Both the position numbers and the translations under genes were made by a program. The notes under the pieces are model-generated. The model was given only the letters and a program-made list of their open reading frames with translations. It had not been told where the DNA came from and searched no databases. Shown piece after piece: positions 1-38,333 of a stretch of 38,333 bases of DNA. This DNA is from Flavobacteriales bacterium (GTDB lineage: Bacteria > Bacteroidota > Bacteroidia > Flavobacteriales_D > Crocinitomicaceae): the NCBI GenBank assembly GCA_947380375.1, contig CANCQX010000011.1:1-38333 (forward strand). Direction: 5' to 3'. Within the stretch, counting starts at the first letter, position 1. Every line of letters starts with the position of its first letter.

Positions 1-254
1 TAAATTATTTCAAACCATTGTTTATGAAAGAATTTATGCTGACATATCTAATCGCATTAATTCCTTTTATAATTGTAAATAGTATTCTTACAGGAAGTTT
101 TACAGATTCACCAATAGTTTGGTACAATAAACATCATATTTTTGGCTTCCGAATAGGAACAATACCAATTGAAGATACTATATATAACATGTTACTTCTA
201 TTAATACCAGTATTCATAACTGATTTTTTATCACAAAAGAAAACAATTTTATAA
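1..254 (+). CDS. Lycopene cyclase domain protein, C-terminal part (cut by window edge)
   Basis: The reading frame is open to the first base of the window, so only about 83 C-terminal residues are present. It shows two hydrophobic stretches separated by a conserved block reading PIVWYN, then GFRIGTIPIEDT, which is typical of the CrtYc/CrtYd (CarR-type) integral membrane lycopene cyclase domain; the P-I-E-D acidic pair belongs to the family's catalytic signature. The family converts linear lycopene ends to beta-rings in the cytoplasmic membrane. Its stop codon overlaps the ATG of the downstream regulator by one base (TAATG), so the genes are co-transcribed and probably translationally coupled. 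Whether the missing 5' part carries a second cyclase domain cannot be seen. Confidence 0.8.
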   Translation, partial: NYFKPLFMKEFMLTYLIALIPFIIVNSILTGSFTDSPIVWYNKHHIFGFRIGTIPIEDTIYNMLLLLIPVFITDFLSQKKTIL

Positions 255-1153
255 TGAGAACATATTCTATAAAAGAGCTTGAAAATTTTTCCGGAACAAA
301 AGCTCATACAATTCGAATTTGGGAACAAAGGTATAATCTATTTACACCTCAAAGAACTGAAACTGGAATACGTTATTATAATGACGCCGATTTAAAAAAA
401 ATATTAGCAACAACAGTCTTATTAAAAACGGGAATGAAGATTTCTAAAATTTCATTCTTAAATAAAGACGAATTTTTAAATGAATTAAATAAAATTGAAC
501 TTGGGAAAGTAAGTTCTGAATCAAAAATAGAGCTATTTATTACTAACATAATAATCGCTGGATTAAATTATAATGAAGAAGATATACAAAATGAATTTAA
601 AAAATTAAAAAAAGAATATGATACCTACACTATACAAATAAAAGTTGTATATCCTCTACTTACTAGAATTGGAATAATGTGGGGTAAAGATGAAATGAAT
701 CCACTTCAAGAGCATTTTATTTCAAATATTATAAGACAAAATTTAATAATTGAAACTGAAATGTTATCAATTTCTAATGATTTAAAAAATAAAATCGTTT
801 TATTTTTACCTGAAAATGAAACACATGAAATTGGATTATTATTTGCAAATTATATTTTGAAAAAAGAAGGTTTTAAAACTATCTATTTAGGACAACAAGT
901 ACCTATAAATAGCCTAATATCTTACATTAAAGAGGAAAAAATTACAAAGGCTCTAGGGTTTATTTTTCTTATGCCTGGATCAACAAAACTAGAAAAAATG
1001 ATTTCAAAATTATCAATGAATTGTGAAAACACTCAATTTTACTGGGGTGGTTATACAAAGGCATTTAGTTCTTTAAAATTACCAAGTAATCAAATATTAA
1101 TTAATTCAATTGATGAATTTAAAAATACCTTAATAAAAACTAAAAATGTCTAA
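254..1153 (+). CDS. MerR-family regulator with cobalamin-binding domain (CarH/CarA-like)
   Basis: This 299-residue protein starts with a MerR winged-helix DNA-binding domain (residues 1-70, with SIKELENFSG, RIWEQRY and GIRYYND). A helical cap follows, with W143-x9-E153-H154, exactly the W-x9-EH spacing that packs over the cobalamin in CarH. The C-terminal Rossmann-like domain has E189-x-H191-x-x-G194, matching the ExHxxG / DxHxxG lower cobalt-ligand motif, and a GG pair at 265-266. In characterised CarH/CarA proteins, adenosylcobalamin controls repression of carotenoid genes and light breaks the repressor apart. The position between lycopene cyclase and desaturase genes fits that role. It overlaps the next gene by 8 bases. 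Cobalamin binding is inferred from motifs; light response is an inference. Confidence 0.86.
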   Translation: MRTYSIKELENFSGTKAHTIRIWEQRYNLFTPQRTETGIRYYNDADLKKILATTVLLKTGMKISKISFLNKDEFLNELNKIELGKVSSESKIELFITNIIIAGLNYNEEDIQNEFKKLKKEYDTYTIQIKVVYPLLTRIGIMWGKDEMNPLQEHFISNIIRQNLIIETEMLSISNDLKNKIVLFLPENETHEIGLLFANYILKKEGFKTIYLGQQVPINSLISYIKEEKITKALGFIFLMPGSTKLEKMISKLSMNCENTQFYWGGYTKAFSSLKLPSNQILINSIDEFKNTLIKTKNV

Positions 1154-2618
1154 AAATATAGCTGTAATTGGCGGTGGTTTCTCAGGTTTATCGGCAGCAA
1201 GCTATCTTGCAAAACAAGGATATTCAGTAACAATTTTTGAAAAAAACAATACTATAGGCGGAAGAAATAGAAAATTTACTGAGAAAGGTTTTACGTTTGA
1301 AATGGGTCCAAGTTGGTATTGGATGCCTGAAGTATTTGATAATTATTTTGAAGATTTCTCAAAAAAAAGAAGTGACTATTATGACTTGAAAAAGTTATCA
1401 CCTTCTTTTTCAATAGTTTATAAAAATAATGAAAAAGTAGAAATTCCTTCTGAAAAAGAAGATTTAATAGTCTTTTTTGAAAACATAGAAAAAGGCGCCG
1501 GATATAGATTTGAGCAATTTATGGACGATGCCAAATTCAAGTATGAAACTAGTATGGATAAATTGATTTACAAGCCTGGTAAATCAATATTTGAATATGT
1601 TAGAATGGATGTTTTAAGAGGAGTTTTTAAATTAAATTTATTTTCAAATTTTAAAAAATTCGTAAGAAACCATTTTACTGATGATAGGCTAACAGCCTTA
1701 ATGGATTTCCCAGTACTATTCTTAGGTTCAGCACCAGAAAACACTCCAGCACTTTATAGTTTAATGAACTATGCAGGATTGCTTTTAGGCACTTGGTACC
1801 CTGAAAATGGAATGTATAGAATAATTGAATCAATGGAAGAAGTTGCTATCGATTTAGGTGTTAAAATTGAAACAAATGCAGAAGTTTCTAAAATAAATGT
1901 AGAAAACAAAAAGGTAACAAGTATAATAGTTAATAATGAAAAAATAAATTTTGATGCTATTGTTGCAGCAGGTGATTACAATCACATGGAAAAATTATTA
2001 CCTGAAAATTCTAGAAATTATGACTCTAAATATTGGGAAACAAGAACTCTTGCCCCATCTTCTTTAATCTTCTTTTTAGGAATAAATAAGCTAATTCCTA
2101 ATTTGGATCACCATACATTATTTTTTGATGAAAGTTTAGATGATCATTCAAATGAAATTTACAACGATCCTAAATGGCCTAAAAAACCATTATTTTACGT
2201 TTGCAATCCTTCAAAAACTGATAAAAAAATTGCACCTGAAGGATGTGAAAATATTTTTGTATTAATTCCAATTGCTCCAGATATAGAAGATACAGAAGAA
2301 ATAAGAGAAAAATACTTCAAAATAATAATGGAACGTTTTGAGAAACAGGTCAATCAAAACATTTCTGAACATATTATCTATAAGAGATCCTACTGCATAA
2401 ATGATTTTATTTCAGATTACCATAGTTATAAAGGTAATGCTTATGGTTTAGCAAATACTTTAATGCAAACAGCATTCTTAAAACCAAAATTAAATAACAA
2501 AAAATTAAAAAATATGGTTTATGCGGGACAACTGACTGTTCCAGGTCCTGGAATGCCACCTGCATTAATAAGTGGTAAGTTAGCTGCCGATGAACTTATT
2601 TCATTTTTTAAAAATTGA
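1146..2618 (+). CDS. crtI: Phytoene desaturase-like FAD oxidoreductase (CrtI family)
   Basis: The 490-residue protein has an N-terminal FAD-binding Rossmann motif (AVIGGGFSGLSAASYLA, residues 6-22), followed by the second dinucleotide contact IGGRNRKF. Its C-terminus carries the CrtI signature (AGQLTVPGPGMPPALISGK). Both features and the length fit the bacterial CrtI family, which introduces double bases-conjugating desaturations into phytoene on the way to lycopene. It overlaps the CarH-like regulator by 8 bases and shares the operon with a lycopene cyclase, which supports carotenoid synthesis. CrtI relatives also include desaturases and ketolases acting on later intermediates (CrtD, CrtO), and these cannot be excluded without a phylogeny. 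No phytoene synthase is visible in the window, so it probably lies upstream or elsewhere. Confidence 0.88.
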   Translation: MSKNIAVIGGGFSGLSAASYLAKQGYSVTIFEKNNTIGGRNRKFTEKGFTFEMGPSWYWMPEVFDNYFEDFSKKRSDYYDLKKLSPSFSIVYKNNEKVEIPSEKEDLIVFFENIEKGAGYRFEQFMDDAKFKYETSMDKLIYKPGKSIFEYVRMDVLRGVFKLNLFSNFKKFVRNHFTDDRLTALMDFPVLFLGSAPENTPALYSLMNYAGLLLGTWYPENGMYRIIESMEEVAIDLGVKIETNAEVSKINVENKKVTSIIVNNEKINFDAIVAAGDYNHMEKLLPENSRNYDSKYWETRTLAPSSLIFFLGINKLIPNLDHHTLFFDESLDDHSNEIYNDPKWPKKPLFYVCNPSKTDKKIAPEGCENIFVLIPIAPDIEDTEEIREKYFKIIMERFEKQVNQNISEHIIYKRSYCINDFISDYHSYKGNAYGLANTLMQTAFLKPKLNNKKLKNMVYAGQLTVPGPGMPPALISGKLAADELISFFKN

Positions 2619-2751
2619 TTAATAGCAGTCTTAAATAATTATTATTCTGAAATTATATTTATAATTTCATCCAAAATAGATTTTTGAGAATTTAAACTAC
2701 AAATCACTTTAAAATTAAGGTGTTTTGTAGTTATGAAAATAAAAAAATAGG

Positions 2752-3195
2752 ATGACTAAAATTTTAATTAAAACTTTCATATTATTGAACTTGTTACTAG
2801 TAACAACTTCTTTTAATAATACAAATGAAACTATTCTTTCAATAGAAGTTACATCTATTCCAGTGGCAAAAAAAGGTAACCTTCGAATTGGTATTTTTAA
2901 AAAAGAAGGTTATCCTAATCCTGAAAAAGCATTTAACGGAAGAGTACTTCCTGTAACAAGTCATAAAATGATTATTAATTTTCCGAATTTCCCCGTTGGA
3001 ACATATGGTGTAGCAGTTATTCACGATCATGATAAAAATGGTAAATTAAGTAGGAATGCATTTGGATACCCTACAGAAGCTTATGGGTTTTCAAATAATA
3101 AATTTGGAACATTTGGTCCTCCTGAATTCGATGAAATTTCATTTAAAGTAAATGAAGGAAAACAAACAACGATTAGTATAAAATTGAAAAATTAA
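2752..3195 (+). CDS. Secreted DUF2141 protein
   Basis: The 147-residue product begins with a hydrophobic export signal (residues 4-21) and then matches DUF2141. It has the characteristic stretch VIHDHDKNGKLSRNAFGYP, followed by EAYGFSNN and a FGPPEFDE block. The D-H-D-x-N-G-K-L segment looks like a calcium-type acidic loop, although no function is established for the family. It lies 133 bases after the desaturase on the same strand, at the end of the carotenoid block. Its stop codon overlaps that of the convergent phosphatase gene, the two TAA codons sharing the bases TTAA at 3192-3195. A role in carotenoid handling or the envelope is only suggested by position. Confidence 0.82.
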   Translation: MTKILIKTFILLNLLLVTTSFNNTNETILSIEVTSIPVAKKGNLRIGIFKKEGYPNPEKAFNGRVLPVTSHKMIINFPNFPVGTYGVAVIHDHDKNGKLSRNAFGYPTEAYGFSNNKFGTFGPPEFDEISFKVNEGKQTTISIKLKN

Positions 3196-4448
3196 ATTTT
3201 CAAACCTAGAATACAAATATCATCCACCTGTTCATTTTTGCCCTTCCAATCTTCAAAAGCTCTATTTAACGCAGCCTTTTGTGATCTAGGTGACTTTTCA
3301 ACAGATTGTGTCAATTTAAGTCTAAATTGTTTTATAGTATATTTTTTATCTTTTACCCCACCAAATTGATCTAGATAACCATCTGTAAATAAATAAAAAG
3401 TAGTATTATCTTTATATTCTATTGAATGAGAAGTAAATATTTTCCTATCAACATTAAAACCAATAGCTTGTCTATTAGGATTTAGAGTGTGTAATTTATT
3501 ATCAATAAAATAAATTAGTGGATTATTAGCACCACTCCATTGAATTTGACGTGATTTTTTATTTATAGAGAGTAATGATATATCCATACCATCTTTTACA
3601 TTTTTTTTACTTCTAATAAATGTTTGCACCACTAAATCGCTTACTTTATCAAGAATTTCTCCTGTTTGTATAAGTTTAAATTCTTTAATAGCTCTTTCTA
3701 ATGCATTCATACATATTATAGAAACCATTGCTCCAGGTACACCATGACCAGTGCAATCTGCTACAGCCACGTATACTATATCGTCCATCTCTTCCATCCA
3801 AAAAAAGTCGCCAGACACTATATCTTTTGGTCTATTAAAAACAAAACTTTCAGGAAATAATTTTAACCTTCTTTGTCTAGTTGGTAAAATAGACTCTTGA
3901 AGACGTTTAGCATACTCAATACTACCAATAATCTCATCATTTTTAGCTTTGGTAATTGAGTTTAGTATTTGATTTTGGTTGTTTTGTTTTTTTTGTTCAT
4001 TAACAAAATATCTAGCAACTAAAAAAGTAAGAAATGCTGGTGCAGAGATATTCATTATATAGAACAACTTTCTAGTTTGATTTGAAACTTGAACTACATA
4101 ACCTAATAATTTAGGCTCAAAAACAATGGAAAATATCAACATAAAGATAAAAACTACTATCCAATAAAAAGATTGACGCTTAGTTAAAAAAATTAATGCT
4201 GCTATTGGAGATAAAAAAGACCAAGCTAAAGCAAAACCAGATTGATTCATTGAACCTATACTCCATTGAATTAATAATGGAATTAATGAAATCCCAATTA
4301 TTTGAGTATGAATTAGTATGTAATGATTTTTATAAAAATTAGATAAAAAATTGCTGTAACTATTATTAGAACGAAAAATAAAGGTAGGCTTGTAATTAAT
4401 CCTAAAGCAAAAATAGAATAGTAAATCAGGCTCTAAATTAATCAACAA
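3192..4448 (-). CDS. Membrane SpoIIE-type serine phosphatase, 5' end probably damaged
   Basis: The frame encodes about five hydrophobic segments within residues 45-147, a short coiled linker (150-190) and a C-terminal PP2C/SpoIIE domain. Catalytic metal ligands are present: D214 in SGDFFW, D231 in ADCTGHGVPG, the aspartate of FTDGYLDQFGG, and the C-terminal DDIC. Bacteroidota proteins of this type act in partner-switching or stress signalling. The start is not convincing: the frame opens only with TTG (4448-4446), directly after a stop at 4454-4452. A clearly hydrophobic transmembrane-like segment (containing SIFALGLITSLPLFFVLII) is encoded on the same strand in another frame at 4432-4316. 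An AGGA followed by ATG lies at about 4500 but runs straight into TAA. I read this as a frameshifted or decayed N-terminus, or a sequencing error; the catalytic part is intact. Confidence 0.72.
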   Translation of the reverse strand: MLINLEPDLLFYFCFRINYKPTFIFRSNNSYSNFLSNFYKNHYILIHTQIIGISLIPLLIQWSIGSMNQSGFALAWSFLSPIAALIFLTKRQSFYWIVVFIFMLIFSIVFEPKLLGYVVQVSNQTRKLFYIMNISAPAFLTFLVARYFVNEQKKQNNQNQILNSITKAKNDEIIGSIEYAKRLQESILPTRQRRLKLFPESFVFNRPKDIVSGDFFWMEEMDDIVYVAVADCTGHGVPGAMVSIICMNALERAIKEFKLIQTGEILDKVSDLVVQTFIRSKKNVKDGMDISLLSINKKSRQIQWSGANNPLIYFIDNKLHTLNPNRQAIGFNVDRKIFTSHSIEYKDNTTFYLFTDGYLDQFGGVKDKKYTIKQFRLKLTQSVEKSPRSQKAALNRAFEDWKGKNEQVDDICILGLKI

Positions 4449-4559
4449 AAACTACAAAATATTGAAATTATTAAAATTAATAATTTTGAAAATTTTACAT
4501 TTTCCTTGTCTTTTTTTTAAGTAATTAAACTATTTTCAGGTAGAGCGGTATTTGCTTTT

Positions 4560-5060
4560 CTAGTTTAATTTTAATTCATCCAAAACAATATGTAATCCTA
4601 AACCTCTTAATTGCTGACCTTTTGCTATAATTTTTCGATCACCGTCAATCAAAACACCGAAAGGAATTGAACTAGCTCCGTAAGCTCTTGAAGCAATACC
4701 ATCTTTATCCAATGCGTGATTTTTCCATACTAATTTATCATCGGCAATTGCTTTTACCCAAGGTTCTTGAGATCTATCAAGTGAAACACTAAAAACCTCA
4801 AAACCTTTCCCGTTTTTAAATTTCATTTTATTGTATTTAGCGAATGCCTCAACAACATTTGGATTTTCTTGACGACATGGTCCACACCAAGAAGCCCAAA
4901 AATCGATTAGTACCATTTTACCTTTTAAACTAGATAATTTTATTATTTTTCCAGCAGGATTTACTAATTCAATTTCAGGTGAAATTTCTCCATTTTGCAA
5001 TGAAACACTTGATGTAAATGCAAAACAAATTAAAATTAAAAATGATGCTATGTATTTCAT
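4560..5060 (-). CDS. Exported TlpA-like thiol-disulfide oxidoreductase
   Basis: The 166-residue protein begins with a signal peptide (residues 1-18, hydrophobic core ASFLILICFAF). A thioredoxin fold of the TlpA/ResA/AhpC-TSA type follows. The active site is WASWCGPC with two cysteines, and the cis-proline loop is SSIPFGVLID. Such proteins reduce or shuffle disulfides outside the cytoplasm, often in cytochrome c maturation or envelope redox control. It stands alone between the phosphatase and murA, with 81 bases upstream and no obvious shared operon. The specific substrate cannot be deduced. The 111-base gap downstream (4449-4559) holds only the remnants of the phosphatase 5' end. Confidence 0.85.
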   Translation of the reverse strand: MKYIASFLILICFAFTSSVSLQNGEISPEIELVNPAGKIIKLSSLKGKMVLIDFWASWCGPCRQENPNVVEAFAKYNKMKFKNGKGFEVFSVSLDRSQEPWVKAIADDKLVWKNHALDKDGIASRAYGASSIPFGVLIDGDRKIIAKGQQLRGLGLHIVLDELKLN

Positions 5061-5141
5061 TTATTATATTGCCTTTATTATCTTAAAAATCGGTTACAAA
5101 AATCAATCTCAAGTTCAATCTTAACTTATTCTTAACCTTAA

Positions 5142-6449
5142 TTATTTAATTCTTCTAATATCTGCCCCTAAATTATTCAATCGAATATCGATGTCTTGAT
5201 AACCTCTATCAATTTGTTCGATATTGTGAATAATACTTTTTCCTTTAGCAGATAATGCCGCAATTAATAAAGAAACTCCAGCTCTAATGTCTGGAGAAGT
5301 CATTGATATACCTTTCAAAGTATGCTCATTATTCATACCAATTACTGTAGCTCTATGTGGATCACACAAAATAATTTGAGCCCCCATATCTATTAATTTA
5401 TCGACAAAAAACAAACGTGATTCGAACATTTTTTGATGAATTAAAACACTACCTTTTGCTTGAGTGGCAACTACTAAAATTATTGATAATAAATCAGGAG
5501 TAAATCCAGGCCAAGGAGCATCTGAAATTGTCAAAATAGAACCATCAATAAATGTATCTATTTCATATGAATCTTGAGCAGGAACATAAATATCATCTCC
5601 TCTTCGCTCCAATTTTATTCCTAATTTTCTAAAAACATCTGGAATTATTCCCAAATTATCCCAACTTACATCTTTGATTGTAATTTCGGACTTAGTCATT
5701 GCAGCTAAACCAATGAAACTACCTATTTCAATCATATCTGGAAGAATTCTATGGTAACAACCTTTTAATTCTTTCACACCTTGAATGATTAACATATTTG
5801 AAGCAATACCACTGATATTTGCTCCCATAGAATTCAACATTTTACAAAGTTGCTGTAAATAAGGTTCACAAGCTGCATTATAAATTGTTGTTTCTCCTTC
5901 TGCCAATACTGCAGCCATCAAAATATTTGCTGTTCCAGTTACAGAAGCTTCATCAAGATGAATATAAGTTCCAGTTAATTTTTTTGCATCAACAGAATAA
6001 AAATGTTCACCTGAATCATAATTAAAAACAGCGCCTAATTTCACAAATCCCTCAAAATGAGTATCTAATCTTCTTCGGCCAATTTTATCTCCTCCAGGTT
6101 TTGGAATAAAACCTCTTCCGAAACGCGCCAACAAAGGACCAACAATCATTATTGAACCTCTTAAAGAACCTGCTCTTTTCTTAAAATCATCTGATTCTAA
6201 ATAAGGTAAATCTATATCTTTCGCTTGAAATATGTATGTTCCTTTCTCAACTTTCTCAATTTTAACACCCATTGTTTGAAGTAAACTAATCAACTTGTTT
6301 ACATCAATAATGTCAGGTATATTGGAAATTGTGACTTGATCAGGAGTTAATAAAACAGCACATAATATCTGTAATGCTTCATTTTTTGCTCCTTGGGGAA
6401 TCAATTCACCTTTGAGAGGTTTACCACCATAAATTTCAAAAGACGCCAT
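5142..6449 (-). CDS. murA: UDP-N-acetylglucosamine 1-carboxyvinyltransferase (MurA)
   Basis: This 435-residue enzyme catalyses the first committed step of peptidoglycan synthesis, transferring enolpyruvate from PEP to UDP-GlcNAc in the cytoplasm. The family substrate-binding K22-N23 pair is present in PQGAKNEA, and the length is normal. The active-site loop reads KPGGDKIGRRR, so the position that carries the reactive cysteine in E. coli MurA (C115, in PGGCTIG) is aspartate here (D121). Cys-to-Asp MurA enzymes are known to stay active and to be insensitive to fosfomycin. The gene lies 3 bases after the DUF4290 gene on the same strand, a pairing seen widely in Bacteroidota. Confidence 0.96.
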   Translation of the reverse strand: MASFEIYGGKPLKGELIPQGAKNEALQILCAVLLTPDQVTISNIPDIIDVNKLISLLQTMGVKIEKVEKGTYIFQAKDIDLPYLESDDFKKRAGSLRGSIMIVGPLLARFGRGFIPKPGGDKIGRRRLDTHFEGFVKLGAVFNYDSGEHFYSVDAKKLTGTYIHLDEASVTGTANILMAAVLAEGETTIYNAACEPYLQQLCKMLNSMGANISGIASNMLIIQGVKELKGCYHRILPDMIEIGSFIGLAAMTKSEITIKDVSWDNLGIIPDVFRKLGIKLERRGDDIYVPAQDSYEIDTFIDGSILTISDAPWPGFTPDLLSIILVVATQAKGSVLIHQKMFESRLFFVDKLIDMGAQIILCDPHRATVIGMNNEHTLKGISMTSPDIRAGVSLLIAALSAKGKSIIHNIEQIDRGYQDIDIRLNNLGADIRRIK

Positions 6450-6452
6450 GAT

Positions 6453-7091
6453 TTATTGTTTTTTAAATTTCTTTTTTGGTTGTTGTGCTTGTTGTTTTTT
6501 TGCGTTATTTTTATTTTGATTTGGCTGAATACCATATGATTTCAAAATAACATTTGTAGATAACAAATCCTCTGGATTATCTAAAATCAACTCTTTTTTA
6601 GATAATTCAGACATTTGATTTGCAATCACATTATTCTCAACAGCATCGTTATTAAAAACAAGAAATTGCTTTTTCATAAAGTTTGCCATTGTTCTAGTTA
6701 AATATTTTTTTTCTTTGTCATCAACAATTTTTGATGCATCTTCCAATATTTTCTGAGTATATTTTCCATAGTGACCAAAACGAATTTTACTAGAAGGATA
6801 TTCTACACGTTCTGGTTTAGATGTTAACTCTTCACGTTTTGGTAATTCATAAGGAGAATCTACATCTAATTGAAAATCAGACATTACAAATAAATGAGTC
6901 CATAATTTATGGCGATAATCATCAACATCTCTTAAGTGAGGATTCAATTGTCCCATCACTTCTATAATAGCTTGAGCAGCACGATTACGTTCAGTTCTGT
7001 CCTCAACTTCCATTGCATGAACAATCATATTTTGAACATTTCTACCGTATTCTGGCAACATCAATTTCGGACGTGTTGTATTATATTCCAT
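6453..7091 (-). CDS. DUF4290 protein
   Basis: The 212-residue protein begins with a conserved block (PKLMLPEYGRNVQNM) and continues as a soluble, mostly helical protein with conserved tryptophan and histidine residues in KLWTHLFVMSDF. This matches DUF4290, a Bacteroidota family of unknown function that habitually precedes murA. The last 20 or so residues are low-complexity, rich in lysine, glutamine and asparagine, and strongly basic (ending PKKKFKKQ), which suggests contact with nucleic acid or the membrane. It is the first gene of a two-gene operon with murA, separated by 3 bases. A link to cell wall synthesis is inferred only from this conserved neighbourhood. Confidence 0.85.
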   Translation of the reverse strand: MEYNTTRPKLMLPEYGRNVQNMIVHAMEVEDRTERNRAAQAIIEVMGQLNPHLRDVDDYRHKLWTHLFVMSDFQLDVDSPYELPKREELTSKPERVEYPSSKIRFGHYGKYTQKILEDASKIVDDKEKKYLTRTMANFMKKQFLVFNNDAVENNVIANQMSELSKKELILDNPEDLLSTNVILKSYGIQPNQNKNNAKKQQAQQPKKKFKKQ

Positions 7092-7110
7092 ATTTTTTTA
7101 ATTGAGATAC

Positions 7111-7174
7111 AAGACAATAAGATGTAAGATTTTAAGACCATTTAAAAGTCTTTTTTCTTGAATCTTAAAGTCTT
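7111..7174. repeat. Intergenic imperfect inverted repeat (AAGAC/AAGAT type)
   Basis: Between DUF4290 and the purL stop, arms at 7111-7138 and 7148-7174 are imperfect inverted copies of each other around a 9-base loop. Each arm is built from reiterated AAGAC / AAGAT / AAGA motifs. It could act as a terminator for purL, whose stop is at 7184, but it is much longer than a usual terminator. Confidence 0.7.
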
Positions 7175-7183
7175 TAATCGACA

Positions 7184-9421
7184 CTATTTCTCTAATTTCT
7201 TACCTAAAGCATTATTGAATAATTCTTTAGCTTCTGCAATAAATCCAAAATGTTCATCATCAACCATCATTTTACCTTTTGTCACGTGACCTAATAAAGT
7301 AAAATTCACATTTGAACCTATCATAAATTCAATAAAATCTTCTTCTGTATCTTCACTTACTGATACAATAACTCTACCTTGTGCTTCACCAAATAAGAAT
7401 GCATCTTCTCTAATTTCAGCATCTGTAACTATGTCAAAACCAAGTTCTCTTGGCATAGCCATTTCTGTTAAAGAAATAAATAAACCTCCGTCAGAAATAT
7501 CATGAGCAGCATTAATCAATTCATTTTGAATCAACCCTTTTACTGTATCTTGCATTGTATATTCTTTCTCTAAATCAAAATATGGAGCTGGAGAAGCTTT
7601 AATTCCGTGGTAAGACGCTAAATATTCTGATGAAGAAATATCATTATGAGATTCACCAATAATGAAAATTAAATCACCTTTTTGTTTGAAATCTAAAGAC
7701 ATAGCTCTGCTTTTATCTTCTAAAAGTCCAATCATACCTATAGTAGGTGTTGGAAAAACAGGAGTTTCAACACCATTAGTAGATGTTTGATTGTAAAAAG
7801 AAACATTTCCACCAGTAACTGGAGTTTCAAATTTCAAACAAGCAGTTGACATACCTTTAATAGCTCCTACAAATTGCCAGAAAGATTCAGGATTATAAGG
7901 GTTTCCAAAATTTAAACAATTCGTGATAGCACTTGGAACACCTCCTGAACAAACAATATTACGAGCAGCTTCAGAAACAGCAATCATAGTACCTACCTCA
8001 GGGTCAGCGTTTACATATCTTGAATTACAATCAACCGTCATTGCAATCGCTTTATTTGTACCTTTTACGTTTACAATTGCAGCATCAGAAGGACGATTTG
8101 TAGTCATATTTTTAGTTCCAACCATTGAATCATATTGCTCATAAACCCAACGTTTAGAAGCTATATTTGGATGTTGTAAAAGAAAGAATGCAACTTCTTT
8201 TAAATCTTCTGGTTGTTCAACATCGTCAATAGTAAACTTTTTAAATTCTTGGTAATATGCTGGTTCTGAATATTCTCTTTGATATTGAGGAGCACCACCA
8301 CCTAAAACTAGAGATTCAGCAGGCACATCTCCAACTAATTCTCCGTTCATAAAGTAACGAACTTGAGAAGAATCAGTAACAACACCGATTTCTTCAGCAT
8401 GTAAATCCCATTTATCAAAAATTGCTTTTACAACAGCTTCCTCCCCTTTTTTCACAACAACTAACATTCGTTCTTGTGATTCAGAAAGTAGAATTTCATA
8501 AGGCAACATGTTCTCCTGACGAGTAGGTACTTTGTCTAATTGAATGTCCATACCTACGTTTCCCCCTGCACTCATTTCGCATGTTGAACAAGTAATACCA
8601 GCAGCTCCCATATCTTGCATACCAACAACTGCATCAGTTGTTAATAGTTCCATTGTAGCTTCTAAAAGTAATTTTTCCATGAAAGGATCACCAACTTGTA
8701 CAGAAGGTAAATCTCCTGCAGACTCTTCAGTCATATCTTTTGAAGCAAATGCTGCTCCAGCAATACCATCTTTACCAGTTGCAGAACCAACAATAAATAC
8801 AGGATTACCAGGACCTTTCGCTTTTGCTGAAATAATTTTTTTAGAATCCATTACACCTGCAGAAAAAGCATTCACCAATGGATTTGTATTATAGGAATCA
8901 TCAAAGAAAACTTCTCCTCCAACTATTGGAATACCGAAAGCATTACCATAATCCCCAATTCCTTTTACTACTCCTTTAACCAACCATTTTGTTCGGTCTA
9001 ATTCAATATTACCGAAACGCAACGAATTTAATTGTGCAATTGGTCGAGCACCCATCGTAAAAATATCACGATTGATACCTCCAACTCCAGTAGCAGCACC
9101 TTGATATGGTTCTAAAGCACTTGGGTGATTATGAGATTCTATTTTAAAAACACAACCTAAACCTCCACCAATATCTACCATCCCAGCATTTTCTTCACCT
9201 GCTTTCACTAACATATGAGGACCTTCTTTTGGTAGTTGTTTCAACCAATAGATAGAGTTTTTATAAGAACAATGTTCTGACCACATCACCGAGTAAACAC
9301 TCGTTTCAGTGAAATTAGGTGTACGTCCTAAAATCCCTTTAATCATTTCAAATTCGTCGGGACGTAATCCAAGCTCTACCGCTTGTTCTAAAGTTGCTTC
9401 TTGGTTCAAAGTGCTTTCCAT
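7184..9421 (-). CDS. purL: Phosphoribosylformylglycinamidine synthase, small PurL subunit
   Basis: The 745-residue protein is the ATP-dependent synthetase of purine step 4 (FGAR to FGAM). Conserved catalytic regions include [32 protein letters not shown] and the second-half GGNVSFYN. The length matches the small PurL that works with separate PurS and PurQ, rather than the single-chain enzyme of about 1,200-1,300 residues; those partner genes are not in the window. I chose the ATG at 9421. A longer frame would use a TTG at 9442, but those bases belong to a perfect TAnnTTTG promoter box. The gene has no same-strand neighbour within operon distance upstream, so it appears to be transcribed alone. 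Confidence 0.95.
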
Positions 9422-9439
9422 AAAATCTATAATGTTAAG

Positions 9440-9447
9440 CAAAAGTA
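9440..9447 (-). promoter_or_regulatory. purL -7 promoter element
   Basis: On the minus strand the sequence TACTTTTG matches the Bacteroidota -7 consensus TAnnTTTG exactly. The start codon at 9421 lies 18 bases downstream of the box. The -33 element is weak. The rest of the divergent 9422-9667 gap contains a near-match for terC (TACTTTTA, 9634-9641) and no gene. Confidence 0.6.
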
Positions 9448-9667
9448 ATTATAATATTTGAAGTTGAATATCTTTTTTTGACTGAAAAAAGAAGCAATAA
9501 GGTTAAATTTAAAGTAGTCTTTTTTAACTTGTGAATTCTATAGGAGCCAAAATTCTTTTTTATTTAAACACACTTACAATCAAGAAGACTATAATCTAAC
9601 TTTAAAAAAACGAAAAATTTTACAAACTTTTATTACTTTTACCATTAAAATTAAACAAATATCATTA

Positions 9668-10426
9668 ATGGATTTTACAGTTTTAACAACAGGTCATGGA
9701 TTATTATATCTTCTTCTACTTACTTTTTTAGAAATAGTACTTGGAATTGATAACATTATTTTTATATCTATTATAACTGACAAATTACATCCTAAAAATC
9801 AAAAATATGCTCGTAGAATTGGTTTAGCATTAGCTTTAATTGTACGTCTATTTTTACTAACAATTGCATCTTGGATGATGAGTTTAACTCAATCGTTATT
9901 TACATTTAAAGGTTTGCACTTTTTTAGTGGTCATTCTCTCGTTTTGCTTGTAGGTGGTATCTTTTTAGTCTATAAAAGTGGGCAAGAAATGTTAGAAAAT
10001 ATGAGAGGGCACCAAGGAGAAGATAAAAAAGGAAAAGACAATTTAAAAGCTGTTATTATTCAAATCGTGATGATTGATATCGTTTTTAGTTTTGATTCAA
10101 TAATAACAGCTATTGGATTAACTACTGATATAAAAAAGGAATTACACGCCGACCCAATGATTATAATATATTTAGCCGTAATTATATCTATGATTATTAT
10201 GCTAATTTTCGCAAAACAAGTAAGTGATTTCATCAATAATAGACCTTCTATTAAAATGATAGCACTTGGTTTTTTAGTAATGATAGGTGTTGTATTAATA
10301 GGGGAAGCATTTGAATTAGAAATTGATAAAAACTACATTTACATTGCTATGATATTTGCATTAGTAGTGGAATTTATGAATATTAAAATGAGAAAAAACC
10401 ACCGTAATTACACACCAAAACATTGA
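9668..10426 (+). CDS. TerC-family integral membrane protein
   Basis: The 252-residue protein has seven or so hydrophobic segments. Both TerC signature acidic motifs are present: EIVLGIDNIIF near residue 22 and DIVFSFDSIITA near residue 140, with conserved aspartates buried in membrane helices. TerC/Alx proteins are linked to manganese or other metal export and to metalation of secreted proteins. It begins a compact four-gene + strand run with three small genes (spacings of 4 bases, then two ATGA overlaps). The transported ion cannot be told from the sequence, and no yybP-ykoY-like riboswitch is visible upstream. Confidence 0.88.
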   Translation: MDFTVLTTGHGLLYLLLLTFLEIVLGIDNIIFISIITDKLHPKNQKYARRIGLALALIVRLFLLTIASWMMSLTQSLFTFKGLHFFSGHSLVLLVGGIFLVYKSGQEMLENMRGHQGEDKKGKDNLKAVIIQIVMIDIVFSFDSIITAIGLTTDIKKELHADPMIIIYLAVIISMIIMLIFAKQVSDFINNRPSIKMIALGFLVMIGVVLIGEAFELEIDKNYIYIAMIFALVVEFMNIKMRKNHRNYTPKH

Positions 10427-10430
10427 TAAA

Positions 10431-11015
10431 ATGACTAAAAATGAAGCTCTTTTGTTTTTCCATCTTAATGGTGAGGATGAAATAATAGATCTTTACGAAG
10501 AATATCTTTTTGAATATAAAACCTATTTTTTAACTAAATACCCAATTGAAAAAGTATTTAGAGCGAAAGCTAAGAAAATGAATCAAATGCATGATGCTTT
10601 TATTTTATTAGGTGGAGAAATTATTAAATCAACTTCATTTTCCAATCTAGAATACCAACAAAAAGAAAACATTTTAGAATGCTTTAATTATTATCAAAAA
10701 TTAAAAATTGATTTAAAAAGCAAGCTAAACAAAAGCAATAATGCAATAGAAATTAACAATTATATTCATCAATTAATTCAGCTTGAAAAAGAATATGCTG
10801 AAAATTGGTCAGTTTTAAAAAAATTACCTGATTATGAAGTATTAATTTCGAAAGAACCTGACCCAATGTTAATTTTAAAAGCAATTAAAGAATTTAACAC
10901 ACTTGGTGGAAACACCTTTAATGATTTAAATACAATGAAAAACATTTCACCTGATTTATTAATAAACGAAGCTAAACGATTATCTTTATACTTAAAAACA
11001 TATACAATTAAATGA
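10431..11015 (+). CDS. Hypothetical helical cytoplasmic protein
   Basis: I do not recognise this 194-residue protein. It has no signal peptide or membrane segment. It is rich in lysine, glutamate, leucine and asparagine and looks almost entirely helical, with a conserved-looking start (KNEALLFFHLNGEDEIIDLYEEYLFEYK) and an amphipathic coiled region around residues 85-125. It begins 4 bases after terC and its stop overlaps the start of the DUF493 gene by 4 bases (ATGA), so the three genes are translated from one message. The tight coupling suggests a shared physiological role, but no catalytic motif is visible. Confidence 0.7.
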   Translation: MTKNEALLFFHLNGEDEIIDLYEEYLFEYKTYFLTKYPIEKVFRAKAKKMNQMHDAFILLGGEIIKSTSFSNLEYQQKENILECFNYYQKLKIDLKSKLNKSNNAIEINNYIHQLIQLEKEYAENWSVLKKLPDYEVLISKEPDPMLILKAIKEFNTLGGNTFNDLNTMKNISPDLLINEAKRLSLYLKTYTIK

Positions 11016-11278
11016 CAGATCCATATTCAAGCCTTCGAACACAATTAGAATTAGAAGAATGGCCAAACGTGTACATGTTCAAATTCATAATTCCAAACTC
11101 TTCAGAAAAAATAGCTTTAACAATGGAATTATTTAATGATTCAAGCGATATATCAATGCACGAATCTAGTTCTGGTAAATTTGTCAGTATAACTGCAAAA
11201 GAATTAATGTTAGACGTAGATTCTATCATAAAAAAATACGAAGAAGCAACAAAAATTAAAGGTTTGATGGCATTATGA
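11012..11278 (+). CDS. DUF493 family protein
   Basis: The 88-residue product matches the small DUF493 (YbeD-like) alpha/beta fold. It has WPNVYMFKFIIPNSSEKIAL, then an ESSSGKFVSITAKELM strand-helix, and a C-terminal helix (DVDSIIKKYEEA). E. coli YbeD has an ACT-like ferredoxin fold, which suggests ligand or protein binding, but no function is settled. It overlaps both neighbours by ATGA junctions, so it sits inside a coupled operon with terC, the preceding helical protein and the following membrane-anchored protein. Confidence 0.82.
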   Translation: MTDPYSSLRTQLELEEWPNVYMFKFIIPNSSEKIALTMELFNDSSDISMHESSSGKFVSITAKELMLDVDSIIKKYEEATKIKGLMAL

Positions 11279-11673
11279 TAGTATTAATGGGATTTACAAT
11301 AGGTAGAGTTTTATTAGGTGCACTATGTGTTTCCTTGGCAGTATTATTAATGACAATTGCCTATAGAAAACTTTTAACACACTTTGGGAAAGGTTCACCA
11401 TCTTCTGAAGACTTCTGCGTGCTTTACGGCCTTGAAACCCATCCTGCAAAAGGTGAAATAGAATTTTATTTTACAACTAATTCTAAAAGAGACATAACTC
11501 TTGAATTGCTAAACGATGACCTTTCAAATCATTCAATTATTCAGAGTAAAAATGTAGCTGATGGTGGTCATATTATACGTTTTAACACTGAAACTATTCC
11601 GAATGGAACTTATTTCTATCAATTGAAAACCGAAAATCAAAAAACAATGAAGCGATTTACCATTGAAAATTAA
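11275..11673 (+). CDS. Membrane-anchored protein with small beta domain
   Basis: The 132-residue protein has one N-terminal transmembrane helix (about residues 5-27) with a basic flank (YRKLL). A predicted all-beta domain follows (about 50-132), with alternating strands and a closing pattern PNGTYFYQLKTENQKTMKRF. That pattern resembles the last strands of FlgD-like or Por-type sorting beta-sandwiches, although a full type IX sorting signal is not convincing here. It overlaps the DUF493 stop (ATGA) and is the last gene of the terC operon. Its function is unknown; the topology suggests a periplasmic beta domain held by the inner membrane. Confidence 0.65.
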   Translation: MIVLMGFTIGRVLLGALCVSLAVLLMTIAYRKLLTHFGKGSPSSEDFCVLYGLETHPAKGEIEFYFTTNSKRDITLELLNDDLSNHSIIQSKNVADGGHIIRFNTETIPNGTYFYQLKTENQKTMKRFTIEN

Positions 11674-11711
11674 ATTGTCAAATTGACATACTTTATTTAC
11701 TTGGCAAAATA

Positions 11712-11742
11712 ATTGATATCATAGTTGAAATATTTAATTTTG
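11712..11742 (+). promoter_or_regulatory. trxA promoter
   Basis: A perfect -7 box TAATTTTG at 11735-11742 is preceded by ATTG at 11712-11715 with exactly 19 bases between, one base off the -33 consensus TTTG and at the right spacing. The trxA ATG at 11782 lies 39 bases downstream of the box, giving a short untranslated leader. Confidence 0.7.
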
Positions 11743-11781
11743 CATTATCAATAAGAAATAATAACTTTAAAAATAAAAATC

Positions 11782-12102
11782 ATGGCAGTTGAAATAACAG
11801 ACGCAAACTTCGAAGAAGTAGTATTAAATTCTAAAATTCCAGTTTTGGTTGATTTTTGGGCAGAATGGTGTGGACCATGTAGAATGGTAGGACCTGTTGT
11901 TGATGAATTATACAACGAATACGAAGGAAGAGCTATCGTAGGAAAAGTAAATGTTGACGAAAACCCAGGTATCTCAGCAAAATTTGGAGTTAGAAATATC
12001 CCAACTATTCTTTTCATTAAAAATGGAGAAGTTGCTGACAAATCTGTAGGAGCGGTTCCAAAAGCGCAATTAGCATCAAAATTGGATGCTATTTTAAATT
12101 AA
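11782..12102 (+). CDS. trxA: Thioredoxin
   Basis: This 106-residue cytoplasmic thioredoxin has the classic active site FWAEWCGPC and the cis-proline loop NIPTILF. The central helix-strand segment includes VGKVNVDENP, and the length is typical. It reduces protein disulfides using electrons from thioredoxin reductase, for example in ribonucleotide reductase and methionine sulfoxide reductase. It has its own promoter and its own strong terminator hairpin at 12164-12195, so it is a single-gene transcription unit. Confidence 0.95.
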   Translation: MAVEITDANFEEVVLNSKIPVLVDFWAEWCGPCRMVGPVVDELYNEYEGRAIVGKVNVDENPGISAKFGVRNIPTILFIKNGEVADKSVGAVPKAQLASKLDAILN

Positions 12103-12110
12103 TTTTTTGA

Positions 12111-12276
12111 GATATTAGATTTTTAGATTATAGACATTAGACTCTGAAAAACTAACAATAAATAAGACGTGTAAGTTAAACTTATACGTCTTTTTACATT
12201 TTATAAACGCAGAGCATAAAGTCTAAAAATTTAATGTCTATGTCTAATATCTAAAAATATAACGTCTAATATCTAA
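12111..12276. repeat. Intergenic imperfect inverted repeat (TAGAC/TCTAA type)
   Basis: The left arm (12111-12142) and right arm (12236-12276) are imperfect inverted copies, built from reiterated TTAGA / TAGAC on one side and GTCTA / TCTAA on the other. GTCTAATATCTAA occurs twice in the right arm (12242 and 12264, 22 bases apart). The arms flank the trxA terminator. Confidence 0.68.
12164..12195 (+). terminator. trxA intrinsic terminator
   Basis: A 12-bp stem (AAGACGTGTAAG pairing with CTTATACGTCTT, one G-T wobble) with loop TTAAA is followed by a short T run. It lies 62 bases after the trxA stop. Confidence 0.85.
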
Positions 12277-12331
12277 CTTCTAAAAATCTAAAGTCTAAAA
12301 CACTTATCTTTACACTTCAAAAAACAATAAA

Positions 12332-13033
12332 ATGGACTCAATTTTTCACAGATTAAAATATTACGGAATAGGATTTGGAGTTGGATTAATATTTGTCATT
12401 TTCTTTTTTCAAAATAGAGGGTGTAGTTGGCTTCCAGATAATCGAGTTAAAAACAGCATTTTAGATCGCGTCTTAGTTTTACCAGAAAGTGAAGCAAAAC
12501 AAATGAATAAATTTGGATTAACAAAAAAGGATTTAACACTTGTTTTGAATGATGGAGAAGTATTGTTTAAAGAGAGTAAAAAAACTGGGAATCCAAAAGT
12601 TTATGTTGTTGAGAAAGAAATTCCTTCCAAAGGAAAAGTTAAATTCTTTTTTACATTAGCTACTGAAAGTTTTATTTCCGAAATTCATTTCACCGAAAGA
12701 AATGTAAAAAAAATAAAAAATACTACAGAAGGATTTGGTGATTTAATCTATTTCCCAAGTGATAACAATTTAGTTTTTCCTGATTCTAGTGCTAATGTAA
12801 CTTGTCAACAAGCAGCTTTACAATTAATAAGTTCAAAAGAAATATTAAAAAATTTAAAAAAATCAGGAAGAATTGACTTCTCAAAATCACACTTATTAAC
12901 AACTCCTAAACCGGAACATTATCTTACATTCATAGATAAAAAAGGAAGAGAGATTGGAAGTAATGTTATTTGGTATAAAAACAAGCTCAATATCACAAAC
13001 TTTGTGTTACCTTTTAAAAGTGAATGCAAATAA
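12332..13033 (+). CDS. Conserved membrane-anchored protein of unknown function
   Basis: The 233-residue protein has an N-terminal transmembrane helix (about residues 10-27, containing GFGVGLIFVIFFF) followed by the striking conserved motif QNRGCSWLPDNRVKNSILDR. This motif recurs in hypothetical proteins of Flavobacteriia that I recognise as a family without a known role. The rest is a mixed alpha/beta domain ending near KPEHYLTFIDKKG. The cysteine right after the membrane helix is not in a normal lipobox. A TATCTTTA box at 12305-12312 is a plausible promoter. It lies 76 bases before lpxD on the same strand, so a link to the envelope is possible but unproven. Confidence 0.75.
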   Translation: MDSIFHRLKYYGIGFGVGLIFVIFFFQNRGCSWLPDNRVKNSILDRVLVLPESEAKQMNKFGLTKKDLTLVLNDGEVLFKESKKTGNPKVYVVEKEIPSKGKVKFFFTLATESFISEIHFTERNVKKIKNTTEGFGDLIYFPSDNNLVFPDSSANVTCQQAALQLISSKEILKNLKKSGRIDFSKSHLLTTPKPEHYLTFIDKKGREIGSNVIWYKNKLNITNFVLPFKSECK

Positions 13034-13097
13034 CTTTGCTAATAACTAATTGTTGATAATTCTATAATGTAAATAGAGTTTGAAGTTGAGTTTTTTT

Positions 13098-13105
13098 TAA
13101 TTTTG
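13098..13105 (+). promoter_or_regulatory. lpxD -7 promoter element, four bases from the start codon
   Basis: TAATTTTG matches TAnnTTTG exactly and ends only four bases before the lpxD ATG at 13110, so a transcript from here would have almost no leader. No TTTG lies at the ideal -33 spacing; the nearest is at 13079. Confidence 0.45.
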
Positions 13106-13109
13106 AAGT

Positions 13110-14156
13110 ATGGAGTTTTCAGCTGAACAAATTGCAGGTATTTTAAATGGTGAAGTCGTAGGAAATACGGAAATTACTGTAAAAGGATTGTCTAAAATAG
13201 AAGAAGGTACAGAAGGTACGCTTTCATTTTTATCAAATCCAAAATACGAAGAATATATATACACTACTGGTGCATCTATATGTATTGTTAATAATACTTT
13301 CTCTCCTATAAAGGAATTACCTACTAACTTAACACTTGTAAAAGTTGAAGATGCGTATTCTTGTTTCGCAAAATTATTAGAGTTTTACGATCAAATGCGA
13401 AAAAAAGAACCTAAAATAGAATCTCCTTCTTTTATTTCAGAAACGGCAACTATTGGTTCTGATTTGTATCTTGGAGCTTATGGTTACATTGGTGATGGTT
13501 CAAAAATAGGAGATAATGTTGTTATCTATCCTCATGTTTATATTGGAGAAAATGTAATTATTGGTGACAATTGTGTTTTACATCCTGGAGCTACTGTTTA
13601 TGCAGATTGTATTCTAGGAAATAGCTGCACAATTCACGCAGGCACAATCATAGGTGCTGATGGATTTGGCTTCGCACCAAATGAAAATGGTGAATTTCAA
13701 AAGATTCCTCAAATTGGGAATGTTGTAATTGAAGACAATGTTGAAATTGGCTCAAATTGCACAATTGATAGAGCAACTATGGGTTCAACAGTTATCCGTA
13801 AAGGTGTAAAACTAGACAATTTAGTTCAAGTAGCTCATAATGTTGAGATTGGTAAAAATACTGTAATGGCTGCTCAAGTAGGTGTTGCTGGATCTGCTAA
13901 AATTGGAGAAAATGTAATGATTGGAGGGCAGGCAGGAATAAGTGGTCATATTCATATTGCGGATGGTACTAAAATTGTTGCTCAATCTGGAATACCAAAC
14001 ACTGTTCGTAAGGCAGACACACTAATGGGATCACCAGGCATACCATTAGAAGACTTTAAAAAATCTTATTTTGGATTTAGAAAATTACCTCAAATATTGA
14101 AGAGACTTCAAGAAATAGAGAATAAAATAAAAGAATTAACTAACATAAAAATATAG
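13110..14156 (+). CDS. lpxD: UDP-3-O-acylglucosamine N-acyltransferase (LpxD)
   Basis: The 348-residue enzyme adds the second acyl chain, at N2, in lipid A synthesis. An N-terminal uridine-binding domain (about 1-100, with [21 protein letters not shown]) is followed by a left-handed parallel beta-helix of hexapeptide repeats (about 100-310, such as [15 protein letters not shown]). It contains the GADGFGFAP segment and the VAHNVEIG histidine typical of the LpxD active site. A C-terminal helix ([20 protein letters not shown]-like) promotes trimers. It starts the lpxD-lpxC/fabZ-lpxA block, with one base between its stop and the next ATG. Confidence 0.95.
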
Positions 14157-14157
14157 A

Positions 14158-15582
14158 ATGGCTGAAAAGCAACGCACGTTAAATGAGTCAGTTTTATTAA
14201 AAGGAATAGGACTTCACACAGGGGAATTAGTAAATATAGAAATTTGTCCTGCACCGATTAATCACGGGTATAAATTTCAACGAATTGACCTTGAAGGTCA
14301 ACCAATAATAAATGCTGATGTTGATTTAGTTGTTGCAACTGACAGAGGTACAACATTAGAATCTAAAGGTGCAAGAGTTTATACAACGGAGCATGTTTTA
14401 GCAGCACTTTATGGAATGCAAGTTGATAATGCATTAATTAAAATTGATGGTCCAGAAATTCCAATTATGGATGGAAGCTCTCTACTTTTTGTAAATGCAT
14501 TTGAAACAGTAGGTTATTTAGAACAAGATGCAGACAGAGTTTATCTTGAATTAGACGAAATTTTAAAATTTGAAGATGCTGAAAAGGGAATTGAATTTTT
14601 AGCAATACCCGATTCCGGATACAGAGTTACAGTTATGGTGGATTACAATTCTCCAGTTCTAGGGACACAACATGCTGGTATATATAAGATTACAGATTTT
14701 AAGTCTGAAATCGCAAAATGTAGAACTTTTGTATTTCTTCGTGAATTAGAATTTCTTGCAAAAAACAATTTGATCAAAGGAGGAAATCTTGATAATGCAA
14801 TCGTTTTAGTTGAAAGAACGGATGTGAAACAAGAAGAATTAGATTCATTGGCTAAATTATTAGGAAAAGAAGATTTAAAAATAAAATTGGATGGTATAGG
14901 TGTTTTAAATACTACCAAATTACAATTTGAAAACGAACCAGCACGTCACAAATTATTAGATATAATTGGTGATTTAGCATTAATTGGAAAACCTATTAGA
15001 GCTCACATATTAGCAGCTAGACCAGGCCATTCAGGAAATGTTAGATTTGCTAAAATTATAAAAGATCATTTCAAATCGAAAGAAAAAGCAGGTAAATTCT
15101 TCGATTTAACAAAAGAGCCGTTATACAATATAAATGATATTGAAAAAATGTTACCTCACCGCTACCCATTTTTATTGGTAGACAAAGTAATGGAAATTAC
15201 AGAAGATTCTATTATTGGAGTGAAAAATGTAACGATGAATGAGCCAATTTTCACTGGTCATTTCCCTGGTAACCCTGTTTTTCCTGGAGTTCTACAAATA
15301 GAAGCGATGGCTCAAGTAGGTGGTATTTATGCTTTAAGTAAAGTCGAAGAACCTTCGCTTTATTCAACTTATTTTATGAAAATAGATAAAGTGAAATTTA
15401 AAGCTAAAGTTGTACCAGGCGATACACTTGTATTTGAATTATTTTTACTTTCTCCTATTAGAAGAGGATTAGTTGAAATGGGTGGAAAAGCATATGTTAA
15501 TGGACAATTAGTAATGGAGGCAGAAATGCTTGCACAAATAGTTAAAGATAAAGTTGAGACATATGATAAGCAAATTAGCTAG
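14158..15582 (+). CDS. lpxC-fabZ: Bifunctional LpxC deacetylase / FabZ dehydratase fusion
   Basis: The 474-residue fusion is normal for Bacteroidota. Residues 1 to about 310 are LpxC, the zinc deacetylase that commits UDP-acyl-GlcNAc to lipid A. Zinc ligands are visible in YTTEHVLAAL (His) and in ARHKLLDIIGDLAL (HxxxD), with the catalytic His in GHSGN. Residues from about 320 to the end are FabZ, the (3R)-hydroxyacyl-ACP dehydratase, with the hot-dog catalytic His in LPHRYPFLL and Glu in PGVLQIEAMAQ. Joining the two activities ties lipid A commitment to fatty acid elongation, which compete for hydroxymyristoyl-ACP. It overlaps the lpxA start by 20 bases. Confidence 0.95.
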   Translation: MAEKQRTLNESVLLKGIGLHTGELVNIEICPAPINHGYKFQRIDLEGQPIINADVDLVVATDRGTTLESKGARVYTTEHVLAALYGMQVDNALIKIDGPEIPIMDGSSLLFVNAFETVGYLEQDADRVYLELDEILKFEDAEKGIEFLAIPDSGYRVTVMVDYNSPVLGTQHAGIYKITDFKSEIAKCRTFVFLRELEFLAKNNLIKGGNLDNAIVLVERTDVKQEELDSLAKLLGKEDLKIKLDGIGVLNTTKLQFENEPARHKLLDIIGDLALIGKPIRAHILAARPGHSGNVRFAKIIKDHFKSKEKAGKFFDLTKEPLYNINDIEKMLPHRYPFLLVDKVMEITEDSIIGVKNVTMNEPIFTGHFPGNPVFPGVLQIEAMAQVGGIYALSKVEEPSLYSTYFMKIDKVKFKAKVVPGDTLVFELFLLSPIRRGLVEMGGKAYVNGQLVMEAEMLAQIVKDKVETYDKQIS

Positions 15583-16339
15583 TATTTCTTCAGAGTCAAC
15601 AATTGGTAACGATGTATTTATTGGTCCATTTACAACTATTCATGAAGATGTTGTTATTGGAGCTAGAACAAAAATACATTCAAATGTTTCAATATATCCA
15701 GGTACAAGAATTGGTGAAGATTGTGAAATTTTTCCAGGTGCTGTAATTGGTGTAGTTCCTCAGGATTTAAAATTTGATGGTGAATATACAACTGTTGAAA
15801 TTGGAAATAATACAACAATTAGAGAATGTGTTACAATTCACAGAGGTACAAAAGATAGATTAACCACTAAAATTGGTTCAAATTGTCTTTTAATGACTTA
15901 TGTGCATATAGCACACGATTGTTTAATTGGAGATAATGTTATTCTTGCAAGTTACGTAGGAATTTCAGGTCATGTTACAATAGATGATTTTGCAATTTTA
16001 GAAGGTACTGTTGTTGCTCAACAATTTGTACATATTGGAGCACATTCTTTTATAGGAGGAGCTTCATTAATACGTAAAGATATTCCACCTTACATTAAGG
16101 CTGCAAGAGAACCTTTAACCTATGCAGGAGTAAATTCTGTAGGTATACGTAGAAGAGGATTTACGGATGAGCAAGTAAGAGAAATTGAAGATATTTATAG
16201 AATACTTTATGTTCAAAACAATAACGTTTCTAAAGGTATTACAGCAATCTTAGAAACTTTACCAGATTCTGAAATAAGAAAAAATATTTTAAAATTTATT
16301 GAAACTTCTGATAAAGGAATTATTAGAGGATTAAATTGA
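15563..16339 (+). CDS. lpxA: UDP-N-acetylglucosamine O-acyltransferase (LpxA)
   Basis: This 258-residue enzyme performs the first acylation of UDP-GlcNAc at O3 in lipid A synthesis. It has left-handed beta-helix hexapeptide repeats through residue 180 or so, the catalytic-histidine region TYVHIAHDC, GNNTTIRECVTIHRGT, and a C-terminal helical domain with GIRRRGFTDEQV typical of LpxA. I chose the ATG at 15563; a TTG three codons upstream (15554) also lies in frame but lacks support. The start lies 20 bases inside the lpxC-fabZ gene, so the three lipid A genes form one coupled operon. Confidence 0.95.
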   Translation: MISKLASISSESTIGNDVFIGPFTTIHEDVVIGARTKIHSNVSIYPGTRIGEDCEIFPGAVIGVVPQDLKFDGEYTTVEIGNNTTIRECVTIHRGTKDRLTTKIGSNCLLMTYVHIAHDCLIGDNVILASYVGISGHVTIDDFAILEGTVVAQQFVHIGAHSFIGGASLIRKDIPPYIKAAREPLTYAGVNSVGIRRRGFTDEQVREIEDIYRILYVQNNNVSKGITAILETLPDSEIRKNILKFIETSDKGIIRGLN

Positions 16340-16378
16340 TTTACAGAACTATAATATTTGGATTAAAAGATTAAAAAT

Positions 16379-16798
16379 ATGCTCTCTAAAAAAACCAAAT
16401 ATGCAATTCATGCACTTACATACCTTTGTAAGAAAGATCCTACACAACCTACTTTAATAGTAGAGGTTGCTAGAGAAGCTAATATACCTCGCAAATTCTT
16501 AGAAACCATACTTTTAGACTTGAAAAAACACGGTGTCTTAGGGTCTAAAATGGGAAAAGGTGGCGGCTATTTTATAAGAAAAAAACCGTCAGAAATTCCA
16601 CTTTCAACTATTATACGTCTTTTTAATGGTCCTATTGCTTTATTACCTTGTGCTAGTAAAAATTACTATGAAATTTGTGATGAGTGTGTCGACGAAAATG
16701 CATGTGGATTAAGATTCGTAATGGAAGAAGTTAGGGATGAAACTTTGAATATTTTAGAAAATAAAACGATTCAAGACATCATTGACAGAGAAAATTAA
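16379..16798 (+). CDS. Rrf2-family transcriptional regulator with cysteine cluster
   Basis: The 139-residue protein has the Rrf2 N-terminal winged helix (LSKKTKYAIHALTYL, then NIPRKFLETILLDLKKHGVLGSKMGKGGGY). A C-terminal region holds four cysteines at C91, C100, C103 and C109. In the family (IscR, NsrR, RsrR) three clustered cysteines bind an iron-sulfur cluster that senses Fe-S status, nitric oxide or redox state. Four cysteines and the spacing differ from IscR's three, so the cluster type is uncertain. It lies 39 bases after lpxA and just before the rRNA methyltransferase. Its regulon is unknown. Confidence 0.85.
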   Translation: MLSKKTKYAIHALTYLCKKDPTQPTLIVEVAREANIPRKFLETILLDLKKHGVLGSKMGKGGGYFIRKKPSEIPLSTIIRLFNGPIALLPCASKNYYEICDECVDENACGLRFVMEEVRDETLNILENKTIQDIIDREN

Positions 16799-16823
16799 TA
16801 ACAATACTTAAATATATATATCT

Positions 16824-18266
16824 GTGTTTCATAGAGGAGAAGTTGTTGAATTAACTATTACTGATTATTCTTTTGGAGGAAGAGGGATTGCAAAAGTAAC
16901 AACAGAGGAAGGTTTTTATATCGTTTTTGTCGATAATTCATTTCCAGGTCAAAAAATTAGAGCTAGAATTGAAAAAAAGAAAAAAAAGTTTGCTGAAGCT
17001 AAGTTAATTGATATTATAGAACGTTCAGAACTAGAAGTTTTAAGTGATTTTCAAGAAATTTCGGGTGGGCCATATATATATGTTCCTATTCATCTTCAAG
17101 AAAAAGCAAAAAAAGAGACAACTCTTGAACTTTTCAAACGTATTGGAAAAATTAGTAATGTTGAGGATGTATTTGACGAATTTATCTCTTCGCCTGATCA
17201 TTTTTTCTATCGAAACAAGATGGAATATAGTTTTTCATCCATAGAGCATGTTCCCTCAACGGGAGAAGAAATTGACGATGCATTTGCATTAGGTTTTAAA
17301 AGAAGAGGAACTTGGTGGAAAGTTGAAAGTTTGGATAAGCCAAGTGGTTTATTTGACCAACAATGGGAAACAATCCTAATAGATATACGTAACTTTTTAA
17401 AATCGACCGAATTACCAGCTTGGCATCCACCTCAAAAAACTGGTTTTTTCAGACATATTGTTGTAAGAAAATCATTTTTCCAAGACCAATTATTATTAAA
17501 TCTTGTAACTTCATCAGAAGGAGTTGAACAATTTGATGCTGAAGCATTTTCTCAATTTTTACAAGTAAAATTAGGTAATCGTTTGGCTGGTTTTCAACAC
17601 ACAATAAATGACAATGTTGCAGATAGAGCTAAAATAGAAAATGGTTCGATTCGATTACTTTATGGAGAAGATAAAGTGGTAGAAAAAATTGTAGGACTTT
17701 CATTTGAGATTAGTATGGAAAGTTTTTTTCAAACTAATCCTAAATGTGCCGAAAGACTATATAATAAAGCTCTAGATTATGTTTTTGAAGGAGAAATAAA
17801 TTCAAGTGAAGTTGTTATGGATTTATTCTGTGGAACTGGTACAATTGGACAAATTTTAACTACAAGAAAAAATGATGTTAAAATCATTGGGGTAGATATT
17901 GTTGAAGAAGCTATTCAAGATGCTCGTAAAAATGCTAAAAGAAATAACATTAGTAATATTGATTTTTTCGCTGCTGACGTCGGTAAATTCTTAAAAGAAT
18001 TCCCTGATTATCAAGGTAAAATTGGAACTATTATATTAGATCCTCCTAGAGCGGGTATTGCTCCTAAGACTTTATTAAAAGTAATAGAATTAGGAGCTAA
18101 AAATATTGTTTACATTTCTTGTAATCCTTCTACACAAGCAAGAGATACTGAAACGTTATTAAATGCTGGATATAAATTAGATAAGTTATCTTTCGTTGAT
18201 CAATTCCCTCACACTGGACATATTGAATCAATTGCGAAATTTATATTATTAGAATCAAGACCATAA
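16824..18266 (+). CDS. rlmD: RlmD/TrmA-family RNA uracil-C5 methyltransferase lacking Fe-S cysteines
   Basis: The 480-residue enzyme methylates a uracil C5 using SAM. It has an N-terminal TRAM RNA-binding domain (about 1-60, with DYSFGGRGIAKV) and a C-terminal Rossmann methyltransferase. The SAM motif is VMDLFCGTGTIG, the catalytic motif is YISCNPSTQARD with the nucleophilic cysteine, and DPPRAG is present. The start is GTG at 16824; the next ATG would delete the TRAM domain. The N-terminal half contains no cysteine: where E. coli RlmD carries its 4Fe-4S ligands, this protein reads EISGGPYIYVPI. So the target (23S U1939, 23S U747 or a tRNA uracil) is uncertain and the symbol is provisional. 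Confidence 0.85.
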   Translation: MFHRGEVVELTITDYSFGGRGIAKVTTEEGFYIVFVDNSFPGQKIRARIEKKKKKFAEAKLIDIIERSELEVLSDFQEISGGPYIYVPIHLQEKAKKETTLELFKRIGKISNVEDVFDEFISSPDHFFYRNKMEYSFSSIEHVPSTGEEIDDAFALGFKRRGTWWKVESLDKPSGLFDQQWETILIDIRNFLKSTELPAWHPPQKTGFFRHIVVRKSFFQDQLLLNLVTSSEGVEQFDAEAFSQFLQVKLGNRLAGFQHTINDNVADRAKIENGSIRLLYGEDKVVEKIVGLSFEISMESFFQTNPKCAERLYNKALDYVFEGEINSSEVVMDLFCGTGTIGQILTTRKNDVKIIGVDIVEEAIQDARKNAKRNNISNIDFFAADVGKFLKEFPDYQGKIGTIILDPPRAGIAPKTLLKVIELGAKNIVYISCNPSTQARDTETLLNAGYKLDKLSFVDQFPHTGHIESIAKFILLESRP

Positions 18267-18361
18267 GACAAAAGATATAAAGACTGATTCTGAAAATTAA
18301 ATCACATTTTTTTTAGATATTTTTAAGTCTTTTACTCTTTTATCTTTAAATCTTTCATCTT
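18265..18361. repeat. Intergenic imperfect inverted repeat (AAGAC/AAAGAT type)
   Basis: The gap between the methyltransferase stop and the ABC gene has a left arm at 18265-18285 (AAGAC, AAAGAT, TAAAGA) that is the imperfect inverse of 18341-18361. It has the same motif style as the element at 7111-7174. A near-promoter TATCTTTA for the ABC gene lies within the right arm. Confidence 0.65.
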
Positions 18362-18368
18362 AAATAAA

Positions 18369-19301
18369 ATGTTAGAAATTCAAAAAATATCGAAGTCGTT
18401 TTATCGAAAATTAGCATTAGATGATGTGTCTTTGACAATAAATCAAGGTGAAATATTCGGATTATTAGGACCAAATGGTGCTGGTAAAACAACTTTAATT
18501 CGAATAATTAATAAAATTGTAGAATCAGATAAAGGCTCAATTCGATTCAATGGGGACTTAATGACCCACAAACATCTTTCTGAAATTGGTTATTTACCTG
18601 AAGAAAGAGGATTATACAAAAGTATGACTGTTGAAAATCATGCTTTATTTTTAGGTCAATTACGAGGTCTATCAAAAGCTGATGTCAAATTAAAATTGAA
18701 TTATTGGCTAGAAAAATTCAATATACAAGATTGGAGAAATAAACGAATCGAAGAGCTATCAAAGGGAATGGCTCAAAAAGTTCAATTTATCTGTACCGTT
18801 TTACATGAACCACAACTTTTAATTTTAGATGAACCTTTTAGTGGATTTGACCCTATCAATGTAGAATTGATAAAGCAAGAACTGATTGAAATGAAATCAA
18901 AAGGTAAAACTATTATCCTATCTTCTCATAATATGGAAAGTGTCGAGGCGATATGTGATCGTGTTGCGCTTATTCATGAGTCCAAAAAGATAATTGATGG
19001 TAAGATTTCAACACTTCAAGAGGAACGAAAAAAAGGAGAATACGCTATTAAGTTTCGAGGTAGTATGATTGCTTTTGTAAATGCATTATGGACTGGTTTT
19101 GAAATTGTTGATAAAGAAATATTAGGCGATGATAAATTTATTGTTCGCGTAAAAATGCGAGGTGAAAATCGATTTGATGATTTATTAAAAGTATTAATCG
19201 GACAAATTAAAATGGAAGCAGTTTGGGAAGTTTTACCTTCAATGCAAGAAATATTCATTGATTTAGTTCAACCTAAAGTAGAATTGAAAAATGAGAAATA
19301 G
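18369..19301 (+). CDS. ABC transporter ATP-binding protein (NatA-like)
   Basis: The 310-residue ATPase has Walker A GPNGAGKTTL, a Q-loop region (GYLPEERGLYKSMT), signature ELSKGMAQKVQF, Walker B LLILDEP and the switch histidine in LSSHNMESVE. A C-terminal extension of about 80 residues is typical of the NatA/CcmA group, and the YLPEERGLY form is common in NatA-type exporters. It overlaps the permease gene by 11 bases and shares its transcript. The exported substrate (sodium, a drug, or an envelope component) cannot be told from the sequence. Confidence 0.9.
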   Translation: MLEIQKISKSFYRKLALDDVSLTINQGEIFGLLGPNGAGKTTLIRIINKIVESDKGSIRFNGDLMTHKHLSEIGYLPEERGLYKSMTVENHALFLGQLRGLSKADVKLKLNYWLEKFNIQDWRNKRIEELSKGMAQKVQFICTVLHEPQLLILDEPFSGFDPINVELIKQELIEMKSKGKTIILSSHNMESVEAICDRVALIHESKKIIDGKISTLQEERKKGEYAIKFRGSMIAFVNALWTGFEIVDKEILGDDKFIVRVKMRGENRFDDLLKVLIGQIKMEAVWEVLPSMQEIFIDLVQPKVELKNEK

Positions 19302-20625
19302 TTGGTTAATAGCACTTAGAGAGTGGAAAGAACGAATTAGTGCACGTTCATTTTTAATGCTTTCAATTTTAGGTCCACTTTCAGTTATTGGGTTGATTTA
19401 CATGTTATTCGCACTTGGAGGTCAAACCAAGCAACATTGGAATGTTTTAATTGCTGATCCTGCAGGAATTATGGAGAATAAGATATTATCTCGAGAAGAT
19501 GATGCTGTTTCCTATTCTTTTGCTGATGGTTATCTAGAAATTGAAGAATTTGAAAAGGGAAAAAGATTTCAAGAGTTTGATGCTCTTTTAGAAATCAATG
19601 AAAAAATACTTTCAAATAAAACTGCTTACGTCTTTTTCCGTGAAAAACCTTCTATGAGAATGCAAACGCGAATTCAATACCAAGCTGAAAGAAGATTGGA
19701 AGAGGTTTTAGTCAAAGAATTTACCAAATTTTCAATTTCTGAATTTAGAAAAATAAAACAACCTTTAACTCTTGGTTTTAGGAATGTTTATGACCCCAAT
19801 GATAAATCTTCAGATTTAAGAGGATGGGTAGGATTATTTTACGGAACAGTTATTTTCATTTTTATCTTCTTATTTGGAATGACAATTTTAAGAAGTGTTT
19901 CTCGTGAAAAGAGCAACCGTATTGTTGAGGTATTATTGGGTTGTGTGAATCCTAAACAGTTGATGTTGGGTAAAATAATTGGTATCGGTTTAGCTGCTTT
20001 TTTTCAGTTTATAATCTGGGTTATTTTCATCGGATTGGGTCTTTATTTAATGCGTGAAAACTTATTTCCGAATTTACTTGATGCTTCAAATATGAATATT
20101 CCTCAGTTATCAAATGAGGTTTTGGCTCAGACAAGTCAGGAACAATTTTTCTCTGCGCGTGAATACAATGAATTTGTGGAATTAGTGTACGAAAGAATAA
20201 ACTTCACCTTTATGACTGGTTATTTCATTCTATTTTTCATTGTTGGGTATTTCTTCTATGGTACACTTTTCGCTTCAATTGGTGCTTCTTCTGGTTCTGA
20301 AAGCGATGGTCAACAATTTGTGTTACCGCTAATTTTCATGCTTTGTTTTGCTCTTTATAGTGGTTATTTTGCTTTGCAATACCCAGAAAGTTCATTATCA
20401 ACTTTATTTCACTATTTACCTTTTACTTCACCTGTTGTTGTGATGGTAAAGCTTTCGCAAGGTTATCCTATCGGCCATTTCTATGAATTATTTTTATCTC
20501 TTTTACTATTACTACTTTCATCGCTTGCAGTATTAAGTATAGCTGGTAGAATTTATGCAAATGGTATTTTACAATTCGGACACAGAGTAAGATTGAAACA
20601 TTTGTTTCGTTGGATGAGGTATTGA
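19291..20625 (+). CDS. ABC-2 type permease (NatB-like)
   Basis: The 444-residue membrane protein is the partner of the upstream ATPase. It has an N-terminal transmembrane helix (about 20-42), a periplasmic domain of roughly 130 residues, and about five further helices from residue 185 on. The family motif REKSNRIVEVLLGCVNPKQLMLGKIIGIG is characteristic of NatB / ABC2 permeases. It starts inside the ATPase gene. Just after its stop is a GTTGAG-rich tract (20625-20652). Substrate unknown. Confidence 0.88.
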   Translation: MRNSWLIALREWKERISARSFLMLSILGPLSVIGLIYMLFALGGQTKQHWNVLIADPAGIMENKILSREDDAVSYSFADGYLEIEEFEKGKRFQEFDALLEINEKILSNKTAYVFFREKPSMRMQTRIQYQAERRLEEVLVKEFTKFSISEFRKIKQPLTLGFRNVYDPNDKSSDLRGWVGLFYGTVIFIFIFLFGMTILRSVSREKSNRIVEVLLGCVNPKQLMLGKIIGIGLAAFFQFIIWVIFIGLGLYLMRENLFPNLLDASNMNIPQLSNEVLAQTSQEQFFSAREYNEFVELVYERINFTFMTGYFILFFIVGYFFYGTLFASIGASSGSESDGQQFVLPLIFMLCFALYSGYFALQYPESSLSTLFHYLPFTSPVVVMVKLSQGYPIGHFYELFLSLLLLLLSSLAVLSIAGRIYANGILQFGHRVRLKHLFRWMRY

Positions 20626-20714
20626 CGTTGAGATTGAGGTTGAGGTTGAATAGTTTATTACAATAATTTATTCTATTTAATCGTTATCATATTTATTAAT
20701 TCATATCTTTAAAT

Positions 20715-21602
20715 ATGAGAAAAGCTGTAATAGATTTAGGGACAAATACTTTCAATTTATTGATAGCGGATGTAAATTCTAATGGTTTTTCAATTATTCA
20801 CTCAGAGAAAGAAGGTGTATCTCTTGGTATGGGGGGAATTAATAAAAATATTATTTCAAATGATGCTTTTGAAAGAGGATTAACAACACTTAGACATTTT
20901 AAAAATGTTTGTAATCAAAATAAAGTAAAAATTATCAATGCTTTTGGAACTTCTGCACTTCGTGGAGCCAAAAATTCTTCTGAGTTCGTTAATCAAATCA
21001 ACTCTGAACTTGGAATAATTGTTACTATTATATCTGGAGAAAAAGAAGCTGAATTGATTTACAAAGGTGTTAAATGGTCTTATGATTTTGAAAGTCCAGG
21101 AGTGATTATGGATATTGGCGGTGGAAGTACTGAATTCATTTTCGCTGATAAGAATGGTATGACAGATGTTGTAAGTATGAATATTGGTGTATCGCGAATC
21201 TATCAAGAGTTAAAATTAAACGATCCCCTTACCCCTAATGATATAAATATTATTACAAATTGGTTAGATGAAAAAGCAAATGGTTTTTTTGATGGGAAAT
21301 CGGCTGATTTATTAATTGGGGCATCTGGAAGTTTCGAAACTTTTTATGAATTAATACACAATATACCTTTTCCTGAATTAATTCAATCAATTGAAGTACC
21401 AATGGAAGAATTGAATTCCACAATTAATTCAATTATTACTTCTACACAAGAAGAAAGAGATCAAAATAAATTTATAATCCCAATTCGTAAAAAAATGGCT
21501 CCTATTGCAGCTGTCAAAGTAAAATGGGTTATTGAGAAATTAGGTATTACTCGTACGATAATTTCTCCTTGTTCATTAAAGGAAGGAGCTTTGAGTATTT
21601 GA
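20715..21602 (+). CDS. Ppx/GppA-family phosphatase, short form
   Basis: The 295-residue protein has the actin-like ATPase phosphatase signatures: AVIDLGTNTFNLLIADV at the N-terminus, AFGTSALRGAKNS, SGEKEAELIYKG with the catalytic glutamate, and MDIGGGSTEFIF. It matches only the two-domain core of Ppx/GppA and lacks the C-terminal HD-type domain of the 500-residue E. coli enzyme; the short form is common in Bacteroidota. It hydrolyses polyphosphate or pppGpp in the cytoplasm; which substrate is preferred is unknown. A TATCTTTA box at 20704-20711 lies four bases before the ATG, so the message may be leaderless. Confidence 0.87.
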   Translation: MRKAVIDLGTNTFNLLIADVNSNGFSIIHSEKEGVSLGMGGINKNIISNDAFERGLTTLRHFKNVCNQNKVKIINAFGTSALRGAKNSSEFVNQINSELGIIVTIISGEKEAELIYKGVKWSYDFESPGVIMDIGGGSTEFIFADKNGMTDVVSMNIGVSRIYQELKLNDPLTPNDINIITNWLDEKANGFFDGKSADLLIGASGSFETFYELIHNIPFPELIQSIEVPMEELNSTINSIITSTQEERDQNKFIIPIRKKMAPIAAVKVKWVIEKLGITRTIISPCSLKEGALSI

Positions 21603-21686
21603 TAATTGAAAAACCGGTTTAGTATTTTTACCAAAACAACACATGAATGTACTTAAAAAAACAGTATTTCGAGTTTTTTTTAGATT

Positions 21687-21706
21687 GCTTTTGTTAAAAG
21701 CCTTTT
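21687..21706 (+). terminator. Intrinsic terminator after the Ppx/GppA gene
   Basis: GCTTTT and AAAAGC form a 6-bp stem around GTT and are followed by CTTTTT. It ends at the stop of the convergent higA. A perfect palindrome AAACCGGTTT lies nearer the stop at 21611-21620. Confidence 0.55.
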
Positions 21707-21996
21707 TATCCTATTGAAATGTTTAGATGTTTGCCTAAACCAAGTTCAATCAATTTGTAATAAGTGGAAATTTGAATATCACTTAAGCCACGCTCAATCC
21801 TTGAAATATAACTTTTTTTCGTGCCCGTTTTTTCTGCAAGTTCTTCTTGTGTCAAGTTCGCCTCAACGCGCGCTTCTTTTAGCATGCTACCTAATCTAAA
21901 AGCAAGAGAATCTGCATCAAACTGATCTCTTTCTGCACTTCCTTTTTTTCCGTATTTCTCGTCAAGGAGTTTATCAAATGTTTTAACGTTTTTCAT
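21706..21996 (-). CDS. higA: HigA-like antitoxin (XRE helix-turn-helix)
   Basis: The 96-residue protein contains a Cro/CI-type helix-turn-helix at about residues 35-85 (LKEARVEANLTQEELAEKTGTKKSYISRIERG). The N-terminal 30 residues are charged (DEKYGKKGSAERDQF) and probably bind the toxin. It is the second gene of a toxin-first pair, overlapping higB by 14 bases, which is the defining order of the HigBA family. Antitoxins of this type neutralise the toxin and repress their own promoter; a candidate operator lies just upstream of higB. Confidence 0.88.
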   Translation of the reverse strand: MKNVKTFDKLLDEKYGKKGSAERDQFDADSLAFRLGSMLKEARVEANLTQEELAEKTGTKKSYISRIERGLSDIQISTYYKLIELGLGKHLNISIG

Positions 21997-22330
21997 CTTC
22001 TTTCTGTTTTAAATATTCCGTTTTTAAAAACTCTGCGATTCTGATTTCATTTTTAGGAGTCTTTTGTGTTTTCTTAACGAAAGCGTTCGTCAAAACAACC
22101 AATGTCCCCTCATCCTGAAAACATAAGATTCGAATACTCTTTTGTGATGTAATAACTCTCACTTCATAAATTCCATTCGTACTTTCTAGTTTCTTAAAGA
22201 ACTTGATTGGAACTTGTCTTTCAAATCGGACTAGATCCAAAACATATTCAATTTTCAACTGTACTTTTGAATCCTGAGATTTATAAAAGTCGATTACATT
22301 GTCTCCGAAAAAAATAATTTCTCTCTCCAC
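21983..22330 (-). CDS. higB: HigB-like toxin (RelE/ParE superfamily, Gp49 type)
   Basis: The 115-residue protein resembles phage Gp49 / HigB toxins: FYKSQDSKVQLKIEYVLDLV, then FFKKLESTNGIYEVRV and the core strand-helix RILCFQDEGTLVVLTNAFVKKTQKTP. Toxins of this group cleave mRNA at the ribosome and slow growth. The start codon is GTG at 22330-22328; there is no in-frame ATG that keeps the first strand. It overlaps higA by 14 bases and has a consensus promoter directly upstream. The pair sits in an accessory stretch with an ATPase remnant. Confidence 0.86.
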   Translation of the reverse strand: MEREIIFFGDNVIDFYKSQDSKVQLKIEYVLDLVRFERQVPIKFFKKLESTNGIYEVRVITSQKSIRILCFQDEGTLVVLTNAFVKKTQKTPKNEIRIAEFLKTEYLKQKEDEKR

Positions 22331-22335
22331 AATAA

Positions 22336-22367
22336 CAAAGTTAACTAATTAGTTTACTCAAGCCAAA
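22336..22367 (-). promoter_or_regulatory. higBA promoter with overlapping palindromic operator
   Basis: On the minus strand TTTG (22367-22364), a 20-base spacer and TAACTTTG (22343-22336) match the Bacteroidota consensus perfectly. The palindrome AACTAATTAGTT (22343-22354) overlaps the -7 box and spacer and is a good HigA operator candidate. The box ends five bases before the GTG start. Confidence 0.75.
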
Positions 22368-22468
22368 TTTATAGATGCTTTTTTCTTAAAGTAATATAAA
22401 GTATGAAAAAGCAAGTGTTTCAGAATCCGCTGGATTTGCAATTAAAAGTGAACTCACTAATAAGTATA

Positions 22469-22497
22469 TTACTAAATAGTAAGTTACCAAATGGTAA
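22469..22497. promoter_or_regulatory. Two tandem 14-bp palindromes, operator-like
   Basis: TTACTAAATAGTAA (22469-22482) and TTACCAAATGGTAA (22484-22497) are each dyad-symmetric (TTACYA-AA-TRGTAA) and lie one base apart. The form resembles paired operators of dimeric winged-helix repressors such as HxlR or MarR. No such regulator gene is nearby. The site is about 140 bases upstream of higB and 28 bases beyond the 3' end of the ATPase remnant. Confidence 0.5.
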
Positions 22498-22524
22498 TAT
22501 TATAAATAATTATAAATTAGTCTA

Positions 22525-22959
22525 TTAAACTAAAAACTTTAAGAACCATATTAAAAAAACAGGATCTAACCACTCAAAATTTCCTTGAGAAAATTGCAAA
22601 ATATCTTTTTTAATTAAAATCTCACGGTTTTTTATAATGTTATTAGACGTTCCTAATTTAAAATCTTGCATCGCGCGTACACTTGTAATTTGTTTTTCAC
22701 CAGATGCTACCGCTTTTAATAAGTTTAACTGTGTATTACTCAACGATTCTACTTGTACTTGAAAAAAAGGAGTATTTATATCAATTAACTCACGTATAGC
22801 ATCTTGTAAGATAGATTTAGACACTTCAGAAGATGTTTTTACCCATAGATAATGTGAAAATTGTTGCACATACCACGAGTGACAATTCATTTTATCGGTA
22901 ATATATGCAGCTTTTCTTAGCTGATAAGGCTTTATACTTAACGAAAAAAGTGTAATCAT
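22525..22959 (-). pseudogene. C-terminal remnant of an AAA-family ATP-binding protein
   Basis: The 144-residue frame resembles only the C-terminal winged-helix part of a family of about 380-residue ATPases. It has NCHSWYVQQFSHYLW, LSNTQLNLLKAVASGE, KLGTSNNIIKNREILIKKDIL and a final DPVFLIWFLKFL. The P-loop ATPase domain (Walker A and B) is missing, and a stop codon lies directly before the ATG at 22959. Nothing upstream in the 164-base gap restores it. I read it as a 5'-truncated leftover of a mobile or accessory gene; expression as a small DNA-binding protein cannot be excluded. Confidence 0.72.
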
Positions 22960-23028
22960 CTATTAATCAGATATTTTCAATAAACCTTTTTAAAATACAA
23001 GGTAATAATACTTACATAATGAAATAAA

Positions 23029-23057
23029 AATGGGTTACGAAAAATTCATAACCCATT
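23029..23057 (-). terminator. Terminator of the collagen-like surface gene pair
   Basis: AATGGGTTA and TAACCCATT form a perfect 9-bp stem around an 11-base loop. Read on the minus strand it is followed by TTTTTA. It lies about 66 bases after the stop at 23124. Confidence 0.8.
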
Positions 23058-23123
23058 ATTACACAATATTAATTTTCAATTGTCAATCAATTAAAAATCA
23101 AACATCCAACATCAATAATCATT

Positions 23124-24605
23124 TTAATCCCTGAGGCACCTAACAGACAACCCATTAGGCTTATTGATGTAGTCTATTCTTGCACTGCCATCGAAGTCGT
23201 ACAAGCCGCAGAACCAAGCATCGCTTGCACCGGGCTCTGTAGAACTCCACCAGTTACCGTTGCTGCCAATGCTGTAGTAATTCCCCTCGTAGTAGCGGTA
23301 ACCGCCCGGAAGACCTGTAAATAATGACGTATTCGCAGCGTCTGTATTTGGGCTATTCCAGCTTGTTGTGCCTGCTTCCTTCATTTTACCTCCTGCTACA
23401 GTTGTTCCTACTAAATAATCCGTTAAAACGATCCATTCAGCGTCTGTAGGTACATGCCATCCTGTTGGGCAAACATTTTTATTGCCATTCATAGTTGGGC
23501 TTACAGCATACCAATTGTATAGTTTACCGTATTTGGTATTATTGGCTGCATCGTTGTTATAATAAGACCATGCTCCTGTGGTATTATTTTGCCATAATGT
23601 ATTATCCGTAATGTTTAGTATAGAAGTACCATCATTGTAATTCGTTACTTTTAAGTTCTCCGCCATCCATTGTTGGTTGCCTATGTTCACGGTTTTATAA
23701 AGATTACCATCTATATCGGTTATGCTTTTAGCATATCCTGGTATCAAAGTCCAAATTAAATTTCCATTCGAAATTGTTAAAAATTGATCATTTGTCCCTG
23801 GATTTAATGTAACCCATGCGTTTCCATTCCAATACATAATTTGGTTTGTGGCAGTTCCATTACTAAATCCATTTCCTACTGGTCCAGTAGTACCAATCTC
23901 TCCTTTATCTCCTTTGGTACCAACATCCCCTTTTAATCCTTGGTCTCCTTTTAAACCTTGATCTCCTTTTAATCCTTTATCTCCTTGAATACCTTGGTCT
24001 CCTTTTAAACCTTGATCTCCTGTTAATCCTTTATCTCCTTGCACACCTTGGTCTCCTTTTAAACCTTGATCTCCTGTAAATCCTTTATCTCCTTTGGTAC
24101 CAACATCTCCTTTAGAACCTGCTGTTCCCGGTAAACCATTTGCACCTGTTAAACCTTGTGTTCCTGAATCTCCCTTTTCTCCCTTTTCCCCTTTCGGCCC
24201 AGGTTGGCTATTTGCAGCATACAAAGCATACGGCACACTCAACAACTGGCTTGTAGTTGTTAACGAATAATTTGTTCCACCTGCCACATCTGTTTCTGTT
24301 TTTACAAAGTAAGGCCCATTTGCCCAATCAACGCTTGCGAAAGTTCCGCTAACAACTGTTCCGCCACCGATAGCGATGCTCACCAACCCATTGTTATTGG
24401 AAGTTGGTGTATGTGTTTCTACATATACTGCCTTTCCAGTTTCAGAACCTTGCAACAAACTGATTTTCATTCCAACTTTTTTGTTAGACACAAGGGCATT
24501 ATCGGTTCCTCGCACTACTGCTTGGTAGCTAAAACTTTGTGGAGCTTGCGCCCATAAACTTGCGGAGATTAATACCGCTGATAAAACTGTAAAAAATTTG
24601 TTCAT
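23124..24605 (-). CDS. Secreted collagen-like protein with C-terminal FISUMP domain
   Basis: The 493-residue protein has a signal peptide (1-20, ending LWAQ) and an N-terminal domain ending QLLSVPYALYA (about 21-132), common in Bacteroidota surface proteins. It is followed by 36 or so Gly-X-Y triplets (136-244, rich in GDKG, GDQG and GLKG). The C-terminal half is a FISUMP domain (about 305-493): YKTVNIGNQQWMAENLK, YNWYAV, CPTGWHVPTDAEW, LPGGYR, WWSST and VRCLRD. Collagen-like repeats form trimeric stalks, so a surface adhesin or stalked binding protein is likely. No type IX sorting tail is present. It follows the small T9SS-tagged gene by 5 bases. Confidence 0.88.
   Translation of the reverse strand: MNKFFTVLSAVLISASLWAQAPQSFSYQAVVRGTDNALVSNKKVGMKISLLQGSETGKAVYVETHTPTSNNNGLVSIAIGGGTVVSGTFASVDWANGPYFVKTETDVAGGTNYSLTTTSQLLSVPYALYAANSQPGPKGEKGEKGDSGTQGLTGANGLPGTAGSKGDVGTKGDKGFTGDQGLKGDQGVQGDKGLTGDQGLKGDQGIQGDKGLKGDQGLKGDQGLKGDVGTKGDKGEIGTTGPVGNGFSNGTATNQIMYWNGNAWVTLNPGTNDQFLTISNGNLIWTLIPGYAKSITDIDGNLYKTVNIGNQQWMAENLKVTNYNDGTSILNITDNTLWQNNTTGAWSYYNNDAANNTKYGKLYNWYAVSPTMNGNKNVCPTGWHVPTDAEWIVLTDYLVGTTVAGGKMKEAGTTSWNSPNTDAANTSLFTGLPGGYRYYEGNYYSIGSNGNWWSSTEPGASDAWFCGLYDFDGSARIDYINKPNGLSVRCLRD
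23874..24200 (-). repeat. Collagen-coding tandem repeat with 54-bp period
   Basis: The DNA for residues 136-244 repeats every 9 bases as Gly-X-Y codons. It has a longer unit of 18 residues / 54 bases (GDQGLKGDQGxQGDKGLx), about two near-identical copies plus degenerate ones. Such tracts can change length by slippage or recombination while staying in frame. Confidence 0.75.
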
Positions 24606-24610
24606 ACTTA

Positions 24611-25081
24611 CTAGTTTTTAATGATTTTAAACGTTTGTACTTTTTTTCCCTCGTTGTTCACTTCAACGAAATAAGTTGCTACGGGCAATTGTTTCATATC
24701 GATGGTTGTTTCTTCCGAATGCATCGATGCTTCCGAAATTACTTTTCCTTCTAAATCAACTAACTTGTAAGCTAAGTTTTCTTTGTTGTAATTACCAACA
24801 CGCAAATTCAATAGCTCTTGCGTAGGGTTTGGATAGGCCATCAAAGAAAGTTGCAAGGCGTTTTCTTCCAAACTTAAGGTAGAAATTTCAAAGGCGTATT
24901 GTACCCCTTGACTCACCGAACCAGAAGTGTTAGAAACACTTTGAAAAGCCACTTGTCCGATGGAATAACTTATCGATCCTGACGCGTTAGAAGTTCCGCC
25001 ACCTGATGCGTTCGTCGATGTTTGACCGAAGACAAATGCTCCCAATAAAAGGCAACTTGTGGTTAAAATAGTTTTTTTCAT
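24611..25081 (-). CDS. Small secreted protein with type IX (Por) sorting domain
   Basis: The 156-residue protein has a signal peptide (1-19, AFVFGQ) and a short Ser/Gly/Asn-rich region (20-65, with SGGGTSNASGSISYSIGQV and VSQGVQYAFEI). It ends with a C-terminal T9SS type A sorting domain (about 80-156): MAYPNPTQELLNLRV, LVDLEGKVI, LPVATYFVEV and KVQTFKIIKN. Type IX substrates cross the outer membrane and are attached to the surface or released. It carries almost no passenger and sits 5 bases before the collagen-FISUMP gene, so it may serve that protein as a partner or anchor. That role is inference. Confidence 0.85.
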   Translation of the reverse strand: MKKTILTTSCLLLGAFVFGQTSTNASGGGTSNASGSISYSIGQVAFQSVSNTSGSVSQGVQYAFEISTLSLEENALQLSLMAYPNPTQELLNLRVGNYNKENLAYKLVDLEGKVISEASMHSEETTIDMKQLPVATYFVEVNNEGKKVQTFKIIKN

Positions 25082-25189
25082 AGGCTTGTTATTGTAATTA
25101 AGCGGTTAAAGTACGTAAAAATTGTTAATTGTTAATTACAAATTATTGATTATAAAACAAATAAACATTCAAAATTAAACATTCAAAAA

Positions 25190-26884
25190 CTATTTAATTT
25201 TTTCAAAAAAGTCGTCTAAAATTTTATGATTGATTTCTTTTGGAGTAAATATTTCCATCAATTTCGGTCGTCCATTTTCTTCGTAGGTAAAAAATGATTC
25301 CATCTGAGTTTCTATTTCATCTATTGAATTGGCATTGAAATATTCCAAATTAAAAGCTTTACAAATATATTCAGCAGAAAAAGTTTGGTCTGCAACGAAA
25401 TAATTATCTAATTGATTTGTGGAACCTGGACCAGGAATAATATGAAAAATTCCACCTCCTCCATTATTAATCATAAAGACTCTTAAGTTAGGAGTTAAAT
25501 ACTTATTCCACAACGCATTACTATCGTAAAAAAATGAAATATCACCTGTAATTAGTGTATTCCAATCAGCTTTATTAACAGCTGCTGCACCACATGCGGT
25601 ACTTGTACTTCCATCTATCCCGCTTGTTCCTCTATTGCTCCAATAATTTATACTTTCAATTGGATCGAATAATTGGCAATAACGTACTACTGAGCTATTT
25701 GCCATATGTAAATGAGACATTTCAGGAATATAATCCAAAATTGTTTCAAATACTTTCAAATCAGAATACGGAATTGTTTCAAAAAATTCAGCTAATTTAT
25801 CTTGTACAATAAAATCTTTTTGTTTCCATTGAGAACCAAAACTCGATATATTTCGTTCAGTCGAAAATGAATTTATTATTGAGGTAAATGCCAAAGGTGA
25901 ACATTCAAATGTATGTGTCAATGATTGGTAAGTATCCATATATGGAAAATCAAATCCTACTTTCCAATGATAATTCGCTTTGAATTTTCGTAAATAACTT
26001 TTAATTCTTTTTGAAACAACTGCTCCACCGATTGTAATTAATAAATCGGGGGAAAATGCTTCTAATTCTTCTTCAGATATTGAGTTTAAAGTTCTATCTA
26101 TTGTATGAATAAAACTTCTATGTACTTGATTGGAAGTATTTTCAACTAAAACTGCAACAGAAGTGTCATCTGCTAATAATTTTAATTGCTCTAAAAGTGG
26201 TTTATCTAAAGGCAATTGACCACAAATAATCATTTTTTTTGGAGAACTTTTCCAAATTTCTTTCAATTCTTGTTCTTGAGTTGAATTTAATTGAAAAAAT
26301 GGCGTAATGGTTTTTATACTTTTAACTTTTGAAGGAATTATTTCCTCAGTTCCATAAAGCGGTTCATTGAAAGACATATTGATATGAATCGGGCCTTTCC
26401 AATTTCCATTTCCTATGTTAAATGCTGTTGAAATTTCTCTTTCCAATTGCCAAACTTCATCAGATGTTCTACATTGTTCAGAAAGTGTTGTTGAATACCT
26501 TATATGATTTTTAAAAACATCATGTTGCACAATTGTCTGACCGTCTCCTTGATCAATCCATTCTTCGGGCCTATCTGCCGTAATTATAACAAGAGGTAAT
26601 GTTTGATAATATGCTTCTGCAACAGCTGGATAATAATTTAAAACAGCTGATCCTGAAGTACAAATAATTCCAACTGGTTCATTTAATTGTTGCGCCATTC
26701 CCATTGCATAAAAAGCAGCGCTTCTTTCATCATGAATAACAATACAATTGATATCTGGGTGTTCATCAAAAGCAATTATAAAGGGTGCATTTCTAGATCC
26801 TGGAGAAAATACTACGTTTTTCATACCGTGAGCTAAACATTGCTCTACTAGTAATTGCACTCCTTTTTTATTACTTGAAATCAT
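25190..26884 (-). CDS. menD: SEPHCHC synthase (MenD)
   Basis: The 564-residue thiamine-diphosphate enzyme joins 2-oxoglutarate-derived succinic semialdehyde to isochorismate in menaquinone synthesis. The N-terminal pyrimidine-binding part has FSPGSRNAPF and the catalytic glutamate region HDERSAAFYAMGMAQ. The C-terminal pyrophosphate-binding part has NRGTSGIDGSTSTA, GDISFFYDSNALW and NNGGGGIFHIIPG. Length is typical. The ATG follows a perfect TAnnTTTG box by only four bases. Menaquinone is the respiratory quinone of Bacteroidota. It lies after the isochorismate synthase gene on the same strand with a 199-base gap that holds an inverted repeat. Confidence 0.95.
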   Translation of the reverse strand: MISSNKKGVQLLVEQCLAHGMKNVVFSPGSRNAPFIIAFDEHPDINCIVIHDERSAAFYAMGMAQQLNEPVGIICTSGSAVLNYYPAVAEAYYQTLPLVIITADRPEEWIDQGDGQTIVQHDVFKNHIRYSTTLSEQCRTSDEVWQLEREISTAFNIGNGNWKGPIHINMSFNEPLYGTEEIIPSKVKSIKTITPFFQLNSTQEQELKEIWKSSPKKMIICGQLPLDKPLLEQLKLLADDTSVAVLVENTSNQVHRSFIHTIDRTLNSISEEELEAFSPDLLITIGGAVVSKRIKSYLRKFKANYHWKVGFDFPYMDTYQSLTHTFECSPLAFTSIINSFSTERNISSFGSQWKQKDFIVQDKLAEFFETIPYSDLKVFETILDYIPEMSHLHMANSSVVRYCQLFDPIESINYWSNRGTSGIDGSTSTACGAAAVNKADWNTLITGDISFFYDSNALWNKYLTPNLRVFMINNGGGGIFHIIPGPGSTNQLDNYFVADQTFSAEYICKAFNLEYFNANSIDEIETQMESFFTYEENGRPKLMEIFTPKEINHKILDDFFEKIK

Positions 26885-26888
26885 GTAG

Positions 26889-26896
26889 CAAAAGTA
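26889..26896 (-). promoter_or_regulatory. menD -7 promoter element, adjacent to the start codon
   Basis: TACTTTTG on the minus strand matches TAnnTTTG exactly and ends four bases before the menD ATG (26884). A -33 TTTG is not clear; the expected spot falls in the edge of the CACAG-type inverted repeat. Confidence 0.5.
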
Positions 26897-26910
26897 AGTA
26901 TAATTCTTTT

Positions 26911-27083
26911 TTTAACCACAGTGGAATCGGAGTTTTTCACAGAGTCGCACCGAGTTTTTATCATAGAATTCTCGATGTATTTTTAAGTAGTTTAACTATT
27001 TTTTTATAATATTCTCCAAACACTACGAAATAATGAACTCTGCGATACTCTGAGCCTAACTCTGTGAACTCTCTGTGGTTAAA
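26911..27083. repeat. CACAG-type intergenic inverted repeat between menD and menF
   Basis: TTTAACCACAG (26911-26921) is repeated in inverse as CTGTGGTTAAA (27073-27083), a perfect 11-bp match ending against the menF stop. Inside, CACAGAGTCGCA-like and CTCTGCGATACTCTG / CTCTGTGAACTCT segments are partly complementary. The motif set (CACAG, CGCAGAG) differs from the other intergenic elements but the layout is the same. Confidence 0.75.
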
Positions 27084-28049
27084 TTATAGATTCTCGATTA
27101 TATTCAATAAAGTTCTACTCTTATTTTCTGTTTCTTCCCATTCTAAAGCTGGTATAGAATCTTTAGTAAAACCTCCTCCTAGGTATAAATAGGCTGCTCC
27201 TTTTTGAATTTGACAACAACGAAGATTAACATAAAGATTTGTCTTAGAGTGAGTTAACAAACCAATCATTCCTGTATAGAATTCTCTATCGTGGGGCTCT
27301 CTATAATTGATAATTTCAATAGCTTCTTTTTGGGGTAAACCAGAAACAGCTGGTGTAGGATGAATACTTTTTGCTACCTCGATAACCTTTAAAGGTTCAA
27401 TATCGAAACTAATATCTGTTTTTAAATGAATAACTGGACCAGCTTCAACATCATAAGGCCCATTAATTTCTAACCCTTTAATCCCTAAAGAGACCAATTT
27501 ATCTTGAATAAAACCAGTTACATATGCTTGTTCCAAAATTTCCTTTTCTCCCCATTCTTTATCTTTATCTTGTATCGATTTCGTTCCTGCTAATGACATC
27601 GTGAAACCAGAATTTGAAAAGGTATGAATTAAAATTTCTGGTGTTGCACCAATCCAAGTCCCAATTGCTTCACCTGAAACCAAATAAACAAATGCTTTTG
27701 GATAAGTTTCGCATAATAAATCAAATAAATTAGTTATCTTTTTTTCGTTAAAATTTACTTTCTTAACCCTTGAAAGAACTGCTTTTTTAATCTTTTTATC
27801 TTCAAATAAATTAATGAAATTTTGTGCATCTTTTAAGTAGTTTTCCTTTGAGATAATATAAGGTTCAGATGTAAAAAATGTTTCTTTTCCTTCAGTATTT
27901 GTAGAAGGAACAAATTCGATTAATCTGTCTTTTAAAAATGTTGTCATAAAAAAACCATTCGCCTCTTTCATCAATTTTATTTCCCGAAAGTAACCGCTTT
28001 TCTGAATTTTTTCAGAACCTGGAATTCTATATTTTAAAATATCAGACAT
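27084..28049 (-). CDS. menF: Isochorismate synthase (MenF-like)
   Basis: The 321-residue chorismate-binding enzyme converts chorismate to isochorismate for menaquinone. Visible family elements are KKAVLSR (catalytic lysine region), GATPEILI, LAGTKSIQDKDKEW, VIHLKTDIS, IHPTPAVSGLPQKEA and a C-terminal GGGFTKDSIPALEWEETENK. It is about 100 residues shorter than E. coli MenF (431), because most of the N-terminal non-catalytic part is reduced. It overlaps the thioesterase gene by one base. EntC-type synthases for siderophores look similar, but the neighbourhood of menD and the hot-dog gene points to menaquinone. Confidence 0.9.
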   Translation of the reverse strand: MSDILKYRIPGSEKIQKSGYFREIKLMKEANGFFMTTFLKDRLIEFVPSTNTEGKETFFTSEPYIISKENYLKDAQNFINLFEDKKIKKAVLSRVKKVNFNEKKITNLFDLLCETYPKAFVYLVSGEAIGTWIGATPEILIHTFSNSGFTMSLAGTKSIQDKDKEWGEKEILEQAYVTGFIQDKLVSLGIKGLEINGPYDVEAGPVIHLKTDISFDIEPLKVIEVAKSIHPTPAVSGLPQKEAIEIINYREPHDREFYTGMIGLLTHSKTNLYVNLRCCQIQKGAAYLYLGGGFTKDSIPALEWEETENKSRTLLNIIENL

Positions 28050-28471
28050 TAACTTTTAGAAACAATCATCACTGTTAATCGACCTGTACAAACTAATTTA
28101 TCAGTTGCCATATCATAAATATCAACTTGCCATAAATGTGTTCGTTTTCCGGCATGAACGATTTTACCAATTGCCTTTACCATTCCACTTTTAACAGATC
28201 CAATATGATTTGCATTTATTTCAATTCCTACAGGCGCTTCTTTTGATAAATCAATTAGTAAAGTTGATCCCATTGAACCTACACTTTCAATTAACGCAGC
28301 ACTTGCACCACCATGTAGCAATCCCATAGGTTGATGGGTGCTTGGTCCAACAGGCATTGTTGAAACGATGTAATCTTCTCCAATTTCAACGCATTCAATA
28401 CCTAAAACTTCCATTAATGTATTCTTATTGAATGCATTAACTTGAGAAATATCTACTTTTTTTAATTTCAT
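28049..28471 (-). CDS. menI: Hot-dog thioesterase, probably DHNA-CoA hydrolase (MenI)
   Basis: The 140-residue hot-dog protein carries the PaaI/YbgC-type motif QPMGLLHGGASAALIES with the catalytic Glu in the long helix, plus VKAIGKIVHAGKRTHLWQV. In other bacteria, proteins of this group hydrolyse 1,4-dihydroxy-2-naphthoyl-CoA in menaquinone synthesis. The one-base overlap with the isochorismate synthase gene and the presence of menD downstream support this assignment over a phenylacetate role, as no paa genes are present. The enzyme's exact substrate is still inferred. It opens the men gene run. Confidence 0.8.
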   Translation of the reverse strand: MKLKKVDISQVNAFNKNTLMEVLGIECVEIGEDYIVSTMPVGPSTHQPMGLLHGGASAALIESVGSMGSTLLIDLSKEAPVGIEINANHIGSVKSGMVKAIGKIVHAGKRTHLWQVDIYDMATDKLVCTGRLTVMIVSKS

Positions 28472-28530
28472 TTTTAGAGCTAATTAATTCATTTTCAAAC
28501 CTTATAATAACTTAAAAAGATTTTTTTAAA

Positions 28531-28565
28531 ATAAAAAAACTGATAAGCAAATATAGCTAATCAGT
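28531..28565 (-). terminator. Terminator closing the PqqD-to-TPR operon
   Basis: On the minus strand, ACTGATTAGC and GCTTATCAGT form a 10-bp stem with one mismatch around TATATTT, followed by a run of seven T. It lies about 30 bases after the stop of the last TPR gene and before menI. Confidence 0.85.
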
Positions 28566-28594
28566 CTTAAAGTTTAATAAAACAGTTTTTAAAA

Positions 28595-29221
28595 CTAGGA
28601 TTTCTTATTACAAAGTGCTAATCCTTCAATTGCTGAAGCATCTAATTGATACATAAGAAGAACTCTATTGAAAAGGACTTTTGCTTCTTCTTTTTTACCT
28701 AAATAATAATTTGTCCAAGCACTCATTGTAATTGCATCGTAATCTAAAGGAAAAAGTGTCAAAGTAACATCAAAATATTTAATTGCTTCAACATAATTTT
28801 TTCTGTAAAAATAAATCATACCAAGTCTGTAATTTACTAATGAATTTTTAGGATCAAAACGAATAATTAGTTTATAATTATTTTCTAATTCTACCCACTT
28901 TTCTTGAGCAACTAAAGGGTTGCATAATCCCCATAAAGGTTCTGTTGCGGTAGGCATTAATGCAATTGCTTTTTTGTAATAAACTACAGAGTTAACATAG
29001 TCTTTGCTTAAATAACTTAACCAACCAATACGTAAATTAACCAAGTAAGATTTATCTGAATATATTGATTGTATTACTTGTAAAGCATTCTTGTAATCTC
29101 CTTTATCCTCTGCCATAAAACTCTTAGCAAAGGCTTCTTGCATAACTTTGGAATCCTGCGCATTTCCATTTATTGAAAACAAAACACATGCAAAAAATAA
29201 AATTCTATTAAATGATTTCAT
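28595..29221 (-). CDS. Secreted TPR protein, paralogue 1
   Basis: The 208-residue protein has a signal peptide (1-21, ending INGNAQ) and four or five tetratricopeptide repeats, such as DYKNALQVIQSIYSD, VVYYKKAIALMP, NYRLGMIYFYRKNYVEAIKYFDVTLTLFP and GKKEEAKVLFNRVLLMY. It is clearly paralogous to the next gene upstream, with about half or more of the residues shared and the highest agreement in the C-terminal half (MSAWTNYYLGK, DASAIEGL). TPRs mediate protein-protein contact; a periplasmic scaffold is likely. It is the last gene of the PqqD/ATP-grasp operon, just before the terminator. Confidence 0.78.
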   Translation of the reverse strand: MKSFNRILFFACVLFSINGNAQDSKVMQEAFAKSFMAEDKGDYKNALQVIQSIYSDKSYLVNLRIGWLSYLSKDYVNSVVYYKKAIALMPTATEPLWGLCNPLVAQEKWVELENNYKLIIRFDPKNSLVNYRLGMIYFYRKNYVEAIKYFDVTLTLFPLDYDAITMSAWTNYYLGKKEEAKVLFNRVLLMYQLDASAIEGLALCNKKS

Positions 29222-29258
29222 AATTTCTATTTTTAAATATTGATTAAAAGTACTAAAC

Positions 29259-29876
29259 TTATTTAATTAATGATAAACCTTCTATAGCAGAAGCATCTCC
29301 TTGATACAATAATAAAACCCTATTAAACAAAACTTTAGCTTCATTTGTTTTACCTAAAAAATAATTTGTCCAAGCGCTCATTAAAAGATTATTATAATCC
29401 AATGGATACAAATTTAAGGCAACATCAAAGTATTTTTTTGCAACCGTATAATTTTTTCGATAATAGTAAATAACTCCTAATTTATAGTGTGCTGTTGCAT
29501 TTTTAGGCTCTAATTTTAAGATATCTAAATATGTTTTCTCTACATCTCCCCATTTCTCAAGTGCAATTTGTGGTGATAATATTGCCCATAAAACTTCCGC
29601 AGAAGCAGGCATTAAATCTATAGCTTTCTTGTAATAATTTATAGCGGATGTGTAATTTTTATCTAAATAACATAACCAACCTAAACGTGTATTGATAGAA
29701 TATGCTTTGTCAGAATAAACATCTTTTAAAACTTGTATAGCTTGATCATATTGATATTTAGCCTCGTATGCATAACTTTTTGCAAATGCAGTTTGTAATA
29801 CCTTACTATCTTGTGAAAATGAGTTTATTGAAACAATTACACAAAGTACTACTAATATTTTTCTTAAAAATTCCAT
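29259..29876 (-). CDS. Secreted TPR protein, paralogue 2
   Basis: The 205-residue protein has a signal peptide (1-21, ending SINSFSQ) and TPR units including YDQAIQVLKDVYSD, INYYKKAIDLMP, YKLGVIYYYRKNYTVAKKYFDVALNLYP and GKTNEAKVLFNRVLLLYQ. It is a tandem duplicate of the following gene. Its start lies 13 bases inside the outer-membrane barrel gene. Both copies keep the QDSKVxQxAFAKS start after the signal peptide and the DASAIEGL end, which suggests that the whole unit is under selection. Its partner may be the TPR part of the barrel protein. Confidence 0.78.
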   Translation of the reverse strand: MEFLRKILVVLCVIVSINSFSQDSKVLQTAFAKSYAYEAKYQYDQAIQVLKDVYSDKAYSINTRLGWLCYLDKNYTSAINYYKKAIDLMPASAEVLWAILSPQIALEKWGDVEKTYLDILKLEPKNATAHYKLGVIYYYRKNYTVAKKYFDVALNLYPLDYNNLLMSAWTNYFLGKTNEAKVLFNRVLLLYQGDASAIEGLSLIK

Positions 29877-31243
29877 TTTAAAGTTGTTGTAATGTTATTA
29901 TTTATATAATTATATTTAGTTATAACTGGAGTATAAAAAACAGTTGGAATAGTTCCTGATTTACTATAACGCGTATAATTTCCTTCTCTAATTTGATTTC
30001 CATAACTAAAAATTACCTCTAGTTTTTTTATAGTAAAATGTAAATCTACTCCAAAATTTTGTAAAACTACATCTGGAGTGTTATATGAGGTAAAACCTAA
30101 ACTCGACATATAATTCATGTGATTTCCTTTCGAATATTTTGCTTCAAACCATAGATTTTTTGAAATTACATACCCAATTTTTTGGCAAAATACATTTTGA
30201 GCAACCTTATTATTGTCGATATAGGCAAATGAAGTATTTCCAAATAATTTAATATTACCTAAAGGAAAGTAAGATATTGAAACCTCTCCTTGGTATTGAT
30301 TCGTTCCATATAAATTGCTATACGTTCCTGTAAGTTGGGGGAAAATATATTTCATTCTTTTTCCTATTGATAACGAACCTAGATAATTTGAATAATTCAC
30401 AGCTATTGAACTATCTATATAAATTAATTTAGTATTTGGGTTTGACACACCTATTGTTGACCAAAAATTAGTAGTGTTTGTTTGAAAAAAAGCTCCTCCT
30501 AATCCTATCAATAATCCATTATTAAATTGATAAGCTAAACCTGTATTATATTGGTATTGTAAATTATTGTATTTTTTTTCAGATTTTAGAGTTCGATCGG
30601 TTGAAAAATTAATTAGATCTTTATAAGTTGCTTCATATTTAGTGAAAACGTTAGTCTGATAACCTGCAACTTTATTATAAAAGTGTAATCTATTTCCAAA
30701 AGTATTTTCTACTACTAATCCTCCTCCATTTGTAACACCACTAGAAATGCTATTTCCTGAAACATAAGAAGGCCCTATTAGTGATCTATCTTGACCTGCT
30801 TTTAAATTTGAATTAATATAAGTACCTCCAGATAAAATAATGCTATCTAATTTCTTTTTAGTATAGCCCACTTTCTTTTGAAATTCTAGCGATAATGAAC
30901 TTGCTAATGCATTCGAATTTTCAGTTCTACCTGTAAATAAATAAGAATAATACAAGTATTCCTGAACTATTTCATTTGCAGGATTCATTGCGAAGGCTGC
31001 TTCAAAATGTTTTAATGAATATTCATAGTTTTTCTCGTTATAAGCTACAATTCCAAGTCTCATTCTTAAATCATAGAAATCGATTCCTTCTTTTAATGCT
31101 TTTCTACCTGTTTCTTTTAAAGCTTTGAAATCGTTTTTCAAATATTCCGAGTAAGATAAACTATCGATGCTAGAATAGGAAACTGTTTCTTGAGAAAATG
31201 TAACATTCGAAATAATCAATATAAATACAATTAAATAACGCAT
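29864..31243 (-). CDS. TPR protein with C-terminal outer-membrane beta-barrel
   Basis: The 459-residue protein has a signal peptide (1-17), about 110 residues of TPR-like helices (RKALKEGIDFYDLRMRLGIVAYNEKNYEYSLKHFEAAFAMNP), then a barrel-like domain (about 135-459). The barrel part has alternating aromatic strands (GLLIGLGGAFFQ, GEVSISYFPLG, LWFEAKYSKG) and the final residues TTTLKWNF; a C-terminal phenylalanine is the usual outer-membrane insertion signal. It overlaps the UT-M23 gene by 13 bases and the next TPR gene by 13 bases. A pore or anchor linking periplasmic TPR proteins to the surface is a reasonable inference. Confidence 0.78.
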   Translation of the reverse strand: MRYLIVFILIISNVTFSQETVSYSSIDSLSYSEYLKNDFKALKETGRKALKEGIDFYDLRMRLGIVAYNEKNYEYSLKHFEAAFAMNPANEIVQEYLYYSYLFTGRTENSNALASSLSLEFQKKVGYTKKKLDSIILSGGTYINSNLKAGQDRSLIGPSYVSGNSISSGVTNGGGLVVENTFGNRLHFYNKVAGYQTNVFTKYEATYKDLINFSTDRTLKSEKKYNNLQYQYNTGLAYQFNNGLLIGLGGAFFQTNTTNFWSTIGVSNPNTKLIYIDSSIAVNYSNYLGSLSIGKRMKYIFPQLTGTYSNLYGTNQYQGEVSISYFPLGNIKLFGNTSFAYIDNNKVAQNVFCQKIGYVISKNLWFEAKYSKGNHMNYMSSLGFTSYNTPDVVLQNFGVDLHFTIKKLEVIFSYGNQIREGNYTRYSKSGTIPTVFYTPVITKYNYINNNITTTLKWNF

Positions 31244-33396
31244 ACATAAGATTTTATAATTCCATTTTGTGTAAAACTGAATTGGTGAATATTATTTTCT
31301 TTTATTTCTATTTCAAAACTTACTTTTCTAAAGTTGAAGTTCAAAAATTTGGCCTCTACACTAGATGTTATAGTTGTTGAAGTAGGTTGATGGACATTAT
31401 CTATTTTTGTCGATTGAGATATATATGATGCCTTCGTAAAAAGATAAAAAGGAGCTACAAAATCCTGAAACCATTGAAATAATGGGCTATTAAAATAATT
31501 CAAAGAAACAGAATCAGTTACCTCTACATTTTCATAACAACCTAATAAAACACGATAAGAAGCTAAAAAGAAATAAAATAAGAGAGAATTTCTACTGCCT
31601 TCAAAATCGTAGAAATAAAACATCGTTCCATCATTTACAAAATAGGCTACCGACTTTGATTTTGAACAATACAGATAACTTCTATTCAACTCATCTGTAT
31701 GTACTTCCCAAGTTACCTCATCATTTGTGTCGCTACTTTTAAATGTAATTTTTCTTTCTGGAATAAAAGCGAAACTTTCTGTCAACAAACTATGAACCTC
31801 AACATTACTGATTAATGTTTCTTCTTTAGGGACTTCAGAAATCTTCAATGTGCGCTTATTCTTTTCTTTTTCTATAAAATATGCAATTGGATAGGCTACT
31901 GTTTTAGAACCTATAATTGGTGATAATTGCAATTGAAAATGAATATGCGGTTCTGGCGATCTTCCCGAATTACCACAAGTTGCTAAAACGGTTCCTTTCA
32001 TAACGTAATCACCTACGACCACTTTAAATGAGTCTTTTTTAATATGACTAATTTGAGTGAATAAGCCGTTTTGATGATTTAATATGATTGTATTTCCCCA
32101 ATTTTCAACTATATTAACTCCAGATATTTCATTTTCTTCAACTGTATTTATAATATCGTAAACAAATCCGTCTAAAGGAGCAACAATTGGTTTGTTATAA
32201 CAGAAAAAATCTTCTTTTCCCGAACCAGTTCCTTGAAAAGTAGTAGTTGTTTCATCTACAATTACAAAGTCTAATGCTTTCCCCCATTCTCCCAAATGTG
32301 TTATTTTTCCATCATAACCTTGACTAACAAACCAATCTCCCCAAAAAGGTAAATAAACCTTTGCTAAATGTGCATTTTTAAAACGATTTAAAGAAGTTTT
32401 GTATTTATAAATTGTTTTCTCTGCGGAGTAATATTGAATAGTAACTAAATGTAAAAATTTATGAAACCATCTTTGCTGTAAAAACAATAAAAACAAGGAT
32501 ATTATAACGCTAAATGAAAGTGTAAATGACTTTAGCTGAAATACATTCATAGTTTTGTTCAAGAAAATCATTAACATCATTAAGATTGGAGTCAAACAAA
32601 AAACCGCCAAGTAGCTGTAAAAGTTTGGTATTAAATAAAAACACCCAATCCCAATTGCCATAAAGATGAAATTCGAACCTACTAAATTTAAATTCAAATC
32701 ATTTACATCAGCTCCAAAAGCGTTATAAAATAAATACGCTGAAAGAAAACCTACTAAACTCAAGGTAAAAGCAATTCGAGAGAAATACAAAATAGCACCT
32801 GCAACTAAAATTCCAGCTAAAACACTTGTTTGAAAAAAGGTTCCTGCTAATGTTTTAAAATAAATCAATGCAAATTTAGGAATCGAAATTGCATCAAATA
32901 AATGTACAAATTGATAAAACGAAGAGCTTTCTACTTTTGCTAAATGATTCAGTACAAAAGCATGATCCTCATTTAAATAGATATTTGTAAAACTTCCTGC
33001 CGACATCGAAATAATACAGTAAGTCGTAATGAAAGGAAATGCTAAAAAAGGAATTTTATGCCTGCTAAAAATGCCGTGTAGCCATACTGAAATTATAAGT
33101 AACATTATAATCGCAACAACAAATAATAAGATAAAAGCTGTAGTTATTTCGTATTGAAAACCAAGAAATAAACCCAATAATAATGCGTTAAATCCATAAA
33201 GTCCCTCCCCTATCAAATGTCTATTTATTCCTGTTAAATAAGCAATTGAATTAATTAAAACTACCGATAACAATCCTGACAATCCTAAATGTGGGGTAAA
33301 GAATGTAATTAGCAGAATAACCAATGCCAATACTTTATCCACTGAATAAAAAATCTGACTGTAACTATTCAATATGGTATTAACCCAAAATTTCAT
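31231..33396 (-). CDS. Urea transporter / M23 (LytM) fusion protein
   Basis: The 721-residue protein starts with about ten membrane segments (20-315) that carry urea-channel signatures: GEGLYGFNALLLGLFLGF (61-80) and FLAFPFITTY (117-126), close to the UT family LPxxTxPF element. Residues about 360-495 form an M23 fold: KPIVAPLDGFV, WGNTIILNHQNG, VVVGDYVMKGTVLATCGNSG and the metal HxH at H484/H486. The usual first metal motif HxxxD is G372-K-A-L-D376, so one ligand is changed, with H367 as a possible substitute. A C-terminal region of about 220 residues is unrecognised. It may couple urea or amide flow to wall remodelling or act as a non-catalytic LytM. Confidence 0.82.
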   Translation of the reverse strand: MKFWVNTILNSYSQIFYSVDKVLALVILLITFFTPHLGLSGLLSVVLINSIAYLTGINRHLIGEGLYGFNALLLGLFLGFQYEITTAFILLFVVAIIMLLIISVWLHGIFSRHKIPFLAFPFITTYCIISMSAGSFTNIYLNEDHAFVLNHLAKVESSSFYQFVHLFDAISIPKFALIYFKTLAGTFFQTSVLAGILVAGAILYFSRIAFTLSLVGFLSAYLFYNAFGADVNDLNLNLVGSNFIFMAIGIGCFYLIPNFYSYLAVFCLTPILMMLMIFLNKTMNVFQLKSFTLSFSVIISLFLLFLQQRWFHKFLHLVTIQYYSAEKTIYKYKTSLNRFKNAHLAKVYLPFWGDWFVSQGYDGKITHLGEWGKALDFVIVDETTTTFQGTGSGKEDFFCYNKPIVAPLDGFVYDIINTVEENEISGVNIVENWGNTIILNHQNGLFTQISHIKKDSFKVVVGDYVMKGTVLATCGNSGRSPEPHIHFQLQLSPIIGSKTVAYPIAYFIEKEKNKRTLKISEVPKEETLISNVEVHSLLTESFAFIPERKITFKSSDTNDEVTWEVHTDELNRSYLYCSKSKSVAYFVNDGTMFYFYDFEGSRNSLLFYFFLASYRVLLGCYENVEVTDSVSLNYFNSPLFQWFQDFVAPFYLFTKASYISQSTKIDNVHQPTSTTITSSVEAKFLNFNFRKVSFEIEIKENNIHQFSFTQNGIIKSYVCVI

Positions 33397-33410
33397 TTTA
33401 GCTTTTAACT

Positions 33411-33490
33411 TTTAGTAATTAGCGATAAAGTTATTAGTTTTTAGCAATTAGTCATTAGCAAAAAACTAACAACTAATTACCATAAACTAA
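33411..33490. repeat. Intergenic imperfect inverted repeat (TTAGTAATTAG type)
   Basis: GTTATTAGTTTTTAGC (33430-33445) and GCAAAAAACTAACAAC (33458-33473) are inverted copies at 14 of 16 positions, around a 12-base loop. TTAGTAATTAGC-like outer arms at 33411-33429 and 33475-33490 extend the symmetry. It fills the 100-base gap between the decarboxylase and UT-M23 genes. Confidence 0.75.
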
Positions 33491-33496
33491 TTTCTA

Positions 33497-34849
33497 CTAG
33501 ATATTTTTTAAATGCTCGGGCATTCTTTCCAATTCCATCATTGTATCTAATGATTCGTTTTCACGAAGAATATGTGATTTTCCTTCCATATCTATCATTA
33601 CAATTTTTGGTCTCATTTGTATGAACTGCATCCATTGTGTCATATTGTAAGCTCCAACTTTATGAACAACAACTTGATCTCCTTTGTTTAACAATGGTAA
33701 ATTTATACTTTCTCTGATACAATCGATATTCATACACAATGGTCCATAAATTACCATATCTTCTGTATGGTGAGTAAACTCTTGCGCTGGAGAAATTTTG
33801 TAATCGTACCAGAAAGCATTGAATAATAAGTTTACTCCAAAATCCATTATTGTTGCTCTTCTATCGTCACTCAATCTTTTTGTAGCAACTACTGATCCAA
33901 TCAACCAAGCTGCATCGTCAATTAACGCTCTTCCTGATTCCAATATTATTGTCGGTAATTCATCCTGAGCAAAATTTGAATTTAAAATAGCCGAAGTAAT
34001 TACTTCTGCATAATCATCTATAGTTGGAACGATATCTGCACCTTGTAAATAAGAACCTTTTAATGTGTTAGTTGAAGCAAATCCTCCTCCTAAATCTAAA
34101 TACTGAATTGGTTTACCTGTTTTCAATTTCACATTCGTTGCTAAATCACACAACTTATAAGCAGCTGTTGCATAAGCACTTGTAGACAACATGAATGTTC
34201 CAATATGACTATGTAAACCAACTAATTCTAACTCTTTATGGGATAAAATTTTGATAATTGCATTCCAAGCCTGACCATTTTCATAATTGAAGCCGAAACG
34301 ATCCCACATAGGGTAAATTCCTGTATCCATATTTACACGAATAGCAACTCTTGCTTTTTTACCTGTCCCATCTAACAAACCAACTAACGAATATAATTCG
34401 TCAAAGTGATCAATATGAATTAATGAATTATTTTCAACTGCTAATGCTAAATCTTCTTCTGTTTTATCTGGACCATTGAAAATAATTTTATTTCCTTCCA
34501 CTCCGTTTAATAAAGCTTTCTTGTATTCATAGATTGAAACTACTTCTGCCCATGACCCTTCCTGATGAAATACATTACAAACTGCGCTTAAGTAGTTTGT
34601 TTTGTAACTCCACGCAAATTGAATTTTTGGGTATCTAGTTTTAAATGCTCTGTTTGCATTTTGTACATTTTTACGGATTTGTCTTTCAGAAATAACGAAA
34701 CACGGTGATCCATAATCTTCGATTAATTTACTTACTCGAATTCCATCTAAATGTGTTACTGGTGCGAATTCTGTTTTTGTTCCAAATTTATTCATTGAAC
34801 CTGTATTCAACTTTTGAATAAACGGTCTCTCGTATGATAACTTGCTCAT
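33497..34849 (-). CDS. Fold-type III PLP-dependent decarboxylase
   Basis: The 450-residue enzyme belongs to the alanine racemase / diaminopimelate-ornithine decarboxylase fold. PLP lysine K83 lies in FAWSYKTNYL, the ring-stacking histidine in LHSHIGTF (213-215), the phosphate-binding glycines in LDLGGGF (252-258), ESGRALID at 304-311, the catalytic cysteine C372 in YGPLCMNID, and Y401 in VGAYNMTQW. The substrate is unknown: the family includes diaminopimelate, ornithine, carboxynorspermidine and carrier-bound glutamyl decarboxylases. Pairing with an ATP-grasp ligase and a PqqD-like carrier points more to a conjugated or peptide-bound amino acid than to lysine synthesis. It begins 122 bases after the ATP-grasp gene, a gap filled by an inverted repeat. 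Confidence 0.82.
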   Translation of the reverse strand: MSKLSYERPFIQKLNTGSMNKFGTKTEFAPVTHLDGIRVSKLIEDYGSPCFVISERQIRKNVQNANRAFKTRYPKIQFAWSYKTNYLSAVCNVFHQEGSWAEVVSIYEYKKALLNGVEGNKIIFNGPDKTEEDLALAVENNSLIHIDHFDELYSLVGLLDGTGKKARVAIRVNMDTGIYPMWDRFGFNYENGQAWNAIIKILSHKELELVGLHSHIGTFMLSTSAYATAAYKLCDLATNVKLKTGKPIQYLDLGGGFASTNTLKGSYLQGADIVPTIDDYAEVITSAILNSNFAQDELPTIILESGRALIDDAAWLIGSVVATKRLSDDRRATIMDFGVNLLFNAFWYDYKISPAQEFTHHTEDMVIYGPLCMNIDCIRESINLPLLNKGDQVVVHKVGAYNMTQWMQFIQMRPKIVMIDMEGKSHILRENESLDTMMELERMPEHLKNI

Positions 34850-34880
34850 AATATTTTTAGTTTTATAATGTTATTTTTTT

Positions 34881-34969
34881 TAGATTCAAGATTTTAAGAT
34901 TTAAAGACTTATTAGTTTATTAAGTTATAAATAAGTCTTTCTTCTTATATTCTTGTATCTTCTAGTCTA
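34881..34969. repeat. Intergenic imperfect inverted repeat (AAGAT/AAGAC type)
   Basis: AAAGACTTATT (34903-34913) and AATAAGTCTTT (34930-34940) form a perfect 11-bp stem around a 16-base loop. The outer arms (34881-34902 and 34941-34969) continue imperfectly with TTCAAGAT, TTAAGAT and their inverses. It is the same family as the elements at 7111 and 18265. Confidence 0.78.
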
Positions 34970-34971
34970 TT

Positions 34972-36021
34972 CTAAAGTTCTCCTAAAGTTGAAATTTTTT
35001 CGTAATCCTTAATATCTACTATTTGATCGAATGAAAAACGGACAAATAATTTACCTACATCATACGATTCAAAAGGTTTTACTTCTTCTCCTAAAGCCAT
35101 TCTAACCAATGCTTCTGGATGATTTTGACCACAACCTTTTGCTAAGTATACCCATGCAGGGAATCGTGGATTCATTTCTAATAAGTAGTATTCTCCTTCT
35201 TTGGTTTTGATGAATTCTAATTCACAACCACCCTTCCATTTCGAATTACTAATGACACGGTTTGTTATTTCAATTAAATTCTCATCGTCTAAAGATACTC
35301 CTGCCCAAGCTTTCCCTTTATCGGTAATGTACAGTTTTCTCATTGGTACTGCTCCGATACAATTTCCTTTTCCGTCTCCGATTGCTGTTACGTTTACTTC
35401 ATTTCCGCTAACAAATTCTTGAACGATAATTGGTAATCCCCATTTCGCACTGATTTTGTGAAAATAATTGACCGCTTGTTCTGGCGTTGCAGCTATTGAA
35501 GCATCGTAATATTTTCCTTTAATCACTAATGGATATGTAAAATCATTTTTTAATGAATGGATTTCATTTGCTGAAAAGATCATTTTTGCATAAGGTACTT
35601 TTACGCCATTTTCTTCTCCAAATTCATACAAAACTGATTTATGTCTCGATTCAAATTGTTCTTGAGTAGGTAAAAATGTTTCAATTCCAAAATCATTTTT
35701 TAATTGTGTCGCTAATTTTATGAAACTGTGAAGTTCTGCGTCAAAATTTGGAATTATTACATCAATATTTTCTACATCGTGAATGTATCTTAATCTTTCC
35801 AATAAACTTGCTGTTCCTGATGACGGCAATGGAATTGAGTACGATTTATCAACCAAATCACGCATATACAAACCTGGTTCAAGGTTTTCATAGGACAACC
35901 CGATGATTCTCACATCAAAGTACTCGCTTTCCTTTAATGCTCGAATAACAGGTATTCCAGGTCCCGGACTATCAATATTATTGAGTCCTGAAACGGCTAC
36001 TGTTATTTTACGTTTAGTCAT
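34972..36021 (-). CDS. ATP-grasp ligase (CarB/PylC-like)
   Basis: The 349-residue protein has an N-terminal Rossmann-like pre-ATP-grasp domain (ITVAVSGLNNIDSPGPGIPVIRAL). A central ATP-grasp follows, with YPLVIKGK (K168/K170) and QEFVSGNEVN, and the metal-binding glutamate and asparagine in CELEF and LLEMNPRFPAW (282-290). It is closest to PylC / carbamoyl-phosphate synthetase-like carboxylate-amine ligases, which activate a carboxylate as acyl phosphate and join it to an amine. It overlaps the PqqD-like gene by 8 bases, so the two proteins are made together. The acceptor and donor are unknown; a peptide or carrier substrate bound by the PqqD-like protein is the likeliest. Confidence 0.82.
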   Translation of the reverse strand: MTKRKITVAVSGLNNIDSPGPGIPVIRALKESEYFDVRIIGLSYENLEPGLYMRDLVDKSYSIPLPSSGTASLLERLRYIHDVENIDVIIPNFDAELHSFIKLATQLKNDFGIETFLPTQEQFESRHKSVLYEFGEENGVKVPYAKMIFSANEIHSLKNDFTYPLVIKGKYYDASIAATPEQAVNYFHKISAKWGLPIIVQEFVSGNEVNVTAIGDGKGNCIGAVPMRKLYITDKGKAWAGVSLDDENLIEITNRVISNSKWKGGCELEFIKTKEGEYYLLEMNPRFPAWVYLAKGCGQNHPEALVRMALGEEVKPFESYDVGKLFVRFSFDQIVDIKDYEKISTLGEL

Positions 36022-36262
36022 TATTTACAAGTATTTGGTAACTGTTTAACATCATAAAGAAATCTCCAAGATCTTTCTCCAACGTTGATTCGTCAGTTGA
36101 AAATTTCAAAACCAATTCCTTTATTAATTCCTCTTTCGATTTATTTTCTTTTAGTAATCGTATGATTTCTAAACCAACTTGATTTGTTGAGAAAGAATCT
36201 CCAGTTGATGGATTAAAAACAAACCCTGAATCACTGATTGCAATATTTTTATTGATTTGCAT
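36014..36262 (-). CDS. PqqD-like peptide-binding protein
   Basis: The 82-residue protein matches the PqqD fold: AISDSGFVFNPSTGDSFSTNQVGLEII, then a helix (LLKENKSKEELIKELVLKF), and a final helix (LEKDLGDFFMMLNSYQIL). PqqD domains usually bind the leader of a precursor peptide and hand it to a radical SAM, ATP-grasp or other modifying enzyme. No radical SAM gene or precursor peptide is seen nearby. It is the first gene of an operon of about 7.7 kb and overlaps the ATP-grasp gene by 8 bases. A pair of 21-bp-spaced direct repeats lies 59-93 bases upstream. Confidence 0.84.
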   Translation of the reverse strand: MQINKNIAISDSGFVFNPSTGDSFSTNQVGLEIIRLLKENKSKEELIKELVLKFSTDESTLEKDLGDFFMMLNSYQILVNND

Positions 36263-36320
36263 AACGTTTATGTTTTAGTGTGACGCTAAGTAAGGAATTC
36301 TTTTCTGATAAATTTTAAAT

Positions 36321-36355
36321 GTATCGGCGAATGAAAGGAAAGTATCGGGGAATGA
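36321..36355. promoter_or_regulatory. Pair of 14-bp direct repeats with 21-bp spacing (candidate LytTR site)
   Basis: GTATCGGCGAATGA (36321-36334) and GTATCGGGGAATGA (36342-36355) differ at one base and lie 21 bases apart, two turns of the helix. LytTR DNA-binding domains typically bind two direct repeats at this spacing. The site sits upstream of the pqqD-like gene and just downstream of the LytTR regulator gene. Confidence 0.68.
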
Positions 36356-36358
36356 TTC

Positions 36359-36420
36359 TTGGGTGTTGGGGTTTGTATGTGTTTTCAACAATAACCTACA
36401 CAGACCTAAAACCAAACACC
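36359..36420. repeat. Inverted repeat after the LytTR gene (GGTGTTTGG type)
   Basis: A G/T-rich arm at 36359-36381 (GGGTGTTGGGGTTTG, then TGTG) is the imperfect inverse of 36399-36420 (CACAGACC, then AAACCAAACACC). The right arm abuts the LytTR stop codon. It may weaken read-through from the regulator into the pqqD operon, but lacks a T run. Confidence 0.6.
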
Positions 36421-37118
36421 TAATACCCAATCGAAATATACGCTTTAAAAAAGGCTTCTTCGTGACTTTTTCCTATTGGGATTTCAGTAATTCCTAAGTT
36501 GATGGATTTTCCTCTTACAGATTCAATACGATTTATTGGGACGATGTAGGATCTGTGAACTCGGATGAAATCTTTTTCAGGTAATTTTTCTAACGCTTTC
36601 TTAATACTCATTAAGGTTAATACTGGTTTTTTACCTTGGATATGAATTTTAATATAATCGTCTAATGTTTCAATGTATACGATTTCAACTAATGAGATTT
36701 TTACTAAACTATATTCAGATCGAACTTGTAAGAATTGTTCTTCACTATTTGTTGCCTGATTTCTAAATGAATAGATTTCATTCACCTTATTTAAAGTTTG
36801 GCTAAATCGTTTTAAGTCGAACGGATTGAGAAGATAATCTACTGCATTTAAATTAAAAGCTTCAAATGCATGCTCCTTACTATCACTAATAAAGACAACT
36901 AAAGTCTTTTGATTTAAGTTTTGATAAAACTCAAGTCCAGAAATGTTTGGAAAATCGGTGTTAATAAAAATGAGATCAGTTGGGTACTTACGCATATACC
37001 GCGATGCTTCAATCGTACTTGTAAAAGATTTTTCAACTGAAATATATTGCACTCCCTCGCAAAACTTTGTAATCAAGCTTGAAGTTTCGTAAGAATCTAT
37101 TACAATGCAATTTATCAT
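36420..37118 (-). CDS. LytTR response regulator with degenerate receiver
   Basis: The 232-residue protein has an N-terminal receiver-like domain (1-120) and a C-terminal LytTR DNA-binding domain (about 130-232: EIVYIETLDDYIKIHI, LEKLPEKDFIRVHRSYIVPINRI). Receiver catalytic positions are lost: the phospho-acceptor aspartate of the usual LDIxMP is N53 (FINTDFP), the conserved lysine of LLKPF is N98 (LLNPF), and the acidic pair is D8-S9. So it is probably not controlled by phosphorylation, and no histidine kinase is nearby. It lies directly upstream of the pqqD operon on the same strand, with LytTR-like repeats between. Its promoter has a perfect TAAATTTG box. Confidence 0.88.
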   Translation of the reverse strand: MINCIVIDSYETSSLITKFCEGVQYISVEKSFTSTIEASRYMRKYPTDLIFINTDFPNISGLEFYQNLNQKTLVVFISDSKEHAFEAFNLNAVDYLLNPFDLKRFSQTLNKVNEIYSFRNQATNSEEQFLQVRSEYSLVKISLVEIVYIETLDDYIKIHIQGKKPVLTLMSIKKALEKLPEKDFIRVHRSYIVPINRIESVRGKSINLGITEIPIGKSHEEAFFKAYISIGY

Positions 37119-37175
37119 TTTTTTAGACTATAGACTTTAAGACATGAGACAAAAGACTTATGTAACTTCCCTTTT

Positions 37176-37183
37176 CAAATTTA
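37176..37183 (-). promoter_or_regulatory. LytTR gene -7 promoter element
   Basis: TAAATTTG on the minus strand matches TAnnTTTG exactly, about 58 bases upstream of the LytTR ATG. No TTTG lies at the ideal -33 distance; a TTTC occurs at 17-base spacing. The transcript leader would include a TAGAC/AAGAC tract (37125-37160). Confidence 0.5.
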
Positions 37184-37279
37184 AGAAAATCGATTAATCT
37201 GAAATGGAATAGTTGTAAAAATAACCTTTTCTTAACCTCAACATCAATCTTTATCTGAATCTCAGCCTCAACCTTTTAA

Positions 37280-38074
37280 TTAAACTGCTGATTGTTTCTT
37301 AATTACTTTCCAGAATATACTAGGAAAAAAACGTTTTAAAGTTACTGCTTTGATTTCTTTGTTGCCTATTAAGATTTCTTTTCTATTTTGAATTACTGCT
37401 TTTAAAAGTATGGAAACACATTCTTCAATCGACATTCCTGTTTCTTGGTTGTGATCCATTACACCATGTTGTTCGCCTTTTTCATTCAACGCATGTAAAG
37501 AAATATTGGTATTTATTTTTCCTGGATAAGCAATTGTTACGTTTATATTGTTCTTTTCTTCTTCCAATAATAAACTTTCGTAAAAACCTTGAAGAGCATG
37601 TTTTGAAGCACTATAAGCTGAACGTAAGAAAAAACCAAATTTGCCCGCAATACTAGAAATAACAATTATATGCCCTGACTTTTGCTTTTGCATATAGGGT
37701 AGGACTGCTTTTGTTAAAGCTATATTTCCAAAATAGTTAATTTCCATTATTCTTCTATCAACTTCCAATGGAGTTTCACTTGCTTCTGATCGTTGACTTA
37801 AACCTCCGTTATTGAATAGAAAATCTATTGTACCCATTTTAGACATTACTTCTTTTGCTAATTCTGGGAAATTTTGAGAATGTTCCAAATCCAATGAAAT
37901 GCAAATGTGTTGATCTGAATTGGGAAGAGTAGCTTTTATTTTTTCTAAAGCATCTAAGTTTCTAGCTGATAAAATAATTTTCACTCCTTTTTCTGCTAAA
38001 TTTCTTACAATCCCCTCACCTATTCCTGAAGAGGCACCTGTAACCCAAGCTGTTTTTCCTTGAAAATTATTCAT
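37280..38074 (-). CDS. Short-chain dehydrogenase/reductase (SDR)
   Basis: The 264-residue oxidoreductase has the NAD(P)-binding TGASSGIG motif (12-19), NNGG (88-91) and the catalytic Ser (140/141), Tyr154 and Lys158 (YSASK). An arginine after the second strand (SAR) suggests NADPH preference. A basic, hydrophobic C-terminal tail (KRFFPSIFWKVIKKQ) resembles the membrane-binding ends of DHRS7B-type and lipid-acting SDRs. The substrate is unknown. It is monocistronic, with a GTTGAG-rich tract after its stop (37233-37278 as the inverse) and a repeat array upstream. Confidence 0.86.
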   Translation of the reverse strand: MNNFQGKTAWVTGASSGIGEGIVRNLAEKGVKIILSARNLDALEKIKATLPNSDQHICISLDLEHSQNFPELAKEVMSKMGTIDFLFNNGGLSQRSEASETPLEVDRRIMEINYFGNIALTKAVLPYMQKQKSGHIIVISSIAGKFGFFLRSAYSASKHALQGFYESLLLEEEKNNINVTIAYPGKINTNISLHALNEKGEQHGVMDHNQETGMSIEECVSILLKAVIQNRKEILIGNKEIKAVTLKRFFPSIFWKVIKKQSAV

Positions 38075-38152
38075 TCACTAAATTTTATTCAAAGTAAAGA
38101 AAAATCTATGAATATTCATCTTTCTAAAATACAATTTACGTATTTGAACTTT

Positions 38153-38326
38153 ACAGAAAACAATTTCAAAAAACGATCTTTACAAACAACAGTTTATGTA
38201 ATTGTATTTTACAAACAACAACAAATCAAAATGAAATATATAAACAACAATAATTAAAAATGTAATATATAAACAACAATTACTATATTTGCAGTATATA
38301 AACAACAATTTATACAATTGTAATAT
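38153..38326. repeat. Degenerate tandem array with exact 29-bp period, cut by window end
   Basis: The core AYAAACAACA begins at 38182, 38211, 38240, 38269 and 38298, always 29 bases apart, with a degenerate copy at 38153 and weaker ones at 38124 and perhaps 38095. Flanks of the core (TATAAACAACAATT, then AATTGTAATAT before the next core) are partly conserved, while about 8-10 central bases vary. The array probably runs past the window end. The period is too short for CRISPR. This fills most of the 259-base stretch after the SDR start (38075-38333), and I see no gene in it. Confidence 0.8.
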
Positions 38327-38333
38327 CTAAAAA

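Follow-up and report, generated by a model that had tools for sequence, protein, structure and literature searches.

In the fig/fsl rhizoferrin pathway of Francisella an ATP-dependent ligase forms an amino acid conjugate and an alanine-racemase-fold PLP enzyme then decarboxylates it, and the butirosin genes btrJ/btrK/btrI bring together an ATP-grasp ligase (BtrJ), a related decarboxylase working on a conjugate and a small partner protein. Both enzyme sets resemble that of the operon described here. However, the fig/fsl ligase is an NIS synthetase rather than an ATP-grasp enzyme, and that pathway has no counterpart of the PqqD-like protein, the channel fusion (UT-M23), the TPR proteins or the 14-strand barrel; the partner in the butirosin set is an acyl carrier protein rather than PqqD, there is no membrane part, and the similarity of the operon enzymes to this set is much lower than to FigC. 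On the membrane side, urea transporters (UT/SLC14) have the channel fold of UT-M23, and M23/LytM metallopeptidases such as DipM, ShyA and lysostaphin have the fold and zinc-site residues of its second domain. Neither a description of the system nor a function for the operon was found in the open-licence literature searched, in agreement with the original prediction of an undescribed system.

The window (the whole stretch of DNA analysed, 38,333 nucleotides) carries at 28595-37118, on the minus strand, eight genes including a LytTR regulator; seven same-strand genes had been proposed, of which the shared strand and the positions held whilst the count did not. The features of the locus are as follows.

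36420-37118, minus strand: LytTR response regulator, receiver plus LytTR DNA-binding domain (Pfam LytTR 9e-16, Response_reg 2.5e-11)
36321-36348, minus strand: tandem repeat CCGATAC-N14-CCGATAC, period 21, candidate LytTR-type operator of the pqqD operon
36014-36262, minus strand: small PqqD-family protein, 82 aa, first core gene (Pfam PqqD 1.3e-9)
34972-36021, minus strand: ATP-grasp ligase, PRK12767/CPSase-like (Pfam ATP-grasp_3 and ATPgrasp_Ter above cut-off)
33497-34849, minus strand: alanine-racemase-fold PLP decarboxylase, FigC/FslC-like (nearest solved structure N-citrylornithine decarboxylase, 7kh2)
31231-33396, minus strand: UT-M23, with a UT-fold channel (residues 1-~310), an M23/LytM-fold domain (~344-520) and a predicted C-terminal beta region (~520-721) (model pLDDT 92)
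29864-31243, minus strand: secreted N-terminal TPR domain plus 14-strand outer-membrane beta-barrel (AlphaFold model pLDDT 93)
29259-29876, minus strand: secreted TPR protein, 205 aa (TPR families)
28595-29221, minus strand: tandem TPR paralogue, 208 aa, 57% identical to the neighbouring TPR protein
28531-28565, minus strand: intrinsic terminator of the unit, stem-loop then U-run (-12.6 kcal/mol, z = -5.07)

The overlaps of 8, 13 and 13 bases noted earlier were recovered at the PqqD/ATP-grasp, UT-M23/barrel and barrel/TPR junctions, respectively, and the remaining intergenic gaps in the eight-gene unit measured 157, 122, 100 and 37 bases, so that gene coupling is tight at three junctions and loose at four. 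The proposed terminator was likewise confirmed, none of 200 shuffles being equally stable; a pattern scan had missed it on account of one stem mismatch. HMM searches returned the families originally assigned, namely LytTR with Response_reg, PqqD (38.7 bits against a Pfam cut-off of 23.4), ATP-grasp, decarboxylase (Orn_Arg_deC_N and Orn_DAP_Arg_deC), UT (9e-41, 140 bits against a cut-off of 25) together with Peptidase_M23 (9e-14), and TPRs. The LytTR gene adjoins the operon within the genus, and AraC or histidine-kinase regulators take its place in other lineages. It had been counted as part of the system; being lineage-specific it falls outside the conserved core, and this genomic evidence makes it a genus-level regulator of the unit and not a core member. 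Each genus genome searched has one perfect CCGATAC repeat ahead of pqqD, against 0.01 copies expected by chance in the window with up to one mismatch allowed, and this repeat probably serves the pqqD operon as a LytTR-type operator.

The core order (PqqD, ATP-grasp ligase, PLP decarboxylase, UT-M23, TPR/14-strand barrel, TPR) was kept in almost every complete locus found, these forming 115 non-redundant groups when clustered at 90% decarboxylase identity, as anticipated for one linked system. Among 395 Bacteroidia genomes the ligase was present in 76, about one in five, the channel in 83 and both in 73 (Fisher 2e-64); in the three ligase-only genomes the contig ends inside the channel gene. 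Both halves are present apart from each other in three genomes (G083, G099, G206). The operon also occurs in other classes of the phylum and is carried by cultured Pedobacter and Mucilaginibacter, among them Pedobacter paludis, P. nototheniae and Mucilaginibacter myungsuensis; viral contigs and plasmids gave no relative. The most recurrent neighbour clusters identified were regulators, a T9SS-type FG-GAP protein, barrels and a GNAT acetyltransferase, and metal, nitrogen and cell-wall genes were not recurrent among them.

The enzymes are strongly conserved, with ligase identities of 53-83% across the class draw and both ligase and decarboxylase approximately two thirds identical to the window's proteins across the class. 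The pqqD and ligase genes overlap in 106 of 161 loci. A role of PqqD as a C-terminal carrier was not supported, and a LysW-like one was rejected, its C-terminus showing no conservation. An apparent decarboxylase-ligase fusion in one genome (G179) was also rejected, the ORF being in the wrong frame. All 154 decarboxylases retain K83 (PLP-binding), H215 (stacking), E304 (PLP) and C372 (catalytic), together with the FigC-type M373 beside the catalytic Cys; as in FigC, the specificity helix has neither the ODC Asp nor the DAPDC Arg, position 344 being T in 143, N in 10 and S in one, with Y348 in 151/154. This FigC signature indicates that the substrate is probably a conjugate, supporting the predicted route for making or modifying a conjugated amino acid. 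The analogy to FigC is partial, since its proposed citrate-contact residues are replaced (H357 by I and R387 by Q in 154/154, N389 by M or L, with M in 145/154); the acyl partner is thus probably not citrate, and assignment as N-citrylornithine decarboxylase proper was rejected. Diaminopimelate decarboxylase was rejected on the T/N in place of Arg343 (distal carboxylate) and the M in place of the acidic residue beside the Cys; the score against NCBIfam lysA was 219.5 bits, below the cut-off of 297.9. BtrK structures were among the structural matches of the decarboxylase.

Ten genomes possess the channel without this ligase, and eight of them carry an unrelated decarboxylase and ATP-grasp pair (P about 1e-7) within a set consisting of a VOC protein, a type I Orn/Lys/Arg-type decarboxylase and a PRK06524 ATP-grasp enzyme. 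This set adjoins the channel in six (L223-L225, L228, L229, L239), and in two the ligase lies on another contig; of the remaining two genomes, the ninth has the decarboxylase at a contig end and the tenth is a 68% complete assembly. Since an unrelated pair takes the place of the enzymes, the channel is evidently associated with chemistry of the 'ligate and decarboxylate' kind. Outside channel loci the second set lies beside an aminotransferase, amide hydrolases and an aldehyde dehydrogenase, a context that fits a ligase acting on decarboxylation-derived amines. The gamma-glutamyl putrescine pathway of Puu type similarly arranges a ligase, aminotransferase, aldehyde dehydrogenase and amide hydrolase round a decarboxylase-derived amine, although its ligase is of the glutamine-synthetase type and not ATP-grasp. 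Channel loci with the second set do not contain these catabolic enzymes.

The channel domain of UT-M23 matched dvUT (3k3f) and UT-B with Z 33 (rmsd 2.4 A over about 306 residues), and the M23-like domain matched M23 domains with Z 12-15. Judged by alignment over 51 UT-M23 sequences, the pore of urea transporters appears largely retained, with dvUT Q24 kept in 39 and L84 in 38. Unlike urea transporters, UT-M23 adds the C-terminal M23-like domain and has Ala, Gly or Ser for Glu187 of the second pore half in 49/51, S for T130 in 44 and S for T294 in 37 (T in 13). The zinc-site residues H367, D376, H451, H484 and H486 are invariant in 51/51 sequences, with a spacing of nine residues between the first His and the Asp where four is usual in M23 metallopeptidases. 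When the N-in/C-in topology of known UTs is presumed, the charges of all channel loops but one fit cytoplasmic N- and C-termini (canonical inner net positive, outer net negative), and the region after the last channel helix has a charge of +2.1 and no further membrane helix. The M23-like domain is therefore predicted from loop charges to be cytoplasmic, which makes a bridge from it to the cell wall unlikely. To our knowledge M23 domains are otherwise extracytoplasmic and none has been placed inside the cell before. The predicted location and the fusion to a channel set UT-M23 apart from M23/LytM metallopeptidases. A split UT/M23 gene pair in one genome (G456, L261) was dropped as proof of a cytoplasmic M23 domain because the break falls where seven T follow one another, and an indel may account for it. 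M23-only matches in two further genomes (G374, G441) appear to be stand-alone M23 proteins that lack a channel. Of the envelope arrangement originally envisaged, the TPR and barrel part was upheld, whilst the predicted cytoplasmic location of the M23-like domain argues against an envelope role for that domain.

The barrel protein gave no Pfam or NCBIfam barrel match; its best structural matches were FadL/TodX/CymD/CymA/OmpG (Z 19-21), and the 14 strands of the model are those of FadL/CymA/OmpG-type small-solute barrels. Identification as a Slam was not supported and is less likely, there being only a weak sub-threshold TPR_Slam match, to a neighbouring TPR protein, and Slam not being among the fold matches listed. 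A TPR gene follows the barrel gene in most loci; the genus and a small number of lineages outside it have the second copy, whereas most other loci have a single one. As modelled, the channel and barrel folds would suit small solutes.

Our tentative reading, held at a little under even chances, is that the six-gene core makes a small amide or amine conjugate and that a passive conduit exports the product. It builds on the observed gene content, order and co-occurrence, predicted folds, conserved catalytic residues and enzyme replacement; from these we infer the substrate class, reaction order, export over uptake, physical contact of the parts and the M23 location. The ATP-grasp enzyme would link an acyl partner to an amino acid, probably at the side chain of the latter, the FigC-like decarboxylase would next strip the alpha-carboxylate from the conjugate, and the PqqD-like protein may help by binding or presenting substrate. 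The product would pass the inner membrane passively via the UT-fold channel, where the M23-like zinc domain, probably on the cytoplasmic side, may gate, bind or finally trim it, and would exit via the 14-strand barrel with the TPR proteins as periplasmic adaptors. Against export, the core has no energised exporter, and a passive channel could equally import. In an unlikely variant, UT-M23 would combine a channel and a cytoplasmic zinc hydrolase in one protein. At the inner pore mouth the hydrolase would cleave the amide conjugate that the ligase and decarboxylase produce, the freed molecule would pass directly through the channel and out by the TPR-barrel pore, and two unrelated enzyme sets would have been fitted to this one hydrolase-channel.

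A role in envelope modification, whereby the decarboxylated conjugate or the amine would reach the periplasm for attachment to peptidoglycan or the outer membrane, a periplasmic M23 domain acts on the wall and the TPR/barrel proteins provide an anchor, is more doubtful again: the invariant zinc site, the fold of cell-wall endopeptidases and the almost constant presence of TPR and barrel proteins are set against loop charges that put the M23 domain inside the cell and recurrent neighbours among which no wall-synthesis genes were recognised. Slightly less probable still is a metallophore pathway, in which the enzymes build a small metal chelator for export by the membrane proteins, comparable to citrate siderophores with FigC, SbnH or AcsE decarboxylases. 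The decarboxylase is indeed closest to the conjugate decarboxylases of siderophore assembly; however, it lacks the residues proposed to bind citrate, the recurrent neighbours recognised include no TonB-dependent receptor, iron transporter or metal regulator (a single ZIP neighbour was seen), and the enzyme set shows no evident chelating group. Uptake, with barrel and urea-type channel importing urea or a small amide for processing by the cytoplasmic enzymes and M23-like hydrolase, ranks marginally lower. The UT fold forms passive channels for urea and amides, its pore appears largely kept and FadL/CymA-type barrels serve uptake, but the urease alpha subunit was absent from the genome searched, leaving UT-M23 without the urease partner of urea transporters, the pore Glu is replaced, and an ATP-consuming ligase with a decarboxylase appears biosynthetic, not scavenging. 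The lack of urease and the change of this one polar pore residue likewise leave the suggested handling of a urea by-product unsupported. Maturation of a ribosomal peptide recognised by PqqD, modified by the ATP-grasp enzyme and decarboxylase and secreted by the membrane proteins is highly improbable, for although in established pathways leader peptides are recognised by PqqD/RRE domains and the related decarboxylase MccE has a peptide-nucleotide as its substrate, the core has no peptidase/ABC exporter and comparison of 1709 small ORFs revealed none conserved inside the operons or up to 600 bases away, the only matches being overlaps with neighbouring genes among near-identical genomes, which also leaves the originally suggested peptide substrate with a co-encoded precursor unsupported.

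Conjugate synthesis coupled to passive export remains the reading we prefer. The strict operon order and highly conserved enzymes in approximately one fifth of sampled Bacteroidia predict a widespread metabolite not yet known, as well as a new use of the urea-channel fold, a possible cytoplasmic M23 domain and an instance of two unrelated enzyme sets serving one channel. The presence of the operon in cultured hosts makes it directly testable.

The eight genes of the operon at 28595-37118 (minus strand) encode a LytTR regulator, a PqqD-like protein, an ATP-grasp ligase, a PLP decarboxylase, UT-M23 (a urea-transporter-fold channel fused to an M23/LytM-fold domain), a TPR barrel and two TPR proteins, all assigned to these families by Pfam and NCBIfam. 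The same-strand overlaps of 8, 13 and 13 bases described in the original prediction were read again from the window, with intergenic gaps of 157, 122, 100 and 37 bases. The proposed terminator at 28531-28565 folded as a genuine stem-loop with a U-run, its absence from consensus scan output being due to one mismatch. The flanks are ordinary: on the upstream side lies an SDR gene, on the downstream side genes of menaquinone type. Two further window genes were read by eye:
23124-24605: secreted protein containing a run of collagen-like G-x-K repeats
24611-25081: adjoining short gene with a Bacteroidota sorting-tail-like end

The ligase was present in 76 of 395 Bacteroidia genomes (even draw) at 53-83% identity, and full-length UT-M23 in almost every genome of the genus, with a patchy occurrence across the family and order. 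Scanning 84,980 species with a decarboxylase alignment gave more than 583 relatives, the best 80 of which include Pedobacter paludis, P. fastidiosus, P. nototheniae and Mucilaginibacter myungsuensis as well as MAGs assigned to Paludibacter and Sediminibacterium. Up to 19 kb was taken around most ligase loci and ORFs were annotated against the window proteins. Conservation of gene order, a check proposed with the original prediction, was borne out: across all fetched loci (115 groups when clustered at 90% decarboxylase identity) the genes as a rule run PqqD, ATP-grasp, decarboxylase, UT-M23, barrel, TPR. Most exceptions reflect contig ends, frameshifts, a barrel that went unrecognised or the insertion of a gene. 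UT-M23 overlapped the next gene or lay at most 30 bases from it in 161 of 164 cases. Core order was identical in other classes of Bacteroidota (phylum draw), although there a separate protein of about 275 residues, encoded after the TPR gene, often forms the barrel. It is well supported that these six genes form a conserved core system. No known system uniting more than its ligase and decarboxylase was found in the open-licence literature (prior description elsewhere is possible). In three loci, two of which come from records named Bacteroidales, an IF-2B-family gene separates the decarboxylase from UT-M23:
L179:10364-11311
L194:7538-8368
L199:10443-11276 (family match shown)

Ligase and channel occurred together in 73 of the 395 class genomes (ligase total 76, channel 83). 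In the three ligase-only genomes a contig edge falls inside the channel gene. Eight of the ten channel-only genomes carry a second enzyme set, comprising a VOC-like protein, a type I PLP decarboxylase (Orn/Lys/Arg family) and an ATP-grasp enzyme scoring over the PRK06524 cut-off; it adjoins the channel, divergently transcribed, in six, while in two the assembly is fragmented and the ligase of the set falls on a different contig. The remaining channel-only genomes comprise one with the decarboxylase of this set at a contig end and one 68% complete. The two ligases were never found in one genome among the 395 (P 0.001) and the second set was enriched among channel-only genomes (P 1e-7), both values being optimistic because of shared ancestry. 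A link between the channel and decarboxylase plus ATP-grasp chemistry is well supported. The PqqD-ligase-decarboxylase and UT-barrel-TPR blocks were separated yet both kept in three genomes, although contig ends could contribute for two. In genome G206 the two blocks lie on different contigs (L233 and L245), and neighbouring gene order compared with locus L105 suggests that an inversion split the operon with both halves kept.

In genomes lacking the channel, the second set neighbours a GABA-type aminotransferase, two hydrolases (carbon-nitrogen and C45) and a succinate-semialdehyde-type dehydrogenase, surroundings that fit a ligase whose substrate is an amine formed by decarboxylation. Many Bacteroidia carry such an operon, which looks like a Puu-like amine pathway except that the ligase is an ATP-grasp enzyme:
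L243, L278, L280-L283, L286, L288, L290: aminotransferase III, carbon-nitrogen hydrolase, VOC protein, Orn/Lys/Arg-type decarboxylase (about 915 aa), PRK06524 ATP-grasp, C45 hydrolase, succinate-semialdehyde-type dehydrogenase (individual genes missing in some)

The solved structure closest to the core decarboxylase is the N-citrylornithine decarboxylase of Francisella, for which specificity-setting residues have been named (PMC7857480). Mapped by alignment rather than structure, all 154 sequences have Met next to the catalytic Cys and Thr, Asn or Ser at the specificity-helix position, where ornithine decarboxylases have Asp and diaminopimelate decarboxylases Arg; the citrate contacts of the Francisella enzyme are lost. 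With these residues no free side-chain amine or distal carboxylate would be expected in the pocket, so the substrate is probably a conjugated amino acid. Assignment of the enzyme as conjugate-type is well supported.

The UT-M23 model (pLDDT 92) matched urea channels (Z 33) and M23 domains (Z 12-15); zinc-site residues are invariant and pore residues changed in part. Known UTs have cytoplasmic termini. Averaged over 51 sequences, the net charges of the loops have the sign that the known UT topology predicts, except at one small loop; the last helix is followed by a stretch with a charge of +2.1 and by no further membrane helix. If this topology holds, the M23-like domain would be cytoplasmic. 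What looked like a natural split of the gene was considered and set aside. The barrel model comprises a TPR domain and 14 strands and is closest to FadL, TodX, CymD, CymA and OmpG, which are small-solute barrels, but this likeness is one of fold and does not establish function.

Spaced direct repeats are characteristic of LytTR proteins. In the genus, pqqD is preceded by the direct repeat CCGATAC-N14-CCGATAC, with one perfect copy in each genome searched. In two genomes (two species) a near-perfect second copy precedes a gene for a YHYH protein that has a T9SS-type tail, and in a third (one species) one precedes an arylsulfotransferase gene, which hints that a small regulon may include secreted proteins. 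AraC-type or histidine-kinase regulators hold the regulator position in other lineages. Features at these loci are as follows:
L305, L307, L309: second LytTR-type repeat
L253:5218-6057, L254:5111-5950, L265:13770-14609: FG-GAP protein (about 280 aa) ending in a T9SS-type tail, encoded immediately upstream of pqqD in other classes of the phylum
L130:8100-8603 (Pfam match shown), L135, L138, L182: GNAT acetyltransferase (167 aa), recurring in nine groups of loci as the immediate upstream neighbour of pqqD

For the system as a whole, we infer the order of reactions in the pathway and the role of PqqD; the membrane parts would be in contact with one another, and the direction would be export.
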